Both the position numbers and the translations under genes were made by a program. DNA of 64,000 nucleotides. Origin: Rhizobiales bacterium 62-17. GTDB lineage: Bacteria; Pseudomonadota; Alphaproteobacteria; Rhizobiales; Beijerinckiaceae. Where the stretch lies: NCBI GenBank assembly GCA_001898965.1, contig MKVW01000006.1, positions 174,882-238,881 on the forward strand, given 5' to 3'. Below are positions 1-64,000 of the stretch, piece after piece; the stretch's first letter is position 1, and each line of letters opens with the position of its first letter. The notes under the pieces are model-generated. The model was not told the origin of the DNA. It did not search any database and was given only the letters and a program-made list of their open reading frames with translations.

Positions 1-383
1 TGCGCAATCGCTTCCTCGCCTTTTGTCGAAAGCGAAACGTGAACGCTACGCCGGTCGGCTGCGTTCTGCCGCTTGAGCAGCAATCCCTTCCGCTCCAGGC
101 GACCCACTTCGGTGGTAACATGGGTTGAAGCGAGGGCCACATGCTCCGCCAGTTCCTTGATCGTGACGCCTTCGGAATTCTGCCGATAGGCGACGCCCAT
201 CAGCACGGCGAACTGACTTGCCGTGAGTGACAGATCGTTTCCAAAAGCATCGCGACAGGCGAGTAGGCGGCTGGTGCATTGGACCATTGCATAGATGCTC
301 TCGCGAAAGAGCCTGTCGGAGCCGTTACGCAAATAGTCGCTACGGGAAATTGTGAGCGGCGGCTTGTAGGCTTTGGCGGACAT
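1..383 (-). CDS. MarR-family transcriptional regulator (3' end cut by window edge)
   Basis: About 127 codons are visible before the left edge cuts the gene. The protein starts MSAKAYKPPL and contains the MarR winged-helix order: a helix ending LTASQFAVLMG, the recognition region IKELAEHVALASTHVTTEVGRL, and the wing LLLKRQNAADRRSVHVSLS, where the D-R-R-S pattern is typical of the MarR beta wing. The start at 383 is favoured by a GAGAAGA ribosome site just upstream. It is divergent from the flavin monooxygenase at 622, and a perfect inverted repeat lies between them, so it probably represses that gene and itself in response to an aromatic ligand. Family call is firm, target is inferred. Confidence 0.85.
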   Translation of the reverse strand, partial: MSAKAYKPPLTISRSDYLRNGSDRLFRESIYAMVQCTSRLLACRDAFGNDLSLTASQFAVLMGVAYRQNSEGVTIKELAEHVALASTHVTTEVGRLERKGLLLKRQNAADRRSVHVSLSTKGEEAIA

Positions 384-497
384 TTCTTCTCATTCCAGCA
401 CGGCGCAACCGAATCCGGCGGCAATCGATCATATCCTCGCATAGAGCAAGGTACGTCGTGATCAATGGCTGAGTTCTGGGGAAACGTACAACAGCGA

Positions 498-532
498 TTG
501 ACAGCTACAAAATGTAGCTATATTTTGTAGCT
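498..532 (+). promoter_or_regulatory. Promoter with overlapping palindromic operator for the 622 monooxygenase
   Basis: TTGACA at 498-503 is a consensus -35 box; TATTTT at 521-526 with 17-bp spacing is a possible -10. AGCTACAAAA at 503-512 and TTTTGTAGCT at 523-532 are perfect 10-bp inverted arms, and GCTACA-AAA-TGTAGC (504-518) is a smaller perfect palindrome inside them. The overlap of operator and core promoter fits repression by the divergent MarR protein. The sequence match is direct; the regulator assignment is inferred from position. Confidence 0.6.
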
Positions 533-621
533 ATTATGACGCAGCCAAAGCTCAAGAGACGACCGACACGGTCTCTCTTGAGACAGACGCCAACGAACAA
601 CAAGCTACATGGAGACGAGAC

Positions 622-2136
622 ATGAATGCGAACGCCGCCGGGCAGCTTAAAGAGTCGGCCAAGCTCGCCCCCGCCACGCCGCTGCGTAGCGGTGAAAGTT
701 TCCTCTCGGATCTGAAGGCGAGCAAACGTACCATTTTCGTTGAAGGCGAACGCGTCAGCGATCCGGCCAATCATCCGGCTTTCCGCAATGGCGCCCGCAC
801 CGTCGCCCGTCTCTTCGATTACGCTGCCGCACCCGAAAATCACGAGCGCATGACCTTCAATTCGCCGGATACCGGCGGTTCGGTTTGGCGTTGCTACCAA
901 ATTCCCAAAACCCATGCTGACTTGCGCGCCAAGCGTTTGGCGGCGGAAGGTTGGGCTGAACAGACCTTCGGCTTGATGGGTCGCACGCCCGATCATGTCG
1001 CCAACTTCTTCGCTGGATATGCCGCGAAGCCGGCCTTCTTCGCACGCGGAGGTCAGCAATTTGCCGACAATGTGGTGAATTTCTACAAGCATATTCGCGA
1101 CGAGCACAAATACGTGGCTTATGCGATCGTGCCGCCGCAGATCGATCGCAGCAAGCCGGCGCATCAACAGAGCGATCCGACGCTTTATGCCGGTGTAGTC
1201 AAGGAAACCGATGCGGGCATCATCGTTCGTGGCGGCCAACAGCTCGCCACCGGCGCTGTCTTTGCCGACTATCTGCAATTGAGCTGCATTCATCCGCTGC
1301 GGGCGGGTGACGAGAATTATGCAATCAGCGTGGCGTTGCCTCTTGATGCACCGGGCGTGAAATTGTTTTCGCGTCGTGCGTTCCCATTGCAGGCGACGAG
1401 CGCGGAAGACTATCCACTGACCAGCCGCTTTGATGAGACCGATTGTTTCGTTGTGCTCGATGACGTGTTCATCCCCTGGGAGCGTGTGTTCATATACCGC
1501 AACACAGAACTCTGCTTTGCTCAGTGGTGGCAGACACCATCGCATTCGTATGGCAATCATCAGGCGCAAGCGCGCTATGCAACGAAATTGCGTTTCCTGC
1601 TGGGGCTTGCCAAGCGCATGAACGAGGCGACGGGCAACGACGCCGCGCCACCGGTTCAAGCGGAGATGGGTGAGCTCGCAGCCTATGCCTCAATCGTCGA
1701 TCACATGTTGCATTCGCATGAAACCGATGCGCCGATCGATGAAGATGGGATTTTGTGGCCGTCGAAGACAGCACTTTATGCGGTGATGGCGCTGCAATCG
1801 CAGATCAATCCGCACATGATCGACATCGTCCGAGAGCTGACTGGTGCGGCGATGATCACGTTGCCGTCTTCCGCGAAGGATTTTGACAATCCGGAAGCGC
1901 GCCCGGATCTCGAACGTTACTTCGTTTCGGGCAAGATGAGTGCGCGCGAACGTGTTCGTCTGATGCGATTGGCTTGGGACTTCATTGGTTCCGAATTCGG
2001 AAATCGCCATCAGCAATATGAGAAGTTTTATGGTGGCGCATCTTATCTCGTGAAGATGAACATGTTCCGCGCATATGATTTTCCGCGTGCTGGACGTTTG
2101 GTTGATGCAGCGCTCGCGCTGCCGAATGACATGTAA
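622..2136 (+). CDS. 4-hydroxyphenylacetate 3-monooxygenase-like flavin oxygenase (HpaB/HpaH family)
   Basis: This 504-residue protein has the length and layout of the two-component FADH2-dependent aromatic hydroxylases: an N-terminal region with RSGESFLSDLKASKRTIFVEGERV, a middle beta barrel with LATGAVFADYLQLSC, and the family stretch LTSRFDETDCFVVLDDVFIPWERVF. Such enzymes take reduced flavin from a separate HpaC-type reductase and hydroxylate phenols or related rings in the cytosol. No reductase is encoded nearby, so it must be supplied from elsewhere. GGAGACGAGAC ahead of the ATG at 622 supports the start. The MarR gene on the left and the MFS carrier on the right suggest an uptake-plus-hydroxylation unit. 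The substrate cannot be read from sequence. Confidence 0.85.
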   Translation: MNANAAGQLKESAKLAPATPLRSGESFLSDLKASKRTIFVEGERVSDPANHPAFRNGARTVARLFDYAAAPENHERMTFNSPDTGGSVWRCYQIPKTHADLRAKRLAAEGWAEQTFGLMGRTPDHVANFFAGYAAKPAFFARGGQQFADNVVNFYKHIRDEHKYVAYAIVPPQIDRSKPAHQQSDPTLYAGVVKETDAGIIVRGGQQLATGAVFADYLQLSCIHPLRAGDENYAISVALPLDAPGVKLFSRRAFPLQATSAEDYPLTSRFDETDCFVVLDDVFIPWERVFIYRNTELCFAQWWQTPSHSYGNHQAQARYATKLRFLLGLAKRMNEATGNDAAPPVQAEMGELAAYASIVDHMLHSHETDAPIDEDGILWPSKTALYAVMALQSQINPHMIDIVRELTGAAMITLPSSAKDFDNPEARPDLERYFVSGKMSARERVRLMRLAWDFIGSEFGNRHQQYEKFYGGASYLVKMNMFRAYDFPRAGRLVDAALALPNDM

Positions 2137-2280
2137 TGTCGATGCGGGCCTCGTTCATGGCCCGGTCTTTGCTACGGTGGCGATGGCGCGATGATGCTAT
2201 CGCCGGCGCGATCTGCTTTGGGGCGAGCGGTAAGCGTCGACATATTCTGCAACAATATAAACCAGAGAATGGGGGCGTAG

Positions 2281-3564
2281 ATGAGTGTTGATCATTCGGT
2301 TCAGTCCGGTCCGGTGCATGCCGCAGCCGCCCCCATGACCGATGCATCGGACGTGCAACCGACAAAAAAGCGTTGGGCGATCGCCTTCATTCTCTTTCTT
2401 GCCGTTCTCTCCGCGTTTTTCGATCGCATCAGCGTCGCGGTTCTCTTCACCAATACCGATTTCCAGAATGCCATGGGTACGGGCTTCAACCCGACTTTGC
2501 TTGGTCTTCTGATGACATCCTTCGTCTTTGCCTATGGCTGTTCCGGCGTTCTGCTGAGCTTTGTCGGCGATATCTATGGTTTGCGTCGTTCACTGGCGAT
2601 CGGGACAGCCTGTTGGGGCGTATTGATGGCGCTCATGGGCGGGGCTGGGTCCTTCACCGCCATGTTGACCTTGCGTATTCTGCTTGGCATCGCGGAAGGT
2701 CCGCAGTTCTCCATCACCAATTCGCTGGTGAAACGCTGGTTTCCTCGGCGTGAACAGGCGCGAGCCAATTCGATCTGGATGGTCGGTAGCCCGCTTGGTT
2801 CGGCGATCGGCTTTCCATTGATGATCTATTTGGAAACCGTCTATGGCTGGCGCACGGCTTTCATTCTGCTCGCCGCCCTCAATCTTGCGGTGATCTTGCC
2901 GCTGGTGCTGTTCGTCTTGCGCGATGGTCCTCCGGCCCAATTGGCGCCGAAGCCAGTGGCTCAGGCCGCACCACAATCTTCCTACCTCTCCCAAATTGGC
3001 TTGTTTTGCCGTGACTGGCGCTTTTGGATGCTGGTGATCTTCAATTCGGCGGCGCTGATCTATCTGTGGGGGCTCAACAGTTGGTTGCCGAGCTATCTGG
3101 TGCGCGAACGCGGTTTTGATCCTCGTCAGACGAGTTTCTATTCCTTCCTGCCATTCTTCATGATGTTCCTTGGCGAAGTTCTGGCCGCAACCTTATCCGA
3201 TCGTCTTGGTCGCCGAGCCATTGTCTGCTTCGTCGGCCTCTTCATGGCCGGTGTGTCGATGTATGCGGTCTCGGTTGTTGCCGACGCGCAGACAGCGGCA
3301 TTGCTGATTGCGGTGAGTGCATTTTTCTGGGGAGCGGCATTGCCGCCGCTCTTCGCACTTTCGCTGCAAATACTGCCGCCGCGCGCCATCGCGGCCGGAG
3401 TGGGTATGTTCAATGGCATCGGTAATATTATTGGCGCGCTTTCGCCGCTGGTCATGGGTGCTCTGATCGCTTCGACAGGCGCGTTCGGTGCTGGTTTGAT
3501 GGTGTTGGTAGGCGCCACGCTTGTCGGTTCCCTGGCAATGCTGCCGTTGGTGCGCCGCTATTGA
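2281..3564 (+). CDS. MFS transporter, anion:cation symporter-like
   Basis: A 427-residue inner-membrane protein with about 12 hydrophobic segments after a roughly 30-residue soluble N-terminus. The region after TM2 (FVGDIYGLRRSLAIGTACWG) and the matching SDRLGRRAIVCFVGLF after TM8 are MFS signature loops, and LRILLGIAEGPQFSITNSLVKRWFPRREQARA is characteristic of the ACS/phthalate-permease type branch. It follows the monooxygenase on the same strand after 144 bp and is likely co-regulated, so import of an aromatic or organic acid substrate is the best guess. Substrate and direction are inferred only. Confidence 0.85.
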   Translation: MSVDHSVQSGPVHAAAAPMTDASDVQPTKKRWAIAFILFLAVLSAFFDRISVAVLFTNTDFQNAMGTGFNPTLLGLLMTSFVFAYGCSGVLLSFVGDIYGLRRSLAIGTACWGVLMALMGGAGSFTAMLTLRILLGIAEGPQFSITNSLVKRWFPRREQARANSIWMVGSPLGSAIGFPLMIYLETVYGWRTAFILLAALNLAVILPLVLFVLRDGPPAQLAPKPVAQAAPQSSYLSQIGLFCRDWRFWMLVIFNSAALIYLWGLNSWLPSYLVRERGFDPRQTSFYSFLPFFMMFLGEVLAATLSDRLGRRAIVCFVGLFMAGVSMYAVSVVADAQTAALLIAVSAFFWGAALPPLFALSLQILPPRAIAAGVGMFNGIGNIIGALSPLVMGALIASTGAFGAGLMVLVGATLVGSLAMLPLVRRY

Positions 3565-3567
3565 TAT

Positions 3568-3597
3568 GGGTAGGCGCGGTCAATTGATCGCGCCCAC
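3568..3597. terminator. Bidirectional hairpin between convergent genes
   Basis: GGGTAGGCGCG and CGCGCCCACC flank a GTCAATTGAT loop, giving a near-perfect stem in the 46-bp gap between the convergent MFS and dioxygenase genes. No U-run is present on either strand, so termination efficiency is uncertain. Confidence 0.45.
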
Positions 3598-3610
3598 CGA
3601 CTCCATACGA

Positions 3611-4387
3611 TTAAGTAAGAGCTTGCCGGATGGCGCGAGCGACGGGACAGTCGGGCGCCAGGGGACCGTGTGGCAATAGTGGCGGTTGAGCCAGGAAACG
3701 CGGTTCGCGACCGCGATGCGATTGCGCTGCGTGGACGATAAAGGGATGGCAGAGATAGACCGTGCCGGCTCTCCCTGTGGCGAGCATCTCTGGCCGATGA
3801 GCAGAGGTTGCAAAGCCGTCGCTGGCGAGATCGCGTAGCGTCAATCCTTCGTCTCCGACTGACGCGAGCTGCCGCGCGATATCGCGATGAGAGCCAACGC
3901 GAATGCGTGTTGGAGCATCATCGTCGCTCACATCGGAGAACAGGAACAGCATCAACAGCGCGCGCCCCTTCGAGGCGAGATTGACGCGCCAAGACATGAA
4001 GTCGGGATTGTCCTCGAAACCGAAGCTCACATCGACATGCCAGCCCGTATCACTGGGATCATTGCGTGAGGGAAACCGGATTGGAAAGGTGCCCATGCTT
4101 CGGCAGGGGAGCCAGCGCCCGTCGCCAATAAGCTGATCGAAGGCACGGTGGAGGATGGGCGTGTTGGCAGCCTGAAGAAACGGTTCGGCGCTATACATGC
4201 CGAGACGGATGACGGGCTTCGTCCATGTTTCAGGCTTGTCGGGGTCGCATTCCGTGTCGCGCCAAAGAAGTGCTCGGGCTTCTTCGGCTATAGGGCGCGA
4301 GAATGCGTCGTCGATGCGGAGGATGCCGGCGGTGATGAATTGTTCAATCTGCGCCTCGGTGAGGGCAGGGGCTGCTTGATCGGTCAT
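3611..4387 (-). CDS. Phytanoyl-CoA dioxygenase (PhyH)-like Fe(II)/2-oxoglutarate oxygenase
   Basis: The 258-residue protein shows the double-stranded beta-helix oxygenase pattern: GWHVDVSFG supplies His117 and Asp119 of the HxD iron motif, HPFIVHAAQ supplies the distal His (His219 most likely), and REPRFL carries an Arg (Arg230) placed to bind the 2-oxoglutarate carboxylate. Such enzymes hydroxylate small organic substrates in the cytosol with O2 and 2-oxoglutarate. It is divergent from the flavoprotein operon at 4679 and convergent with the MFS gene. A role in the neighbouring catabolic pathway is likely but the substrate is unknown. Confidence 0.8.
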   Translation of the reverse strand: MTDQAAPALTEAQIEQFITAGILRIDDAFSRPIAEEARALLWRDTECDPDKPETWTKPVIRLGMYSAEPFLQAANTPILHRAFDQLIGDGRWLPCRSMGTFPIRFPSRNDPSDTGWHVDVSFGFEDNPDFMSWRVNLASKGRALLMLFLFSDVSDDDAPTRIRVGSHRDIARQLASVGDEGLTLRDLASDGFATSAHRPEMLATGRAGTVYLCHPFIVHAAQSHRGREPRFLAQPPLLPHGPLAPDCPVARAIRQALT

Positions 4388-4624
4388 GATTTCTTCCTGT
4401 TGCGGCGGTCGCTTTGAGCGACGGCAGACATGGGCTCTCGTTTGCGAGCAGGGCTCGCGAGGGGGTCAGCGCAACGGGAAGAAGAATGCGAACATCATGA
4501 TGGGTTTTCTTTAGCCGGGGGACTCAGCGTGGGCAAATGAAGTCTATCGCGCTACCAATTGCCCTTGGCGTGATTTGCCATTAATCATTGAAATATCTCA
4601 ATAAAATATTGATCCAATTATTAG

Positions 4625-4671
4625 TTGACAATTTTTATGTACTAAATAGATTTTACCTCATGCAGATGAGG
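4625..4671 (+). promoter_or_regulatory. Promoter and RBS-proximal inverted repeat of the flavoprotein operon
   Basis: TTGACA at 4625-4630 with TAGATT at 4647-4652 (16-bp spacing) forms a plausible sigma-70 promoter in an AT-rich stretch (4540-4655). CCTCAT-GCAG-ATGAGG at 4656-4671 is a perfect 6-bp inverted repeat whose 3' arm contains the Shine-Dalgarno GAGG used by the ATG at 4679. It may be an operator or an RNA hairpin that hides the ribosome site. The rest of the 291-bp gap back to 4388 shows no coding potential. Confidence 0.45.
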
Positions 4672-4678
4672 TGAAGCC

Positions 4679-6313
4679 ATGTCAGGACAAATTCGGCGAC
4701 CGGAAGAGATTGCAAGCGGCGGTGGGGTGAGGGAGTTCCGCACCGATGTTCTGGTTTTAGGTGGCGGGCCGGCGGGTACCTGGGCGGCGATCAGTGCCGC
4801 CCAGCGTGGCGCCAGCGTCATCCTTGCGGACAAGGGATTTTGCGGAACATCGGGCGCAACGGCGCCGTCGGGCACGGGCGTTTGGTATGTGCAGCCGGAT
4901 CCCGCCAAGCGCGAGGCGGCCATGGCCTCGCGCGAGCTGCTTGGCGGCTATTTGCAGGATCGGCGCTGGATGGCGCGGACGCTCAATCAGACTTTTGAAA
5001 ATGTCGATCAGCTCGCCCGATGGGGCTATCCCTTCCATGACGATGGCGTCGGGTTTCAACGCTATGGCTCGGTGATGGGGCCGGAATACATGCGCTTGAT
5101 GCGCAAGCGGACCAAGCAGGCGGGCGTCAAGATTCTCGATCACAGCCCGGCGCTGGAATTGCTGCAGGATGAGGACGGGGCCGTTGTCGGTGCGAGCGGC
5201 CTTTTCCAGCAGGCGGGTGAGCGTTGGAATGTGCACGCGGGCGCGGTGATCTTGGCAACTGGCGGTTGTGCCTTCCTCTCCAAGGCGCTCGGCTGCAATG
5301 TACTCACCGGCGACGGTTTGTTGATGGGTGCCGAGGTTGGCGCTGAGCTGTCTGGCATGGAATTTTCCAACGCCTATGCCATGTCGCTCGCTGAAGGCTC
5401 GGTGACGAAAACACGTTTCTATGATTTCGCTGAATTCACCGATGCCAATGGTGATCCGATTCCGGGCGCGCAGTCGAAAGGCGGACGTTCCGTCATTGCG
5501 CGCTGGCTGATGAGCGGGCCGGTCTACGCCAGTCTGATCAACGTCGATCCGGAAACGCAGCAGGCCATGCGCCGCGCTCAACCGAATTTCTTCCTGCCGC
5601 TTGATCGTTCCGGTATCAATCCGTTCACCGATCGCTTTTCAGTGACCCTGCGTCTTGAGGGCACCGTGCGCGGTACGGGTGGTCTCCGGCTTGTCGATGA
5701 AAGCTGCGCCACGAGCGTTGAGGGCCTCTATGCGGCGGGCGATGCAGCAACGCGCGAGCTGATTTGCGGCGCTTTCACCGGCGGGGGCAGCCACAATGCT
5801 GCTTGGGCGATGTCGTCTGGCTATTGGGCAGGCGCGGGAGCGGCGAGCTATGCGCGTACGCGCCGGGTGCTGGCTCAGCCCTCGAAGGTGATTCGGGCCG
5901 GCAAAGCGGCACTCATTGAACAGTCACAGCGCGGCTATGATCCTTTGGCCGTGACCCAGGCAGTGCAAGACGAAGTCTTCCCCTATGATCGCAATTATTT
6001 CCGTAGCGAACTTGGCCTGAAACATTCGCTCGAACGGCTTGATCGTTTGTGGCGCAAGGTCGAGAGCGCTGACAAGGCCAGCGTTTTGCATGTGGCGCAG
6101 TCGCGTCAGGCCGCAGCCATGGTGGCGACCGCGCGCTGGATGTACCGCAGCGCTCTGGAACGTGACGAAAGCCGCGGCATGGCACGTCGTGTCGATCGGC
6201 CGCAACAGGATCCGGGGCCACGCTATTACGTTCGTTCAGGCGGTCTTTCCGAAGTGTGGACGCGGCGCGATCTGCAGCAGCCTGAAGCGCGCGTGCTGGA
6301 GGCCGCCGAATGA
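4679..6313 (+). CDS. FAD-dependent oxidoreductase, AprA / fumarate-reductase flavoprotein type
   Basis: 544 residues. A dinucleotide-binding fold begins at residue 23 with VLVLGGGPAGTWAAISAA (GxGxxG) and continues VILADKG; LATGG near residue 200 and the C-terminal flavin motif VEGLYAAGDAATRE plus GGGSHNAAWAMSSGYWAG match the succinate dehydrogenase/fumarate reductase/adenylylsulfate reductase alpha family. Its stop overlaps the start of a two-cluster ferredoxin by 4 bp, an arrangement like AprAB, so the pair probably forms one soluble redox complex. The ABC importer genes downstream resemble sulfonate/taurine systems, which hints at a sulfur- or organosulfur-linked substrate. The reaction is not known from the sequence. 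Confidence 0.8.
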   Translation: MSGQIRRPEEIASGGGVREFRTDVLVLGGGPAGTWAAISAAQRGASVILADKGFCGTSGATAPSGTGVWYVQPDPAKREAAMASRELLGGYLQDRRWMARTLNQTFENVDQLARWGYPFHDDGVGFQRYGSVMGPEYMRLMRKRTKQAGVKILDHSPALELLQDEDGAVVGASGLFQQAGERWNVHAGAVILATGGCAFLSKALGCNVLTGDGLLMGAEVGAELSGMEFSNAYAMSLAEGSVTKTRFYDFAEFTDANGDPIPGAQSKGGRSVIARWLMSGPVYASLINVDPETQQAMRRAQPNFFLPLDRSGINPFTDRFSVTLRLEGTVRGTGGLRLVDESCATSVEGLYAAGDAATRELICGAFTGGGSHNAAWAMSSGYWAGAGAASYARTRRVLAQPSKVIRAGKAALIEQSQRGYDPLAVTQAVQDEVFPYDRNYFRSELGLKHSLERLDRLWRKVESADKASVLHVAQSRQAAAMVATARWMYRSALERDESRGMARRVDRPQQDPGPRYYVRSGGLSEVWTRRDLQQPEARVLEAAE

Positions 6314-6576
6314 TCGAGGTGATCGATAAAGAGCGCTGCACGGGTTGCAATATCTGCGTGCACGCCTGTCCGACGAATGTCTTCGATACGACAGCAGACA
6401 TTCCAGTAATCGCACGCCAGGGCGACTGCCAAACCTGCTACATGTGCGAAGCCTGGTGTCCCGAGGACGCGCTCTATGTAGCGCCTAACGCGGACAAAGC
6501 TGTCTCCGTGGATCTCGCCGCACTCAAGGCCGGAGATGTCATCGGTAGCTACCGGCGCGCTATCGGATGGTCGTGA
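6310..6576 (+). CDS. 2[4Fe-4S] ferredoxin-type protein, partner of the flavoprotein
   Basis: An 88-residue protein with two C-x2-C-x2-C-x3-C-P motifs: Cys10/13/16/20 (CTGCNICVHACP) and Cys40/43/46/50 (CQTCYMCEAWCP). This is the AprB-like N-terminal arrangement for two cubane clusters, but the protein lacks the long AprB C-terminal tail that wraps around AprA. The ATGA overlap with the upstream flavoprotein implies translational coupling and a 1:1 complex, with the ferredoxin passing electrons to or from the FAD. Next gene starts 69 bp downstream. Confidence 0.88.
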   Translation: MIEVIDKERCTGCNICVHACPTNVFDTTADIPVIARQGDCQTCYMCEAWCPEDALYVAPNADKAVSVDLAALKAGDVIGSYRRAIGWS

Positions 6577-6644
6577 CGTTATCCATTTTACCGTGAACAG
6601 AACGCGGACTTTCCTGCGCTCGTTTCTCCCTTTCGAGGTCTGAT

Positions 6645-7706
6645 ATGTTCAGCTTATTTCGCAAGTCGTTCGGCCTGGCTCTGATCGCAGCCATCGTTTC
6701 CGTTATCTCGGTCAAGGCCGAAACGCCGCCTTCCGTCATTCGTCTCGCCGGGCCGGGCAATGCAGCCGGCCAACCTTATGGCACAAACGTTTTGGGTGTC
6801 GTGCGCGCCAGGAAAGCTCTGGAAGAAGAATTCAAAGCGGATGGCGTGAAGATTGAATGGCAGTTCCCGCGCGGCACGGGGCCGGCCATCAATGAAGCTT
6901 TCGCGAATGGTCAGCTTGATTTCGCCGCCTATGGCAGTTTACCGAGCATCGTGGGTCGTGGAGCGGGGCTACGGACCAAAGCGATCGCCTCATACGGCGT
7001 TTCACCGGTTTATGTGGTCGCGCGTAAGGATGCACCGATTACAACCATCGCTGATCTCAAGGACAAGAAGATATCTCTGCAACGCGGCACGATCTTCGAA
7101 TGGTCTCTCAATCGCATTCTGTCGACGACGAGCTTGAAGGAGCGGGATCTGCAGATTTTCGATCTACAAACCGCTGACCAGGTTTCGGCCTTCACATCCG
7201 GCCACATCGACGCGATTGTCGGCAACAATACCATCCTCGATCTGGTCGACCGCGACTTCGGCAAGGTGATCTATTCGACCAAAGGCACGCGCAATCCGGG
7301 CACCAGCTTCGGAGTGTTCGCCGTCAGCGAGGATTTCGCCAAGAAATATCCGGAGACGACCCAACGCGTCGCCACGGCTTTCATTCGTTCTGCGCGGTTC
7401 GCATCCGACGATGCCAATCGCAATGAGCTTTACGACATCTGGGCTCTGACCGGTACGCCGCGCACGGCTTTCGTGAAGGATTACGACAAGGATGACTTAC
7501 GCGAACGCCTGAATCCGCTGCTCGACGAGTATTTTGTTTCCAGCGTCAAGGACGGCGTCGACTTTACGCTCAATGCCAAACTGGTCCGCCGTGGCTTCAA
7601 GCCAGAGGATTGGATCGATCGTTCTTATATCGACAAGGCGATCAAGCAGCTTGGCTACGAGGGGTTTTGGTCCGCTTACGATGCGAAGGGCAAACCGGCG
7701 AGCTGA
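6645..7706 (+). CDS. ABC transporter substrate-binding protein, SsuA/TauA/nitrate-sulfonate type
   Basis: 353 residues with an N-terminal signal peptide (FRKSFGLALIAAIVSVISVKA) and an NMT1/SsuA-like periplasmic-binding fold: GTGPAINEAFANGQLDFAAYG, SLPSIVGRGAGLRTKAIASYG, and ADLKDKKISLQRGT are typical spacer-and-hinge regions. It would capture the substrate in the periplasm and deliver it to the two permeases that follow. Placement right behind the flavoprotein-ferredoxin pair suggests it imports that enzyme's substrate. Aliphatic sulfonate is the commonest ligand in the family but is not proven here. Confidence 0.87.
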   Translation: MFSLFRKSFGLALIAAIVSVISVKAETPPSVIRLAGPGNAAGQPYGTNVLGVVRARKALEEEFKADGVKIEWQFPRGTGPAINEAFANGQLDFAAYGSLPSIVGRGAGLRTKAIASYGVSPVYVVARKDAPITTIADLKDKKISLQRGTIFEWSLNRILSTTSLKERDLQIFDLQTADQVSAFTSGHIDAIVGNNTILDLVDRDFGKVIYSTKGTRNPGTSFGVFAVSEDFAKKYPETTQRVATAFIRSARFASDDANRNELYDIWALTGTPRTAFVKDYDKDDLRERLNPLLDEYFVSSVKDGVDFTLNAKLVRRGFKPEDWIDRSYIDKAIKQLGYEGFWSAYDAKGKPAS

Positions 7707-7742
7707 TTTCGTCTATTCCTGAATTCCATACATTGGTGCGAT

Positions 7743-8606
7743 ATGACAATCCTTGCTGATGCAGGCCGTCGTCGATCTTCCTCCGCCTCGCCGTTTCTCG
7801 GACACGATGGCTTCGTTCGTATTCGTCATTTCTATAACGGTAACCGCTGGCTCGGCGCCGTGGCGACGGGATTGGTGGTGCCGGCAGTCATTCTTGCACT
7901 CTGGTCCCTTGCCGTCCGGCTGGAACTCTTGGCGCCGCAGATTCTGCCGGCGCCGTCCTTGGTCTGGACGACCTTGAGCGATCTCCTGGTGAGCGGCGAT
8001 CTGCCTTATGAACTTGGCGTCAGCATGCTGCGTTTGGCCGTTGGAATTGCCATTGGTGCGGGACTTGGACTTGCGACTGGCATCGCCTTTGGCTTGTCGC
8101 GCCGCGCCGATGCCTATTTCGGTGCGTCGGTGCGGGCGATCTTTCTGGTGCCGTCTCTCGGTTGGCTGCCTTTCTTCATGCTGATGTTCGGAATCGACGA
8201 AACATTGAAAGTGGTACTCATTGCCAAGACCTGCTTTCTGCCGCTCATGGTCGGGCCTTACCATGCCATCAGGACCATGCCGCCGAAATATGATGACATT
8301 GCCCGCTGCCTCGAGCTGAAGCGATCCGATTACCTCCGTAAAATTCTTCTGCCAGCCTTGCTGCCATCGATTGCCACGGGCATGCGCCAGGCGGTGAGCA
8401 AGGGATGGAAGGTTTTGATCCTGGTCGAGATGATTTCGTCGGCCGCAGGCATTGGCTACTTGATGATGTGGGGACGTAAATCCTTCCAGCTTGACGTGGT
8501 TTTCGCCACGATCATCGTCATCGGACTGGTGGGCTTGTTGTTTGATCGGGGTATTCTTTGGTTCGAACGCCGCACGGCCCAATGGTCGTTGCACGCGGCG
8601 GTGTGA
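7743..8606 (+). CDS. ABC transporter permease, SsuC/TauC type (first of two)
   Basis: 287 residues with about six hydrophobic spans and the BPD_transp_1 coupling region after ARCLELKRSDYLRKILLPALLPSIATGMRQAV, which follows the EAA-loop pattern. An N-terminal extension of about 45 residues precedes the first membrane span. It pairs with the second permease at 8610 to form a heterodimeric channel, unlike the homodimeric SsuC of enteric bacteria. The gap to the next gene is 3 bp. Confidence 0.87.
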   Translation: MTILADAGRRRSSSASPFLGHDGFVRIRHFYNGNRWLGAVATGLVVPAVILALWSLAVRLELLAPQILPAPSLVWTTLSDLLVSGDLPYELGVSMLRLAVGIAIGAGLGLATGIAFGLSRRADAYFGASVRAIFLVPSLGWLPFFMLMFGIDETLKVVLIAKTCFLPLMVGPYHAIRTMPPKYDDIARCLELKRSDYLRKILLPALLPSIATGMRQAVSKGWKVLILVEMISSAAGIGYLMMWGRKSFQLDVVFATIIVIGLVGLLFDRGILWFERRTAQWSLHAAV

Positions 8607-8609
8607 ACC

Positions 8610-9404
8610 ATGGCGAAGCAACAGCCTGTTTTGACCCCATCCGCTTGGCGCCCTCTTGTGGTTCCTTTGCTGCTGGTTACGGCTTGGATCGCCTATAGCT
8701 TAGTGCGCGATACGGGAGATTCAGCCACCTTCACGTCGCCCAATGCTTTCGCCGTTGCTGTTGCAAAGGACACAGCCAGTGGTTTTCTGCCAGGGGCTAT
8801 CGCAGCGACTTTGGCGCGGGCGATCGCCGGTTTTCTGATAGGCGCCAGCGCGGGGCTTGCCGTCGGTTTGGCTATCGGTCTTTGGCGGCCGGTTGATCGT
8901 CTGTTGTCGCCAACCATCGACAGTGCGCGCCAAGTGGCTCTCTTCGCGTGGATTCCCTTGCTTAGCGCCTGGCTGGGCAATGGCGAGGCGATGAAAGTGA
9001 GTTTGATCTCGCTTGGCGCATTTTTTCCAGTCGCGCTGGCGACGGCCGTGGCCTGCGCCAACGTTAGTCGCCCCTATCTTGAAGTTGGCCAAGTTTTGGA
9101 ATTGTCGCGTCGCCAGGAGGTGAGCAAGATCATTCTGCCCGCCGCGGCACCGGCCATCGTCGCCGGTCTGGAGCTGGGGCTGAACATTGCATGGCTCGGC
9201 ACGATCGGCGCCGAATATCTGATCGGCACCGGCTATATCAACGGCATGGGCGACGGACTCGGCGCTTATCTCGCGCAGGCGCGGGAATATGCGCGCATGG
9301 ATCGCATTCTTATTGGCGTGATCGCCCTGGCGCTCGTTGGCTTGGCGCTTGATCGCCTCGTTTCATGGTCATCAAGAAAGGTTTTCCCGTGGCACCGGCA
9401 GTAG
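8610..9404 (+). CDS. ABC transporter permease, SsuC/TauC type (second of two)
   Basis: 264 residues, five to six membrane spans, with the coupling loop VLELSRRQEVSKIILPAAAPAIVAGLELGLN. It is a diverged paralogue of the preceding permease and most likely its heterodimer partner. The C-terminal codons overlap the ATPase gene, so the set is tightly coupled. The ATG at 8610 lies 3 bp after the previous stop. Confidence 0.87.
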   Translation: MAKQQPVLTPSAWRPLVVPLLLVTAWIAYSLVRDTGDSATFTSPNAFAVAVAKDTASGFLPGAIAATLARAIAGFLIGASAGLAVGLAIGLWRPVDRLLSPTIDSARQVALFAWIPLLSAWLGNGEAMKVSLISLGAFFPVALATAVACANVSRPYLEVGQVLELSRRQEVSKIILPAAAPAIVAGLELGLNIAWLGTIGAEYLIGTGYINGMGDGLGAYLAQAREYARMDRILIGVIALALVGLALDRLVSWSSRKVFPWHRQ

Positions 9405-10159
9405 CTTTTGGCGCAGCAGACGCAGGCGTCGAGATTCACCAGCTTTCGAAGTGGTTTGCAGTGGATGAAAATCGCGTGCAGGCGCTCGATCGGGTGTCGC
9501 TCACGGTTCAGGATGGCGAATTCCTCACTCTGCTGGGCCCGAGCGGCTGCGGCAAGTCGACTTTGCTGCGCATGCTTGCTGGGCTCGATGTCCCGGATGA
9601 AGGGGATGTGGCGGTTTATGGCGCCCGCGTCGAGAGGCCCTCGCTATCGCGCGGCATCGTCTTTCAGGACCACCGGCTTTTGCCGTGGTTGACGGTGCGC
9701 GAGAACATCGCCCTCAGCTTGCATAAGTCAGGATTGTCGCAGCAAGAGCAGAATGCACGTGTTTCCGAACTCATTGCCCTGGTCGGTCTCATGGGGTTTG
9801 ACAAGGCCAAGCCTTATCAACTTTCCGGCGGCATGTCGCAACGGGCAGCGATTGCTCGCGCTTTGGCGCCACGCCCGCGTATCCTCCTGCTTGACGAGCC
9901 GTTGGGGGCCCTTGATTCCCTCACGCGGACGCGTTTGCAGAATGAGTTGATACGCTTATGGGAAGCCGAGCGGATCACCGTCGTCATGGTGACCCACGAT
10001 GTTGAGGAGGCGGTTTATCTTTCCAGTCGCGTTGTGGTGATGGAGTCACGGCCGGGCCGTATTCAATCGATCATCGATATCGATCTACCTCGTCCACGCA
10101 AGCGTACGGATGTGCGCCTGGTAACGTTGCGGGAGCAAATTTTGGCGAGCCTGGAATGA
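9389..10159 (+). CDS. ABC transporter ATP-binding protein, SsuB/TauB type
   Basis: Walker A GPSGCGKST, Q-loop VFQDHRLLPW, signature LSGGMSQRAAIARAL, Walker B ILLLDEPLGALD and the H-loop MVTHDVEEAVYLS are all present, so this is a complete nucleotide-binding subunit of the nitrate/sulfonate/taurine branch. I chose the GTG at 9389 because AAGAAAGG sits 6-7 bases in front of it; an ATG at 9365 in the same frame would add eight residues and lengthen the overlap with the permease. It energises the heterodimeric permease. Its stop overlaps the ATG of the next small gene. Confidence 0.88.
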   Translation: MAPAVAFGAADAGVEIHQLSKWFAVDENRVQALDRVSLTVQDGEFLTLLGPSGCGKSTLLRMLAGLDVPDEGDVAVYGARVERPSLSRGIVFQDHRLLPWLTVRENIALSLHKSGLSQQEQNARVSELIALVGLMGFDKAKPYQLSGGMSQRAAIARALAPRPRILLLDEPLGALDSLTRTRLQNELIRLWEAERITVVMVTHDVEEAVYLSSRVVVMESRPGRIQSIIDIDLPRPRKRTDVRLVTLREQILASLE

Positions 10160-10455
10160 CGGTCTCGGATCTTTTGCAGCGCCTGAGCAAAGGCGCGAGA
10201 GTCTGGTGGGACAGGCAGGCGCTGCAAGCCGATTGGGAACTGGAACGTCAGATTCGTCTGACCTTTCCGGAAGATGCGGCGGATTACGCCGCATCGCTTA
10301 GTTCGTCGGCCACGCGGGCGATCAAGGCTGCACGCTCAGAGCCCGACTTCAATCCTATTCCGCCGCAACAGCTGTCGCCGGCGCCTGTTCCTGGGCGGCT
10401 AACCGGCTCAGGACCTGCCGCATCATCAGGCCAGGGCGATCGCTGCGGAAACTGA
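10156..10455 (+). CDS. Small protein at the end of the ABC operon, unknown function
   Basis: A 99-residue frame whose ATG overlaps the ATPase stop by 4 bp (ATGA), which argues for translation with the operon. The first 60 residues (MTVSDLLQRLSKGARVWWDRQALQADWELE...) look like a charged helical protein; the last 35 residues overlap the 3' end of the convergent Rieske gene and are low-complexity, Pro/Gly/Ser-rich. I recognise no family. It could be a small accessory subunit of the transporter or redox pair, or an unselected tail end. Confidence 0.5.
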   Translation: MTVSDLLQRLSKGARVWWDRQALQADWELERQIRLTFPEDAADYAASLSSSATRAIKAARSEPDFNPIPPQQLSPAPVPGRLTGSGPAASSGQGDRCGN

Positions 10456-11440
10456 ATTCGCGATAGTCTTCACTTTCCGTGGTGACGATGTCGGAAATCC
10501 AGCCCAGAGCGTCGACATCTTCGACATAGGCCGCATGAGAAGCTTCATAGAGAAACTTGCTCGCTTCTTCATCGTCAAGACCGAAATCACGGCTGTTGAA
10601 CCACCAATAATGCAAGGTGTTCTGCGTTTCCGGTGTGAAGACATGTAGAATGTTGACGCGGAATTCCTCTCGCTCATTGGCGATAGGTTCCGATACGGTG
10701 ATCTTTGCCAATGCCAGATGGCCAGCCGGACCGAAGAACGAGGCTTCGGATAAGCGATCGACCATGCGCCCTTCGAGCTTCATCGGCACAGCGTAGATGC
10801 CGGGCGGTAGCGACTTCTTGAGCTCGCGACGCAGGGAGACGGTGTCTCCATTCTGGCTCACTTCCAGAGGCGAGGTCGCCCATTCCGGCGTGCCAACAGA
10901 GCCGGCATGCAGAAAGGTGAAATGAGTCTGATCGAGCAGGTTCTCATGCATCGCGACATAGTTGGAATGCATATGGAACGACCCGGAGACTGTCTTCCAA
11001 GTGGGTGCGGAAAGAAAGGAGAAATCCGGAATCAGAGCAGGATCGGCTTGCTCGGCATCCCCCATCCAGATCCACACCAGCGGTGCGCGTTCAACGACGG
11101 CGAAGTTGCGGATCTTGATATTGCCGCCCGCATTGGGTGCGCTCGGCACATGCAAGCAGCGGCCGGTACCGTCATAGGTGATGCCGTGATAGCCGCAGAC
11201 GATCGTGTCGTCTTGAAGCTGGCTTTTAGACAGGGGAAAGGAACGGTGCGGGCAGCGATCGTGGAGAGCCGAGATCGAACCGTCCTTCTTGCGAAAGAAC
11301 ACGACGCGGGTTTCGAGCAGGGTGCGCGGCAGCAGGTTTCGCTCAATTTCATGGGACAAGGCGGCGACATACCAGGCGTTGCGAACGAGAGGCGTGGTGT
11401 GATCGGCGTGCTGGCGATGCGAAGCAGCGGCATTGCTCAT
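10355..11440 (-). CDS. Rieske-type aromatic oxygenase, vanillate O-demethylase (VanA)-like
   Basis: 361 residues. The N-terminal Rieske domain has DRCPHRSFPLSKSQLQDDTIVCGYHG (C-x-H ... C-x2-H ligands), and the catalytic domain has ENLLDQTHFTFLHAGSVG, the mononuclear-iron motif with Asp and two His. Length and motif spacing fit the VanA/dicamba-demethylase group, which remove O-methyl groups or hydroxylate aromatics using electrons from a VanB-type reductase. No such reductase is adjacent. It is divergent from a GntR regulator with VanR-like operator palindromes between them. A GGGAG ribosome site precedes the ATG at 11440. Confidence 0.87.
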   Translation of the reverse strand: MSNAAASHRQHADHTTPLVRNAWYVAALSHEIERNLLPRTLLETRVVFFRKKDGSISALHDRCPHRSFPLSKSQLQDDTIVCGYHGITYDGTGRCLHVPSAPNAGGNIKIRNFAVVERAPLVWIWMGDAEQADPALIPDFSFLSAPTWKTVSGSFHMHSNYVAMHENLLDQTHFTFLHAGSVGTPEWATSPLEVSQNGDTVSLRRELKKSLPPGIYAVPMKLEGRMVDRLSEASFFGPAGHLALAKITVSEPIANEREEFRVNILHVFTPETQNTLHYWWFNSRDFGLDDEEASKFLYEASHAAYVEDVDALGWISDIVTTESEDYREFSFRSDRPGLMMRQVLSRLAAQEQAPATAVAAE

Positions 11441-11463
11441 AATCGGGCTCCCTGACCGAGTAA

Positions 11464-11497
11464 TTGGGATCCCATGTAGATTGAGTTTGGGATCCCG
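11464..11497. promoter_or_regulatory. Tandem GntR operator palindromes upstream of the VanA-like gene
   Basis: TGGGATCCCA (11465-11474, perfect palindrome) and TGGGATCCCG (11488-11497) are spaced 23 bp centre to centre, about two helical turns, just upstream of the leftward Rieske start. A half-site TATCCCAAA follows near 11543-11551. The core resembles the known Caulobacter VanR operator ATTGGATCCAAT (established knowledge), supporting control by the adjacent GntR protein. Confidence 0.65.
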
Positions 11498-11656
11498 TCA
11501 ATGCCATTTTTAAATTTTAGAGTGTAATTTTACCCTATTTTGTATCCCAAAACCACCGAGGCGCAGGCTATTTAGCTGTTTTATTGGTTCTTTCAGGCGA
11601 TTTGCGGTATCCAATTGAGCGGCGACTGCTAAGGTTGTTGAGCCGCCGACATCGGC

Positions 11657-11668
11657 TTGGGATCCAAT
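11657..11668. promoter_or_regulatory. Third GntR operator copy at the regulator's own start
   Basis: TTGGGATCCAAT lies 10 bp before the regulator ATG at 11678 and shares the GGGATCC core with the two upstream palindromes. Its position would allow autorepression. Confidence 0.5.
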
Positions 11669-11677
11669 CGAGGAACC

Positions 11678-12436
11678 ATGAAACACGAAGCGGATGTATT
11701 GCAGCGCCTGCGAGATATGATCTTGCAGGGCGATCTGGCGCCGGGGCAGCGGGTGCCGGAAGCGCATGTGGCGGCTTTGCTCGGTCTTTCGCGCACGCCG
11801 GTGCGGCAGGCACTGCCTGTATTGGCGAAGGAAGGCTTGTTGGTGCCCGCTGGCGCGCGAGGCTTTGCCGTGCGGGCCTTCACCAAGGCGGAAATTGCGG
11901 AAGGGGTTGATGCGCGCGGCCTTCTGGAAGGTTATGCGGCTCATGTGTTGGCGCAGCGTGGCGTTGATCCTGAAACGCAGGAACGTTTGCGGGATCTGTT
12001 GGCGCAAGGCGATGCAATCTTCGCCAAACGCCATCTCGTCGCGGCAGACGAGCGTGCTTATGGCGAGATGAATCGTGCTTTCCATGACACCATTGTAGAG
12101 GCCGCGCAGCTGCCGATCGTGAAAGGACTGCTGGAAACGTTAAACCGCATTCCGTTTGCGTCGCCTGAGATGATTGCGTTTGATCGGCTTGGGCTTGAAG
12201 AGATGTATGACGCGCTTTGGTATTCTCATCGTCAGCATCATCAGATTGTCGGTGCGATCGTCGCCGGCGAGGGCGCGCGGGCGGAAAATTTGTTCCGTGA
12301 ACACGTCAACAATCAGATCTACAGCATGTCCCTCCGTGGCGAAGACAATCGTCGTTCGCCAATGGCCAGACCCATGCAACCGCTTGCTGAGACGCGGGTG
12401 CCGCGCTCGCGCAAAAGCAAAGTACCGGGACTATGA
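11678..12436 (+). CDS. GntR-family (FadR/FCD type) transcriptional regulator, VanR-like
   Basis: 252 residues. The N-terminal winged helix contains LRDMILQGDLAPGQRVPEAHVAALLGLSRTPVRQALPVLAKEGLLV, a textbook GntR pattern; the C-terminal all-helical FCD domain includes RAFHDTIVEAA and WYSHRQHHQIVGAIVAGEGARAENLFREHV, with His residues placed to bind a metal or carboxylate ligand. ATG 11678 is preferred over a TTG seven codons earlier because AGGA precedes it and operator copy three lies across the TTG. It probably represses the divergent VanA-like gene until an aromatic acid binds. Confidence 0.88.
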   Translation: MKHEADVLQRLRDMILQGDLAPGQRVPEAHVAALLGLSRTPVRQALPVLAKEGLLVPAGARGFAVRAFTKAEIAEGVDARGLLEGYAAHVLAQRGVDPETQERLRDLLAQGDAIFAKRHLVAADERAYGEMNRAFHDTIVEAAQLPIVKGLLETLNRIPFASPEMIAFDRLGLEEMYDALWYSHRQHHQIVGAIVAGEGARAENLFREHVNNQIYSMSLRGEDNRRSPMARPMQPLAETRVPRSRKSKVPGL

Positions 12437-12567
12437 TGGGTTTCGTAGAAATACTGATGTGTCTCTGGGTGTGATCCTGTATGCAACGTTTCCATGTGAT
12501 GGTGTAATTCCGTCGTCATAAATCCCCGGCATGTGCGGAACGCCAATCACGATAAAAGGGGTGTCGC

Positions 12568-13428
12568 ATGCTGAAAGCAATCTTGGCCAGCGCGTTTCTC
12601 GTCGCTGGAACTCTCGTCGTCGGAGCGCAGACCATCGACAATAGTGCATTAGAAAAATCTGATTTTAGGGCTCATGCGCGCACCTTCGGTTTGGTCTACA
12701 TCCTGCCGCATGCGGTCAACGACAAGTTGGCGACGACGATCGGCGGCATGTTGCGCGAGGATCTGCTGAAGGCGGGTCTGACGACCGAAGCGCTGATGTT
12801 CAATATCCCGCATGTTACTGTCGTCCATATCCATAATTCCGATCCGACGACGCCTGAGAAAATGCTGAAAGTATTGCCGTCCCTGCCGGGTCGGATCGAT
12901 CTGACGCTGAAGACTTTCTATACGACGGAAGCGGCCAAAGACGCTGGTCGGCCGTGGTGGCTTGATCTTGGTATCGTCAAGGAAGGTAAAGGCTACGAGA
13001 AGATGATGGCTTTTAACGTGACGGCCACGGCGGCGCTGGCACCGCTGCGTGATGGCCCGTTGCCGCGCGTTACCGGCCCCGTCTATGCCAAAATGGGCGA
13101 TGCGGCGAAATCTTTGGTCCAGACCATGGGCGTGAGCGGGGTCAACATCATGCAGGATGGCAAGGCGACGTCAGCGCATAATCCGCACAATACGCTTGTC
13201 TACAGCATGGCGCCCTTTACGCCGGCTGTTCAGGCCGCGATGAATGAAACGGCGAAGAACTTCAATCAAGTTCTGCCCAATGGTATCGAAACCACATTTG
13301 CCACGGTCTCGATCGTCGAGCTTGCTTTTGCCGGTAACGTGCTGCGTGAGATTTATCGTATCGATCTCGACTCCGGCTCGGTGCTGGAAATCGCAACGGG
13401 TAAGGCGATGAAGTTGGCTAAAAACTAG
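12568..13428 (+). CDS. Exported protein with two HxT motifs, possible 2H phosphoesterase fold
   Basis: 286 residues with a cleavable signal peptide (MLKAILASAFLVAGTLVVGA). Two short motifs stand out: PHVTVVHIH (His82, Thr84) and PHNTLVYSM (His207, Thr209). Paired HxT motifs each in a beta strand are the hallmark of 2H phosphoesterases, though spacing here (125 residues) is longer than usual and I cannot verify the fold. AAAGGGG precedes the ATG. It is followed by a strong terminator. Role unknown; it could act on a phosphodiester or be a divergent periplasmic protein. Confidence 0.6.
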   Translation: MLKAILASAFLVAGTLVVGAQTIDNSALEKSDFRAHARTFGLVYILPHAVNDKLATTIGGMLREDLLKAGLTTEALMFNIPHVTVVHIHNSDPTTPEKMLKVLPSLPGRIDLTLKTFYTTEAAKDAGRPWWLDLGIVKEGKGYEKMMAFNVTATAALAPLRDGPLPRVTGPVYAKMGDAAKSLVQTMGVSGVNIMQDGKATSAHNPHNTLVYSMAPFTPAVQAAMNETAKNFNQVLPNGIETTFATVSIVELAFAGNVLREIYRIDLDSGSVLEIATGKAMKLAKN

Positions 13429-13460
13429 CTTCAATACTTCGCGTTCCGACGATGCAGGGA

Positions 13461-13496
13461 GCCGCCGCCTCGCTTGCGAGGGGGCGGCTTCTTTTT
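13461..13496 (+). terminator. Rho-independent terminator after the HxT protein
   Basis: GCCGCCGCCTCGC and GCGAGGGGGCGGC form a 13-bp stem with one mismatch and a TT loop, followed by TTCTTTTT. Confidence 0.85.
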
Positions 13497-13610
13497 GATA
13501 TCCCATGCTTTTGTCTGTTGGAGCATGCCTCCCAGGAACTAGCCGAACTTGCTGACAAGCTATAGTCTGACCGGCAACGCAAAAGACGAGAACTCTGGAG
13601 GAGCGCCGCA

Positions 13611-14417
13611 ATGTTGAACTTGGATGGCAAAGTTGTGCTGATTTCGGGAACTGCGGGCGGTCAGGGGCGAGCGGCGGCATTGCAGTTCGCCGCAGTGGGT
13701 GCCCGCGTTTTGGGATGTGACGTCAAGGCGGCGGAGGCACAGGAAACCGTTGATATGGTGCGAAAGGCCGGCGGCACGATGGAGAGTTTCCATCCGGTCG
13801 ATGTCTCGGCGCCTGAAGTGGCGAAAAGTTGGATCGATAAGGCAGTCGAGACATGGGGCACGATCGACGTGCTCTATAACAATGCCGGACAGATGCGGGC
13901 CAAGGGACCGTTCGCCGAGACCTCAATGGAAGATTGGAATCTTACGCTTCAGTATGAATTGACCATGCCCTTCGTCTGCAGCCGCGCGGCATGGCCGCAT
14001 TTCGTGCGCCAGCATCAGGGCCTCATCATCAACACGGGCTCGATTTCCGCGCATGTGGAGCTGATGCCCCTGCGGAGCTGCGCACATGGCGCGACCAAAG
14101 CCGGATTGCTCGGTCTTACACGCATGCTGGCCGCCGAAGGTGCCGTTCATGGCATTCGTGCGATCAGTTTAAGTCCCGGCGTCGTTCGATCGCCGGCAAC
14201 GGCGCGTTTCTGGTCTGGTGAAGACCCGCAGCAGACGGCTGTCGGCGAGGCGCTGCTGCGCAAGATTCCGCTGGGACGCGCAGCGTCATGCGAGGAGATC
14301 GCCAGCGTTGCCGTCTTTTTAGCCTCTCCAATGGCCACCTATATCAACGGCACGGACATCTTAGTTGATGGCGGTTTGCTTGGCGTTGCCCATCACCCTT
14401 ATGTGCCGGCAGGTTGA
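13611..14417 (+). CDS. SDR-family protein with His replacing the catalytic Tyr
   Basis: 268 residues with the Rossmann motif SGTAGGQG (TGxxxGxG type), the NNAG motif in LYNNAGQM, and a C-terminal LVDGG typical of classical short-chain dehydrogenases. At the active site the expected Y-x3-K reads H159-G-A-T-K163, so the general-acid Tyr is His, while Ser144/Ser146 and Lys163 are kept. The codon is CAT, so this is not a translation slip. It may have altered chemistry or bind NAD(P) without standard dehydrogenase activity. GGAGGAGCG precedes the ATG. It stands alone between a terminator and a convergent gene. Confidence 0.85.
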   Translation: MLNLDGKVVLISGTAGGQGRAAALQFAAVGARVLGCDVKAAEAQETVDMVRKAGGTMESFHPVDVSAPEVAKSWIDKAVETWGTIDVLYNNAGQMRAKGPFAETSMEDWNLTLQYELTMPFVCSRAAWPHFVRQHQGLIINTGSISAHVELMPLRSCAHGATKAGLLGLTRMLAAEGAVHGIRAISLSPGVVRSPATARFWSGEDPQQTAVGEALLRKIPLGRAASCEEIASVAVFLASPMATYINGTDILVDGGLLGVAHHPYVPAG

Positions 14418-14431
14418 GAGGCTTTCGGCTC

Positions 14432-16156
14432 TCACCGGATACCGTGGGCTGTGTTCAGCCGTTTCGCTGATAGGCCAGCTGCCTCGAGTTCATCGGTTAG
14501 ACGTTCGGCGATGGCGGACAGCATTTGCATGCGGCCCAGAGCGGCGCGTACATCGATGGCAAATTCGGGGAATTCGCTTTCGAGATAGGTGATCCATTTC
14601 TTGGCAGCAGGGTCGTTACCGCGTTGATGGAGAGCAATGATCCGCGCGATAGCACCGAGCGGTGTTTTGGTGACTGAGGCGCGAAAGGCATGACGCTTGG
14701 CTTCAGACCGGTCGCCGCTGTGATAAGCGTTTAGGAAATAATAGAATTCGAGCCAAGCGGCGTGGTTGTCGGCAATGGCGGAGACTTCATTCAGCAGTTT
14801 CATACCGGATTCAAAATCGCCGCGCAGGATATAGGCGCTGCCAACGCGGCTGCGGATTTCCATCGAATGAGGGTTGAGCGTCAATGCATGTTTGGCGGCT
14901 GCAAAAGCTTCTTCAAATCGGCCGTCGTAGAAACGGGCTAGAAATAGGGCGCGATAGGCTTGCGAAGAATGCTGGTTGAGTTCGACAGCAGTGCTGGCAG
15001 CCTGTAAGGCGCTCTCGATGGTGCTTTCGCCCGTGCCGCCGATAACATAGCCTTTGAGATGGCCATCAATCAGCATCGACGCTTTGAGGGCCTGGCCCAG
15101 GCTCGATTTGGGGTTGGCGGCGACCGTGCGATTGGCACAATCCAGAACCTGCTGAAAGGTCTTGAGCGATGGCGTATTGAAGTATTGATAGCCGTCGACA
15201 ATGCAGGCGAAGCCGATGGTGGTCGTATCCGACAGCGGCATGCGTGCATAGCGATCGGTGAACACAATACCGTAGGTCCGCCCGAGGATGCTGGCGACCT
15301 TCGAGACGAGGGGACGGCGGACATCACCGGTGAAATCAAATGGTAGATGCGCAAAGGCCTGCGACCAGATCACTTGATCGGTTGCGGTGTGCAGCAGGCG
15401 ATAATGGATCGCCAATCGTCCTTCCACCTGGCTAGCATGGGCCTCAAGACGATAATCGGTGCGGCGCTGCTGCGCTTCGGAGCCAAAATCATAGACCCGC
15501 AGAAAGTCGAATCCAGCCAGAGCGGCGAGTATTTCGACATCCAGTGCTCGTGCTTGAGCAGGTTTGACGAGTCTGCCGTCATACTGCAGAGGCGTAATCG
15601 AAATCGACGGCGGTCGCTCCCAGGCCATCGTACCTGTTTCCGCTTCGTCGTCGGCGGGTAAGCGGGAAAGCAGGGGCGGCATCGCGAAACTGGCAATGCC
15701 CAGCAGGAGAATTGCGGCCAACGCCACGAAAGCTGACCGAGGATGTTTCCAGCGGTTGCCGATCGTTGGCTGATTTGCCGGCTGCAAAGCGTGAGAGGGA
15801 AGAGAGGAGTTTTGCCGGGCAATGAATTGGGGTACGTAAGAGCCCTTCGGAAGTTGGATCTCGATCGGGCTGGCGCCGGGGTTTCGGCTGTAGTGAAGGG
15901 TGAGTAGCCGGCGCAGACGGGCGGCTTCCACACGCACCAGAGAGTTGGTTTGCGGATTGAAACTCTCGTTGCGGCCGAAAACGGTGAGAGCGATCGTGTA
16001 GGCCTTCAGACGGGCGGAGCGCCCCTCCAACGTTTCGGTCACGATGTAACGCAGGAAACGCGAGAGGCTGTCCGAGGCTGCGAAGACAGGATCGCTCAAA
16101 ACATAATCGAGCGCGTGAAGGGTGCGCGCTTTATCCCAGCCTGCCTGCGAATCCAA
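14432..16156 (-). CDS. Membrane-anchored winged-helix/TPR regulator-like protein
   Basis: 574 residues in three parts. Residues 1-115 hold a DNA-binding-like module (SDSLSRFLRYIVTETLEGRSARLKAYTIALTVFGR, then RVEAARLRRLLTLHYSR and LPKGSYVPQF) that in this order of bacteria precedes TPR or cyclase domains. A single membrane span lies near 145-170. The rest carries an adenylate-cyclase-associated type region and TPR-like helices (residues about 380-560: SQAYRALFLARFYDGRFEEAFAAAKHALTLNPHSMEIRSRVGSAYILRGDFESG). The TTG start at 16156 follows a GGGGGG stretch; no ATG lies nearer in frame. Signal unknown. Confidence 0.75.
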   Translation of the reverse strand: MDSQAGWDKARTLHALDYVLSDPVFAASDSLSRFLRYIVTETLEGRSARLKAYTIALTVFGRNESFNPQTNSLVRVEAARLRRLLTLHYSRNPGASPIEIQLPKGSYVPQFIARQNSSLPSHALQPANQPTIGNRWKHPRSAFVALAAILLLGIASFAMPPLLSRLPADDEAETGTMAWERPPSISITPLQYDGRLVKPAQARALDVEILAALAGFDFLRVYDFGSEAQQRRTDYRLEAHASQVEGRLAIHYRLLHTATDQVIWSQAFAHLPFDFTGDVRRPLVSKVASILGRTYGIVFTDRYARMPLSDTTTIGFACIVDGYQYFNTPSLKTFQQVLDCANRTVAANPKSSLGQALKASMLIDGHLKGYVIGGTGESTIESALQAASTAVELNQHSSQAYRALFLARFYDGRFEEAFAAAKHALTLNPHSMEIRSRVGSAYILRGDFESGMKLLNEVSAIADNHAAWLEFYYFLNAYHSGDRSEAKRHAFRASVTKTPLGAIARIIALHQRGNDPAAKKWITYLESEFPEFAIDVRAALGRMQMLSAIAERLTDELEAAGLSAKRLNTAHGIR

Positions 16157-16463
16157 AAACCATCCCCCCTTTGATTTGGCTCCGGAAGGTCGTTCCGGAG
16201 TCGTCCAACAGTATCAGAGCCTAGCGTGGCACGATAGTTTTGCTAGAGCTTGGATGACACAATAACATATTGAAACAAAAGGAACTAACTAGTTTCAACG
16301 CAGGTTACAACTAGTTATAACCTACCGCCGCTAAACCTCCCGTCCACAAGCTCACCTCCAACCCGCTGGCGAATGGCCGCGGGCCTCCGGTCGCGCGACG
16401 CGATCAGACAACAAGCCGGAACGAAGCCCGCGTGGGAGCGGGTGGGGGCCAGAGGAGAGCAAG
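16157..16463. promoter_or_regulatory. Intergenic regulatory region between TPR protein and porin
   Basis: This 307-bp divergent region has no coding potential. It holds CTCCGGAA / TTCCGGAG inverted arms (16180-16187 and 16193-16200), and two AACTAGTT palindromes at 16287-16294 and 16309-16316, 22 bp apart. The second extends to a 20-bp near-perfect palindrome, 16303-16322, with GGTTA and TAACC outer ends. These are good operator candidates for the porin. Confidence 0.5.
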
Positions 16464-17924
16464 GTGGATTCATTTAAAAGGGCGCTGGTGGGCAGCGCCG
16501 CTACATTCACATGCGTGGTTGCGGGCGCATGTGTTGCCACGGCGGCGGATCTGCCGTCGCGCAAAGCGGCGCCGGTGGAATATGTGCGGGTTTGCGATGC
16601 CTATGGGTCGGGCTTCTATTGGATCCCTGGCACCGACACCTGCTTGAAGGTGGGTGGTCGTGTCCGGGTGGATGCCTGGTTCACCCCGGCGAAAAATGCG
16701 GTTGTGCATCGTTCGACGGCAGGCGCAGGCATCGCGGCGAACAGTTTCGTGAGCTCGAATGCTGTCGACCAATACGGCTGGTATGCGCGTGGCATTATCA
16801 ATATGGACGCGCGCACCCAATCAGCCTGGGGCACGGTGCAGACCGTTTTTGCCCTGCGCCTGCAAAGCGCCTCCGGCCTCGCCAACACGCCTCCCGGCTA
16901 TACGGGCAGTGTGTTCGCGGCAGGCAATGCGAGCAGCGCGACCATCGAGGCCGCTTATATTCGCTTTGCCGGATTTACGATTGGTCAGGCGGCGTCGAAT
17001 TTCACGTTCTTGCCACCCTTCCAATATCATACGATGTGGACTGCGGGTTTCCCGAACGGCATCCGCCAACTCGCCTATACGGCGACTTTCGGCGGCGGCT
17101 TCTCGGCGACGATTGCGCTGGAAAACAGGGCCGAACTCTCCAATGGGCAGCGGCCGAATACGTTGGGTGCCAATCCGTTCACCGCGACGGGAGCTGTCGC
17201 CGCAGGCGGCCCACAGCGTTTGCCCGCTATCGTAGCCAATTTGCGGGTTGACCAGCCTTGGGGCTCCGCGATGGTGTCGGGAGCCGTCATTGAGAATACC
17301 GCCACCTTTGGCAACGCGCCGTTGGCGGTTGTCGGCAATGCGGGGCCGCTGGTCCGCCGGACCGGTTGGGCCGTCAGCGGCGGTCTGCGCATTAATCTGC
17401 CGATGTTGGCTGCTGGAGACAGCATTCAAGCGTGGGCGGCCTATGGTGTCGGCGCACTGAGCTACGTGACCAACTCGGGCATCAATACCAATCCTCCGGT
17501 GTCGGGGAGCTTTCTGGGCGGCTTCCTGCGCGCGGATCGCGATCTGACGATGTTCTGCGTCAACGCGGCTTGTTCGGTTGGTGGCGTCGAACAAACCCGC
17601 GCGTTCAGCCTTGCGGGTATTTTCACCCACTACTGGACACCGTCGCTGCGTTCACACCTGATTGGTTCCTACGTGCAGATCACGCCAGGCAACGTGGCCC
17701 GCTCGACCGCTTGGGCCAACGGCGGCCTGTCGCGCGCGACTGTCTGGAACGTCATGGGCAGCCTTGTCTGGTCGCCGGTTCGTAACTTCGACATTGGTGT
17801 CGAGCTGTCTTACGCCCGCTTGAATCAGAGCCTGCCGCTTTCCGTGCCCGTGGGTCTTGGCACCTTAGCCTCGGTGAGCCCGAACAATTGGACCGGGCGT
17901 ATGCGTGTCCAACGCACGTTCTGA
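16464..17924 (+). CDS. Outer-membrane porin, Hyphomicrobiales Omp2b/RopA family
   Basis: 486 residues starting at GTG (AGAGGAG ribosome site 8 bases upstream). A signal peptide ends at ATAADLPSRKAAPVEYVRVCDAYGSGFYWIPGTDTCLKVGGRVRVDAWF, the highly typical start of this porin family, including the two Cys that close a loop near the N-terminus. Alternating beta strands continue to the terminal RMRVQRTF, ending in Phe as required for BAM recognition. It forms a trimeric diffusion channel in the outer membrane. It is a good taxonomic marker for the order. Confidence 0.95.
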   Translation: MDSFKRALVGSAATFTCVVAGACVATAADLPSRKAAPVEYVRVCDAYGSGFYWIPGTDTCLKVGGRVRVDAWFTPAKNAVVHRSTAGAGIAANSFVSSNAVDQYGWYARGIINMDARTQSAWGTVQTVFALRLQSASGLANTPPGYTGSVFAAGNASSATIEAAYIRFAGFTIGQAASNFTFLPPFQYHTMWTAGFPNGIRQLAYTATFGGGFSATIALENRAELSNGQRPNTLGANPFTATGAVAAGGPQRLPAIVANLRVDQPWGSAMVSGAVIENTATFGNAPLAVVGNAGPLVRRTGWAVSGGLRINLPMLAAGDSIQAWAAYGVGALSYVTNSGINTNPPVSGSFLGGFLRADRDLTMFCVNAACSVGGVEQTRAFSLAGIFTHYWTPSLRSHLIGSYVQITPGNVARSTAWANGGLSRATVWNVMGSLVWSPVRNFDIGVELSYARLNQSLPLSVPVGLGTLASVSPNNWTGRMRVQRTF

Positions 17925-17932
17925 TCGACATT

Positions 17933-17964
17933 CCGGCCGGGCATTTCTGCAATCGCCCGGCCGG
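17933..17964 (+). terminator. GC-rich hairpin after the porin
   Basis: CCGGCCGGGC and GCCCGGCCGG are perfect 10-bp arms with a 12-base loop, eight bases after the porin stop. No U-run follows, so it may stabilise the mRNA end instead of terminating. Confidence 0.5.
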
Positions 17965-18075
17965 TCAGACCTCTCCTCGTGATACCTGGACATCGGCTAG
18001 ATTGATTAGCCTCCGTCAGTCCGCTCCCTCTGAGCAGCAGATCCGGGACAAACGAGGAAATGGGAGGGACTTCAG

Positions 18076-18107
18076 CCCCGGCGACAAGCAGCGCCGGGGT
18101 TCTTTTT
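18076..18107 (+). terminator. Rho-independent terminator downstream of the porin
   Basis: CCCCGGCG and CGCCGGGG arms (18076-18083, 18092-18099) are followed by TTCTTTTT. It is about 150 bp after the porin stop; no gene is seen between, so it may end a porin 3' transcript or a small RNA. Confidence 0.75.
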
Positions 18108-18155
18108 GTCGGCGCATTTCCTGCGCCTTGAAGGTATCTTTGGACGGTCCCCGTT

Positions 18156-19124
18156 TTACAGGCGGATGCCCGCATTCGAAGCAATCTGCTTCCATCTGAC
18201 AATATCGGCGGCAATAAACTGATCGAATTCCTTTGGAGAAGAGCCGATCGGCTGCATTCCGAATTGCTCCGCTTTCTTCTTGAATTCGTCTGATTTGACG
18301 AATGCGGTGACATCCGCTGCCATTCTTTCCACCAGGGCGGGGGATGTCTGCTTGGGAATGACGAGGCCGAGGATGGAGCTGACTTCGTAACCTGGCAGAG
18401 TTTCGCCTATGCAAGGATATTGAGATGCGCTTGGAATGCGCTGCCCATTGATGACACCTAGAATCTTGAGAGCTTTGTCATCGACGTAAGCGCGAACCGA
18501 ATGCCACAGGTCGAACATCAGCGGTATGCGGCCTGTCAGAACGTCGTTCAGGGCTTCGGTCGCGCCATTATACGGCACATGCTGCAGTTTGATCTGGCCG
18601 GCGCGTTGCAAAAGTTCCGCCGCCATATGAGGCGCGGTAGCTATGCCCGGAGTCGCATATGCCAGCGGTTCTGATGCCGCCCGTGCCGTCTTCAAAAGAC
18701 CAGGAATGTCGCTGGCGGGGAAACTGGGATGGGCGGCAAGAACTAAATAAGATGAAGCGATTTGCGTTAAGCCCCGGAGATCGGTCGCCGTGTCGAAAGG
18801 CATTTTATCGCGTACTGCGGGATTGATCATATAGGAACTGGTCACGACACCGATCGTCGTGCCATCTGGCTCAGACTTGGCAACCACGTTGGTGCCGATC
18901 ATCGAGCCGGCGCCCGCCCGGTTTTCGACGATTGTTCCCGCCGGCCATTTGCTCCGCATTGCATCGGCGACAATTCGTGCCAAGACGTCCGTTGGGCCGC
19001 CAGGACCGAAAGGCACGATGAAGCGAATTGTGCGTGAGGGTGGCGCTTCCTGCGCCCATGCAGATGCGGCAATCCCTATTGTGCTCGTTGTTGAAACCCT
19101 CAAAAATGTGCGGCGATCAATCAT
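18156..19124 (-). CDS. Tripartite tricarboxylate transporter-type (Bug/TctC) substrate-binding protein
   Basis: 322 residues from the ATG at 19124, which has GGGAG upstream; a longer in-frame reading would add 37 basic residues and is unlikely. The N-terminus MIDRRTFLRVSTTSTIGIAASAWA is a twin-arginine signal (RRTFLR), less usual for this family, which is generally Sec-exported. The mature part has the Bug signature IRFIVPFGPGGPTDVLARIVA, NRAGAGSMIGTNVVAKSEPDG, and YNGATEALNDVLTGRIPLMFD. It binds a carboxylate in the periplasm. No TctA/TctB membrane partners are adjacent, a common state for Bug proteins. It follows the Rieske gene in one unit. Confidence 0.88.
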   Translation of the reverse strand: MIDRRTFLRVSTTSTIGIAASAWAQEAPPSRTIRFIVPFGPGGPTDVLARIVADAMRSKWPAGTIVENRAGAGSMIGTNVVAKSEPDGTTIGVVTSSYMINPAVRDKMPFDTATDLRGLTQIASSYLVLAAHPSFPASDIPGLLKTARAASEPLAYATPGIATAPHMAAELLQRAGQIKLQHVPYNGATEALNDVLTGRIPLMFDLWHSVRAYVDDKALKILGVINGQRIPSASQYPCIGETLPGYEVSSILGLVIPKQTSPALVERMAADVTAFVKSDEFKKKAEQFGMQPIGSSPKEFDQFIAADIVRWKQIASNAGIRL

Positions 19125-19203
19125 GATCGAACTCCCTCTGTCGCATGTTGATTTTGTTGTCCGTACGGAGTCGGTCCCTCTCAACCGGCTCGCGGCGGTG
19201 CTT

Positions 19204-20412
19204 TTAGAAGCCGCGTTGCGGCGGCCTGCCATCATAGGACCAAGCCTTGATCGGCTTATTCTCCATGATGGCGGTCAATTCTCGCGTGAAGAGACGGCGC
19301 AGAATAGCGATGCAGACGTCGGAAGCACCGAGACGTTCCTGGCTTCGATCGGCTATCGCGCCTTGCCCCAGCTGCGCGATGGCGTCTTCGATGAAAACGA
19401 AACGGGGATGATCTTTGTAATCTGCCAAGGTTTTCTTTCCGGCGAGCACGGCTTCCGCCACTTCCCGGACTGAGGGCGCCGATTTCACGAATTGGCGGAC
19501 CCGTTCGCGGGTGGCCCAATAGTCGTCGAGCTGATCCGACGGTACATGGATTTGGCGTGTCGAGAACAAGATGTGATTTTCGTCGTCTGTCGGAACCAGT
19601 GTCAGATAACTGTCGCGCCAGCCGCCAATCTCTTTGCCGTTCGGTGAACGCTGGGGCGGGAGAAATATACGCATTGTATTGGGAAAAATGAGATGCGCGG
19701 CGCGTTCCGGTCCACCCGAAATGGAGGTGATCCGTGACATGCCATAATCGGTCTCTTGCGCGGAAAGTTTTGGCAATTCCACCGTGCGTTTGAGATCGTC
19801 ATGCGAGCCGCCGCCGCTATGAACGAAGGCGAGATGGATTTCATCTGCAAAATTCTCGTAGGTCTGGAACCAATTGCACGGGAATTCAGTCACAAGATTC
19901 TCGATGATCCCTCCGTCTGAAAAAGGATAGGGCGGGAAAGCCGGTGGATCATCCGGACCGAAATAGCCATAGATCAGGCCGTGGTATTCTCGGGTCGGAT
20001 GTCCGCCGATACTGATATCCTTATGAGGGCCCGGTGGATTTTCAGCCGGTCGCTCGGTGCATGCGCCAGTGCCGCTATATTTCCAACCGTGATAGAAGCA
20101 CTGAATTTCTTCGCCGCGCACCCAACCGGTGGACATTTGTGTGCAGCGATGAGCGCAACGATAGCCAACGATATAAGGCGCACCCGATTCACCGCGATAA
20201 AGCGTGAATCGCTCGCCCATGATATGGATAGGTTTGGCAGCGCCGATCGCAAGATCGCGCGACGCGTAAACCGGCTGCCAAAAGCGGCGAAGAAATTCAC
20301 CACCGGGAGTGCCCGGGCCTGCTGAGGCGAAGTCCATCAATCTGGATTTATGACCCAGAGGCCTGCTTGTTCCGCTGTCGCCCTGCGGTTGTCGACTCTC
20401 AGCTTGCACCAT
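19204..20412 (-). CDS. Rieske non-heme iron oxygenase alpha-subunit-like
   Basis: 402 residues. The Rieske domain has RCAHRCTQMSTGWVRGEEIQCFYHGWKY (C-x-H and C-x2-H), and the catalytic domain has ENFADEIHLAFVH with the Asp and two His that bind the mononuclear iron. This matches the phenoxybenzoate/aromatic ring-hydroxylating class rather than VanA. It probably hydroxylates an aromatic or cyclic acid; reductase and ferredoxin partners are absent here. It lies downstream of a LysR gene on the same strand and upstream of a Bug-type binding protein, so the three look like a small regulated uptake/oxidation unit. Confidence 0.85.
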   Translation of the reverse strand: MVQAESRQPQGDSGTSRPLGHKSRLMDFASAGPGTPGGEFLRRFWQPVYASRDLAIGAAKPIHIMGERFTLYRGESGAPYIVGYRCAHRCTQMSTGWVRGEEIQCFYHGWKYSGTGACTERPAENPPGPHKDISIGGHPTREYHGLIYGYFGPDDPPAFPPYPFSDGGIIENLVTEFPCNWFQTYENFADEIHLAFVHSGGGSHDDLKRTVELPKLSAQETDYGMSRITSISGGPERAAHLIFPNTMRIFLPPQRSPNGKEIGGWRDSYLTLVPTDDENHILFSTRQIHVPSDQLDDYWATRERVRQFVKSAPSVREVAEAVLAGKKTLADYKDHPRFVFIEDAIAQLGQGAIADRSQERLGASDVCIAILRRLFTRELTAIMENKPIKAWSYDGRPPQRGF

Positions 20413-20506
20413 CCGCTCCCATGTCGGCCTTTTGAATTGGTCGAAGTATAGGGAGAGGAGTGCCCTTGAGAAGCGATAGGGCCTTGCTATTTATCACGCC
20501 ATTCTT

Positions 20507-20529
20507 ATCAGAATTGTCATATATCTGAT
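20507..20529. promoter_or_regulatory. LysR-type operator between regulator and Rieske oxygenase
   Basis: ATCAGA (20507-20512) and TCTGAT (20524-20529) are perfect inverted arms with an 11-bp AT-rich centre, giving the T-N11-A form expected of LysR boxes. It sits in the 158-bp gap upstream of the leftward Rieske start. Confidence 0.6.
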
Positions 20530-20570
20530 GTTGGCTACTCAGCTCCTGGGTCGAGGATTGAGGTGTTAGT

Positions 20571-21497
20571 TCAGGTGCTCCTAGCGGCTGACTTGAGGTT
20601 GTCGATGAAGATTTTTTCAAGCTCTGACAATTTTCGAGAAGCAAGCCGTGCAACGCAGACAGTCGTGGAAGTATCGTTGCCGTCGACCGGCAGTGTTTTG
20701 ATGTCTCGTGTCGATTGCTCGAACCATTTTGCCAATCGAGACGACATGGCTGTGAGATATTTGCCGCTTTTTAAAAACTCGATGACGTAATGCAATTCCA
20801 TCGTCTCAACGACGACGGGGTTGAGCTGTCCGGCACTGATACGCAAATTGCGTTCCACGGTCCGTCGCGTCGATGTTTGGACGGGAGTTACGACCCATGG
20901 ATAGTTGGAAAGTTCTTTCCAGCTGAGTCGTTTGCGGCGTGCCAACGGATGGTTTGCGGCAGAAAGAACTGAGATGTGCTCTTCGTATAGTGGCTCAGCG
21001 ATGAGATCTTCGCCAAATTGCCTGACGTCAAGGTGAGTGAGGAGTAGGTCGCAACGACCTCGCATCAGATCAACGATAAGCGCATCCGCAAAGTTACTAT
21101 GGAAATGAACCGCGAGCTTGGGCGCAACAGCCCGGGCTTGATTGGTGGCTTTTGCGAGAATGCGCGGCGAAAAGGCGCCAATGATACCGACATTCAATGA
21201 TCCTAGATCACCACTGGCGATTGCGTTGAACTCTGCCTCGGCCTTGTCTAATTGGCTTAGAACCTGCTCCGCATGTCGGGCTAGATTCTGCCCCAGTGGC
21301 GTGGGTCTAAACTGCCTGGTGGTGCGCTCGAATAGTTTCGCACCCAGCAAGGTCTCTATCTCGGCGAGTGTGCGGGAAACCGCCGATTGCGACGTATAAA
21401 GAGTTGTTGCGCAGCGAGCGATGCTGAGTTCTTGGGCCAGGACGCTGATCAGACGTAGATGTTTGATCGTCAGCCGTTGCTTGAAATGCACAGTCAT
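20571..21497 (-). CDS. LysR-family transcriptional regulator
   Basis: 308 residues with an N-terminal helix-turn-helix (LRLISVLAQELSIARCATTLYTSQSAVSRTLAEIETLLGAKLFERTTRQFRPTPLG) and a C-terminal periplasmic-binding-like effector domain from about residue 90. It reads in the same direction as the Rieske and Bug genes instead of divergently, and a T-N11-A palindrome lies just downstream at 20507-20529. It probably activates that pair in response to their substrate. Ligand unknown. Confidence 0.88.
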   Translation of the reverse strand: MTVHFKQRLTIKHLRLISVLAQELSIARCATTLYTSQSAVSRTLAEIETLLGAKLFERTTRQFRPTPLGQNLARHAEQVLSQLDKAEAEFNAIASGDLGSLNVGIIGAFSPRILAKATNQARAVAPKLAVHFHSNFADALIVDLMRGRCDLLLTHLDVRQFGEDLIAEPLYEEHISVLSAANHPLARRKRLSWKELSNYPWVVTPVQTSTRRTVERNLRISAGQLNPVVVETMELHYVIEFLKSGKYLTAMSSRLAKWFEQSTRDIKTLPVDGNDTSTTVCVARLASRKLSELEKIFIDNLKSAARST

Positions 21498-21637
21498 GCC
21501 CCTTTGTCGATCATTTGGAGGCCGATCTTTCGGTTTGTGATCGGTATCGTCAAGACGAGTTATACCTTCGCCGTTGACGCCGTGCCGTAAAGCCGTGTTT
21601 CATAATCTCGACCCAGTGCGGCGGGCGGGGAACGGTC

Positions 21638-22918
21638 ATGGGTAGGAACATCGTCATTTGCTGCGACGGCACCGGCAATGAGATCGGTAAGACGATGTCG
21701 AATGTGTTGAAGCTGTTTCGCATTCTCACCAAGAATGCGAAACAGCGCGTCTACTATAATCCCGGCGTTGGCACGATCGGCCAGCAGAACACCTGGCAGC
21801 GTTTCAAACAACAGATGCGAGGTGTTTTCGGTCTGGCGACCGGTTACGGGCTCGATGATGACGTGCTATCGGCTTATCGTTTTCTTTGCACGAATTATGA
21901 GAGCGGCGACAGGATCTACCTCTTTGGCTTCAGTCGCGGTGCTTATACGGTTCGAGTTTTGGCAGGGTTCATCAATGTCATTGGTTTGCTGCGCCCCGAT
22001 CAGATCAATCTCGCACCCTATGCTTTCTCTGCCTATAAGAACTCCAATTCACGCGCGGGCATCGTTGGACCGAATGGCGATGCAAATGACGATGCGCAGG
22101 GTGATGTATCGTCTCCCGCTGTCGATCCGGCGCTCGCTGCAGCTTGGCACTTCAGCCGAGTCGCCGGTGGCTACGCGGTGCCGATTGAATTCATCGGCGT
22201 ATGGGACACGGTAGCCTCGATTATCGTGCCGCGCTGGGAGCGCTTATCACTTGGCTTGCAAGCTCTTCGATACACGCGCACCAATCCGCGCGTGAAGATT
22301 TTTCGCCAGGCGATTGCCGTCGACGAGCGCCGACGTATGTTTCGTCTCAACGGCTGGACGAGCCCGCAGGTGTTTCGCCCTAATCCGTTCGATGCAAATT
22401 CCGAAGTTGCCCAGGATATCCGTCAGGTTTGGTTTGCTGGGGTCCATGCGGATATCGGTGGGGGCTATCGCGAGATTGAAAGCGGCCTTTCCAAATTTCC
22501 GCTGCTATGGATGATCGAGCAGGGCGCTGCAGCAGGCGTCATCGTCAACCGTGCCATGGTCAATCATCTGGTGTTGGGCCGTCCGCGCAAGGGTAGCAAC
22601 CACGTTTATGTTCCACGATCCGCCACTGGCGTTCTGCACGATTCGATGACCTTGGCATGGCGCTTGCTGGAATACTGGCCGAAGAATGCTCGTTGGCGTG
22701 AATGGCCCTTTCGTCAGGTGTTCGCGGGGCTTTATTTTCCACAGGCCGAACCGCGGGCGATTCCCGATGGGGCACTGATCCATCGCTCTGTCCTTGAAAG
22801 GCGCCGGCTCATGCCAAGCTATCGCTCGGAAAACTGGAACGAGAACCATGAAATCGAAGAAGATCCTGTTCCTGACACTTTTACGGCGGGAATAGACGAG
22901 ACTGACGAAACGCCTTGA
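21638..22918 (+). CDS. DUF2235-type alpha/beta hydrolase (Tle1-like fold)
   Basis: 426 residues starting MGRNIVICCDGTGNEIG, the standard opening of DUF2235 proteins, with the nucleophile elbow LFGFSRGAY (Ser99 in GFSRG). Later blocks EFIGVWDTVAS and VWFAGVHADIGGGY supply the expected catalytic Asp and His regions. Some members are type VI secretion phospholipase effectors (Tle1), but here there are no VgrG, PAAR or immunity genes nearby, so a housekeeping or stand-alone hydrolase is more likely. The stop is followed by a small conserved-looking gene. Confidence 0.8.
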   Translation: MGRNIVICCDGTGNEIGKTMSNVLKLFRILTKNAKQRVYYNPGVGTIGQQNTWQRFKQQMRGVFGLATGYGLDDDVLSAYRFLCTNYESGDRIYLFGFSRGAYTVRVLAGFINVIGLLRPDQINLAPYAFSAYKNSNSRAGIVGPNGDANDDAQGDVSSPAVDPALAAAWHFSRVAGGYAVPIEFIGVWDTVASIIVPRWERLSLGLQALRYTRTNPRVKIFRQAIAVDERRRMFRLNGWTSPQVFRPNPFDANSEVAQDIRQVWFAGVHADIGGGYREIESGLSKFPLLWMIEQGAAAGVIVNRAMVNHLVLGRPRKGSNHVYVPRSATGVLHDSMTLAWRLLEYWPKNARWREWPFRQVFAGLYFPQAEPRAIPDGALIHRSVLERRRLMPSYRSENWNENHEIEEDPVPDTFTAGIDETDETP

Positions 22919-22967
22919 AGATGCCATGGGAATGCGCTGATTGCGATCCCGAGGAGGCAAAAACGGA

Positions 22968-23189
22968 ATGGCAACACGAGAGCAAAGGCTGGCCGATTTC
23001 ATTACGGAAGGCACGCCGCCGGATACGGTACCGTGCCAACTGCTCTGTGAGGACCATGTCGGCACTTACATGTTGCCGTTCGTCTGCGTGTTTGTTGAGG
23101 GGCGTTGGATCAACGAGAAAACCGGCTTGCCTATCGATGCCAAGGTTGTTGGCTGGCGACCGGCGGCTCGCGGTGCATCTATTGGTTGA
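22968..23189 (+). CDS. Small protein of unknown function (73 aa)
   Basis: Starts MATREQRLADFIT at the ATG that follows GAGGAGG with 10-base spacing, which decides the start. The short protein contains CQLLCEDHVGTYMLPFVC and ends in a WRPAARG region. The Cys/His content could bind a metal, but no family is certain. It follows the DUF2235 gene on the same strand by about 50 bp and converges with the IalB gene 5 bp away. Confidence 0.7.
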   Translation: MATREQRLADFITEGTPPDTVPCQLLCEDHVGTYMLPFVCVFVEGRWINEKTGLPIDAKVVGWRPAARGASIG

Positions 23190-23194
23190 AGTTG

Positions 23195-23731
23195 CTATCG
23201 CGTGAGAGCGCCAACCCGGCTGATCGCGGCGGCGAGGCCTTCTAGGGAGAGGGAATAGACCTGGGGCACGCCGTTCTCGGCGCGTGTGACGAAAATCTTC
23301 AATGTCGTCCCCATCCGCAATTTATCCGTGGTGGCGGAATCGAGTTGCAGCGATACGAGACAACCCGCAGGCCCACAGTTTCGTGGGCGGAGAGAGCGGC
23401 CTATCGGCCGGTCGTCGACCTGCAGGGTCACGCCGGCGTCGGCTATCAGGCCGACGGGGAGCGCGAGAGTGCCTGTTAAAGTGTTGCCGGGAGCAGGAAT
23501 CAGCTCAAGAGCGAGAAGTCGCTGGCGATTGGGGGCGGTTTGTTGCTGGGAAGCGACACAACGCCGGGGGCCAGTCTGCGAGGAGCAAACCACCTGCCAA
23601 TTGTCGAAGGTTTCGTTGAGAGATTGGGCCAAAGCCGCGAAAATCGTCGACGACGATTGCGACATCGCCCCTGCGGCCAGCAGTGCGGCAATCGATATGG
23701 AACGGATAACGTTTCGTGTTTTTATTTTCAT
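23195..23731 (-). CDS. Invasion-associated locus B (IalB) family protein
   Basis: 178 residues from the ATG at 23731, with GGGGGA upstream. A signal peptide (KIKTRNVIRSISIAALLAAGAMS) precedes the IalB domain: NETFDNWQVVCSSQTGPRRCVASQQ, LPVGLIADAGVTLQVDD, and RNCGPAGCLVSLQL with the paired Cys typical of the family. These periplasmic or envelope proteins are widespread in Hyphomicrobiales; despite the name they are common in free-living members and their function is poorly defined. Confidence 0.88.
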   Translation of the reverse strand: MKIKTRNVIRSISIAALLAAGAMSQSSSTIFAALAQSLNETFDNWQVVCSSQTGPRRCVASQQQTAPNRQRLLALELIPAPGNTLTGTLALPVGLIADAGVTLQVDDRPIGRSLRPRNCGPAGCLVSLQLDSATTDKLRMGTTLKIFVTRAENGVPQVYSLSLEGLAAAISRVGALTR

Positions 23732-23965
23732 GCGTAGTCCCCCTGGTAGTCTTTTGCCTTCCATTTATAAATTTTTGAATAAAATCGGGAGTTTACGCAT
23801 TCTCTAGCTTATGATTCGAATATTACTCGAGCTTTAGCTGTTATAGCTACCGTTGTTAAACCAAATGCGCAATCACATGCCCTGGGGATGCGAAGGTATA
23901 CTTATCGACGCTGTGCGCTATTGTTACGCTCACGTCCGAATCGATCGTAAGCCGAAAATCAAGCT

Positions 23966-26758
23966 TTGGGGGCAAGGTTGGAAGCGCGCTACCCTTCGAT
24001 ACTATGGCGACTCTGTGTCGTTTCTATGCCTCTTCTGGGGGCGTCCTTTTTGTGGTCGGGCGAGGCGATAGCTACCTGCAGCTCCACGGCTCCGACCAGC
24101 GGGACGACGGTGACCTGCGACACGTCGGCGCCCAATCCATCAACCACCCCTGTTCAGGCCGCCGCGGGCAGCAGCAATGTCACGGTCAATGTGCTGTCTG
24201 GCGCGCAACTGACGGTGAATGGCGCCAATGCGATCGGTCTGTTTACGTCGAGTATCGCGACGAACAGCGGGACGTTGACGATCACCGGCAATGGCAGCAC
24301 CGGCATTTACGCCGAAGGCAACGGCAATCAACTGACCAATGCGGCCGGTGGCCTCATTCAGACATCGAGCGCGAATGTCAATGCGATCGCGGTGGTCGGC
24401 AACGACAATGTGCTGGTCAACAGCGGCATAATCACCACGCAGAACGGACAGTCGCGTGGTCTTGCCGTGTTGATCCTCAACCCGGGTGACAGCAGCAACG
24501 GCAATACGCTGACCAATAACAATTCGATCACGACGCAAGGGACGCAATCGCACGGCATGTACGTGCAGAGTGGCAACGACAGCGTCTTCGTCAATAATGG
24601 TACGATCACGACCAACGGCGGTGGTGGGCGTGCCATCTATTCGGCGGGTGCGCGGGCCTCGATCACCAACAACGGCACGCTGTTGACGACGGGTTCGAAC
24701 GGTGGCGGTTCCGTCAATAACACCGTTTTCATGCAGGGCAATGCGAACCATCTCATCAACAATGGAACGATCGAGGCGCGCGGCGCCAATGCCGATGGTG
24801 TGTTTTCCAATACGGCAGGCTCCAATTTCTCGGCGCTGATCGAAAATAATTCAGGTGCGCAGATCATCAGCGCGCTGGGGCCGGCGATCCGCACTCTTAA
24901 CGGACCGACCACCATCATCAATGCCGGTCTGATCAGCGGCGTGGAATCGATTCATGGTGGCAACGGCAATATCACGTTCCGCTTACAGACCGGCTCGCGC
25001 GTCGTGGGCGCCGCAAATGGTGGCACCGGCAATAATGTCGTGGAGCTGGAGGGAACAGGTCGTGTCGACAATCCCTTCACGAACTTTGGCACGATGCGGA
25101 TGAATGGCAGCGCCTGGACTTGGGCCGGCACGGGTGATTTTCGTGACGTGTTCATCAATTCCGGTGCGCTCACCCTGGAAAGCAATATCACCGGCAATAT
25201 GACCATCGCGGCCGGAACGCAGCTTCTTGCCGGCAATGGTTTCAATCCGTCGATCGGGCCGGCACCAGGCGCGCCGCCGATTACGGTCACCAACGCCGGC
25301 ACCATCGATCTGACCAATGGCGGCTCGCCGACCGCCAACAGCCTGACCATCAACGGCAACTATGTCGGACAGGGCGGCAGGCTCAATTTGCGTACCGTTC
25401 TGGCCGGTGATGGGGCAGCATCGGATCGACTGATTATTTCCGGCGGCACGGCGTCTGGCTCCACCGGTATCGCCGTGGCCAATTTCAACGGCGGTGGTGC
25501 TGCGACGCTGAGCGACGGCATCATGCTGGTGCAGGCGACGAACGGTGGTTCGACGGCGGCGGGCGCCTTCTCGCTGAATGGCGGATCGATCTCCGCCGGT
25601 GCGTACGAGTATTACCTCTTCCGGGGTGGCGTATCGGCTGGCAGTGCTCAGAATTGGTATCTGCGCTCGACGCTCGTGTCGCAGCCGCTATCGCCTGACC
25701 CTTCGGTCCCGCCGGAGCCGGCCCCTGAGCCGGCGCCAGGCACACCGCCATTGCCGCCAGCGCCGCCGCCTGGCTCGGCGCCTGTTCCTTTGTATCGGCC
25801 TGAGGTGGCGCTCTATTCGGCCGTGCCGCAAGTGGCGCAGGAAATGGGCCTCGCCATGGTCAGCACTTTCCATCAGCGCCATGGTGAACAGGCTTTGGTG
25901 GGTACCGGCACTGTCACGGGCACGGGACTGACCCTGCCGACCGTATGGGCGCGTGTTTTCGGTGAGCGCACCAATCTGCGCTGGTCGGGAGCGACACTGC
26001 CGCAGTTCGACGGTCGGATCAGCGGCTTTCAAACGGGATTGCAGCTTCTGGGCTTCGATCACGGTGGGCACCGTGACGTCTTCGGTGCTTTCGCTGGTTA
26101 TGCACGGGCTTCGGGCGGCGTGCGGGGTTTTGCGACCGGCTTCGTTGGTCTGCCGGTCGGGCGCCTTGGGCTCGAAATGAGCAGCGTCGGCGCTTATTGG
26201 ACCCATATCGGTCCCGGTGGCTGGTATGTCGACGGCGTCTTGATGGGTTCGTGGTATAGCGGCGATCAATCGTCCTATCGTGGCGTGGGCGCTCATACGA
26301 ATGGACGCGGTCTCACAGCGTCCATCGAGACGGGCTACCCCATCGCCTTACCTGGCAATCTGACGCTCGAACCGCAGGCGCAGTTCGTGTGGCAGCGGCT
26401 GCAGTTCGATGCAACGCGCGATACCGTGTCCTATATCACCCAAAAGCCGGTCGATGCCGCCATGGGTAGGGTGGGGATGCGTCTGCAGGGGCAATGGAAC
26501 ATCGGGTCCGCCGTGCTCATGCCCTATCTGCGCGTCGGTTTGCGCCATGATTTCCGCGGTACGGATATGCTGGTGTTCGATGGAGTGGATGCCATTCCGA
26601 CGCGGCGTGGTGGCACCTCGGCGGAGGTTGGCGGTGGCTTTGTCCTGCGCATGAACAAAATGGTCAGCGCCTTCGCGACCGCCGATTATCGGGGTGGTGG
26701 CGGCGGCACCTATCGTCGCAGTTACGGCGGCTCAATTGGCCTACGAGTCAGCTGGTAA
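23966..26758 (+). CDS. Type V autotransporter with NNGTI-repeat passenger
   Basis: 930 residues. An N-terminal signal-like stretch (LCVVSMPLLGASFLWSGEAIA) is followed by a passenger of irregular beta-helix repeats rich in Asn-Gly-Thr-Ile units (LTNNNSITTQ, FVNNGTITTN, INNGTIEARG). A Pro-rich linker occupies about residues 577-612, and the C-terminal 270 residues form the translocator barrel, ending LRVSW with terminal Trp. Start is uncertain: TTG at 23966, TTG at 23978 (AAGG close by) or ATG at 24026; an in-frame stop at 23948-23950 limits extension. Likely a surface adhesin. A hairpin follows. Confidence 0.88.
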   Translation: MGARLEARYPSILWRLCVVSMPLLGASFLWSGEAIATCSSTAPTSGTTVTCDTSAPNPSTTPVQAAAGSSNVTVNVLSGAQLTVNGANAIGLFTSSIATNSGTLTITGNGSTGIYAEGNGNQLTNAAGGLIQTSSANVNAIAVVGNDNVLVNSGIITTQNGQSRGLAVLILNPGDSSNGNTLTNNNSITTQGTQSHGMYVQSGNDSVFVNNGTITTNGGGGRAIYSAGARASITNNGTLLTTGSNGGGSVNNTVFMQGNANHLINNGTIEARGANADGVFSNTAGSNFSALIENNSGAQIISALGPAIRTLNGPTTIINAGLISGVESIHGGNGNITFRLQTGSRVVGAANGGTGNNVVELEGTGRVDNPFTNFGTMRMNGSAWTWAGTGDFRDVFINSGALTLESNITGNMTIAAGTQLLAGNGFNPSIGPAPGAPPITVTNAGTIDLTNGGSPTANSLTINGNYVGQGGRLNLRTVLAGDGAASDRLIISGGTASGSTGIAVANFNGGGAATLSDGIMLVQATNGGSTAAGAFSLNGGSISAGAYEYYLFRGGVSAGSAQNWYLRSTLVSQPLSPDPSVPPEPAPEPAPGTPPLPPAPPPGSAPVPLYRPEVALYSAVPQVAQEMGLAMVSTFHQRHGEQALVGTGTVTGTGLTLPTVWARVFGERTNLRWSGATLPQFDGRISGFQTGLQLLGFDHGGHRDVFGAFAGYARASGGVRGFATGFVGLPVGRLGLEMSSVGAYWTHIGPGGWYVDGVLMGSWYSGDQSSYRGVGAHTNGRGLTASIETGYPIALPGNLTLEPQAQFVWQRLQFDATRDTVSYITQKPVDAAMGRVGMRLQGQWNIGSAVLMPYLRVGLRHDFRGTDMLVFDGVDAIPTRRGGTSAEVGGGFVLRMNKMVSAFATADYRGGGGGTYRRSYGGSIGLRVSW

Positions 26759-26786
26759 AGAAAAGGGCGGCCTTGCGGCCGCCCTT
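26756..26786 (-). terminator. Rho-independent terminator for the leftward YidB-like gene
   Basis: AAGGGCGGCC-GCAA-GGCCGCCCTT on the minus strand is a perfect 10-bp stem, followed on that strand by TTCTTT. It also forms the 3' hairpin of the convergent autotransporter mRNA. Confidence 0.75.
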
Positions 26787-26808
26787 CGATCTTCGATGAG
26801 GCGCGTGT

Positions 26809-27324
26809 TCAGCTCTGCGGCAGACGCCCACCAGGGGTGTATTGATCGACCGCGGACGGCAGTACGCTGGACAGGCGTTGCAGGATTTCCTGTTCCGACA
26901 TGCCTGTTGCTTGGGCGATGGCCTGAAGGACCTCTGGGCCAAGTGCGTTCTGCAGGCTGGGCGTCGAAATTTCTTCGTTCTGGCCGGTGCCGACCCAAGA
27001 GTCAGCCACTTTGCCCTGACCATTATTCTTGAACTGCTCAAGCAGTTCGCCGAGGCCACCTGTCAGGAGACCACCGGCGCCTGCGCCGCCGAGACCGGCC
27101 AGCAACTTATCGAGGCCCGACAATGGCCCCGCGTTGGTTTGGTCGGGCACGCTTGCTGTCTGGCCCGGAGGGAGGCTTTGCGGTTGCTGGCCAGGAAGCT
27201 GACCGGGCGCACCGCCCTTGCCGAGGCTGTTGATGATTTCAGCGATCTTATCGCGGTTTTGATAGCCGGCTACGGCCAGCAGGCCGAGCAAAGCGGTGAG
27301 GGAAGGAAAGCCACGGGACGCCAT
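26809..27324 (-). CDS. YidB/DUF937-family protein
   Basis: 171 residues from the ATG at 27324 (GGAG seven bases upstream). The N-terminus has a short hydrophobic helix (LTALLGLLAVAGYQNRDKIAEIINSLG), then a Gln/Pro-rich linker, then Gly-rich GGLGELLEQFKNNGQGKVADSWVGTGQNEEISTPSLQNALG, the DUF937 signature, ending with a helical segment QAIAQATGMSEQEILQRLSSVLPSAVDQYTPGG. Function of the family is unknown. Its neighbours are other small envelope or stress proteins. Confidence 0.88.
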   Translation of the reverse strand: MASRGFPSLTALLGLLAVAGYQNRDKIAEIINSLGKGGAPGQLPGQQPQSLPPGQTASVPDQTNAGPLSGLDKLLAGLGGAGAGGLLTGGLGELLEQFKNNGQGKVADSWVGTGQNEEISTPSLQNALGPEVLQAIAQATGMSEQEILQRLSSVLPSAVDQYTPGGRLPQS

Positions 27325-27460
27325 CGTCAAACTCCTTGTTTACGTGCTCAATCTGCTTTGCCGAAAATACAACTCCTGCGCCTGTCACGGCGAAGATCTA
27401 TCGATCTTCGGCGCATGACATGCAGACATGTCGCTGTCGCGCGACATTTCTGTGACTGTG

Positions 27461-27715
27461 TCAGGCACGCCGACCGGCGATCATGCCCCACACGAAGAGG
27501 ACAATAATCGAGCCAACAATGGCGCCGATGAGGCCGGCACCTTGCCCTGCCTGATAATAGCCCATGGCCTGTCCGATGAAGGTGGCGGCAAAGGCGCCGA
27601 CAATGCCCAGGATGGTGGTCAGGATGAAGCCCTGCGGGTCATTTGGGCCGGGGACGATGAATTTGGCGATCACGCCGGCGATGAAGCCGATGATGATGGT
27701 CCAGATAATGCCCAT
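27461..27715 (-). CDS. GlsB/YeaQ/YmgE-family stress-response membrane protein
   Basis: 84 residues from the ATG at 27715 with GGGAG upstream. It is almost wholly hydrophobic with three membrane spans and the family pattern GIIWTIIIGFIAGVIAKFI, GFILTTILGIVGAFAATFIGQ and GAIVGSIIVLFVWGMI. These proteins rise under general stress in many bacteria. The adjacent YidB-like gene is co-oriented 130 bp downstream. Confidence 0.9.
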   Translation of the reverse strand: MGIIWTIIIGFIAGVIAKFIVPGPNDPQGFILTTILGIVGAFAATFIGQAMGYYQAGQGAGLIGAIVGSIIVLFVWGMIAGRRA

Positions 27716-28076
27716 AAGAGACTCCCATTTGGCACCCGGATGCGGCAGGTGCACCGATCACAAGGTGGCATGCTTGCTGCGCGTGCGAAAGTGGCCTGAT
27801 ACCCGATAGCTAAAATGTTGCCGTAAAGGCGAGGCGACAAGCAAGACGACCGAGTGGCCGGAAACAACGTGACATGGTTATTATAGTTCCGAAGCCGTGG
27901 GTATGTGACTTTCGTCACGAGTCTGTTGTGGCTTTGTCACGGGTTTTACTGATCGTGTGGCCGGATTTAGCGACCATACCTGTGCGTTTTATTGATCTGG
28001 CCGCGAGATAATCCTATCGTCCCTTGCCGCCGCTCGTGGCGCTTGCGATGATGCAATGCCTTTTAAGGAGTAAGAC
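27716..28076. promoter_or_regulatory. Divergent intergenic region with two CRP/FNR-like sites
   Basis: No gene is seen in this 361-bp region. TGTGA-N6-TCACG at 27904-27919 (with the perfect core GTGAC-TTTC-GTCAC) and TGTGG-N5-TCACG at 27927-27941 resemble CRP-type half-site pairs, spaced about two helical turns apart. They could control GlsB, the DUF3597 gene or both. Confidence 0.45.
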
Positions 28077-28490
28077 ATGGGTATCTTCAGCCGTATCGCT
28101 TCCGCCATTTTCGGTTCTCCCGCCAAGGCGGATGAAGCCGCTTCGGCCGCCGGAGGCGCAACCGCCGGCTCGACGACTGTTGCTCAAGCTGGTGGTGCCG
28201 CTGCCGGCGCGGCTGCGGCGGCGCCGATGACGCGCGAGCAGGTCGAGGCGCTAATCGCCAAGATCGCGGAAAGCTCTGGCCACTCGAACTACAATTGGAA
28301 GCAGTCCATCGTCGACCTGATGAAGCTGCTCAACCTGGATTCCAGCCTCGGCGCGCGCAAGGAGCTGGCACAGGAGCTCGGCTATAAAGGGGCGCTCGAT
28401 GGCTCGGCCGAAATGAACGTGTGGCTGCACAAGCAGGTGATGGAAAAGTTGATGGCGTCGGGCGGTGTAGTCCCTGACAGCTTGAAGTAA
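28077..28490 (+). CDS. DUF3597-family protein
   Basis: 137 residues with AAGGAG eight bases before the ATG. It opens MGIFSRIASAIFG, continues through an Ala/Gly-rich linker, and ends in the conserved block SNYNWKQSIVDLMKLLNLDSSLGARKELAQELGYKGALDGSAEMNVWLHKQVMEKL. The C-terminal domain is helical and LysM-like proteins sometimes carry it; role unknown. It is followed by a clear terminator and is therefore monocistronic. Confidence 0.88.
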   Translation: MGIFSRIASAIFGSPAKADEAASAAGGATAGSTTVAQAGGAAAGAAAAAPMTREQVEALIAKIAESSGHSNYNWKQSIVDLMKLLNLDSSLGARKELAQELGYKGALDGSAEMNVWLHKQVMEKLMASGGVVPDSLK

Positions 28491-28518
28491 ACATCGCTTT
28501 TACAGTTCAGCAAATTCG

Positions 28519-28547
28519 CAGCCGGCGTTTCCAACGCCGGCTGTTTT
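28519..28547 (+). terminator. Rho-independent terminator after the DUF3597 gene
   Basis: CAGCCGGCGTT and AACGCCGGCTG form a perfect 11-bp stem with a TCC loop, followed by TTTT. Confidence 0.88.
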
Positions 28548-28550
28548 CGT

Positions 28551-29657
28551 TCAGGCCGGCAAACGGGCCGCTAATGTTTGCGTCAAGGTGTCAAATTCGG
28601 TTGGCCATGACTTACGCCATTGCGCTTTGGTCTCTTCATCAATCCAAGCGCCATCGATGCCGTTGATCATGAAGTGCTTGAGATCGTCGATGGTGAAGCC
28701 TAAATGGCTGAACATCAATTCCCAAGCCTCACTTGGGTTGACGTTGTGAAGCGTCGGATCGTCTGTATTCGGATGGATCTTCAGCCCGAGACCCGGCATG
28801 CGTCGAATTGGATGCAGTTCCGCCCACTGATCAGGCGGAAGCGTGCGCATGTAATATGAATTGGTGGGCACGACGGTGAAGACGAGAGCACGCGCGGCAT
28901 AGCGCGCGGCCAACTCGGGATTATCGACGATCGTGTAGCCGTGATCGACGCGATCGACTTCCAACAGGTCAACCGCCGTTTCGACATTGCGCCAGGGCAT
29001 GCCGAATTCGCCCGCATGGGCAGTCGTTCGGAAGCCGGCCTTGCGAGCGTCGCGATAGGCCTTCCAGAATAATTCAGGCGGGCGATCATTCTCGCGATAA
29101 TCAATCCCGATGCCAGCGACATGGTCCGAACGGTTCTGTTTCATCCATTCGACGAGCGCCACGGCTTCGTCAGGGTTTGCCTCGCGGTCGATGCTGGGAA
29201 CAAGTTTTGCTGTAAGGCCGAAGTCCCTGCCGGCATCTTCGATCGCGGTGACGATGGCGTGCTGAGCGTCGGCATAAGGAATGCCAGAAACACGTACGCT
29301 GCCGGTTGGATTCCAGAAAAACTCCGCATGGCGCACATTATGGCGCGCGGCATCCTCGAGATATTCATAGGTCAAGCGATGCAAGTCATCTGCTTTGGTC
29401 AAAATATACTCATCGAGCGCACGCAGGACACGCAGAACGCCGACCGGCTTTTCGCCCCGCGTATAAAATGCTTCCATTTCTTCGGTCGTGATGGGGATGG
29501 CTTTGCGCTTGGCAAGATCGAAAAATGTATCGCGTCTCACCGCGCCAAGTAGATGGCAGTGCAGTTCAACTTTCGGGATCGCTTTGAAAAAAGCGCGATG
29601 AGCATCGGTGATGACGATGCCTGTCTGGGCTGGCGGGACATTGCCTGGGCTTCTCAT
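28551..29657 (-). CDS. Adenosine deaminase family protein
   Basis: 368 residues with the metal and catalytic motifs of adenosine/adenine deaminases: KVELHCHLLGA (HxH), TTAHAGEFG (His and Glu), RVDHGYTI (His) and KIHPNTDDPTLHN, where two Asp occupy the zinc and base sites. Two details differ from classical enzymes: LLG in place of LDG after HxH and HPNTDDP in place of SLNTDDP. It converts adenosine or a related purine to its deaminated form in the cytosol. Substrate could be adenine or a modified nucleoside. It stands in its own unit. Confidence 0.85.
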   Translation of the reverse strand: MRSPGNVPPAQTGIVITDAHRAFFKAIPKVELHCHLLGAVRRDTFFDLAKRKAIPITTEEMEAFYTRGEKPVGVLRVLRALDEYILTKADDLHRLTYEYLEDAARHNVRHAEFFWNPTGSVRVSGIPYADAQHAIVTAIEDAGRDFGLTAKLVPSIDREANPDEAVALVEWMKQNRSDHVAGIGIDYRENDRPPELFWKAYRDARKAGFRTTAHAGEFGMPWRNVETAVDLLEVDRVDHGYTIVDNPELAARYAARALVFTVVPTNSYYMRTLPPDQWAELHPIRRMPGLGLKIHPNTDDPTLHNVNPSEAWELMFSHLGFTIDDLKHFMINGIDGAWIDEETKAQWRKSWPTEFDTLTQTLAARLPA

Positions 29658-29752
29658 ATGCTTCGCTCAACGGTTCGTGGCTTCGACTGCCGCCGTTAGA
29701 ATGAATACTTGGTCCAATCAATGGACAAATACAACCGTGCAAAGAGATAGGT

Positions 29753-30208
29753 TTAACGGATATCCATGAGTGGTTGGTTGAGATATTCGATCGTAAGGCG
29801 GTGTTCGCAGGCGTCGAAGAGATCGAAGCGATGCAGAAGCTGAGCCGCGCAATTCTGGATCACCCAATGATCTTGCGCGGCGCGTTCGGCCATCCGGCCG
29901 ATCTCACGTGCGATGTCTTCGGTCACATCGCGTAGCATATCCCCGATATGGCCTTCCAGAATGTGGATAACGGGGCAATCCGGGAGATTGCTGTCGCAGA
30001 GCGCCTGAGCGATCTCAGTCTGAGTGGCGTGACAATCGAATTCAGTGACGCTGACTCGGCCGCATCGATCCGCTTGAATGACGAAGGTGAAGCGCTCAAG
30101 GTCTCGTTTTGCGGCTGGCGGGATGAGACGTGGGGGATGTTGAGCGCTCAACGCGGCAGATTTGATAGGATTTCGTTCTGGGCCTGCCACTGCCTGCTCT
30201 CCGATCAT
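29753..30208 (-). CDS. Hypothetical protein
   Basis: About 151 residues from the ATG at 30208; a TTG five codons earlier is an alternative. The C-terminal half (IAREIGRMAERAAQDHWVIQNCAAQLLHRFDLFDACEHRLTIEYLNQPLMDIR) reads as a well-formed amphipathic helical protein, which is why I favour this strand over an overlapping rightward frame at 29948-30247. No family is recognised and no strong ribosome site is visible. Confidence 0.45.
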   Translation of the reverse strand: MIGEQAVAGPERNPIKSAALSAQHPPRLIPPAAKRDLERFTFVIQADRCGRVSVTEFDCHATQTEIAQALCDSNLPDCPVIHILEGHIGDMLRDVTEDIAREIGRMAERAAQDHWVIQNCAAQLLHRFDLFDACEHRLTIEYLNQPLMDIR

Positions 30209-30286
30209 TGCGAAGATTCTCAAGTCGCTAATTTAATTATTGCTTGATTTTGTGTCAACAAAATATCAAGTAATAATTGAATTTAA

Positions 30287-31075
30287 TCAGCGTATGGCAC
30301 AAATGCCGGTGCAGGGCTGGGCAAGGAATTGCTCAAGGGCGGTATCGATTTCCGGCCGGTCGCTTTCGGGCAGGAGGGATTGCGAGGACTTGAGTTGCGT
30401 GGCGATCTTCAGCCGGTCGCGTTGGGCCAAAGCCGGCGCGATCCGAGCCAGGTTCTCGGCTAATGTTTTTGCGAGAGCTGAACGATTGGGCATTCGCAGT
30501 CCTGGCAGCGCGATAATTTCATTCACGTTCTGGAGAAATGGAGCATAGGCAACCTTGAACGAGGAGATGCCAAAGCGTTTGACGTCGCTCATCTGCCGAT
30601 CCTGGATCAGGACGGAAACATCTGTCGCAACCGCCGCCAGAGCACCAACGATCTTTAGTTGTACGATTTGAGCGCGAACGATTTCGTCCTGAAACGTGAG
30701 AATATTGCTGGCGAGCGGCGGACGCTCGGCCGAGGCATGAGGAAAGAAGACATAGGCACTGAGAATGCTGCGCTGCTTGGCAAGAATGGTTATCAGGGCT
30801 TCGCTGTCTACCGCACCATACGGGGCTTCACCGACGAGAGCCGGATTCCAGAATGCATTAAGGAGTTCAGCATCGGCTGGCGTTCCGAGTGTCGGCATGG
30901 TGCCTTCGGCTTGCCGTACCTTGATCCGCTGTTCGAACTTTTCGTAAAGCGCGTCAATCTTCTTGGCCGCATCGGCTGGGACACCAGCGGTAGCAGATGT
31001 GCAAAGCAAACATGCTGCGAACCATCCTCTCAAGAGAGGTTGGCTAAGCATTGATGGCAGCAGTCTCATCAGCAT
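30287..31075 (-). CDS. Exported helical protein of unknown function
   Basis: 262 residues with a signal peptide (LRGWFAACLLCTSATAG, cleavage near residue 31) and a mature domain that is mostly alpha-helical. ADAAKKIDALYEKFEQRIKVRQAEG and the C-terminal TALEQFLAQPCTGICAIR, with two Cys, are visible features. The actual start may be Met1, Met3 or Met9. It lies 139 bp downstream of the orphan bc1-type Rieske gene on the same strand, so the two could be one unit and the protein could work in periplasmic electron transfer, but nothing in it shows this. Confidence 0.7.
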   Translation of the reverse strand: MLMRLLPSMLSQPLLRGWFAACLLCTSATAGVPADAAKKIDALYEKFEQRIKVRQAEGTMPTLGTPADAELLNAFWNPALVGEAPYGAVDSEALITILAKQRSILSAYVFFPHASAERPPLASNILTFQDEIVRAQIVQLKIVGALAAVATDVSVLIQDRQMSDVKRFGISSFKVAYAPFLQNVNEIIALPGLRMPNRSALAKTLAENLARIAPALAQRDRLKIATQLKSSQSLLPESDRPEIDTALEQFLAQPCTGICAIR

Positions 31076-31214
31076 CGGCAGCCCGGCAGTTGTGTCAGGA
31101 TGTCGATGTTAAAACGTGCCAGTGCCGACGAAGTTCCGCCTGACGAATACGCCGCAACGTGCGCACGCTCGAAGCTCACAATTTTTGCGCGACCCTCGGC
31201 TGGTCAAGGCAACG

Positions 31215-31865
31215 CTAGACTTGTTCTATCGTGCCGAAATCGAAGGTCTGACCGTCCGGGTTTTCGCCGATGCGCAGGACTTTATCGCTGACATAGCGAT
31301 GTGGCGGCACAGGGAGATTATAGGGAGCGGGAACACCGGAGAAGACGCGACCTGCGAGATCGTATTTGGAGCCGTGACACGGGCAGAAATAGCCGTCGTA
31401 ACCACCCACACTGCCGTCCGGCTTGAATTCGGGCAGACAGCCAAGATGGGTACAGATACCGACCAAGACGAGAAACTCAGGCTTGATCGACCGGTGCCAA
31501 TTCACCGCATAGGGCGGCTGTTGTAATTGATCGGATTGAGGATCGCGCAGCATGGCGAGAAGCTGAGGGTTTTGCAGGCTTGCGAGTGCCGTCTGCGGGC
31601 GGTTGACGATGTAGACAGGCATGCCACGCCATATGGCTCGAATTTGCTGTCCTGGCTCCAGCTGGCTGATATCGATGTCGATGGGCACGCCTGCGGCAAT
31701 GACGGACGCGTCCGGCTGCATCTGATTGATCATAGGCCAGAGAACGGCCGCTGTTCCGACGCCAGCCATGGCTGCCGTGGCGATATAGAGGAAGTCGCGT
31801 CGGTTTGGGGTAACGGATGAATTGAATGACCGGGAGGGATTGGGAAGGGTGGGCGTGTTTTGCAT
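31215..31865 (-). CDS. Cytochrome bc1-type Rieske iron-sulfur protein, orphan copy
   Basis: 216 residues. NRRDFLYIATAAMAGVGTAAVLWPMINQM is a Tat signal-anchor with a single membrane span, followed by the Rieske cluster domain: Cys138-T-His140-LG-Cys143 and Cys161-P-Cys163-His164, the last set being CPCHGSKYD. This is the disulfide-bearing bc1 (PetA/UcrA) form, not the oxygenase form. In Hyphomicrobiales petA normally precedes petB and petC; here neither cytochrome b nor c1 is nearby. It may be a spare subunit for alternative conditions. Membrane-anchored, facing the periplasm. Confidence 0.88.
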   Translation of the reverse strand: MQNTPTLPNPSRSFNSSVTPNRRDFLYIATAAMAGVGTAAVLWPMINQMQPDASVIAAGVPIDIDISQLEPGQQIRAIWRGMPVYIVNRPQTALASLQNPQLLAMLRDPQSDQLQQPPYAVNWHRSIKPEFLVLVGICTHLGCLPEFKPDGSVGGYDGYFCPCHGSKYDLAGRVFSGVPAPYNLPVPPHRYVSDKVLRIGENPDGQTFDFGTIEQV

Positions 31866-32045
31866 CTGCGTCGCCTCACATCGCCGCCAGACTTGGAAAG
31901 GGTTCTAGCGGATTGTTGCGATGCAGACAGTGTGCCGATACTCGGACGAATCTTGGGCAAGATGTACCACATTAAGATTGTTTCATCGGGCAGCCATGAA
32001 CTGGCAAGCTAATGTCGTTTCCTGGTGCGTTATCGAATTAGAGAA

Positions 32046-32969
32046 CTAGAAATATGACGCGCTGCCGATACGTTCCACATCGAAAGGTGTCGTCTGGTAG
32101 ATCTCGTTGATCCAGTTTCCAAAGAGGAGATGAGCATGGCTGCGCCAGCGGTTCTTCGGCCGATGCTGTGGGTCGTCATCCGGAAAGTAATTGCTGGGTA
32201 GCTGCATGCCATTCTCGATGTCCCGCACATACTCTTCGGCCAAGGAAGTCGAATCGTACTCCACGTGATTGAACATATGCAGAGTGCGATGCCGGTGATC
32301 GTCCACCAGACAGAGGCCCGTTTCGTCGCTGTCAGCCAACACGGTGAGGTTGCTGTCAGGCGGGATATCGTTGCTCCGTGTTTCCGTCCAGCGAGATACG
32401 GGGACGGAGAAGTCGTCCGAGAAGCCGCGCATGAAGGGCGATGATGGAACGAGATTGCGCTGTCGATAAACACCAAATGCTTTTTGTGGGAGTGCATGTT
32501 TCGGCATGCCGTGGAAGTGATGCACGGCGGCTTGGGCGCCCCAGCAGATAGTAAAAGTGCGATGCACGTGCGTTTGCGTCCAATCGAGCACGCGCTGTAG
32601 CTCATCCCAATAGCCAACTTCCTCAAACGGCATCCGCTCGACGGGAGCGCCAGTGATGAGAAAGCCGTCGAAACGATCAGACTGCATATCTGCCCATGGG
32701 CGGTAGAAAGCACGCATGTGATCGGCCGGCGTATTGCGGGCGATATGGTCGGTCATACGCACCAGGGTTAGTTCGACCTGCAGCGGGGTGGCGGCAAGCA
32801 AACGCGCAATCTGCGTTTCAGTACGGATTTTGTTGGGCATCAAATTGAGCAAACCAATCCGCATTGGACGAATATCCTGACGGATCGCGTCTGTTTCGCG
32901 CATGACCATGACGCCCTCGGCATTGAGGGTGTCATATGCAGGCAGGTCATCGGGAATTTTGATCGGCAT
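32046..32969 (-). CDS. metA: Homoserine O-acyltransferase MetA (acetyl-specific residue present)
   Basis: 307 residues, full length. The catalytic Cys142 lies in [14 protein letters not shown], and His235 and Glu237 lie in FNHVEYDS, the same numbering as the E. coli enzyme. At position 111 (TGAPVE) the residue is Glu; in this family Glu111 favours acetyl-CoA and Gly111 favours succinyl-CoA (established from structural work), so the product is probably O-acetylhomoserine for methionine synthesis. The gene is alone, with a promoter and a structured leader directly upstream. Confidence 0.93.
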
Positions 32970-32990
32970 TACCGCGGGCGTCCTTCACTC

Positions 32991-33102
32991 TGGGGCGAGA
33001 CAGACGCGGTGGCTGGATCCGTTTGATTGCCGGTTCGGCCACATCCTCCCTTCAGAGAGGCCACCTTGCTCGGTCAGCAGGTTGGCGTTGGGTCTCGCCC
33101 CA
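32991..33102 (-). ncRNA. Structured 5' leader of metA, candidate riboswitch
   Basis: Minus-strand RNA. TGGGGCGAGAC and GTCTCGCCCCA (32991-33001 and 33092-33102) form an 11-bp closing helix around about 90 nt. Inside, GGTGG/CCACC arms (33061-33065 with 33008-33012) enclose two hairpins: CCTCTC-TGAA-GGGAGG (33060-33045) and GCCG-AAC-CGGC (33039-33029). The stretch GGCC-GAACCGGCAAT resembles part of the SAM-I/SAM-IV core, but order and spacing do not match a class I know. The closing stem ends 12 bases before the GAAGGA ribosome site. Biological role inferred from position before a methionine gene. Confidence 0.6.
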
Positions 33103-33120
33103 ACTCTTGATGCGTAAATC

Positions 33121-33150
33121 GTTTTAGCTGGATCGCTGGGATCATTTCAA
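33121..33150 (-). promoter_or_regulatory. metA promoter
   Basis: On the minus strand TTGAAA (33150-33145) and TAAAAC (33126-33121) are 18 bp apart. Transcription would begin near 33112, about 10 bases before the leader's closing stem, which supports the leader's orientation. Confidence 0.6.
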
Positions 33151-33322
33151 CTGGTCTGTTGCGGGATCTGGGACGTTTCAGTAAAAGACGAGGGTCGAAA
33201 AAGGAGAGATCGGTGCGGTTAGCCCGATCCCCACGCGAGTGGGTCCTGGCCGTCGCTTCGGCGTTGAGTCCCAAGACTTTCCCCGCTGGCGCATAGGGTG
33301 CCGGCGTATGAAAGGTTAGGAC

Positions 33323-33745
33323 ATGCAACAGCAAATTTCGATCATTACCCTTGGTGTCGCTGATCTGGCGCGGTCGAAGCGTTTTTACGGTGAAGGCTTT
33401 GGCTGGTCGCCGGCGTTCGAGAACGAAGAGATCCTCTTCTTTCAAATGAATGGCCTAGTGCTTGGCTGTTTCCTCAAGCCGTCGCTAGAGGCGGATATGG
33501 GGCGGCCGCTTCTGGCGGCTGCTGGCGCCTATTCGCTGGCTCACAATGTGCAGAGCGAAGCGGCGGTTCTCGCCGTCATGGATCGATTGGTGCAGGCGGG
33601 CGGTCGCGTTGTAAGGCCGGCGGACGCGCCGTTTCATGGCGGTTTTCGGGGCTATGTGGCTGATCCTGACGATCATGCCTGGGAGATCGCATTCAATCCG
33701 GCCTGGACGATTGACGCGCAGGGGCATGTGACCTTCGGGATTTAG
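33323..33745 (+). CDS. VOC (glyoxalase/bleomycin-resistance) family protein
   Basis: 140 residues with one beta-alpha-beta-beta-beta pair: ISIITLGVADLARSKRFYGEGFGW opens the first module and VRPADAPFHGGFRGYVADPDDHAWEIAFNP closes the second. Candidate metal ligands include the Glu of WEIAFNP. Proteins of this size bind a metal and act on small electrophiles or confer antibiotic tolerance; the substrate is unknown. ATG follows GGTTAGGAC. It reads away from metA, and nothing else of note is seen between the metA promoter and this gene. Confidence 0.85.
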   Translation: MQQQISIITLGVADLARSKRFYGEGFGWSPAFENEEILFFQMNGLVLGCFLKPSLEADMGRPLLAAAGAYSLAHNVQSEAAVLAVMDRLVQAGGRVVRPADAPFHGGFRGYVADPDDHAWEIAFNPAWTIDAQGHVTFGI

Positions 33746-33752
33746 ATAAGTC

Positions 33753-33786
33753 GGCAGGTGAGCGGCCTCCCAACCGCTCACCTGCC
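33753..33786 (+). terminator. Strong hairpin after the VOC gene
   Basis: GGCAGGTGAGCGG and CCGCTCACCTGCC are perfect 13-bp arms with an 8-base loop, eight bases after the stop. There is no U-run. The remaining DNA up to 33939 shows no gene. Confidence 0.55.
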
Positions 33787-33939
33787 TGGTCACGCAATGC
33801 TCAGTCGCCGATGCGCGATGCCGTGGAGCCGACTGCCTGGCGGGGAGCTTCCATCAGGACAATCTGGAAGCGGCGTCGGATTCACAATGCGTCGGCGCGA
33901 CAGCCGACATAACGCAACCAACTTGGTCAACGCCGATGG

Positions 33940-34338
33940 TCAGGCGTGAGAAAAGGCTGAGAACAATTCGCCGCGTTTGATCCAGGCAATCGCGAGAAAT
34001 ATCAGGGCAGGAACGAGTGCGTGGACGGCATCGCGATCGAGAACCGTCAGATTGGCGGAGGTCGCCCCGACCATAATGGCCGCGGCTAGGATGGCGCCGA
34101 ATGCGGCCATGCCACGGGTGACGAGCAAAGCAGCAGCGGCCATTTGAATGAGGCCGGTCAGAATGCGAAACCATTGCCCGGCGCCGATCGCGTTAAAGAT
34201 CTCGATCGTTTGACCGGTGCCATAAAGTTTCGCGATACCGTCGGTGGTCAGCCAAAAAGCCAGGCCAAGTTCGACAAAGCGGAGGGTGATCGTCTTCCAG
34301 CGACCGACGGGTGAAGGCGAGGCGACAGGCAATGACAT
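33940..34338 (-). CDS. DoxX-like membrane protein (second of tandem pair)
   Basis: 132 residues, four predicted membrane spans. WKTITLRFVELGLAFWLTTDGIAKLYGTGQTIEIFNAIGAGQWFRILTGLIQMAAAALLV follows the DoxX_2 pattern. It is clearly paralogous to the preceding gene (34353-34754), sharing the TDGIAKLYGT / GAGLAKLYGT and GQWFRILTG / GQWLRYFTG blocks. Translation starts 14 bp after the first copy's stop. Function of the family is uncertain; roles in redox or thiol homeostasis are reported for relatives. Confidence 0.85.
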   Translation of the reverse strand: MSLPVASPSPVGRWKTITLRFVELGLAFWLTTDGIAKLYGTGQTIEIFNAIGAGQWFRILTGLIQMAAAALLVTRGMAAFGAILAAAIMVGATSANLTVLDRDAVHALVPALIFLAIAWIKRGELFSAFSHA

Positions 34339-34352
34339 GCGTGTCGCTCCGC

Positions 34353-34754
34353 TCAGACGCCATCCGCCAAAGCGAAGAGCTGGCTGCGCCGCTCCCAGGC
34401 GATGGCCAGAAAGGCGACGGCAATGACCGTCGAGTGGATCATGTCATGGCCGATGGTGAAATTGGCGAGGGTCGCAAAGGCCATGGTGATGGCGCCGAGG
34501 AGTGCGCCGAGGCCTACGGTCGCCGGATAGAGCAGGGTTAGTCCGATGACGATCTCGATCGTGCCGGTGAAATAGCGCAGCCATTGGCCGATCCCGATAG
34601 CTGCGAACAATTGCACCATGTCGGCGGTGCCGTAGAGCTTGGCTAAGCCTGCGCCCACGAAAAGGAGCGCCAAAGCGATGCCAAGTCCCCAGAAAACAAT
34701 GTTTTTCCAGCGATAGCGGTAGATAGGTTTTGCGGTGGTGGCCGAGACGGACAT
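34353..34754 (-). CDS. DoxX-like membrane protein (first of tandem pair)
   Basis: 133 residues with four membrane spans, YRWKNIVFWGLGIALALLFVGAGLAKLYGTADMVQLFAAIGIGQWLRYFTGTIEIVIGLTLL. It is the upstream member of a tandem duplicate and is divergent from an HxlR regulator, which likely controls both copies. An electrophile- or quinone-responsive membrane pair is plausible because HxlR proteins often sense such compounds, but this is inference. Confidence 0.87.
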   Translation of the reverse strand: MSVSATTAKPIYRYRWKNIVFWGLGIALALLFVGAGLAKLYGTADMVQLFAAIGIGQWLRYFTGTIEIVIGLTLLYPATVGLGALLGAITMAFATLANFTIGHDMIHSTVIAVAFLAIAWERRSQLFALADGV

Positions 34755-34813
34755 GATGACACCCGTGGCACGTTTTTTCTTCGGGGTTGAAAGTGCCAGT
34801 CGAAATGTCGATG

Positions 34814-34881
34814 TTAGTACCTGATTACAAGTAGGATGGATTTTCTGCTGTAGTATGGAAAATATGGTGTAGTATGGAAAA
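34814..34881. promoter_or_regulatory. HxlR/DoxX divergent control region with direct repeat
   Basis: TAGTACCTGATTACAAGTA (34815-34833) resembles the AGTA-containing operators of HxlR regulators. TGTAGTATGGAAAA occurs twice, at 34849-34862 and 34868-34881, 19 bp apart; the second copy spans the regulator's start codon at 34874. Confidence 0.5.
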
Positions 34882-35281
34882 GATGACTACCCAGGCTGAT
34901 TGCAGTCACGTAGAATGTTTGCGGGAGCCGCCTCCCGAGATCGCGGCTACGCTCGCCGTGCTCGATGGCAAGTGGAAAATGCTGATTCTGTGGCAGCTCT
35001 TTCGACGCACCTGCCGCTTCAATGAAATGCGCCGAGCTATCCCGGGCGTCAGTCAGCATATGCTGACAGTGCAATTGCGGGAGCTGGAAAGCGAAGGGAT
35101 CATCAGCCGCACCGTCTTTCCAGAAGTGCCGCCTCGGGTTGAATATGCTTTGACGGAACATGGGCGCAGTCTTGGACACGTCATGCGTGCGCTCTACGAA
35201 TGGGGCGAGACCCATCTGGCGCGTGCACCCCTATCGCATCCTGCAAAGGCGGATGCCGTGCAGGCGGAAAACCGGATTTGA
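34874..35281 (+). CDS. HxlR-family winged-helix regulator
   Basis: 135 residues. The HxlR core is clear: LAVLDGKWKMLILWQLFRRTCRFNEMRRAIPGVSQHMLTVQLRELESEGIISRTVFPEVPPRVEYALTEHGRSL. A Cys at residue 14 before the domain (CSHVECL has two) could serve as the redox switch found in several HxlR proteins. ATG 34874 and ATG 34883 are both possible; the first overlaps a direct-repeat copy. It is divergent from the DoxX pair and probably controls it. Confidence 0.88.
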   Translation: MEKMTTQADCSHVECLREPPPEIAATLAVLDGKWKMLILWQLFRRTCRFNEMRRAIPGVSQHMLTVQLRELESEGIISRTVFPEVPPRVEYALTEHGRSLGHVMRALYEWGETHLARAPLSHPAKADAVQAENRI

Positions 35282-35284
35282 GAA

Positions 35285-35311
35285 GTGGTGGCGCAAGGGC
35301 GGCGCCACCAC
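35285..35311. terminator. Hairpin between convergent HxlR and GST genes
   Basis: GTGGTGGCGC and GCGCCACCAC are perfect 10-bp arms. On the plus strand CCCCATTTT follows. It may serve both genes. Confidence 0.55.
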
Positions 35312-35318
35312 CCCCATT

Positions 35319-35903
35319 TTAAATGAGTCCTTCGGCTTTCATTACGGTCTGAACGGCAGGTCGTTCCTTCATGCGATCGCGGAAGGCGTCAAGCGTGGCC
35401 GGCAATTGCACGCCCACTTTCTGCGCCCAGAGCGTCATGACGAAGAGGTAGCAATCCGCCACGCTCAACTTGTCGCCAAATAGATAGTTTCCCTTAAAAT
35501 TGTCGGCGAGATATTTGGTGCGCCGTGTGATGTTCTCTGCTGCCTTGGCTTTTTCCTCGTCGCTTCCGCCGCCGAAGAAAGGTTTGAAGTTTTTATGTAC
35601 TTCGCTGCCGATGAAAGCGAGCGCTTCGAGTAACCGCGTCCGGCCGAGGGATCCTTCAAGCCCGAGCGCGGGCGCTTTACTGGCAACGTAGTCGAGAATA
35701 GCGGCATTCTCGGTCAATAACTCACCGTCTCCGAGGACAAGTGCGGGAACATAGCCTTTCGGCGAAATGGTATTGTAATCAGCACCGGAAGCGGTCTTTT
35801 TGGCGCGGAGATCGACGCGTTCGCTCTCGAACGGCAGACCAGCTTCTTGGAGGGCAATGTGGTCCGCAAGGCTGCAAGCCCCGGGACTGTAATAGAGTTT
35901 CAT
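35319..35903 (-). CDS. Beta-class glutathione S-transferase
   Basis: 194 residues from the ATG at 35903, which has GGAG eight bases upstream; a longer frame to 35942 adds 13 residues without support. MKLYYSPGACSLADHIALQEAGLPFE is the beta-class start with the catalytic Cys10, and GYVPALVLGDGELLTENAAILDYVA supplies the cis-Pro and the glutathione-binding Glu-Asn. SVADCYLFVMTLWA is the C-terminal N-capping region. It conjugates or reduces electrophiles in the cytosol. Confidence 0.92.
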   Translation of the reverse strand: MKLYYSPGACSLADHIALQEAGLPFESERVDLRAKKTASGADYNTISPKGYVPALVLGDGELLTENAAILDYVASKAPALGLEGSLGRTRLLEALAFIGSEVHKNFKPFFGGGSDEEKAKAAENITRRTKYLADNFKGNYLFGDKLSVADCYLFVMTLWAQKVGVQLPATLDAFRDRMKERPAVQTVMKAEGLI

Positions 35904-36003
35904 ACCGCGTGCTCCTTCGTTCGGGACGTTGATCACGTTCATCCCGCAGCGGGATTTAGCAGCGGGTGAGTTCGTTGGTCTATCGCTTCACCGCAATTTG
36001 AGA

Positions 36004-36249
36004 TCACTCCGACTCTTTAGGGCCTTGCCAAGCCCAACGGACGAGAGCCAGTGTGCTGCCTCCCGTCGCCATGCCAAGCAGATAAACAATGATGATCTGC
36101 AGTGCCAATGGAGCAGTGATCCGAAAACCAAGGAAAGACAGGGTGACGTTTTCCAGGTTCTGGAGCGCGAAAATCAAAATGGCGACGACAAGAATGATGA
36201 TCGTCGCAGTATTTAACCACCGCATGAGCCGCCCCCATCTGTTTTCCAT
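36004..36249 (-). CDS. LapA/DUF1049-type small membrane protein
   Basis: 81 residues with two membrane spans: TATIIILVVAILIFALQNLENVTLSFLG carries the family FALQN...V.LSFLG motif, and LALQIIIVYLLGMATGGSTLALV is the second span. LapA-domain proteins help lipopolysaccharide assembly in enterics. Initiation at Met1 (36249) has AAGGAAA upstream; Met9 (36225) has GGGGGCGG and is also possible. Confidence 0.82.
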   Translation of the reverse strand: MENRWGRLMRWLNTATIIILVVAILIFALQNLENVTLSFLGFRITAPLALQIIIVYLLGMATGGSTLALVRWAWQGPKESE

Positions 36250-36341
36250 TGCGAGAGAGTTTCCTTATGGGCTGCCTTCGTCAAGAGGGGAAGCTGATCC
36301 ACGAAGCGCAATGGGGCGGGGGTTGAGCCCCGCTCCGTAGT

Positions 36342-38009
36342 TCAAATTGAGTTGAAGGCGCTGAGCAACGCCTTGATCGAAGCCGTGGCCACATCGTCAT
36401 CGATGCCGACTCCAAAGACGTGGCGGTCGTCTGATGTACGACATTCGACATAGGCGACAGCTTGCGCATCCGAGCCGCGTCGCAGCGCATGTTCGTGATA
36501 ATCGACAATCTCGACGTCCGTCTGCAATCCGTCATTCAACGCTGCCACCGCGCTGGAAACGAGGCCGTTGCCGCGGCCGTTGACTGCGATCTCCCGGCCA
36601 TCGACACGGATGCAGCCGGTGAAGGCGCGTGATGGGCCACTTCGTTTGCCACTATCTTCGTAGTCTACGAGTTCAAACCGTTGTCGACCTTTCAATCGAT
36701 AGGCTTCCTCGAACGCGTTCCAGATGTCTACGGCACTCATTTCCTTGCTGGTGCTATCGGCGATGGCCTGCACCTTACGGCTGAAATCCATCTGCAGGCG
36801 TCGGGGCAATTGCAGGCCACGATCCTGTTCGAGAATCCAAGCGATGCCACCCTTACCAGACTGGCTGTTGACGCGAATGACGGCCTCATATGTGCCGCCC
36901 ACATCGGCGGGGTCAAGCGGCAGATAGGGTATTTCCCAATAGCCATCGTTACGCGTTTCATGCGCGGCGAAGCCTTTGCGAATAGCGTCCTGGTGCGATC
37001 CAGAAAAGGCGGTGAACACCAGTTCGCCGGCGTACGGGTGGCGCGGATGGACGGGCAGGGCATTGCAATGTTCGACCGTGCGCACGATCGAGAGCATATC
37101 GTCGAAACGCAGCTTTGGATCGATGCCCTGAGTGTAGAGATTGAGCGCCAGGGTGACCAGATCGACATTGCCGGTGCGTTCGCCGTTGCCAAACAGACAG
37201 CCTTCCACGCGGTCCGCACCAGCAAGTACCGCCAGTTCGGTGGCCGCAACGCCGGTGCCGCGATCATTATGCGGATGTACGCTGATGATCACGCTGTCTC
37301 GTCGCGAGATATGCCGACAGAACCATTCGATTTGGTCGGCGTATACATTGGGCATAGCCACTTCGACCGTTGCCGGCAGATTGAGGATCGCCGGATGATC
37401 TGGGGTCGGTTGCCAGACATCGAGAACGCGCTCACAAATTTCGAGTGCGAATTCGGGTTCAGTGAAACAAAAAGTCTCAGGCGAATATTCAAATGTCCAT
37501 CGGGTCTGAGGCTGTTTGACAGCTTCGCGCGCCATGGCCCGCGCGCCCGAAACGGCCAACGCGATGACCTCCGGCTTGTCCATTTGGAAAACAACTCGTC
37601 GAAATAACGGTGCGGTTGCATTGTAGAGATGGACGATGGCTTGACGGGCGCCTTGCAATGACTCGAAAGTGCGCGCGATCAGGTCTTCTCGCGATTGCGT
37701 CAGAACCTGAACGGCTACGTCCTCGGGAATGAGATTTCCCTCGATCAGATTGCGGACGAAATCAAATTCGGTTTGCGAAGCGGAAGGAAAGCCGACCTCC
37801 ATCTCCTTAAAGCCGATCTCAAGCAGCATGTGAAAGAAACGCAGCTTTTTCTCGACGTTCATGGGATCGGCGAGGGCCTGATTGCCGTCACGCAGATCGG
37901 TCGAGACCCAGCGGGGAGCCGCGGTCATCGTTTTCGATGGCCACTGTCTGTCGGGCAAATGGACTGGCGCGATGAAGGGTCGATATTTTGATTCTGGATT
38001 GGTCAACAT
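36342..38009 (-). CDS. leuA: 2-isopropylmalate synthase
   Basis: 555 residues, the length of the alpha-IPMS type 2 group. The TIM-barrel domain shows [11 protein letters not shown] with the metal Asp, [11 protein letters not shown] with the HxH metal ligands, and [15 protein letters not shown]. The C-terminal LeuA regulatory domain (residues about 430-555) should bind leucine for feedback control. It condenses acetyl-CoA with 2-oxoisovalerate, the first step of leucine synthesis. No other leu genes are adjacent. A short Leu-rich frame and alternative hairpins lie upstream. Confidence 0.95.
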
Positions 38010-38059
38010 GATGCAAAGCCGTGTGCGAGTACTCGGGAAGAGCGAATACGGCGCAGATA

Positions 38060-38092
38060 CAGCCGCCGGGCTGCCGTCAGTCCCGACGGCTG
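38060..38092 (-). promoter_or_regulatory. Alternative hairpins in the leuA leader
   Basis: On the minus strand CAGCCGTCGGG (38092-38082) can pair with CCCGGCGGCTG (38070-38060), while the inner GCCGTC (38090-38085) can instead pair with GACGGC (38078-38073). The two foldings exclude each other. No U-run follows, so if it attenuates, it may do so by a different route than classical termination. Confidence 0.4.
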
Positions 38093-38153
38093 CCGATAAG
38101 TCGCAGGCTCTTGCAAAGCGCCAAGACCCTCGGGCGATGGCAATGAACGGACG

Positions 38154-38189
38154 TCAATCCAATGGGAGAAAACATGACAGCACCAGCAT
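38154..38189 (-). CDS. Candidate leu leader peptide
   Basis: A 12-codon frame encodes MLVLSCFLPLD and stops, with four Leu in eleven residues. It lies about 145 bases upstream of leuA and ahead of the alternative hairpins, the layout of an attenuator leader. The Shine-Dalgarno is weak, and the terminator of the upstream gene sits close by, so confidence is limited. Confidence 0.35.
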   Translation of the reverse strand: MLVLSCFLPLD

Positions 38190-38206
38190 AGATAAACCGA
38201 ACGACG

Positions 38207-38234
38207 AAAACCCCGCCTTCCTTAGAAGGTCGGG
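38207..38234 (-). terminator. Rho-independent terminator after the patatin gene
   Basis: On the minus strand CCCG-A-CCTTC pairs with GAAGG-CGGG (one bulged A, TAAG loop), followed by TTTT. It separates the patatin gene from leuA. Confidence 0.7.
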
Positions 38235-38336
38235 TCTAGAAGTCGAAGGTTTGCCTGGCGCGTGAAAGTCATGATGGCTTCATATGACATTCTGCAAGCT
38301 GAAACGCAAGTCGATGTTGCCACGACGGCCAGACAA

Positions 38337-39734
38337 TCAGGTCTCTCCGCGCCGGATATCGCTGCGCAAACGCTTGAGAAATCGTTGATAGTTGGGCTGT
38401 TCGCGCAGCAGGCGCCTCCCCAGGTCGGAAAGAAAGTCGACGTCTTGAGCCTGCAAGGTCAGTCGATTGTGCAGGGTAAGAATACGTCGGGCTGTCGCTG
38501 GTTCGGTGATGTCGGCCAGGGCAACCCGGATAATCGCAGTGTCGAGATTTTGACAGCGAGCATTGCCTTGACACCGCCATCGTACAATTTCGTCGCGCCA
38601 GTTCGGCAGACGCCGACGCAGCATGTCATAACTTTGCAAGCTTGGTATGTTGATCAGTGCGTCGATAGCACTGACGACAGTCTCTTTGGCGTCGGGCGGC
38701 TCTTCGGTCTGTGAAATGCCGCCACCAATTCTGGTCGATGCATCAACCACGATAAAGAGCAGGTGCCTGATGCTTCGCGCTTTGGCTTCAGAAAGTGGCG
38801 CTGGCGTCGGGCGGTTCATCAGATGCAGGAGGCTTTGCGTGCCAACGCCGTCCACTAGGCCCCCGTCATAGAGCTTGAGATAGTTCAGATCCGTCGCCGA
38901 ACGATAGCGTTCGACCGATTCGCGATAATATTTCTCGGTTAGTGACGGGCGAGCGTGACGAGGTGTGGCAACTTCTGTTTCGACGGGGCAGGCCGCGTTG
39001 TAGTTGCGCAAGGTAATAGGCGCAAACATGATTGGAACGGCGGCCGAAGCGGCAACGGCGTGGGCGAGAGGATAATCGTCGTATTGGCTACAGATTGCGG
39101 AGAAGGAGTGACGATCGAAGATAAAGGGGGACCGATTATAGAGATCGGTTGCATGGATGATGAGGTTGGGACGACCTGGGGCGTTTAGTTTACCGAAGGT
39201 CGCACCGCGAAAGAGATGGCGATCGAGCCAAGAGGGAAAGCCGGAGAGATCGTTCACACCACCTTGATAACCTCGTAACAGATTGCCTGGCGTGAAGGCG
39301 GTATGTAGTTCCGCTTCGATATCTTGACCCAGAAAATTCTGCCGAAAAGCTGGCAGACCGTCGGACCCGTAAAGAGCAAAATGAGCCGCGAGCACGGCTC
39401 CCCCGGAGACGCCGGCGACTACGGCGACGTCATCGGCGAGCGTATGTGTTCCGCCGGATGAAGTTTGGTGTGCAAGCTCAGAGAGAACGCCATAGCCGAA
39501 GGCAGCTGAGCGGGCGCCGCCACCGGAGAAGGCCAATATGATCGCGGCTTCTCCGTCTGCGGTTGTCGTCCCGGCGGAGCGGTCAGACGTAAGGGAGCCC
39601 GTGGTGAGCGAAAGAGGGGCATTAGTTACACGAACGTCTGGCCCCGCGCAGGCCGTGAGGATCAGACCGCAGGCAAAAGGGAACGCGATCGCCTTAAGGT
39701 GAGCGAGGCGGCGAAAGAGAGCGAGCAAGCGCAA
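38337..39734 (-). CDS. Patatin-like phospholipase lipoprotein
   Basis: 465 residues. A lipoprotein signal ends in LTAC (Cys29), so the protein is anchored to an envelope membrane. The patatin fold shows the oxyanion GGGAR (71-75), the nucleophile VAGVSGGAV (Ser110 in GVSGG), and the dyad Asp290 in LYDGGLVDG. It should hydrolyse acyl esters of lipids in the periplasm or outer membrane. A C-terminal extension after residue 390 has no recognised domain. Confidence 0.87.
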   Translation of the reverse strand: MRLLALFRRLAHLKAIAFPFACGLILTACAGPDVRVTNAPLSLTTGSLTSDRSAGTTTADGEAAIILAFSGGGARSAAFGYGVLSELAHQTSSGGTHTLADDVAVVAGVSGGAVLAAHFALYGSDGLPAFRQNFLGQDIEAELHTAFTPGNLLRGYQGGVNDLSGFPSWLDRHLFRGATFGKLNAPGRPNLIIHATDLYNRSPFIFDRHSFSAICSQYDDYPLAHAVAASAAVPIMFAPITLRNYNAACPVETEVATPRHARPSLTEKYYRESVERYRSATDLNYLKLYDGGLVDGVGTQSLLHLMNRPTPAPLSEAKARSIRHLLFIVVDASTRIGGGISQTEEPPDAKETVVSAIDALINIPSLQSYDMLRRRLPNWRDEIVRWRCQGNARCQNLDTAIIRVALADITEPATARRILTLHNRLTLQAQDVDFLSDLGRRLLREQPNYQRFLKRLRSDIRRGET

Positions 39735-39850
39735 CCATCCTGAATGAACAGATAGATCGATAGCGTCCCAGATGGCGACTCATGGGTTGCGGGAACATGT
39801 CTTGAATTGGTTCTTAAGTATTGATTTCAAAAGATAATTTTTTAGATCTC

Positions 39851-39878
39851 GCAATGTTGACGCAATGTTCGCGCAATG
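39851..39878. promoter_or_regulatory. Triple 11-bp direct repeat upstream of the response regulator
   Basis: GCAATG occurs at 39851, 39862 and 39873, exactly 11 bp apart; the first two copies extend to GCAATGTT. OmpR-class regulators bind direct repeats at one-turn spacing, so this is a likely autoregulatory site 57 bp before the 39935 start. Confidence 0.6.
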
Positions 39879-39934
39879 CAGCAGTATCAAAGTGATCGAA
39901 TCTGAGCGGCTGGCTCAATGTAGGGGCGTAATCA

Positions 39935-40621
39935 ATGCGCGTGTTGCTAGTAGAGGATGAGCCAGAAATGGTGTCCGCATTGCGCGCGGCGCTAACCCGC
40001 CATGACATGGTGGTTGATCATGCACCCAATTTGATTGAGGCGGAGGCAAGTCTGGCTGAAGGCGTTCATGATGTGGTTCTGCTCGATCGGCAATTACCCG
40101 ACGGAGATGGTTTATCGTTGATCCCGACTTTGCGGGCAGGGGGTAATCGGGTGCCGGTTTTGGTCCTCACCGCACGTGGCGATCTGGTGGATCGGGTCGT
40201 GGGTCTGGATAGCGGCGCCGACGACTATCTCGGCAAGCCTTTTGCGCTAGAAGAATTGCTAGCTCGTTTGCGGGCGTTGCTACGGCGGCCTGCTCATTTA
40301 CAATCGGATATTGTGCGTGCCGGCCGTCTGGCGTTTGATTTTGTCCATCGCGAAGCCAGCGTCGATGGCCATCCGCTTGATATGCCCCGTCGCGAGCTTT
40401 TGGTTCTCGAAGCTCTTATGCGTCGCACAGGACGTATGGTGGTTCGTAATTTCCTGATGGAAGCGGTGTTCGGGCATGATGACGAGATCCAGTCGAACGC
40501 GCTAGACACGCACGTCTCCCGTTTGCGGCGTAAACTTGCCGACGCCAATGCTGGGGTTATCATTAATGGAATTAGGGGGGTCGGCTATCTCTTACGCGAA
40601 ACATCGACCGAAATATCATGA
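39935..40621 (+). CDS. OmpR-family response regulator (TctD/QseB-like)
   Basis: 228 residues. Receiver domain with acidic Glu7/Asp8, phosphoacceptor Asp51 in VVLLDRQLPDGDG, and Lys in GKPFALEELLARLRALLRR. The C-terminal winged helix contains LDMPRRELLVLEALMRRTGRMVVRNFLMEAVFG and DTHVSRLRRKLADANAGVIINGIRGVGYLL. Its stop overlaps the kinase start (ATGA). The direct repeats upstream point to autoregulation. The TctD-like form often controls carboxylate uptake, but no target is adjacent. Confidence 0.9.
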   Translation: MRVLLVEDEPEMVSALRAALTRHDMVVDHAPNLIEAEASLAEGVHDVVLLDRQLPDGDGLSLIPTLRAGGNRVPVLVLTARGDLVDRVVGLDSGADDYLGKPFALEELLARLRALLRRPAHLQSDIVRAGRLAFDFVHREASVDGHPLDMPRRELLVLEALMRRTGRMVVRNFLMEAVFGHDDEIQSNALDTHVSRLRRKLADANAGVIINGIRGVGYLLRETSTEIS

Positions 40622-42015
40622 CATTTGCCTGGCGCAGTCCACGCTCTCTCAAATGGCGTCTGGTCATCCGTCTGGTTGTTTTTCAAACGATCATGCTGAC
40701 CGCGATTGTTATCCTTGCCGTGGGTGCCGTATGGACCACGGTACGGATCATTGATGGTTATGAGGATGGCTCCCTGGATGTATTAAGAGATGCCTTGGTG
40801 CGCGATGCGCAAGGGAATCTGGCTTTAAGTTCGACGTCGGACCTTGCCTTGCTGAGAACAGAAGCAAAGGATTTATGGTTTCTGATTCGAGACGAAGCGG
40901 GGAATACGCTTGCAGAAGGCGATGTACCGTCTGAATTCGCTCCTCTGGCTCGAAAGCTCGATCACATTGCTCAAGCGCGATTGAGCTGGAAACCGGGTAA
41001 TTCCGGTCGCCCCGACGGTCTCATCAAATGGACTGAAAGTGTTGCGGGCAAGGTTCAGATCATGACGGGAACGCAGGGGCGTATGTCTTTGAGCCGACTT
41101 GTCTCCGGCGTTTCCATCAGTTCTTTATACATTGGTTTGCCGGTGCTCGCCCTTATGACTTTGGCGACCGTTTTGGCGACACCCTTCGTGGTGCGCAAGG
41201 CCATGGCGGGCCTCAATCTCGTGGCGGCGCAAGCAGAGCGCGTGGATATAGATCAACGTGGTGTACAGCTCCCGGTCGATCAGGTCCCGAGTGAAATCGA
41301 ACCGCTGGTCAAGGCAGTCAATGATGCACTGGGAAGACTTGATAAAGGCTATGAACGTCATCAACGTTTTCTAGCTGACGCGGCGCATGAACTACGCACG
41401 CCCATTGCCATCCTTAGCACACGCATTGCCTCGCTTCCGGCCAGCTTGCAGAAGGCTCAACTTTTGGAGGATGCGACGCGTCTGTCTGTTTTGACAGGTC
41501 AGCTATTGGATTTGCAGAGATTAGGTCAGAAAGCGGACGATTTCGTTCAGCTTGATCTTGCTGCCTTGGTGCAGCGGGTCGTGATCGACTTGGCGCCGTT
41601 GGCCTTTGCTGCCGGCTATGAAATCGATTTTCAGGCCCGGGAGGGTCTGATCGATATTCTGGGGGATCAGACGGCGTTGGAGCGAGCTTTGACCAATTTG
41701 GTACAAAATGCCATCCAGCACGGAGGGCGGCGCGGAACAATCGTGGTGCGTGTCGGCAAAGCCCTTTCAGGAGAGGGAGAAGTCGAAGTTTGCGACGAAG
41801 GTGAAGGGATTCCGCCGGGAGAATCCGAACGGATTTTCGAGCCTTTTCATCGTTTGCGTCACGATGGCAAAGGTGCGGGGCTAGGCCTCAATCTGGTGCG
41901 TGAGATCGTACGTTTGCACGGCGGCCGTGTTTCGGCAACGAATGCTGCAAACGGTGGAGCCCGTCTGAACGTCGTTCTGCCATCCGCATTGGAGCGAAAA
42001 GGCGCAAGCATTTAA
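40618..42015 (+). CDS. Sensor histidine kinase (TctE/QseC-like)
   Basis: 465 residues with two membrane spans (about 20-42 and 168-190) enclosing a 125-residue periplasmic sensor, then a HAMP-like linker. The dimerisation helix carries DAAHELRTPIA with His257 as phosphoacceptor; the ATPase shows NLVQNAIQHGG (N box), DEGEGIPPGE (G1) and GAGLGLNLV (G2). It overlaps the response regulator by 4 bp. Ligand unknown. Confidence 0.9.
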   Translation: MTFAWRSPRSLKWRLVIRLVVFQTIMLTAIVILAVGAVWTTVRIIDGYEDGSLDVLRDALVRDAQGNLALSSTSDLALLRTEAKDLWFLIRDEAGNTLAEGDVPSEFAPLARKLDHIAQARLSWKPGNSGRPDGLIKWTESVAGKVQIMTGTQGRMSLSRLVSGVSISSLYIGLPVLALMTLATVLATPFVVRKAMAGLNLVAAQAERVDIDQRGVQLPVDQVPSEIEPLVKAVNDALGRLDKGYERHQRFLADAAHELRTPIAILSTRIASLPASLQKAQLLEDATRLSVLTGQLLDLQRLGQKADDFVQLDLAALVQRVVIDLAPLAFAAGYEIDFQAREGLIDILGDQTALERALTNLVQNAIQHGGRRGTIVVRVGKALSGEGEVEVCDEGEGIPPGESERIFEPFHRLRHDGKGAGLGLNLVREIVRLHGGRVSATNAANGGARLNVVLPSALERKGASI

Positions 42016-42226
42016 CGTATGCGCGCGATCTTGTCAGTCGAGATGCTTGCCATCAGCCAGCAAGTCATGGCGCTAGGGAGCGTTTGTTGCTGGAGACCAT
42101 GTTTCTGCGTCTGAATTTGCTTATAAAAGGAGAGGGGCCGAAGGTGGTGGCTGCATCGTCAGAACTTCGACTTCGATGCTATGACCGACATGTCTGCGGT
42201 TTTGCTGCCGAGTGAAGTCAGTTCGA

Positions 42227-42619
42227 CTAGTCCGTTTTTAAATCGACGGCAATCTTCGACTGGCCTTCGGTGATGCGCTGCGCCCAGTCCTGAAGCTGTT
42301 TCATGCTGGAGTCGCCGCTGATCTGTAGTTTGCCCGCGCGGATGGGCTCCCGGACGACAGGACTGATGACGGGGATGCCGTCAATACTGACAGTAATCTG
42401 CTTACCGACAAGATCACTCGTCCATACGCCAAAGGCCGTCCGGCTATCTGGGGTCAGCTCGAGATTGAGCACCGGAAGCCCCGTTCCAGGATCGATGGTC
42501 GCTTGCGCTTTCGTTACCGACAGAGACAGAGGATCGGCGAAGACTGAGGCCGTTGCGGCTCCGATCCATGCGCCGATGGCGAGGGCGAAGTGAAGCCGCA
42601 TATTTCGATTTCGGTACAT
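42227..42619 (-). CDS. Exported stand-alone SecD P1-head-like domain protein
   Basis: 130 residues from the ATG at 42619 (or 42601). After a signal peptide (LHFALAIGAWIGAATASVFA) the mature part matches the SecDF P1 head fold: LPVLNLELTPDSRTAFGVWTSDLVGKQITVSIDGIPVISPVVREPIRAGKLQISGDSS. Stand-alone copies without the membrane channel cannot replace SecD and have no established role. It lies 44 bp downstream of a DoxX-type gene and probably shares its message. Confidence 0.75.
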   Translation of the reverse strand: MYRNRNMRLHFALAIGAWIGAATASVFADPLSLSVTKAQATIDPGTGLPVLNLELTPDSRTAFGVWTSDLVGKQITVSIDGIPVISPVVREPIRAGKLQISGDSSMKQLQDWAQRITEGQSKIAVDLKTD

Positions 42620-42663
42620 TAGAAGTCCAATGCGGTTTGGGAAAGAGATGGTCTGAGGGGTGC

Positions 42664-43041
42664 CTACGGAAGCCCCAGCGTGCGGTTCTTGGCGAGCGAC
42701 CAAGCGCCGGCGCCGACAGCGGCGAGAACGAAGAACCCGCCCGCCATCACCAGATGGTCGAGGAAAGCCGTTCTGTTTCCGAAGTGGACGAGATAGCCTG
42801 TCGCTAGACACCAGAGCGCCAGCAGAATGCTCGTGGAACGCAGGGCAAAGCCACCGACAATCGCGAGTCCGCCTATGACCTCACAGATGCCAACGAGATA
42901 AGCAAGGACTAATGGCGATGGCAGCCCCATTCTGGCGAGATTGCCGGAAAAGGCGGCGGCGCCGGTCAATTTGAGCGCGCCCCAAATGATAAAGGGGACG
43001 CCCAACAGCAGGCGTCCGAGCAACAATCCGGCGTTGTTCAT
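42664..43041 (-). CDS. DoxX-family membrane protein
   Basis: 125 residues, four membrane spans. LLLGRLLLGVPFIIWGALKLTGAAAFSGNLARMGLPSPLVLAYLVGICEVIGGLAIVGG follows the DoxX pattern with the conserved Arg-Leu-Leu and the K of WGALKL. GGAG precedes the ATG at 43041. It differs from the tandem pair at 33940-34754, so is a third DoxX-type gene in the window. Confidence 0.88.
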   Translation of the reverse strand: MNNAGLLLGRLLLGVPFIIWGALKLTGAAAFSGNLARMGLPSPLVLAYLVGICEVIGGLAIVGGFALRSTSILLALWCLATGYLVHFGNRTAFLDHLVMAGGFFVLAAVGAGAWSLAKNRTLGLP

Positions 43042-43467
43042 CCAAGGTCTCCGTGGGGTTGGGCTCTCACCGCGCTGTACGTTGGATGGAAGGCGCTTGT
43101 GTTCAATTCAAGTCGGAAGCGATTGGCTGCAATCAAGTCACCGTGAGGAGTGGTCCGCTTTTACTGCTGCCGGAAATAGCCAGCTGAAACGAATAGATTT
43201 GGTGCGTTGCCAAGCGTGGGACGATAACGGTCGATCCGGCTCGTTCGTTCCAGGGCGCGGGCTGTTCGAGCATTGCGAATTTTGCATGCAGGGGCAGATC
43301 AAAATCGTCTTGTGCGGTGCAAAATTTGGACAATATTAGCGGCTATCGAGAATCGGCGCTAACTGTGCGCCAACACCACACCGTCTTTTACCGAACTTGT
43401 CCCGTCTCGTGGGTATGCGAGGCGAGAGCTGCTTCTGTCGTTCTCAATTGGACCCTTGGGACCTTTC
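43042..43467. other. Intergenic region without a convincing gene
   Basis: This 426-bp stretch between divergent genes has several short frames on both strands, none with a ribosome site or recognisable domain. It presumably holds the promoters for the DoxX gene and the Bcr-type exporter; I see no clear operator. A decayed gene cannot be excluded. Confidence 0.4.
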
Positions 43468-44667
43468 ATGCGCACTCATTTTGCTCGCAACGCTCTGACC
43501 CTAGGGCTCCTTTCGGCGATCGGTCCATTCGCGATCGACATGTATCTGCCAGCTTTGCCGACGCTGGGGGCCGATCTGAACGCGAGTACCTTCGGCGTGC
43601 AGATGACCTTGATGGCCTATTTCGTCGGCTTCGGCTTTACCCAGATCATTTACGGTCCGGTGTCGGACATGGTCGGCCGCAAGCCACCGCTTTACTTCGG
43701 TCTTGGAGTGTTTGCCGTGGCCACGCTGGGTGCAGCATTGGCGACCTCGATTGAATGGCTGATCGCATTCCGCGTCGTTCAAGGCATAGGTGCTGCTGCC
43801 GCGATGGTGATTCCGCGGGCCGTTATCCGCGATTTGCATACGGGCGTGGCGGCGGCGCAATTGATGTCGCTTGTCATGTTGGTCTTTAGCGTGTCGCCTA
43901 TTCTCGCACCGCTGGTCGGCAGCGCTTTGATCGTGCCTTTTGGCTGGCGTGCCGTTTTCTATGCTGTGGCAGTCACAGCGGTAATTGGTCTTGCTCTCGT
44001 TGCATTTTCCTTGCCCGAGACACGGCCGCCGAGTGAACGGGTTAAGGGTGGCATTGGTCCGGTGTTGTCGAGTTACGGATCTTTACTACGAGATTGGCAC
44101 TTCATGAGCCTGACGGTTATCGGTGCGCTCGGTATTTCAAGCTTCATGGTTTTCCTTGCGACATCGTCCTTCATTTATATCGATCACTTCGGTCTGACGC
44201 CGATGCTCTACAGCCTGACATTCTCGCTCAATGCCATAGGCTTCATCGGGGCTTCCCAATTCAGCGCTTTGCTAGGCCAACGTTTCGGCATGGGGCGTGT
44301 TATTCTAGGTGCTGTCAGTGCATTCGCCGCAATGGCGGTCTTGCATCTTCTGCTGGTTCTAACGGGCATCGACAACGTGGTGGTGCTCATCGTCATGCTG
44401 TTTTTGACCTTCGCCTTTCTCGGCTTGGTCATTCCGGCGAGCATGGTGATGTCGCTCGATCCTCATGGTCCGATTGCCGGCATGGCATCGGCTCTTGCTG
44501 GTACCTTGCAGATGGTTATTGCGGCAATCGTGATCGTGCTTGTCAGTTTGTTTTTCAATGGCACGGCATTGGCTATGGTGGCGGCGATCGCCCTGTGCGC
44601 CTTGGGCACTCTCGCGCTGGCGTGGATGAGCCTTGCTCCCAAAGCGGTGGCGGCACCAGCTGAATGA
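43468..44667 (+). CDS. Bcr/CflA-family MFS drug exporter
   Basis: 399 residues from the ATG at 43468; a TTG four codons earlier is less likely. Twelve membrane spans. GPFAIDMYLPALPTLGADLNAS is the characteristic TM1 start of Bcr/CflA exporters, YGPVSDMVGRKPPLYFGLGVF is the loop-2 motif A, and RVVQGIGAAAAMVIPRAVIRDL is motif C-like. It would export drugs or metabolites by proton antiport. No regulator gene is adjacent. Confidence 0.9.
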   Translation: MRTHFARNALTLGLLSAIGPFAIDMYLPALPTLGADLNASTFGVQMTLMAYFVGFGFTQIIYGPVSDMVGRKPPLYFGLGVFAVATLGAALATSIEWLIAFRVVQGIGAAAAMVIPRAVIRDLHTGVAAAQLMSLVMLVFSVSPILAPLVGSALIVPFGWRAVFYAVAVTAVIGLALVAFSLPETRPPSERVKGGIGPVLSSYGSLLRDWHFMSLTVIGALGISSFMVFLATSSFIYIDHFGLTPMLYSLTFSLNAIGFIGASQFSALLGQRFGMGRVILGAVSAFAAMAVLHLLLVLTGIDNVVVLIVMLFLTFAFLGLVIPASMVMSLDPHGPIAGMASALAGTLQMVIAAIVIVLVSLFFNGTALAMVAAIALCALGTLALAWMSLAPKAVAAPAE

Positions 44668-44688
44668 TAGGGTGTGACGACGAACGGG

Positions 44689-45252
44689 TTATGGCTTGAA
44701 CTGATCGCCGGGCGTCTTAAGTCGGTTGGTTTTCTGGGCCATTCTATAGTCGGTCGCTTGAACAAATGGCCAGACCGTGAAATCTCCCGCCGCTTCGAGG
44801 GCCCTCTGCGCGCGATCATTGCGGGCATGAGTGCGCCAATCAAGCCATAGAAGCAGGATGACGACCGGGACAGCCGCCATCCAGCCAAATTCGAAAAATG
44901 CGATCAAGGCGGCGACAATACCCACGGTGATGATGAAGCAGCCGAGGCCGCCCACACCAACGAAGTCGTATGGCGGCCATTGGTAAGGCAGATCACTGTC
45001 GGCGAAGAGTGCGAAACGGCTGAATGCTTCGCGACCCTCTGGTTTCAACGCATGGCGCCATGTTAGCGTATGCTCATATCGGTCGTCGTAAAATCGCCAG
45101 ATCATGCCCTTCAAAGCGGACAGCGCGGGATCTTCAGATCCGTTTGGCCATTGATCTTCGAATTGGTCATTGCTGATTTCGCCGTCGCGGAAGCGGCGGA
45201 TGAGGTTGGCAGCTAAGTCGCGTGCAGGGCGGTCAATCGGGGCGGTCATCAT
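44689..45252 (-). CDS. Membrane protein of unknown function
   Basis: 187 residues. The N-terminal 85 residues are soluble and charged (DLAANLIRRFRDGEISNDQFEDQWP), then two membrane spans at about 98-135 (GGLGCFIITVGIVAALIAFFEFGWMAAVPVVILLLWLDW), then a soluble tail. No family is known to me. The 10 bp between its start and the adjacent divergent region contain a ribosome site CGGTGG. Confidence 0.72.
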   Translation of the reverse strand: MMTAPIDRPARDLAANLIRRFRDGEISNDQFEDQWPNGSEDPALSALKGMIWRFYDDRYEHTLTWRHALKPEGREAFSRFALFADSDLPYQWPPYDFVGVGGLGCFIITVGIVAALIAFFEFGWMAAVPVVILLLWLDWRTHARNDRAQRALEAAGDFTVWPFVQATDYRMAQKTNRLKTPGDQFKP

Positions 45253-45340
45253 CCACCGATATAGCTTTCAAGATTGATCTTGTCGCGCTCATGCTGAGGC
45301 AGAAGTCTGGTGATGCGCATGAGCGGTCGGCTTGTTATTT

Positions 45341-45356
45341 TAAACTATACAGTTTA
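45341..45356. promoter_or_regulatory. Palindromic operator upstream of the ABM monooxygenase
   Basis: TAAACT-ATAC-AGTTTA is a perfect 6-bp inverted repeat in the 160-bp gap before the 45413 gene, of the TetR-operator type. No TetR gene is in the window. Confidence 0.5.
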
Positions 45357-45412
45357 CTTTTATCTTGTCAGGTTGGGGAGGGCCTGCCTGACGGTAAAGA
45401 ATGGAGGGATAA

Positions 45413-45748
45413 ATGCCGGTCACGTTACTCAACGTGTTCATCGTTCCTGAACATAAGGAAGAAGAGTTCCTGCAACATTGGCGCAGGACCACGGAGACTT
45501 TTCGCAAGAAAAAGGGCTTTATCGAAACGCATCTGCATCGCAATACGGGCGTCGGCAACCAGACGTTTCAGTTCATCAATATTGCGAAATGGGAAAGCGC
45601 GGAAGCCTGGCGGTCCACGCACGATGACTACAAGCCAACCGAATATACAATTGAAGGGGTGCGCGGGCATCCCGCCATATTCGAGTCCATCGTCAATATT
45701 CACTACGATGGCGATGAACCTCAGCCGAAGATGGATTGGTCTTGGTAG
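45413..45748 (+). CDS. Antibiotic-biosynthesis monooxygenase (ABM) domain protein
   Basis: 111 residues, a single dimeric alpha-beta barrel domain: VTLLNVFIVPEHKEEEFLQHWRRTTETFRKKKGFIETHLHRNTG and FQFINIAKWESAEAWRSTHDD are typical. Such proteins oxidise polycyclic aromatics, quinones or haem, or degrade signals. GGAGGG precedes the ATG. A TetR-type palindrome upstream suggests inducible expression. It is the last chromosomal gene before the prophage repressor, which converges with it 10 bp away. Confidence 0.85.
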   Translation: MPVTLLNVFIVPEHKEEEFLQHWRRTTETFRKKKGFIETHLHRNTGVGNQTFQFINIAKWESAEAWRSTHDDYKPTEYTIEGVRGHPAIFESIVNIHYDGDEPQPKMDWSW

Positions 45749-45758
45749 CCGATGCTTG

Positions 45759-46457
45759 CTAGCGCCGCTTCAAGGAGGCACCTGTTGCCTTTTTGATCAG
45801 ACGAATCTTCTCGCGTGGGGAGAGCCGTTGCCAATGGCCAGCACGAACGACGAGATGGACACGTGAGACCCATTCGAGTTTGACGCCGCGAATAGGCGGA
45901 GCGTTGTAGCTTTCCAGGTCGAACGTGCCCTTCTTCTGTCCTTGCAGAATGCGCTTGAGATAGCGCTTGCCGTCGGAGGTACGTACCGCAGCTTCCCAGC
46001 CAACGATCTCCGTCGTGCTCGAGGGCTCGCCCCAGCAGATGACCACGTCGCCTGCATCATAGCGGGGGAACATGCTGTCACCCTCGACCTGGAGCGCCAC
46101 GGCCCCCTCAGGCACTGGTACCAACACGTCAATATCGTAAAGCCCGTCCGGTATCTGCTCATAGTCCGGCATGATCTCGGCGCCCGCGCCGACGAGGCCG
46201 GCGACCCGCACGATGGTTTTGGATGGGGGCGTGGGATCTTGGCGTGTTTCCACGTCATCCCATGACAGCTCATCGAGGGAGACACCCAAAAATTCCGCGA
46301 GTTTCATCACTTTGGGATATTCGGGGGTGGTTTCCCCTTTCTCCCATTGCGAAACCGCCTGCACCGAAACAGCCAATGCTTCGGCAACATCCTTCTGAAC
46401 AAGGCCGCGATCCTTGCGTAGGCGTCTCAAATGAGCGGAAAAATGACTCGCGTTCAT
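45759..46457 (-). CDS. Phage repressor, XRE helix-turn-helix plus S24 peptidase domain
   Basis: 232 residues from the ATG at 46457. Residues 7-62 are an XRE helix-turn-helix (LRRLRKDRGLVQKDVAEALAVSVQAVSQWEKGETTPEYPKVMKLAEFLGVSLDEL). The C-terminal LexA-like domain has the likely cleavage region VGAGAEI, catalytic Ser128 in EGDSMFPRYD and Lys168 in KRYLKRIL. This is the cI-type lysogeny switch, open to RecA-dependent self-cleavage. It represses the rightward early operon through the operators just upstream. Confidence 0.9.
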   Translation of the reverse strand: MNASHFSAHLRRLRKDRGLVQKDVAEALAVSVQAVSQWEKGETTPEYPKVMKLAEFLGVSLDELSWDDVETRQDPTPPSKTIVRVAGLVGAGAEIMPDYEQIPDGLYDIDVLVPVPEGAVALQVEGDSMFPRYDAGDVVICWGEPSSTTEIVGWEAAVRTSDGKRYLKRILQGQKKGTFDLESYNAPPIRGVKLEWVSRVHLVVRAGHWQRLSPREKIRLIKKATGASLKRR

Positions 46458-46475
46458 AGATGCGATTGTAAAGCG

Positions 46476-46530
46476 TAACTTGAAAAAGAAAAGCAAGTTA
46501 TTCTTGACTTTTGAATCAAGTTCAGCTTGA
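46476..46530. promoter_or_regulatory. Prophage immunity operators and early promoter
   Basis: TAACTTG-N11-CAAGTTA (46476-46482 and 46494-46500), CTTGA-N8-TCAAG (46503-46520) and TCAAG-N5-CTTGA (46516-46530) share the CTTGA/TCAAG half-site and lie between the repressor and the early operon. TTGACT at 46504-46509 is a possible -35 for the rightward promoter, overlapped by the second site. Confidence 0.65.
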
Positions 46531-46679
46531 ATGTGGTTATGGACGGGTAGCTACTCGAATCTTTCTCGATAAGGCCCGACCCGCCAAAGGCGGTCCGCCC
46601 GACGACCAAACCTAACAGCAACGACAATAGCGACGCGGAAGCGGCGCACGGACCGGCTTTGCCGGCGAGTGGAGGCAGC

Positions 46680-46964
46680 ATGTTTACCCACGATCTGCGC
46701 TATGAGGACGCCTATCACGACCCGGGCCGAGCCCGAGCGGGTGATGGCGATCTTGTGACCATCAGCGGCTGGGGCTGCGGCGAAGATATTCGCCCTAGCG
46801 ACTACCTTTTGATCGCCGATGATGGTCCGGGTCTGCGCTACAAAGTGGTGCGTATTACCAGCCGTTTTGCTCGCGGCTTGTTCTTTTGGACTGCGGCTTG
46901 TGTGCCCGCAGGCGTGTCCGAAGCCAATTCTGTGGGAGCTTCTTTGCGCCGGGCGATGCCATGA
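46680..46964 (+). CDS. Small early phage protein, unknown function
   Basis: 94 residues starting MFTHDLRYEDAYHDPGRARAG after a perfect GGAGG ribosome site. It contains a compact beta-rich stretch GDGDLVTISGWGCGEDIRPSDYLLIADDGPGLRYKVVRITSRF. It is the first gene of the rightward operon and its last bases overlap the GcrA start. No family recognised. Confidence 0.75.
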   Translation: MFTHDLRYEDAYHDPGRARAGDGDLVTISGWGCGEDIRPSDYLLIADDGPGLRYKVVRITSRFARGLFFWTAACVPAGVSEANSVGASLRRAMP

Positions 46965-47464
46965 GTGCGCCAATCAGCGCCCGTTGGAGGGCCGAGGACG
47001 ATGCTGTTCTACGTTCACTCTGGGCCGAACATGTGCCGACGGCAGATATCGCGATGCGGCTTGGTTGCAGCCGCAATGCAGTGATCGGTCGGGCTAACCG
47101 GCTGTCTCTTCCAGCACGCCGGGCGTCGAGCAGGGTCGGTGCGACGCAGGGATCGCACGAGAATGTTAAGACGCGACCACGCATTCCGATCATCATTGCC
47201 AAACCACGTCGTGTGGAAGACGTCCTTCTTACTCCGCCAGAGACAGAAGCAAGAGCGGGAACAACACGCTGGGCCGATATGGCGCCAGGCCAATGCCGCA
47301 ACATCATTGGCGAAGAGGAGTACGTCTTCGATCGTCTGGTTTGTGGCAATGTTGCGGAGCTTGGCTCTTCCTATTGTCCGGCATGCCGATCGCGCATGTG
47401 GTGTACGCCCGACCAGGTTTTGGCGCGTCTTAAGCGGACATATCGAGGCGGAGGTGCCGCATGA
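46961..47464 (+). CDS. GcrA-family cell-cycle regulator, phage-borne
   Basis: 167 residues from the ATG at 46961, overlapping the previous stop (ATGA). SARWRAEDDAVLRSLWAEHVPTADIAMRLGCSRNAVIGRANRLSLPAR is the GcrA DNA-binding helix-turn-helix, and QCRNIIGEEEYVFDRLVCGNVAELGSSYCPACRSRMW is the C-terminal Cys-containing GcrA domain that contacts sigma-70. GcrA proteins activate promoters, some with methylated GANTC sites. A phage copy could redirect host transcription or control phage late genes. Confidence 0.9.
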   Translation: MSAPISARWRAEDDAVLRSLWAEHVPTADIAMRLGCSRNAVIGRANRLSLPARRASSRVGATQGSHENVKTRPRIPIIIAKPRRVEDVLLTPPETEARAGTTRWADMAPGQCRNIIGEEEYVFDRLVCGNVAELGSSYCPACRSRMWCTPDQVLARLKRTYRGGGAA

Positions 47465-47718
47465 ACGAGTACTTCGGTCTTCGTCCATCCAAACTTCCAT
47501 TCAAGCGTCCATCCTTCTCCGTGCAACCAGTGATGCGAGACGGGCGATGGATGATGGTGCGTATCGAGAAGAGGGCCATTCCACGCGAAACAAAGCAGGA
47601 CGCTGAACCTCTCGTTCCGACTTCCATATCCGCTCGACAATCCATCGGGCCTCTCGCGAAGGACGTGATGCATTTATTGCGCACGAGACCAAGCGCACTT
47701 TGGAGCAATAAAAGATGA
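47461..47718 (+). CDS. Small phage protein, unknown
   Basis: 85 residues, MNEYFGLRPSKLPFKRPSFS, basic and without a recognised domain. ATG overlaps the GcrA stop by 4 bp and its own stop overlaps the next start, so it is tightly coupled in the early operon. Confidence 0.65.
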   Translation: MNEYFGLRPSKLPFKRPSFSVQPVMRDGRWMMVRIEKRAIPRETKQDAEPLVPTSISARQSIGPLAKDVMHLLRTRPSALWSNKR

Positions 47719-48098
47719 TGGATCAGCAAATATCGCAGTCGGGTATGGGGCCAAGCGGAATCGCGGATAGCCCAATATCGCGGCGCTGGCCTGCGCGACG
47801 TATTGCCTGGGCAAGCTTTCTTTGCGGCCAAGGGGTTTCTTATGAGGCGATCGCCGCGGACCCTTGGATTTGCTCGTCAACAGCGTCGGTTCGTCGACAA
47901 CTGAACCGACTTGGCGTGCGAATACGCGATGTTGCCAATGGGGACATTCGTTTCAACGTTTCTCGGCTGACGCTTGGCACATTTGACGCAGCCGCGGCTC
48001 GTCGTGGAGTGACCCACACTGAATTGATACGTCGCACTGTCGAGATCCTTGGCCGTGATGCCGCTTTGCTGGACAATGTGCTCGATGATCAAAACTAA
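47715..48098 (+). CDS. Phage protein, possible DNA-binding, unknown family
   Basis: 127 residues. RRWPARRIAWASFLCGQGVSYEAIAADPWICSSTASVRRQLNRLGVRIRDV has the look of a helix-turn-helix, followed by a short helical tail (THTELIRRTVEILGRDAALLDNVL). ATG at 47715 overlaps the previous stop. Assignment as regulator is a guess. Confidence 0.65.
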   Translation: MMDQQISQSGMGPSGIADSPISRRWPARRIAWASFLCGQGVSYEAIAADPWICSSTASVRRQLNRLGVRIRDVANGDIRFNVSRLTLGTFDAAAARRGVTHTELIRRTVEILGRDAALLDNVLDDQN

Positions 48099-48107
48099 GG
48101 AGACGAT

Positions 48108-48641
48108 ATGCGTACCTATTCTACGATCGAATTGGACGGCCTCCGTGTTAACAGTCTTGAGCGTCCGTATCTTGCGCATAACGAGCCGATTCCGGAATTG
48201 TGGACATCTGATCATCTATCGCGTCGGCTTGTCGAAGCGTTCACCGTTTTACGCCGTTTGCCTCGGGTGAAAGGGCCGCGTGCGCCGGGCAATCATGGAC
48301 CAGCTTATATGCATGATTGGGCTGACCGCTTGGCTCAGGTGGAAGATCCTGAAATTCTGAAGGAACATCAAGCGGAGCAGAATCGTGACCGCTCTCAACC
48401 CTCTGCGCTGGACATTCAGCACATGGATCAGTGCAATGAATTTTTACGTGCCTTTCGCGATCAGGATGAACTTGGCGCATTGGTTCTCGCGCGTTGGGCA
48501 TTGGCGAGCGCTTTTGGTCAGTCCGTCGCTAAAAAAGCCAAAGAGATGGGAATGGCGAAAAGCTCTTTCTATGCCCGTCGGGAGGGTGGATTGAAGACCT
48601 GTGCCGCTATGTTGAACCGGCGCGGCATCAGCGTGTTTTAG
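48108..48641 (+). CDS. Phage protein, DUF6362-like (tentative)
   Basis: 177 residues with AAGGAGACG before the ATG. ELWTSDHLSRRLVEAFTVLRRLPRVKGPRAPGNHGPAYMHDWADRLAQ resembles a family of small phage proteins of unknown function; the C-terminal AFGQSVAKKAKEMGMAKSSFYARREGGLKTCAAML looks like a helix-turn-helix. This ends the first early operon. The family name is from memory and uncertain. Confidence 0.6.
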   Translation: MRTYSTIELDGLRVNSLERPYLAHNEPIPELWTSDHLSRRLVEAFTVLRRLPRVKGPRAPGNHGPAYMHDWADRLAQVEDPEILKEHQAEQNRDRSQPSALDIQHMDQCNEFLRAFRDQDELGALVLARWALASAFGQSVAKKAKEMGMAKSSFYARREGGLKTCAAMLNRRGISVF

Positions 48642-48692
48642 GGAGGCGCCTTCGGAGGGGGCTTTGTTTGCTGTTGGGGCCGGAGCTAGATT

Positions 48693-49187
48693 ATGCTGGC
48701 TACTCGGCCTCAGCTTAATTGGACCGCCGAACCTATGAAAAGCCCGCCCATATCTGCTGAGGTCGCTGCCGTTTTTCGAAATTATCCGCCGTCGATCAGA
48801 ACGTGTTTGATCGAAGTCCGGCAGTTGATTTTTTCCGTGGCGGCCTCGACGGAAGAAATTGGTCCCCTTTCTGAAACCTTGAAGTGGGGCGAGCCAGCTT
48901 ATCTCACTGAGGTATCAAAAAGCGGTAGCACTATCCGCCTTGGTCGTATTTCAGGGCAGCCGAATCTGTGTGCCATCTATTTCAATTGCAAAACCACTTT
49001 GTTGGACAGCTTTCGCGCCCAGTTTGCTGATGTGCTAACTTTGTCTGGCGATAGGGCGATTATTTTGGATCCTGATCGGGCTCTGCCGCGCGCGCCACTT
49101 CAAATATGTCTCTTGATGGCGTTGACCTACCACCGCGCCAAGCAGCTTGCGATCAAGAAGCGAGCGAGGCAGAGGAACGCCCGTTAG
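48693..49187 (+). CDS. DUF1801-domain protein (cargo gene)
   Basis: 164 residues. PPSIRTCLIEVRQLIFSVAASTEEIGPLSETLKWGEPAYLTEVSKSGSTIRLGRISGQPNLCAIYFNCKTTLLDSF is the DUF1801/YdhG pattern, normally a chromosomal house protein. GGAG precedes the ATG at 48693. It sits between early and packaging genes of the prophage, where its function cannot be phage-structural. Confidence 0.8.
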   Translation: MLATRPQLNWTAEPMKSPPISAEVAAVFRNYPPSIRTCLIEVRQLIFSVAASTEEIGPLSETLKWGEPAYLTEVSKSGSTIRLGRISGQPNLCAIYFNCKTTLLDSFRAQFADVLTLSGDRAIILDPDRALPRAPLQICLLMALTYHRAKQLAIKKRARQRNAR

Positions 49188-49681
49188 CGCCAGAAGTCAC
49201 CCGCATCTTCATTAGGTGCCGGTTTGTCGCTTCGGCTTGTAGCGATAACACTGAGAACCGAGGCCAGGAGAGCAATGGCGACGCGAAGCCAATGCAAGTT
49301 GAGCCACGTATCGAGCAAGGTTGGAACCTGATCGGGTGTTATAGTGCGGGTCAAAAGCTGGCTATTGACAGGAAGATGCCAGGCAAAGGTCACGATGAAG
49401 ATGGCGACTAGGCAGGCGTAAATCGCAAGCCATAATCCCCGACGCCATGAATCATTCCAATCGTACCAGAGCGACCCTGCGAGGCCGACAAAACTGACGA
49501 TGACAAAAAGAGGGATCGTACGTCCGACGAGGGGAGCGTTGGCGGAAAACCATTCGAGAAAGGCTGCTGGCGCCATGCTTTGCCAATAGGCGCCAAAGGA
49601 AAAGCCAATATGGGCCATGATGCCCGTGAACATGCATATGCCGCCGACGGCCAAGACATTGAAGACAAGACGCGCGGACAC
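49184..49681 (-). CDS. DUF1772-type membrane protein (cargo gene)
   Basis: 165 residues starting at GTG (AGGAGAA upstream). Four membrane spans: LVFNVLAVGGICMFTGIMAHIGFSFG, VGRTIPLFVIVSFVGLAGSLWYDW, LWLAIYACLVAIFIVTFAWHLPVN and LRVAIALLASVLSVIATS, with the WHLPVN motif of the anthrone-oxygenase-like DUF1772 family. It is the only leftward gene inside the prophage after the repressor and converges with the DUF1801 gene, a typical cargo orientation. Confidence 0.75.
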   Translation of the reverse strand: MSARLVFNVLAVGGICMFTGIMAHIGFSFGAYWQSMAPAAFLEWFSANAPLVGRTIPLFVIVSFVGLAGSLWYDWNDSWRRGLWLAIYACLVAIFIVTFAWHLPVNSQLLTRTITPDQVPTLLDTWLNLHWLRVAIALLASVLSVIATSRSDKPAPNEDAGDFWR

Positions 49682-49995
49682 GGGATTCTCCTGCTGCGAA
49701 TCGCGCTGCTGCCGATGGCCAAAATGAGAGCCAAGAAAGTGCAGGAAGCCGCGTTAACCGTCAATGGGTAGCCTTGTCGGAATGCGAATATATTCGCTCT
49801 TGCGAAAGCGGCCCCAATAACGGGGAGGGAGGGCCAGTACGGCCGCGCTACCATCAGCCTGGCGGGCAAGCGGTGCCGCTCGGTTAGCTCAGTTCTGTAT
49901 GTTCGATAAGGCGCTAAGCGATTGTGCCGCTGGCGGTGTCGAGCCTCTTTCAGGCCGTCATTCGGAGCAATAGGGACCGCAGGACTGAAGTCATG

Positions 49996-50055
49996 ACGTT
50001 GACGGTGGACCGGGTTGGAATGCTATACGTGCGTGGGTGAGAGGCGAACTGCGCC
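49996..50055 (+). repeat. 60-bp repeat copy 1, candidate late promoter
   Basis: Matches 50356-50415 at 56 of 60 positions. It contains TTGACG (49999-50004) and TGCTATACG (TATACG 50024-50029) with 19-bp spacing, and the conserved block continues about 26 bp past the -10, which suggests more than a promoter, for example an activator or packaging site. Confidence 0.75.
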
Positions 50056-50355
50056 GGCGTGAATGAAGCCGGTGACGATTGTCGAACCCACCTTTATTTC
50101 GCATCCGGTATCCGGTCAGAAGCCCCGTGCAATTGGTCTGCTGGACCGCTGGTGAACCTTGTCATTAAGCCATCGGTTCAACGCGCTTAATACGGCGCCG
50201 TGGTTTGCTTTGATTGCTCATGTGCTCGCATCAGATAGATGCGACTGCTCACTTTCTAGAATGCGGTAGAAGCGGAAGCCCCTGCGCCGTAGGGATATCA
50301 TATCCCATACTGCAAATTTCATCTGAGCAATGTGCCACGGCGAGCCTTCATCCAA

Positions 50356-50415
50356 ACGTTGACGACGGACTGGGTTGGAATGCTATACGTGCGTGGGTGA
50401 GAGGCGAGCTGCGCC
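50356..50415 (+). repeat. 60-bp repeat copy 2, candidate late promoter
   Basis: The second copy lies exactly 360 bp after the first and 38 bp before the first late gene at 50454. Its four differences from copy 1 are all transitions (three in 50365-50372 and one at 50408). Confidence 0.75.
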
Positions 50416-50453
50416 TCCTGTCCGGCACGGCTGAAAATCAATCAGAGGTGCCC

Positions 50454-50744
50454 ATGAAAGAGGAATGTGCTTCCTGTCGGTTTTGGCGTCGTTTCCGTGA
50501 GAGCGATGCCGATGGTTCGTGCCGACGCCGCAGCCCGCAACCATCTTCGCTCATCGCTGAACATATCGCCGATATGCTGGGGCATATTTCTTCGGCGCAA
50601 TATGCAGCTGCCGGCACGAATACGGACGAGCTGGACGATTACTACCCAGCTCCCAGTGAGAGCAGCTATCAGGCCCAGTGGCCCAGCGTCCATCAATCGG
50701 ATTGGTGCGGCGATTTTGAAATCGCGCCGCTCAATGCCGGGTAA
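50454..50744 (+). CDS. Small Cys-rich phage protein
   Basis: 96 residues from the ATG at 50454 (AGAGGT upstream). Four Cys (EECASCRFWRR, GSCRRRS, DWCGDFE) could hold a zinc ion. Such short proteins often precede terminase small subunits. The stop lies inside the next gene's start region, so the two genes overlap by 11 bp. Confidence 0.7.
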   Translation: MKEECASCRFWRRFRESDADGSCRRRSPQPSSLIAEHIADMLGHISSAQYAAAGTNTDELDDYYPAPSESSYQAQWPSVHQSDWCGDFEIAPLNAG

Positions 50745-51105
50745 AAGCACCGCCACCGCATCTGTCCCGTCTCAAAGCCGTGCGCCACTGGATCTGGAGA
50801 CCAAAAATCTCAGCCCGCTCGATGTCATGTTACGAGCGATGCGCGAAAAGGCCGCTAGCGGCAACTGGGACGCTGCGGCGTCGCTTGCCAAGGATGTTGC
50901 ACCCTATGTGCATCCGAAGCTGGCATCGTTACGGCCTTCCGAAATTGATAGCGAGTCAATCAAAACTCTGGATTTGAGCCATGCGACGGAGGAACAGCTC
51001 GCGGCACTCGAGCAACTCTTCGGGTCGTTCGTCCAGGGCTCTGAAGATAGCGCTACCCTCTCCGACGATTTTGATGAGCGCGGTGAAAGCGGAGAAGACG
51101 CGTAG
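50734..51105 (+). CDS. Probable terminase small subunit
   Basis: 123 residues. LSPLDVMLRAMREKAASGNWDAAASLAKDVAPYVHPKLASLRPSEIDSE matches the ending region (MLRxMR...AAPYVHPKLA) of several phage small terminases; the C-terminal half is acidic and may be the oligomerisation tail. It sits directly before, and overlaps, the large subunit. It recognises the packaging site on phage DNA. Confidence 0.65.
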   Translation: MPGKSTATASVPSQSRAPLDLETKNLSPLDVMLRAMREKAASGNWDAAASLAKDVAPYVHPKLASLRPSEIDSESIKTLDLSHATEEQLAALEQLFGSFVQGSEDSATLSDDFDERGESGEDA

Positions 51106-52621
51106 ACTAACTGAAAAGCAGCAGAACTATTGGCAGGCTGAAATCGATGTTTGTCGAGCCGACATTCTGCATTGGTTCGATCGCTGGGTTTGGACCTACG
51201 ATCCACGATTAATAGGGGATCGCGACGGTGCTTACGTGCCATTGAAACTCTGGCCAAAACAGCGTGAGATCGTTGTTTGGATGCTGGCCCAGATCCAAGC
51301 GGGACAAGAAGGTCTTGTGGAGAAGAGCCGCGATGTTGGTGCGACTTATCTCTGCGCCGGGGTCGCTCTGCACCAATGGTTGTTCAAACCAGGCTTTAAG
51401 GCAACATTCGGATCTCGCAAGGTTGACTATGTCGATCGACGTGACAATCCAGACAGTATTTTCGCCAAGATACGGCTGATGCTGCGCCGTTTGCCACGCG
51501 CGATGCTGCCAGACGGCTTCAACTATGTTCGGCACGATACATTCATGCGTTTGGTCAATCCGGCCAATGGCGCTTTGATTTGTGGCGAGGGTGGGGAAGA
51601 CATGGGGCGCGGTGGGCGCTCCTCGGTCTATTTTCTCGATGAGGCGGCTTTTGTACCCCATGTCGAAGCGGTCGAGCGAGCACTATCCGGCAATAGCGAT
51701 TGTGTGATCTGGGTTTCGTCAGTGAATGGCATGGGCAATCTATTTGCCCGCAAACGTCATTCGATTCTGAAGCAACATCAGATTGCACGGCTGCATTGGC
51801 GCGATGATCCTCGCAAGTCGGAGAGTTGGGCGCAGGCAAAACAGGCAAGTTTTGCCGATCCAGCTGCATGGGCCAGCGAGTACGACATTGATTACGCGGC
51901 CTCATTGGAAGGTGCGTGTATTCCTGCTGCCTGGGTGGAGAGCGCGAAGCAGCTCATGCGGCTGGAGCCGAAATTGATGAGCGCTAAAGCCGTTGTGGGC
52001 CTTGATGTCGGGGCGGGTAAAGCGAAGTCGGTGGCAGTGACCCGACATGGACCGCTTGTCGCCCCACCTGTTTCGCGAAGCGAGCCGGATACGACTGATA
52101 CGGCCTTGTGGGCATTGGATATTGCTCGGCAGGCTGACGCGCGTTGTTTAGCCTTTGATGCACCCGGAGTTGGGGCGGGCGTCACATCGGCCTTGATGAA
52201 ACAAGATGTTTCGAGCCGGCTTATTATCGCCCCGATCAACACGGGCACTGGCCCTTCGAGTCGGCGTTGGCCGGATGGCCGTTTGTCGAGCGATATGTTC
52301 GGTAATCTGAAGGCCGAGATTTGGTGGCTGTGTCGTACGGCGTTGCAGCGCACCCATGAGCATGTGACGTTTCTTCGGAGTGGAAAGGGTAGGGCGCACG
52401 CGCCGGCCGATCTACTGGCTCTGCCGAGTGGCGATGCGGAATCAGATGCTCTGTGTCTGCAACTCTCATTGGTGAAATGGGAGCGTAACGACAAGGGGCG
52501 CATCGTCATCGAGGGCAAGCCGGCACTGCGCCAAAGGGGCATTGCAAGCCCAGATCATGCCGATGCGCTGATGCTAACTTTTGTGGAGCCGGATTCTTAC
52601 GGCATGTTGGAGGTGCTTTGA
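51074..52621 (+). CDS. Terminase large subunit
   Basis: 515 residues from the ATG at 51074, overlapping the small subunit by 32 bp. ATPase: Walker-A-like KSRDVGAT (84-91) and Walker B VYFLDEAAF (187-190 FLDE). Nuclease: GLDVGAGK, AFDAPGVGAG and SPDHADALML place three Asp for two-metal cleavage. It pumps DNA into proheads and cuts the concatemer. Complete by motif. Confidence 0.93.
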   Translation: MSAVKAEKTRRLTEKQQNYWQAEIDVCRADILHWFDRWVWTYDPRLIGDRDGAYVPLKLWPKQREIVVWMLAQIQAGQEGLVEKSRDVGATYLCAGVALHQWLFKPGFKATFGSRKVDYVDRRDNPDSIFAKIRLMLRRLPRAMLPDGFNYVRHDTFMRLVNPANGALICGEGGEDMGRGGRSSVYFLDEAAFVPHVEAVERALSGNSDCVIWVSSVNGMGNLFARKRHSILKQHQIARLHWRDDPRKSESWAQAKQASFADPAAWASEYDIDYAASLEGACIPAAWVESAKQLMRLEPKLMSAKAVVGLDVGAGKAKSVAVTRHGPLVAPPVSRSEPDTTDTALWALDIARQADARCLAFDAPGVGAGVTSALMKQDVSSRLIIAPINTGTGPSSRRWPDGRLSSDMFGNLKAEIWWLCRTALQRTHEHVTFLRSGKGRAHAPADLLALPSGDAESDALCLQLSLVKWERNDKGRIVIEGKPALRQRGIASPDHADALMLTFVEPDSYGMLEVL

Positions 52622-52624
52622 TCG

Positions 52625-53926
52625 ATGTTTCTTTTTGATCGTCTCAGCAATCTCGTTACCGGCATTGGCACAAGTAAGGATAAGTCAACCGCGCAGACAT
52701 TTGCTCTTAAGCTATTAGGACGCGACGAACTTGATGCCATGTATCGCTGCGATTGGCTGTCACGCAAAATCGTCGATGTCGTCGCCTTCGACGCGACGCG
52801 GGAATGGCGATTGTGGCAGGCTGCACAAAATGAGATCGACCGGATCGAACGAGAGGAGCAGCGGCTCGGTCTGCGTGAAAAGTGTGTCCGTGCTCTGCAG
52901 CTGGCAAGGCTTTATGGTGGCTCAGCTATCTATCTCGGGACACGCGACGGTGATGTCGGTCAGCCACTCAATGTCGAACGCTTGAGTCTGGGTGGGCTCA
53001 CTTATCTGCATGTGCTGACGCCGTTTCAAACGCGTTGCGGCGAAATTGACCGCGATCCGCTGTCGAGCCATTTCGGCGAACCGCTTTATTATGAGATTTT
53101 TGATGGACGTGGTCAGACCATACGTGTTCATCCTTCCCGCGTGGTGCGGTTTGTTGGAGCACCCTTTCCGGATCCCTTGTTCCTAACCCCAACGATTGGT
53201 TCCCAAAGCTGGGGGGATCCAGTGTTGCAGATCGTTTATGATGCCGTCGCCAATGCTGCTTCGTCGCAACAGCATGTGGCGGCTCTATTGCCGGAATTGA
53301 AGATCGATATCGTTAGCGTGCCCAACCTGCAGAATACCTTGGCGACGGAAGAAGGTACGAATCGGCTGGCGGCGCGTTTTTTCAACGCCAATCTTCTAAA
53401 GAGCCTGCACAATGTTCTCTTGCTGCAGGGGGGCGATGAGGCGGTTGCAGAACAGTGGCAGCAACGCCAGATCGATTTCACCCAGTTTCCTGAATTGCTG
53501 CGGCAGTTTTTGCAAGTTGCGGCTGGAGCCGCCGATATTCCTGTGACGCGTCTTGTGGGCCAGGCGCCGGCCGGCCTCAACGCGACGGGTGATGGTGACA
53601 TCCGCAATTACTACGATCGTATCGCAGCTCACCAACGGGTTGACTTGGCGCCGCGTCTTGAACGCATCGACCAATGCCTCGTTCGCTCGGCGCTCGGCTC
53701 GCGGCCGGCAGATATCTACTACGAATTCGCGCCGCTCTGGCAACTGAGCGCGGTCGAGAAAGCGGATATCGCATTGAAATTGAGTCAGACCGTAACGGGA
53801 TTGAAGGAAAGTGGACTCGTTCCATCCGCAATCCTCGCCCAAGGTTTGCGCAATCGGTTGATCGAGGACGGTATTTTCCCAGGGATCGAATCTGCATTTG
53901 CCGATGCAGAGACCATTGGAAGCTAG
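52625..53926 (+). CDS. Phage portal protein (DUF1073 type)
   Basis: 433 residues. LGRDELDAMYRCDWLSRKIVDVVAFDATREWRLW and LQLARLYGGSAIYLGT are typical of DUF1073 portals, and TRLVGQAPAGLNATGDGDIRNYYDRIAAHQ is the family central motif. It forms the dodecameric ring at the head vertex. Starts 3 bp after the terminase stop. Confidence 0.9.
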   Translation: MFLFDRLSNLVTGIGTSKDKSTAQTFALKLLGRDELDAMYRCDWLSRKIVDVVAFDATREWRLWQAAQNEIDRIEREEQRLGLREKCVRALQLARLYGGSAIYLGTRDGDVGQPLNVERLSLGGLTYLHVLTPFQTRCGEIDRDPLSSHFGEPLYYEIFDGRGQTIRVHPSRVVRFVGAPFPDPLFLTPTIGSQSWGDPVLQIVYDAVANAASSQQHVAALLPELKIDIVSVPNLQNTLATEEGTNRLAARFFNANLLKSLHNVLLLQGGDEAVAEQWQQRQIDFTQFPELLRQFLQVAAGAADIPVTRLVGQAPAGLNATGDGDIRNYYDRIAAHQRVDLAPRLERIDQCLVRSALGSRPADIYYEFAPLWQLSAVEKADIALKLSQTVTGLKESGLVPSAILAQGLRNRLIEDGIFPGIESAFADAETIGS

Positions 53927-53945
53927 TTCGTAGGATTTTCGCATC

Positions 53946-55019
53946 ATGAATCTGACAGACAGAGTCCCGCTCGGCGACGTGCGGGAAACCGCGGACGGCT
54001 ACCTGGTCGGCGACGCCAGGATCGCGCGCGCCGGCATTCAGATCTATTCCGGCCATGAAGTGGGACGCCCGGCACTCAAGCAGGTACGCGTTTGGCGTCC
54101 GGAAGATGAAGTTTTTTCTGCCGCGGCCATGGCGTCGTTCGCGCATCGTCCAGTCACCGATGATCATCCGATCGAGCCGGTGTCGGCGTCGAATTGGAAA
54201 CGTCATGCGGTGGGGATGACCGGGGATCAGGTGGCCCGGGAGGGGGGCTTCATTCGCGTGCCGATGATCTTGATGGATCAAGGGGCGATCGCCGCCGTGC
54301 GAGGCGGCAAGCGCGAACTCTCTTGCGGATATTCTTGCGATCTACGGTTCGAGGCGGGGGCAACGCCTCAGGGCGAGGTTTACGACGCTATCCAGAGCAA
54401 TATTCGCGGCAATCATCTCGCCATCGTTGCCGCGGGCAGAGCAGGCGCTATCTGCCGATTTGGCGATGAGGATTTAAGACAAGAGGATGAGATGAAATTG
54501 CAGAGGGTGGTTCTCGATGGCGTGGCCGTCGATTTGCCTGAAAGCGCGGCTGTTGCCGTGACGGCGCTTCAAGAAGAACTCATGGAAGTACGAAGCGCGT
54601 TGGGCCAGCAAAGGCGAGCCCATGATAAGGCGTTGGCGGCGCGCGATGCCGAACTCGAGAAGCTGCGAACAACCGATTTCGATCCGTCGTGTTTGGATGT
54701 TCTTGTAACGGAACGGGCTGAGCTGATCCATCGCGCCAGATCCATTGTTCCCGATCTCGACCTTCGCGGCCTCGATGTCCCCGGCATCCGCCGTGCCGTC
54801 GTGGCGCACGTGCTGAGTGACAGTGCGCTTTCCGGTCGTTCCGACGATTACATTGAAGCGCGTTTCGATCTCATCGCCGAGCGAAGTGGTGATCCTGTAC
54901 GTCCCGTCATTTCCAATGGCATCCAAAGTGATGCCTCCACCATCGGCAAGGCCCATCGCGGCATGGTCGATTTTGTCCGGAGCGCCTGGAAGGCGCCCTC
55001 GCAGAAGGGAGCGGCCTGA
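53946..55019 (+). CDS. DUF2213-type head maturation protease, possibly fused to scaffold
   Basis: 357 residues. The N-terminal 170 residues show the DUF2213 protease: IYSGHEVGRPALKQ, FAHRPVTDDHPIEPVSASNWKRHAVGM, KRELSCGYSCDLRF (Ser) and IRGNHLAIVAAGRAG (His). The C-terminal half, with long charged helix EELMEVRSALGQQRRAHDKALAARDAELEKL, looks like the internal scaffold. The stop and the next ATG overlap as TGATG. Confidence 0.87.
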   Translation: MNLTDRVPLGDVRETADGYLVGDARIARAGIQIYSGHEVGRPALKQVRVWRPEDEVFSAAAMASFAHRPVTDDHPIEPVSASNWKRHAVGMTGDQVAREGGFIRVPMILMDQGAIAAVRGGKRELSCGYSCDLRFEAGATPQGEVYDAIQSNIRGNHLAIVAAGRAGAICRFGDEDLRQEDEMKLQRVVLDGVAVDLPESAAVAVTALQEELMEVRSALGQQRRAHDKALAARDAELEKLRTTDFDPSCLDVLVTERAELIHRARSIVPDLDLRGLDVPGIRRAVVAHVLSDSALSGRSDDYIEARFDLIAERSGDPVRPVISNGIQSDASTIGKAHRGMVDFVRSAWKAPSQKGAA

Positions 55020-55456
55020 TGCCCGCAGTTCAAACCACCTATTCCGCCACGCATGCCGCCACTTTCGAAGGCATGATCGCCAATTCGGAGCCGACGGTGA
55101 TTGTCTCGAAGATCGCCGAGGATGCGGAAGGCATTGGCTTCGGCAAGGTCTGCGTTCAGGGCGACCAGGACAATACGGTGACCGACGCGGAGGCGGCAAA
55201 AAAATTTGTTGGTATCGCGGTACTGGATCCGACGCAGTCCGGGGACGTTTACGCCCAAAATGCCACCGTCGCGGTGCTGCGGAAGGGTGTCATCTGGGTG
55301 CAAGCTTCGGTCGCGGTGGCGGTGAACGATCCGGTTTATTTCGTGCCTGGGACTGGCGTGCTCACGAATGTCGCTTCATCCAACACGCAGATCGCTAATG
55401 CGAGCTGGGATTCGTCGACCGCTGGCGCCGGGCTGGCCAAGCTCCGCCTCGCCTGA
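55019..55456 (+). CDS. Head decoration / cement protein (tentative)
   Basis: 145 residues of beta-rich sequence (AAKKFVGIAVLDPTQSGDVYAQNATVAVLRKGVIWVQASVAVAVNDPVYFVPGTGVL). This matches the structural cement proteins that follow proteases and precede the DUF2184 capsid. Starts with 1-bp overlap, so translation is coupled. Confidence 0.72.
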   Translation: MPAVQTTYSATHAATFEGMIANSEPTVIVSKIAEDAEGIGFGKVCVQGDQDNTVTDAEAAKKFVGIAVLDPTQSGDVYAQNATVAVLRKGVIWVQASVAVAVNDPVYFVPGTGVLTNVASSNTQIANASWDSSTAGAGLAKLRLA

Positions 55457-55477
55457 GGCCTTTCGAAAGGACCGTTC

Positions 55478-56428
55478 ATGACCATGCATATTCTTGATGC
55501 GCCGCAAAAGGCGCTGGCCTTTCTTGTGGCGCAAGCGGCCTTGATCGAGCCGACCGTGTATGAAACGCGCTATCAGGATATTCAGTATCCCGCGTTGATC
55601 CCCGTCGACATCTCTGCGCCGGAATGGATCAACTCCGTCACTTATTTCTCCATGGACGGTGTTGGCAAGGCGGATTGGTTTTCCGGCAAGGCGCAGGATG
55701 TCTCGCATGTGGAGTTGACCCGAGAGAAATTCGAGACCACGGTGGCTATGGCTGCCATCGGTTATCGCTACGATCTTGACGAGTTGGGCAAGGCGCAATT
55801 GCTTGGCATGGATCTTTCCGCCGATAAGGCCAATCTCGCCCGCCGCGTCGCGGAAGAGAAGATCGAGCAGGTGGCTTTCGCTGGTGATACCGCCAAGGGC
55901 TTCACCGGCCTCGTCAATGCCACGACGCCGACGGCAACCACTGCGCCGGCGGATGGTACGGGTTCGGCGACGACCTTTGCGTCTAAGGATCCGGACAAGA
56001 TTCTGCGCGATATCAATGCGCAGCTCACTGGTATCGCCAGCGGCACGCTGGGTCGTGACATGGCAGATACGCTACTGCTGCCTTATACTGTACTGCTCGA
56101 TCTTTCGACACGCCGGCTCGACACCGTGAGCCCGACGACGGTTCTCGACTGGATCGAGCGCAACAATATCTATACGCGCTCGAGCGGCCAGCCACTCACC
56201 GTGCGCGGCATGTTCAGCTTCCTCGATACGGCAGGCGCCGGGAGCACCAAGCGCATGGTGGCTTATCGCCGCTCGCCCGAGGTCGTGAAATTGCATATGC
56301 CCATGCCGTTCCGCTTTCTGCCGGCTTGGCAGGCAGGGCCGATGCTGTTCGAGGTGCCGGGCATTTTCCGTCTCGGCGGCGTCGACATTCGCCGACCGAA
56401 ATCGGTGCGCTACCTCGACGGAATTTGA
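55478..56428 (+). CDS. Major capsid protein, DUF2184 type
   Basis: 316 residues. ALFLVAQ-type opening, PVDISAPEWINSVTYFSMDGVGKADWFSGKAQDVSHVEL, VAMAAIGYRYDLDELGKAQ and AEEKIEQVAFAGDTAKGFTGLVNATTP are the DUF2184/encapsulin-like capsid blocks with the HK97 fold spine. The protein makes the head shell. Confidence 0.9.
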   Translation: MTMHILDAPQKALAFLVAQAALIEPTVYETRYQDIQYPALIPVDISAPEWINSVTYFSMDGVGKADWFSGKAQDVSHVELTREKFETTVAMAAIGYRYDLDELGKAQLLGMDLSADKANLARRVAEEKIEQVAFAGDTAKGFTGLVNATTPTATTAPADGTGSATTFASKDPDKILRDINAQLTGIASGTLGRDMADTLLLPYTVLLDLSTRRLDTVSPTTVLDWIERNNIYTRSSGQPLTVRGMFSFLDTAGAGSTKRMVAYRRSPEVVKLHMPMPFRFLPAWQAGPMLFEVPGIFRLGGVDIRRPKSVRYLDGI

Positions 56429-56437
56429 GGGCGCGTC

Positions 56438-56653
56438 ATGCTTGTAACGAACCTGCAGAACGGCCCGCGCGGCTTTTACGCGCGGGACGAGTTGGTGTTG
56501 TTGGAGCCCGGCGAACAGCGCGAAGTCGCGCCGTCGGCGATGGAGCTTAAGGTTGCTAAGGCAACGGGCTGGTTTCAGTTCGAGACTCAGACATCGGATG
56601 TCGCGACGAACGATAACCGGTCCCGGGGCCGTAGAGGCAGCCCTAGCTCTTAG
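56438..56653 (+). CDS. Small phage structural protein, unknown
   Basis: 71 residues. LVTNLQNGPRGFYARDELVLLEPGEQREVAPSAMELKVAKATGWFQFE resembles short head or connector accessory proteins. It starts 9 bp after the capsid stop. Confidence 0.65.
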   Translation: MLVTNLQNGPRGFYARDELVLLEPGEQREVAPSAMELKVAKATGWFQFETQTSDVATNDNRSRGRRGSPSS

Positions 56654-56713
56654 TAGGGCTTGCCGTCAATGCGAAACGCGATCTTTCGGCTGGTATTATC
56701 GCAGGAGTTCCTC

Positions 56714-57139
56714 ATGCCGTTGCCTTCCGTCACCGCCGTCGATCTGGCGGCGCGCTATCCGGCTTTTGCCGCCGTCGATCCGGTTCTAGTTACGTTGGTG
56801 CTCGATGAAGCTCGTTCGGCCGTCGATGACAGTTGGATTGACGCCGATCAGAAGCCGGCTCTTCTCGCTTATGCGGCGCATCGGTTGGCACTGGAAGGGC
56901 ATGATGGTGGCTTGGGAGAGAGCGGTCATACCGTGCCCATCGGCGATGAGACGATGAATGTCTCGGGGCCGGTGGAGACGGTAGAGGTCGGTGACACCAA
57001 GGTGAAATTCGCCGATGCCAATGGCGCCACGACCCCGGGAGCCGCCGCTATCACCGGCAGCGGCTTCGAGGCGACGGTCTACGGCCGCTATTATCTCGAA
57101 CTGCTGCGCCGCTCACAGCCGGCGGTGCTGGTCGCATGA
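56714..57139 (+). CDS. Head-tail connector, DUF4054-like
   Basis: 141 residues from the ATG at 56714 with AGGAG 5 bases upstream. LPSVTAVDLAARYPAFAAVDPVLVTLVLDEARSAVDDSWIDADQKPALLAYAAHRLALEG is the all-helical connector pattern of DUF4054. The C-terminal beta region ends in YGRYYLELLRRSQPAVLVA. Confidence 0.82.
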   Translation: MPLPSVTAVDLAARYPAFAAVDPVLVTLVLDEARSAVDDSWIDADQKPALLAYAAHRLALEGHDGGLGESGHTVPIGDETMNVSGPVETVEVGDTKVKFADANGATTPGAAAITGSGFEATVYGRYYLELLRRSQPAVLVA

Positions 57140-57546
57140 TTTCGATCACCACCAAAATCCAGCGCCGTGGCGATGCCGACAGGGTGCTGAAGCGGCTGCG
57201 AGCGGCGTTGGAAGGACCTTCGACCGTCAAGGTCGGCCTCATCGGTGCACCTCCAGCGGTGACGGAAGCCGCCCAGCGTCTGCATGAGGGCACGGGTGCT
57301 GACAATCCGCCGCGGCCGTTCATCAGCAAGGCGATGTTTGATGGCCGGCCGGCACTCAAGGCGCGCCTGCACGAGCAGGGCAGGGCCATTCTGAACGGCC
57401 AGGAAACCTTGGCCGACGCTTTGCCCAAACTGGGCGAGGCGGCACAGCAGATGATCCGCGACCGGATCGCCACTGAGAAGGTGCCGGACAGTCCGGCCAT
57501 GGCAGCGGCCGTGACCTGGAAGGTCGAGCCAGAGGGCGAGCCATGA
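57136..57546 (+). CDS. Tail completion / minor tail protein (HK97 gp10-like)
   Basis: 136 residues beginning ISITTKIQRRGDADRVLKRLRAALEGPSTVKVGLIG, with PPRPFISKAMFD, a common block in head-tail joining proteins. The ATG overlaps the preceding stop. Function by position. Confidence 0.68.
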   Translation: MISITTKIQRRGDADRVLKRLRAALEGPSTVKVGLIGAPPAVTEAAQRLHEGTGADNPPRPFISKAMFDGRPALKARLHEQGRAILNGQETLADALPKLGEAAQQMIRDRIATEKVPDSPAMAAAVTWKVEPEGEP

Positions 57547-57929
57547 GCGCCACCGCTTTGTCGGCTCTGGCGCTGCGCTTCTATGCCCGGCCGGCGATGC
57601 GCGAGCGGATCGACGGCTCCTGGCAGGGCGGCCGCTGGACGGAGGGCATTCCCTTGCTCGAGCCAATCCGCGTTGTGTTGCAAAGCGTCAATGAAAAAGA
57701 TCTCTCGCAACTGCCGGAAGGCGAGCGCGCCGAAATCTACCGCGTCATCTGGAGCGAGGCCGAGCTGCGCACGAGCGACGACGGCAGTGCTCGCGCCGCC
57801 GACATCGTGATCACCGAACAGGGCGATCGCTACCGCATCATTCAGAGCGTGCCGCGCCGCGAGGGCGGCTTCACCCGCGCCATCGGAGAAAAGGTGGATG
57901 ACCGAGGACGACGTATCGGCGGCCGTTGA
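57543..57929 (+). CDS. Phage connector protein, unknown family
   Basis: 128 residues, ATGA overlap with the preceding gene. RFYARPAMRERIDGSWQGGRWTEGIPLLEPIRVVLQSVNEKDLSQLPEGERAEIYRVIWSEAELR has the look of a neck or head-completion protein. Ends inside the next gene's start region. Confidence 0.65.
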   Translation: MSATALSALALRFYARPAMRERIDGSWQGGRWTEGIPLLEPIRVVLQSVNEKDLSQLPEGERAEIYRVIWSEAELRTSDDGSARAADIVITEQGDRYRIIQSVPRREGGFTRAIGEKVDDRGRRIGGR

Positions 57930-58500
57930 GACCTATCTGATCGCCATCAATGACGAGCGCCGTTTCATCGATCCCCTCTATCAGCCACTTGTCGGCATCG
58001 CGCGTGCCTACCAGAGCGCACCGCGCCCCGAAGGCCCCTATGCGCTGGTGACGCCGCTCGGGCTCGTCGACAATGGCGAGGCCGATCATGTCACCTATGG
58101 CGAGGCGGTGATCCTGTCCCGCTCCCGTGAGGCGACGGATCCCGAGTTGCAAGAGCAGCCGGTCGTCACCGAGCGGCGCATCCGATCGGTTCTGGCCAAG
58201 GTCAGGATCGATGTCTTTGCCGCCAAGGCCGTCGATTATGCGCAGGTTCTGCGCAGCGCGTTCCTCTCCTGCCGCGCCTCGACGGATCTTGGCGGCATCC
58301 TGCCGCGCACGGTCGGCACCATCGAATATCAGCCGCAGCTCATCGGCCAGGAGTGGGAAGGCCGTGCCAGTTTCGAGGTCGAACTCGCCGGCCTGACTGG
58401 TGAGGCCAATGCCATCGATGTGATCGAAAGCGGCGGTGTCGGCATCGAAGCCGTCGGCTCTTCGCAGCGCACAGCACCATTCACCTACCAGAAGGATTAG
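57898..58500 (+). CDS. Neck / tail terminator-like protein
   Basis: 200 residues. AAVETYLIAINDERRFIDPLYQPLVGIARAYQSAPRPEGPYALVTPLGL opens in the manner of phage neck terminator proteins (LIC_12616-like family). It overlaps the previous gene by 32 bp, and the sheath follows 3 bp later. Assignment rests on family memory and position. Confidence 0.68.
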   Translation: MTEDDVSAAVETYLIAINDERRFIDPLYQPLVGIARAYQSAPRPEGPYALVTPLGLVDNGEADHVTYGEAVILSRSREATDPELQEQPVVTERRIRSVLAKVRIDVFAAKAVDYAQVLRSAFLSCRASTDLGGILPRTVGTIEYQPQLIGQEWEGRASFEVELAGLTGEANAIDVIESGGVGIEAVGSSQRTAPFTYQKD

Positions 58501-58503
58501 CCT

Positions 58504-59940
58504 ATGGCCCGCATTCCCTATAGCCGCGTCGTCGATGTGACGGTGACGCGGGAAGACCGCTTTGCCTCGGCGCAGGGCTTTTCCACCGCGCTGCTGCTAA
58601 CGTCGACCAGCATCATTGGTCAGCTCGATGCCACCCGCCGCACCAAGCTCTATGCGACGATCGAGGAAGTCGCCGTTGATTGGCTGCCGATCACCGAGGA
58701 ATACAAGGCGGCGCAACGCTTCTTCCAGGCGCGGGTGCGTCCGCCGGCGTTGAAATTTGGTTATTTCAATCCGGCCGGCCCTTTCGCCGCCGAACTCGAC
58801 ACGCTCTATGCTGCCGATCCCGACTGGTATTGGGGCCTGCATTTAAAGGCATTGAATGACACGGCCAATCAGCGCGCGCTCGCCGATTGGGCCGAGGGCC
58901 GCAATGTCATCTTCGGCCTCGATTCCAACGATCCTGACACCGAGACGCCGACGGCTGTACCCGATGCCAGTGCCACGGTGACGATGACCATTGCTTCGCC
59001 CGGCGTCATCACCTGGAATGCCCATGGTCTTGCTGCCGGCGATCCGGTGCGTTTGGCGACCACCGGTGCGCTACCGACGGGCCTCACCGCCGGCACGATC
59101 TATTACGTGGCGGCGACTCCGGCGCCCGCCGCCAACACATTCTCACTGGCCGCCACAGCCGGTGGCACCGCCATCGCCACCACGGGCACGCAGAGCGGCA
59201 CGCACACCGCCACCGCGCCGAAATTTGGCGGTTCCATCGCCGAATATTGCGAGAGCAAAAGCTATGACCGCTCGCCGGTGTTCTACCACACCTATCCCGA
59301 TAGCTATCTGGCTGCCGCCGCCTGGGGCTATGCCGCCGGCCGCAATCTCGACCGTTCGAACTATGCGCTGGCGCGGCGCGGCCGCATCGACAGCGGCCAG
59401 GCCTATACGCTGAAGTTCAAGAATCTGCCGGGCGTCACAGCCCTCAACAAATCCTCCGCCGTGGTGCAGGCTATCACCGGCTTCGTGCCTTCGCTGGGCG
59501 TGCAGGGCGACGCCGGCCACGCCGCCAATTGCTATGTCAACATCGGCGGGCTCGACATGCTGCTGGAAGGCACGGTGCCGAGCCGCGCTTTCATCGACGA
59601 AATTCACGCCACCGACTGGATGCGGGCGCGCATGCAGGAGAGCGTTCTGTCGCTCCTCGCCAATGCGCCGCGCGTGCCGATGACCAATACGGGCGTTGGC
59701 TATCTGATCTCGGGAGGTGTGGAGCCGCCGCTGCGCCGCGCTTTCGCTGCTGGCATCATCGCCGACACGGTCGATCCCGCGTCCGGCGATCTGGTGCCGG
59801 CCTTCGAGACCGAAGTGGACGACGTTCTGTCGATCCCCGTGGCGCAGCGGCGCAATCGCATCGCACCCGATATCAAAGTGCGCTTCCGCTATGCCGGCGC
59901 AGTTCACTTCGCGTCCGTCACCATGACCATGCAGTTTTAA
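58504..59940 (+). CDS. Contractile tail sheath (DUF3383) with inserted domain
   Basis: 478 residues. DVTVTREDRFASAQGFSTALLLTST, TIEEVAVDWLPITEEYKAAQRFFQ and DYWGLHLKALN are DUF3383 sheath elements; TNTGVGYLISGGVEPPLRRAF is the C-terminal block. About residues 148-238 form an insertion (VITWNAHGLAAGDPVRLATTGALPTGLTAGTIYYVAATP...SGTHTAT) that resembles a repeat module found on other phage tail proteins. It is the contractile outer tube. The gene is followed by a 151-bp palindromic repeat. Confidence 0.87.
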   Translation: MARIPYSRVVDVTVTREDRFASAQGFSTALLLTSTSIIGQLDATRRTKLYATIEEVAVDWLPITEEYKAAQRFFQARVRPPALKFGYFNPAGPFAAELDTLYAADPDWYWGLHLKALNDTANQRALADWAEGRNVIFGLDSNDPDTETPTAVPDASATVTMTIASPGVITWNAHGLAAGDPVRLATTGALPTGLTAGTIYYVAATPAPAANTFSLAATAGGTAIATTGTQSGTHTATAPKFGGSIAEYCESKSYDRSPVFYHTYPDSYLAAAAWGYAAGRNLDRSNYALARRGRIDSGQAYTLKFKNLPGVTALNKSSAVVQAITGFVPSLGVQGDAGHAANCYVNIGGLDMLLEGTVPSRAFIDEIHATDWMRARMQESVLSLLANAPRVPMTNTGVGYLISGGVEPPLRRAFAAGIIADTVDPASGDLVPAFETEVDDVLSIPVAQRRNRIAPDIKVRFRYAGAVHFASVTMTMQF

Positions 59941-59960
59941 CAGGCTGTGGAAAATCCTTG

Positions 59961-60111
59961 GTGTCATCCCCGACAGCCGCATAGCGGCTGAGCGGGGATC
60001 CAGGGCAAGAGGCTAAATGCTGATCGAAACTGCGGCTTGCTGCCGTTACGCAAGGTTTTACCGCTTGCCCCTGGATTCCCGCTCGCGCCTTGGGCGCGTC
60101 GGGAATGACAC
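59961..60111. repeat. REP-like composite palindromic element between sheath and tube genes
   Basis: GTGTCATCCCCGAC (59961-59974) and GTCGGGAATGACAC (60098-60111) are outer arms with one mismatch; inside are small hairpins AGCCGC-AT-AGCGGCT and GCGCC-TTG-GGCGC, and GAGCGGGGATCCAGGG at 59990-60005 pairs with CCCTGGATTCCCGCTC at 60069-60084. The whole 151-bp block folds into a cruciform with a 48-base centre. Its style is that of genome-wide dispersed palindromes seen in this order. Confidence 0.75.
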
Positions 60112-60158
60112 GGAGGTCAACAAGCCAAAATCCAATGAAAGTTTGAGGAGAAGAGGCA

Positions 60159-60614
60159 ATGGCCCAGGATAGCGCGCCGTTCGGCACGTATAGTATGGAC
60201 AATGTGGCGCTGCATATCGATGGCGCCCGCGTCACCGGCTTTGGCGATGGCGACGATGTGATCAACATCGAGCGCAACACCGATCTTGGCACGCCGCAGA
60301 TCGGCGCCGATGGCGCCTCGGTTCTGTCGATCTCAGCCGATCGCAGCGCCAAGCTCACCCTGAAACTGCTGCAGACCAGCCCGATGAACCAGTTTCTGCA
60401 GAACAAGGTGGCGCGCATGCGCGCTGGCGGCCTCACCGCGCTGACCTTTCCCGTCGGCTTCGTCGACATGTCGAACGGCGAAAGCGGCGGCTGCACTCAG
60501 GCTCTCGTCATGCAGGAAGGCATGCCGCAGAAGGGCAAAAACGCGTCCGAGCGCGAATGGGTGCTCTTTTGTCCCTGCTGGGAGCCGGGCAGCGTTGATG
60601 TGGTGAGGGGCTGA
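60159..60614 (+). CDS. Tail tube protein (DUF3277)
   Basis: 151 residues after GAGGAGAAGAGG. FGTYSMDNVALHIDGARVTGFGDGDDVINIERNTDLGTPQIGADG is the DUF3277 N-terminal block, and a DNA-like Cys-rich end (FCPCWEPGSVDVVRG) is unusual. It builds the inner tube inside the sheath. A 4-base-range overlap ties it to the chaperone gene. Confidence 0.86.
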   Translation: MAQDSAPFGTYSMDNVALHIDGARVTGFGDGDDVINIERNTDLGTPQIGADGASVLSISADRSAKLTLKLLQTSPMNQFLQNKVARMRAGGLTALTFPVGFVDMSNGESGGCTQALVMQEGMPQKGKNASEREWVLFCPCWEPGSVDVVRG

Positions 60615-61021
60615 TGGCTGAGAAGCGGATCGGGAAGCACGTCTACAAGTTCGATGAAATCTGCGGCTGGGATGCTTTCGATCTGGCCGATCTCGCCGTC
60701 GAAATTCTGGTGCCCTTCGCCGATATTATCGAGTCCATGGTGAAGAACGACAAGGCGTCCGCGCCAGAGGGAGAGGCGGCCTTCGTGCGCGCCTTCTCGC
60801 TGGCGATCCGCAATCGCAACACCCCGGCGATACGGCAAATCATGGAACGTCTGCTGGCCGATTGTCGGGTCGATGGCGAGCCGGTGGTGGTGGGCGTGAA
60901 ACCGGCGACCTTGGACGAGATCATCGCCGTCAGCGCCTTCGCGGCGGAGGTGCAGTTCTCCCGTTTTTTCGCCGCCGGCGCGCTCAACAAAGTGCTTCAG
61001 CAGGTGGGGAAAGCCTCCTGA
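60614..61021 (+). CDS. Tail assembly chaperone (short frame)
   Basis: 135 residues. RIGKHVYKFDEICGWDAFDLADLAVEILVPFADIIESMVKNDKASAPEGEAAFVRAFSLAIRNRN is typical of the first reading frame of contractile tail chaperones. It starts with a 1-bp overlap with the tube gene. The DNA beyond its stop codes in the -1 frame for a further conserved segment, suggesting a longer product. Confidence 0.8.
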   Translation: MAEKRIGKHVYKFDEICGWDAFDLADLAVEILVPFADIIESMVKNDKASAPEGEAAFVRAFSLAIRNRNTPAIRQIMERLLADCRVDGEPVVVGVKPATLDEIIAVSAFAAEVQFSRFFAAGALNKVLQQVGKAS

Positions 61022-61224
61022 CGGCCGATGAAGCGCGCCGGATCGCTCCCAACGCTGCCCATCGCATCATGGCCTGGCGGCCGATCATGGCCGATCCACC
61101 ACTGTATAGCGTGGCGGATGTGCGGACATTGACGTTGAGCGAAATGCTTGATGCCAATGAAATCCTCGATCTTCGCAATGCTTTGTCTGCCCGGGCGATG
61201 GAACGGGCGCAGCGAAAGGGATGA
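61006..61224 (+). CDS. C-terminal extension of tail chaperone, probable -1 frameshift product
   Basis: The -1 frame opens across GGGGAAAG near the end of the short frame and continues through SLLTADEARRIAPNAAHRIMAWRPIMADPPLYSVADVRTLTLSEMLDANEILDLRNALSARAMERAQRKG. WRP...ADPPLYS...MLDANE is a common ending of long chaperone forms. The first in-frame ATG (61069) has no ribosome site, so frameshifting is preferred. The zero frame reads GTG GGG AAA, with four G before the A run. Confidence 0.6.
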   Translation, partial: GESLLTADEARRIAPNAAHRIMAWRPIMADPPLYSVADVRTLTLSEMLDANEILDLRNALSARAMERAQRKG

Positions 61225-61228
61225 CTTG

Positions 61229-61411
61229 ATGACGTGTGAACCTTGCGCACGCGCCCGTCGGGCCTTGGCGGAGGCTGGGCGCCACGCTAAGGCGGGGCAG
61301 TTTGGGCAGGCCTTACGGCAAGTTCCAGAGATTGCCGATGCGTTGGTGGAGAAGACGGAGGCTCGGCGAGTGCGAGACCAAATGCGGCAACTGGCCCGCG
61401 ATAAGCGGTAA
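61229..61411 (+). CDS. Small phage protein with CxxC, unknown
   Basis: 60 residues, MTCEPCARARRALAEAGRHAKAGQFGQ, starting 4 bp after the frameshift product ends. A C-x2-C motif opens a highly charged helical protein. No family recognised. Confidence 0.6.
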   Translation: MTCEPCARARRALAEAGRHAKAGQFGQALRQVPEIADALVEKTEARRVRDQMRQLARDKR

Positions 61412-61428
61412 GCGAATAGGAGCGGCAG

Positions 61429-63000
61429 GTGGTTGTTGAAGAACTCGTCGCCAATGTCGGTTTCAAAGTTCAGGGCTTGGGCGAGCTCAGGCAATTTGAA
61501 GATGCGTTAAAGTCAGTTGCGAACCTTGCGAAGGGCCTTTCAGGGGCAACGGGTTCAGGTGGATCGAATGCCGGCTTTGCCGGATTGAGCCAAAAGCTCC
61601 AGAAAATTGGCGCGGCGCTGGATAAATTCGACGTCGCAGCGATTTCTGGTCTCGCGGGTCGCGTAAGAAACGATATTAGTACAATCAAATCGGCGTCCGG
61701 CTCTTGGGCAGGAATTGGCAATATCGCGGGGCAGATCGTCGAAAGATTTGGCCCTGGTGTCGCAGCGGTGGCCCATCTTGTGACTGAGCTAACGCAGGCG
61801 GGGATTGAGGCCGCGACCCTGCGTAGTCGGTTGCAGATCAGCGCCCAAGGCAAGGGAACAAGCGCTGCCCAGCTCGATGACCTGTCTCGCATGTACGAGT
61901 CGATGGGGCTGACAGCAGCAGATGCCGAGAAGCAGTTTGGGAGTTTCGCGGGCGAGCTAAATCGGAGCCTCGATAATGGCAAGACGCCTGATTTTCTAAC
62001 AGAATTGGGTGTCAATCCGCAGGTAGGGAATGAGCGGCGCGATACCGCCGAGGTGATGACGGAAGCGCTTTCTGTTCTAGCCAACCGTATCGCTAAGAAT
62101 CAGGAAGCTTCGGCTCGTCCCCAATCGGCCGGAGAAAGCAAGAGACTTGCGGACGAACGAGACGAGCTTTGGAAGCTGATACGCTCGAAGTTCGGCGATG
62201 AAACGCTTGGAATAATGAAAAAAGGCGGAGGGGCTGCTGCTTGGGAGCAAGCCAGGAAAGAAGGAACGTCTCGTCGGCCATCAGAAACAGAAGCGGACAG
62301 GGAGCAGAACGCCCGTGTCAGCGCAGCGGCGGCGAAATTGCAGCAACAATTAGGTGCGTTCGCTGACGCATCGCAGAGATTTGCCATAACGATCGCAGAC
62401 AATCTTCTGCCGCCGATTATCTCTGTTGTTGATAAAGTAACGTCGCTGGCCAGGGCAGTAGGTCTCCTTCCGAAATCTGCCGAGGAATTGCAATCGGAAC
62501 AGGACGCTCGCAACGCCAAACAGCAACAGCTTGAGCGCCTGGATGGGATGGGCGCTGAGTATTCGGGTACGATCGAGGCTGCTCGACGGCTTCGCGGGTC
62601 GGCAGAAGTAGGGGCGGCTGAAGCAGGTCCTGTAGCTAATCTTGCAGACGTGATTGCAAGACGAAAGAACGACATCAATCGGCATAGCGACCCGAATACT
62701 CGTGCCCGGCTTGAAGGGCAGCTCTCGGGATTGTACCAGAGCCTGAAGGCGGCGATCGATGCTTTTCTTAAAGTCCGTCCTGACACTGTCCAAAGCTTGA
62801 GCCAGGATACACTAGGTAAGAGAGCCGACGTTACAAATAGCGATTTTGCCAACGACCAGCGCACGATACATATCTCTGTGACGGCTAATTTAAACGAAAA
62901 GGATATCGCGGCTGTCGTGCAGCGCGCAGTAGTTTCAAGCCAGGCCAGTATTCCCAAAGGATGGATGGTGGCTACTCTTGGCAATGTTGCGTCAGCATAG
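61429..63000 (+). CDS. Tail tape-measure protein (short)
   Basis: 523 residues from GTG 61429 with AGGAG 7 bases upstream. Long helical sequence with repeated coiled-coil-like segments (VANVGFKVQGLGELRQFEDALKSVANLAKGLSGATGSGG, ALVTELTQAGIEAATLRSRLQIS). Central hydrophobic FAITIADNLLPPIISVVDKVTSLARAVGLLP would be the membrane-active region. Tape-measure length implies a tail of moderate length, which fits a small contractile tail. Order after the chaperone supports the call. Confidence 0.8.
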   Translation: MVVEELVANVGFKVQGLGELRQFEDALKSVANLAKGLSGATGSGGSNAGFAGLSQKLQKIGAALDKFDVAAISGLAGRVRNDISTIKSASGSWAGIGNIAGQIVERFGPGVAAVAHLVTELTQAGIEAATLRSRLQISAQGKGTSAAQLDDLSRMYESMGLTAADAEKQFGSFAGELNRSLDNGKTPDFLTELGVNPQVGNERRDTAEVMTEALSVLANRIAKNQEASARPQSAGESKRLADERDELWKLIRSKFGDETLGIMKKGGGAAAWEQARKEGTSRRPSETEADREQNARVSAAAAKLQQQLGAFADASQRFAITIADNLLPPIISVVDKVTSLARAVGLLPKSAEELQSEQDARNAKQQQLERLDGMGAEYSGTIEAARRLRGSAEVGAAEAGPVANLADVIARRKNDINRHSDPNTRARLEGQLSGLYQSLKAAIDAFLKVRPDTVQSLSQDTLGKRADVTNSDFANDQRTIHISVTANLNEKDIAAVVQRAVVSSQASIPKGWMVATLGNVASA

Positions 63001-63090
63001 CCATCTACGCCATATGTTTTAGTTGCGAATTTTCTTTCCTTTTCGATATTGCCGCGATTATTCTTGGATGCTCGAATATGAGGAGCGGAC

Positions 63091-63591
63091 ATGCGCGGGT
63101 TGATGTGGGGCGTTTCTATCGCAGCGATGGCTTTCAATGGAGTGTCTCAGGCGCAACAATCCTTGCCCAAGGAGGAACTGAGAGTACTGGCAGGCACAAT
63201 GAAAGCGGCGTCGACGTTCTCATGGGGACAGATGCATAGTTTAACAAGTTGCTTAAAGCAGCCCGCAGAGGTGGACAGGATTGTCTGTCTTAAGCGGGAG
63301 ATTGGTGCCGAGAAAGCCAAATTCGATTCGATGATGGATGGCGTTGAGAGAATAAGGCCGTTGCAATTGTCTAAGTCGAAGCTGATCAAAGGTGCTGCTG
63401 AAGCCGTACTGGTTATTGCCGATGACGTCGTGCTTATTCGGGATCTTCTGGAGATATGCTCTCGGAAGCTGGTCGCGAGGGATCAGCTAACCTGCCTGAG
63501 CGAGGTTGACGATATTCAAGGCTCTGCCGTAATTGGTACCCTGCGCATGGCAGATCCTGTCCTGACTATGCTGCAATCTCTAACAGAATGA
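63091..63591 (+). CDS. Exported protein of unknown function within the tail operon
   Basis: 166 residues with a signal peptide (MWGVSIAAMAFNGVSQAQQ). Four Cys in the mature part (SLTSCLKQPAEVDRIVCLKR, EICSRKLVARDQLTCLSEV) could form disulfides in the periplasm. It is placed between the tape-measure and baseplate genes, where a secreted protein is not expected; it may be a cargo gene affecting superinfection or the host surface. Confidence 0.62.
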   Translation: MRGLMWGVSIAAMAFNGVSQAQQSLPKEELRVLAGTMKAASTFSWGQMHSLTSCLKQPAEVDRIVCLKREIGAEKAKFDSMMDGVERIRPLQLSKSKLIKGAAEAVLVIADDVVLIRDLLEICSRKLVARDQLTCLSEVDDIQGSAVIGTLRMADPVLTMLQSLTE

Positions 63592-63708
63592 TGGTTGCAG
63601 AAGCAGATTGAAGCGGTCCGCATCTAGCCACTGCCATCGGCTCTGTTTGTTGCTTTCCCCGCCGCCATTGCGGCGCCCGAGTGATTATTTGATCCATAAG
63701 AGGTTTCC

Positions 63709-64000
63709 ATGCCCTGCGTCATCTTGCGTGACATTGGCGGCGTCGTGGTCGATGTCGTGTTGAAAGAGAGCATCGAAGCGGCCATGGAAGTGCCGGAACA
63801 TCCGGTCGAGAGCGGTGCCAAGATCGCCGATCATGCCTGGCGGACGCCGACTTCGGCGAGCCTGGAATGTGTCAGTCTCGACGTGATGGGCACCTATGAA
63901 GCCCTCTTTGCCGTGATGAAAGAGGCCGAGCCGTTCTCTATCGTCACCGGCTTCACCGTTCTCGACAATATGCTGATCGAAAAGCTGGCGCCCGAGCGCG
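63709..64000 (+). CDS. Baseplate / distal tail protein, N-terminal part
   Basis: 97 visible codons of a longer gene cut by the window edge. AAGAGG lies 5 bases before the ATG. VILRDIGGVVVDVVLKESIEAAMEVPEHPVESGAKIADHAWRTPTSASLECV is the Dit/baseplate-hub type opening (hydrophobic start, then EHPVE.GA.I.DH). The centre and C-terminus are outside the window. Confidence 0.7.
   Translation, partial: MPCVILRDIGGVVVDVVLKESIEAAMEVPEHPVESGAKIADHAWRTPTSASLECVSLDVMGTYEALFAVMKEAEPFSIVTGFTVLDNMLIEKLAPER

Follow-up and report, generated by a model that had tools for sequence, protein, structure and literature searches.

What kind of RNA precedes the metA gene of Rhizobiales bacterium 62-17, and through which of its helices could it control the gene? 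The locus was analysed within a stretch of 64,000 nucleotides, here called the window, and all coordinates are positions in it. The riboswitch site is intergenic, flanked by metA on the minus strand (32969-32046) and by a divergent open reading frame on the plus strand (33323-33745), and 43 nt separate the aptamer from metA. The metA product scores 457.4 bits against the NCBIfam model MetA_acetyl (E 2.1e-137), slightly under the cut-off of 460.5, and 399.7 bits against MetA_succinyl (E 8.4e-120), far under the cut-off of 495. The gene, its ribosome site and the aptamer are positioned as follows.

32046..32969, minus strand: metA, homoserine O-acyltransferase of 307 aa, assigned by the NCBIfam MetA models
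32981..32986, minus strand: Shine-Dalgarno sequence GAAGGA of metA, from the sequence, 11 nt before the ATG
33013..33118, minus strand: SAM-I/IV riboswitch aptamer (Rfam RF01725), a cmscan match

A preliminary description of the locus had read the leader as a SAM riboswitch with a core like that of SAM-I or SAM-IV, possibly of a new or variant class, and had proposed a covariance-model search for SAM families. Such a search with the Rfam models placed RF01725 (SAM-I-IV) at 33118-33013 on the minus strand, at 59.7 bits against a gathering cut-off of 41.1 (cmscan). The match spans positions 1-99 of the 99 in the model, is not truncated, and is the sole Rfam match over its cut-off in the whole window. 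SAM-I-IV belongs to Rfam clan CL00012, which also contains SAM-I and SAM-IV; it, and neither of these two, is the best match of the clan in the cmscan output, which does not print the scores of dropped clan members. A permissive Rfam search of 32800-33300, in which the tool suppresses overlapping matches of the same clan, lists no other SAM family, and its two further matches are both far under their cut-offs. The covariance model of SAM-II (RF00521) has no match in this region at E up to 10, in agreement with the earlier judgement that SAM-II does not fit.

The structural details also agree with a SAM-I/IV core. P2 in the window is one helix without an internal loop (GUUGGG/CCCAAC, 33104-33087), P4 is present (CUCUC-UGAA-GGGAG, 33059-33046), and so are both P5 and PK-2, the pairing of the P3 loop with the 3' tail. 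The GGCC...CCGGCAAT stretch that had suggested the core is found as well, and constitutes its P1/P5/CAA part. By sequence and structure, the metA leader RNA is almost certainly a member of the known SAM-I/IV class. A new SAM class can be dismissed, because RF01725 matches over its full length above the curated cut-off and many relatives carry the family; an unusual 11-bp helix, described below, is all that speaks for such a class.

The following counts, from overlapping samples, include the window's own genome. A SAM-I/IV match is present in 10 of 61 near relatives; among sampled genomes, it is present in 44 of 298 at the level of the family (42 over the cut-off), in 77 of 397 at that of the order, in 35 of 385 at that of the class, and in 19 of 398 at that of the phylum. 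One of 14 control genomes has a match, which is under the cut-off. All 80 named metA loci were searched with an aptamer pattern, which was found in 37, and the remaining 43 may still carry an aptamer. An Rfam scan of 20 of them found SAM-I/IV at 17, SAM-II at two, and neither at the remaining one, L045. Three metA leaders (L023, L167 and L171) form a subgroup in which the linker between aptamer and metA is about 120 nt long, as against 43 in the window.

The leader resembles the SAM-I/IV family (RF01725; the 'SAM-I-IV-variant' of Weinberg et al. 2010, PMC2864571) in its full-length match, unbroken P2, P4, P5, and PK-2; the excerpt of that paper gives the P2 internal loop as absent from the variant. 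An excerpt of PMC6890682 separates SAM-I/IV from SAM-IV by the unsplit P2, the missing PK-1 and the presence of P4, and lists P5 and PK-2 for SAM-IV. According to the same excerpt, SAM-I (S-box) and SAM-IV share the binding core with SAM-I/IV, whereas the splitting of P2 into P2a and P2b in SAM-IV and the kink-turn of SAM-I are not seen in the window. SAM-II (SAM_alpha, RF00521) shares the ligand and, as in the two loci above, precedes metA in some Alphaproteobacteria; the window leader, in contrast, lacks a SAM-II match, although such matches occur elsewhere in the window's genome. Unlike the Rfam model of SAM-I/IV, the match to which stops at 33013, the window leader also has a separate downstream platform with a strand complementary to P2, which we call the anti-P2 strand. 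The parts of the aptamer are listed below, with the share of paired cells in an alignment of 30 aptamers.

33109..33113, minus strand: 5' strand of P1, GCAUC, from the CM alignment; P1 pairs in 98.0% of cells
33041..33045, minus strand: 3' strand of P1, GAUGU, from the CM alignment and pair counts
33087..33104, minus strand: P2 hairpin GUUGGG-GCGAGA-CCCAAC, from the CM alignment; 98.3% of cells paired
33060..33086, minus strand: P3 hairpin, from the CM alignment; 98.9% of cells paired
33046..33059, minus strand: P4 hairpin CUCUC/GGGAG, of varying length among species, from the sequence; 59.2% of cells paired, with a poor MAFFT alignment there
33029..33039, minus strand: P5 hairpin GCCG-AAC-CGGC, followed by CAA, from the CM alignment; 95.0% of cells paired
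33071..33075, minus strand: 5' strand of PK-2, GACCG, in the P3 loop; three pairs counted, 96.7% of cells paired
33016..33021, minus strand: 3' strand of PK-2, CGGAUC, with one bulged A; three pairs counted, the other two from the sequence only

The 30 aptamers were chosen by us and aligned with MAFFT, and the window served as the structure template. The window structure pairs in 91.8% of cells. Two-sided changes affect 12 of 32 pairs, against a mean of 5.8 in shuffles, none of 500 of which reached as many; the helices thus covary among homologues, a point on which the preliminary description had let its reading depend. Slid versions, displaced by one to three columns, pair in 30 to 48% of cells; this control is biased toward the window structure because the structure was taken from the window. 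The version slid by +1 has more cells with two-sided changes than the unslid one (28 versus 24), with a covariation score of 0.120 versus 0.146 and 42.6% versus 91.8% of cells paired.

Two candidate promoter elements lie upstream of the aptamer.

33145..33150, minus strand: candidate -35 element TTGAAA, shared with locus L004, missed by a stricter scan
33121..33126, minus strand: candidate -10 element TAAAAC, TAAAAT in L004, missed by a stricter scan

The promoter in the preliminary description is partly supported: TTGAAA-18 nt-TAAAAC has the counterpart TTGAAA-18 nt-TAAAAT in L004, but a consensus promoter scan of the leader region found none. Transcription would start near 33114, about 12 nt before an 11-bp helix; the earlier estimate of about 10 bases comes close to this value. 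A terminator scan of 32960-33330 found no intrinsic terminator. In several non-metA relatives a run of T comes behind the hairpin, a candidate terminator.

The two strands of the 11-bp helix are the following.

33092..33102, minus strand: UGGGGCGAGAC, 5' side of the helix, made up of the P2 loop with 4 nt of the stem on its 5' side and 1 nt on its 3' side, from the sequence and the free fold
32991..33001, minus strand: GUCUCGCCCCA, 3' side of the helix, the anti-P2 strand, from the sequence, the duplex energy and covariation in relatives

This helix had been taken for the closing helix of the element. Its perfect 11-bp complementarity exists, and it ends 4 nt before GAAGGA (32986-32981), directly before the ribosome site as described. 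It cannot close the aptamer, however, as its 5' strand belongs to P2, which the pairing destroys; the closing helix is P1 (33113-33109/33045-33041). The stem part of UGGGGCGAGAC is the UGGG of the P2 5' stem and the loop part consists of all six P2 loop bases. The 11-bp helix and P2 are mutually exclusive, because the 5' strand of the one is part of the stem and loop of the other. The duplex has an energy of -23.7 kcal/mol in the window. An unconstrained fold of 33125-32960 prefers the 11-bp pairing, within a 12-bp helix, and this RNA has a better fold than shuffled versions, 4 of 200 of which do as well (z = -2.38). The 11-bp helix is probably the on/off switch, or expression platform, of the riboswitch.

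The complementarity recurs in relatives. A 12-nt segment was moved along the aptamer and compared with the downstream region in 91 loci, of which 88 had clean anchors (L102, L117 and L151 were excluded) and 64 were non-redundant. Complementarity peaks at the P2 5' strand and loop, with a mean Z of -2.21 at offset 9 and 50% of the 64 loci below -2. It declines on both sides of the peak, to -1.51 at offset 12, -1.10 at 6, -0.63 at 15 and -0.41 at 3, where offsets 15 and 3 still overlap the P2 5' strand and loop, and stays between -0.20 and +0.28 at offsets 18-57.

The pairing of each aptamer with its own downstream region was compared with that obtained when downstream regions were swapped among loci. 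The test set comprised 123 loci, reduced to 76 by the removal of similar ones, and included 35 of the 37 named metA loci (L023 and L037 were omitted). At P2, own regions pair better than swapped ones, with z = -11.8 and 0 of 2000 permutations. The signal is found separately in metA leaders (24 loci, z = -4.2, 0/2000) and in non-metA loci (52 loci, z -9.4, 0/2000). Since related loci may count repeatedly, the test was rerun on distinct P2 segments. With one locus per distinct segment (54 loci), z ranges from -8.8 to -9.7, and with a minimum difference of 3 in 12 bases between segments (33-35 loci) from -5.2 to -7.9, with 0/2000 in each of five draws in both cases; the removal of similar loci is the extent of the correction for kinship. 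Offset 24 also deviates in the 76 loci (z -2.1, 35/2000), and this deviation is gone on the strict set (z -0.3). A second, weaker covarying complementarity to the downstream region is seen at offset 48, from the 3' side of P3 to P4 (z -3.2, 2/2000 in 76 loci; z -2.7, 9/2000 on the strict set), and is unexplained.

In 55 of the 76 loci, the energy of the anti-P2 duplex is -14 kcal/mol or better, and 21 lack such a duplex. The helix is formed by different sequences in different loci, for example by GGGGCCGACGC with GCGUCGGCCCC in L008, GAGCUGACGC with GCGUCAGCUC in L158, and AGGGCUGGCGC with GCGCCAGUCCU in L121. Ten further loci from the phylum sample were assessed with a slightly different downstream region. 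Three of them have a duplex of -14 or better, namely L177 and L178 from the same family and L181 from another class (-19.9); it is missing from L172, L173, L175, L176 and L180, all of another class, and from L174 and L179 of the same class. Of the six loci from other classes of the phylum, one thus has a duplex of this strength. Because the signal of own versus swapped regions holds and 55 of 76 loci have a strong duplex, selection probably maintains the P2/anti-P2 pairing in most of the members that were sampled, a set drawn from searches focused on this class.

The same signal could arise if the SAM-bound RNA, with P2 intact, used the downstream strand for a loop-loop (kissing) contact with L2, so that the contact would belong to the bound fold and not compete with it. 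When 6-nt segments are used, the strongest values are indeed on the P2 loop (z -6.4 and -6.6 at offsets 14-15), while a segment confined to the stem in the window reaches z -2.0 (27/1000), and strong values need one to three loop bases too. A loop contact, however, requires neither the z of -5.1 to -5.5 of segments that combine three to five stem bases with one to three loop bases (offsets 9-11), nor the pairing with at least 3 nt of the own P2 5' stem in 44 of the 55 strong-duplex loci, nor the 11 perfect pairs in the window that include UGGG of the P2 stem. We consider the kissing contact unlikely.

Marginally less likely still is switching through P1 or PK-2 as in other members of the SAM clan, with the anti-P2 pairing as a minor folding detail. 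The PK-2 pairs are kept (96.7% of cells), and in 2014 Trausch et al. reportedly assigned the PK-2 pseudoknot of a SAM-I/IV RNA to its regulatory switch, which speaks for a regulatory role of PK-2. In the window, however, the 3' strand of PK-2 is distinct from the Shine-Dalgarno sequence and stands 46 nt upstream of the ATG, and the covariation of the downstream strand with P2 would be left unexplained.

We regard it as likely that the metA leader acts as a SAM-I/IV riboswitch, shutting off metA when SAM is plentiful. That it switches by means of the anti-P2 strand is our preferred reading, held with a little more reserve. In the simplest account, three partners, namely the anti-P2 strand, P2 and the ribosome site, would make up an off switch. 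With SAM bound, P1, P2, P3 and the pseudoknot would be locked, and the freed anti-P2 strand (33001-32991) would pair with the Shine-Dalgarno region in a hairpin (33010-32971), blocking translation. With SAM absent, the anti-P2 strand would invade P2, forming 11 bp with its 5' strand and loop; the aptamer would be broken and the Shine-Dalgarno sequence more exposed. As the order of synthesis is P2, anti-P2 strand, ribosome site, switching would be a race. The hairpin of the bound state is predicted as follows.

32971..33010, minus strand: predicted sequestering hairpin, formed by ACCGCG/CGCGGU and an inner anti-P2/Shine-Dalgarno stem; -15.9 kcal/mol, linker z = -1.9

Folding energies were calculated with a model without pseudoknots and without ligand. 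For the longer RNA of the window, the ensemble energy is -67.7 kcal/mol when folding is free, -67.3 with the anti-P2 helix enforced, and -64.2 with P1 and P2 enforced. The mean unpaired probability of GAAGGA in these three ensembles is 0.69, 0.66 and 0.35, respectively. In the shorter RNA, the unpaired probability of a 5-base Shine-Dalgarno sequence is 0.57 when free and 0.41 with P1 and P2 enforced. Enforcing P1 and P2 is predicted to pair the anti-P2 strand with the Shine-Dalgarno region within the hairpin 33010-32971. In this energy model, the gap between the anti-P2 and the P1+P2 ensembles is about 3 kcal/mol, which ligand binding could bridge. The translational control suggested earlier is probable.

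Other metA leaders have comparable linkers. In 24 metA leaders, the linkers are more stably folded than their shuffles, with a mean z of -2.2 and 22 values below -1, and their hairpin covers part of the Shine-Dalgarno region. Across 51 metA leaders, not deduplicated, enforcing P1 and P2 leaves the mean exposure of the Shine-Dalgarno sequence unchanged (0.32 versus 0.32); exposure is lower in 38 of the 51 (Wilcoxon p 0.0097), with many rows equal to two decimals. A general thermodynamic switch across metA leaders is unsupported, given the equal averages. In the five folds shown for these leaders, L004, L118 and L133 keep P2 even without ligand, and the window and L021 form the anti-P2 helix. 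A kinetic, co-transcriptional account of the anti-P2 switch would be needed, because the average exposure is unchanged and three of the five folds keep P2 without ligand.

The anti-P2 strand of many non-metA relatives continues into CCUCC, a possible partner of a GGAGG Shine-Dalgarno sequence, and in some of them the CCUCC region precedes a run of U. Covariation of the anti-P2 strand with the sequence further downstream was evaluated in 54 loci with a duplex of -14 or better, within limits of position and length. It is found in the 35 non-metA loci (z -8.1, 0/2000) and is not clear on the Shine-Dalgarno side in the 19 metA leaders (z -1.7, 90/2000). We tentatively propose that alphaproteobacterial SAM-I/IV riboswitches share an undescribed platform, in which one strand would choose between the invasion of P2 (on) and a Shine-Dalgarno or terminator-like hairpin (off), so that switching would proceed through P2 and not through P1 or PK-2; the evidence gathered so far leaves this generalization short of probable.

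Among the literature matches listed, none describes an anti-P2 platform for SAM-I/IV in its title or the opening of its abstract. The platform is supported by sequence comparison and is possibly undescribed. We do not claim it as new, because the abstract of the 2014 study by Trausch et al. is said to name a pseudoknot in the regulatory switch. As a member of a known family, the aptamer itself is routine; the possible interest of the locus lies in the platform. Structures of SAM-clan aptamers with and without ligand are much alike, according to excerpts of PMC6890682 and PMC11477058, and give few clues as to how binding is transmitted. A concrete model of switching, open to tests by paired changes, is offered by the covarying anti-P2 strand, for which 55 of 76 sampled loci have a strong duplex.

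Besides its single SAM-I/IV match, the window's genome contains two SAM-II matches. One SAM-II match (L182, G000:C9:1014557-1014635) scores 59.4 bits and lies before an open reading frame that resembles a MetZ-type sulfhydrylase by eye. As SAM-I/IV precedes metA and SAM-II precedes the MetZ-like frame in the same genome, the two riboswitch classes may act at consecutive steps in the synthesis of methionine. The other (L183, G000:C9:778419-778496) is at the cut-off, with 36.1 versus 36 bits, and the 344-aa product of the frame behind it is like a transporter binding protein by eye.

Arrangements with several aptamers were also observed. Within the class, small genomes of 1.3-1.4 Mb have a SAM-V aptamer 30-38 nt downstream of SAM-I/IV, as in L106:1501-1698 (plus strand), L102:1501-1690 (plus strand) and L108:1595-1395 (minus strand). 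With a cut-off of 41 bits, the SAM-V parts of these tandems score 43.1 and 43.0, and in L108 39.6, which is under the cut-off; L098, which is similar to the tandem loci, has no SAM-V match listed. The excerpt of a review of tandem riboswitches (PMC9481103) names SAM-II/SAM-V, and SAM-II with SAM-I/IV in both orders, and does not name SAM-I/IV with SAM-V. Two genomes, G347 and G837, contain four SAM-I/IV matches each. In G870:C176, a divergent pair of SAM-I/IV matches, at 343745-343850 on the minus strand and 344158-344264 on the plus strand, is separated by about 300 nt.
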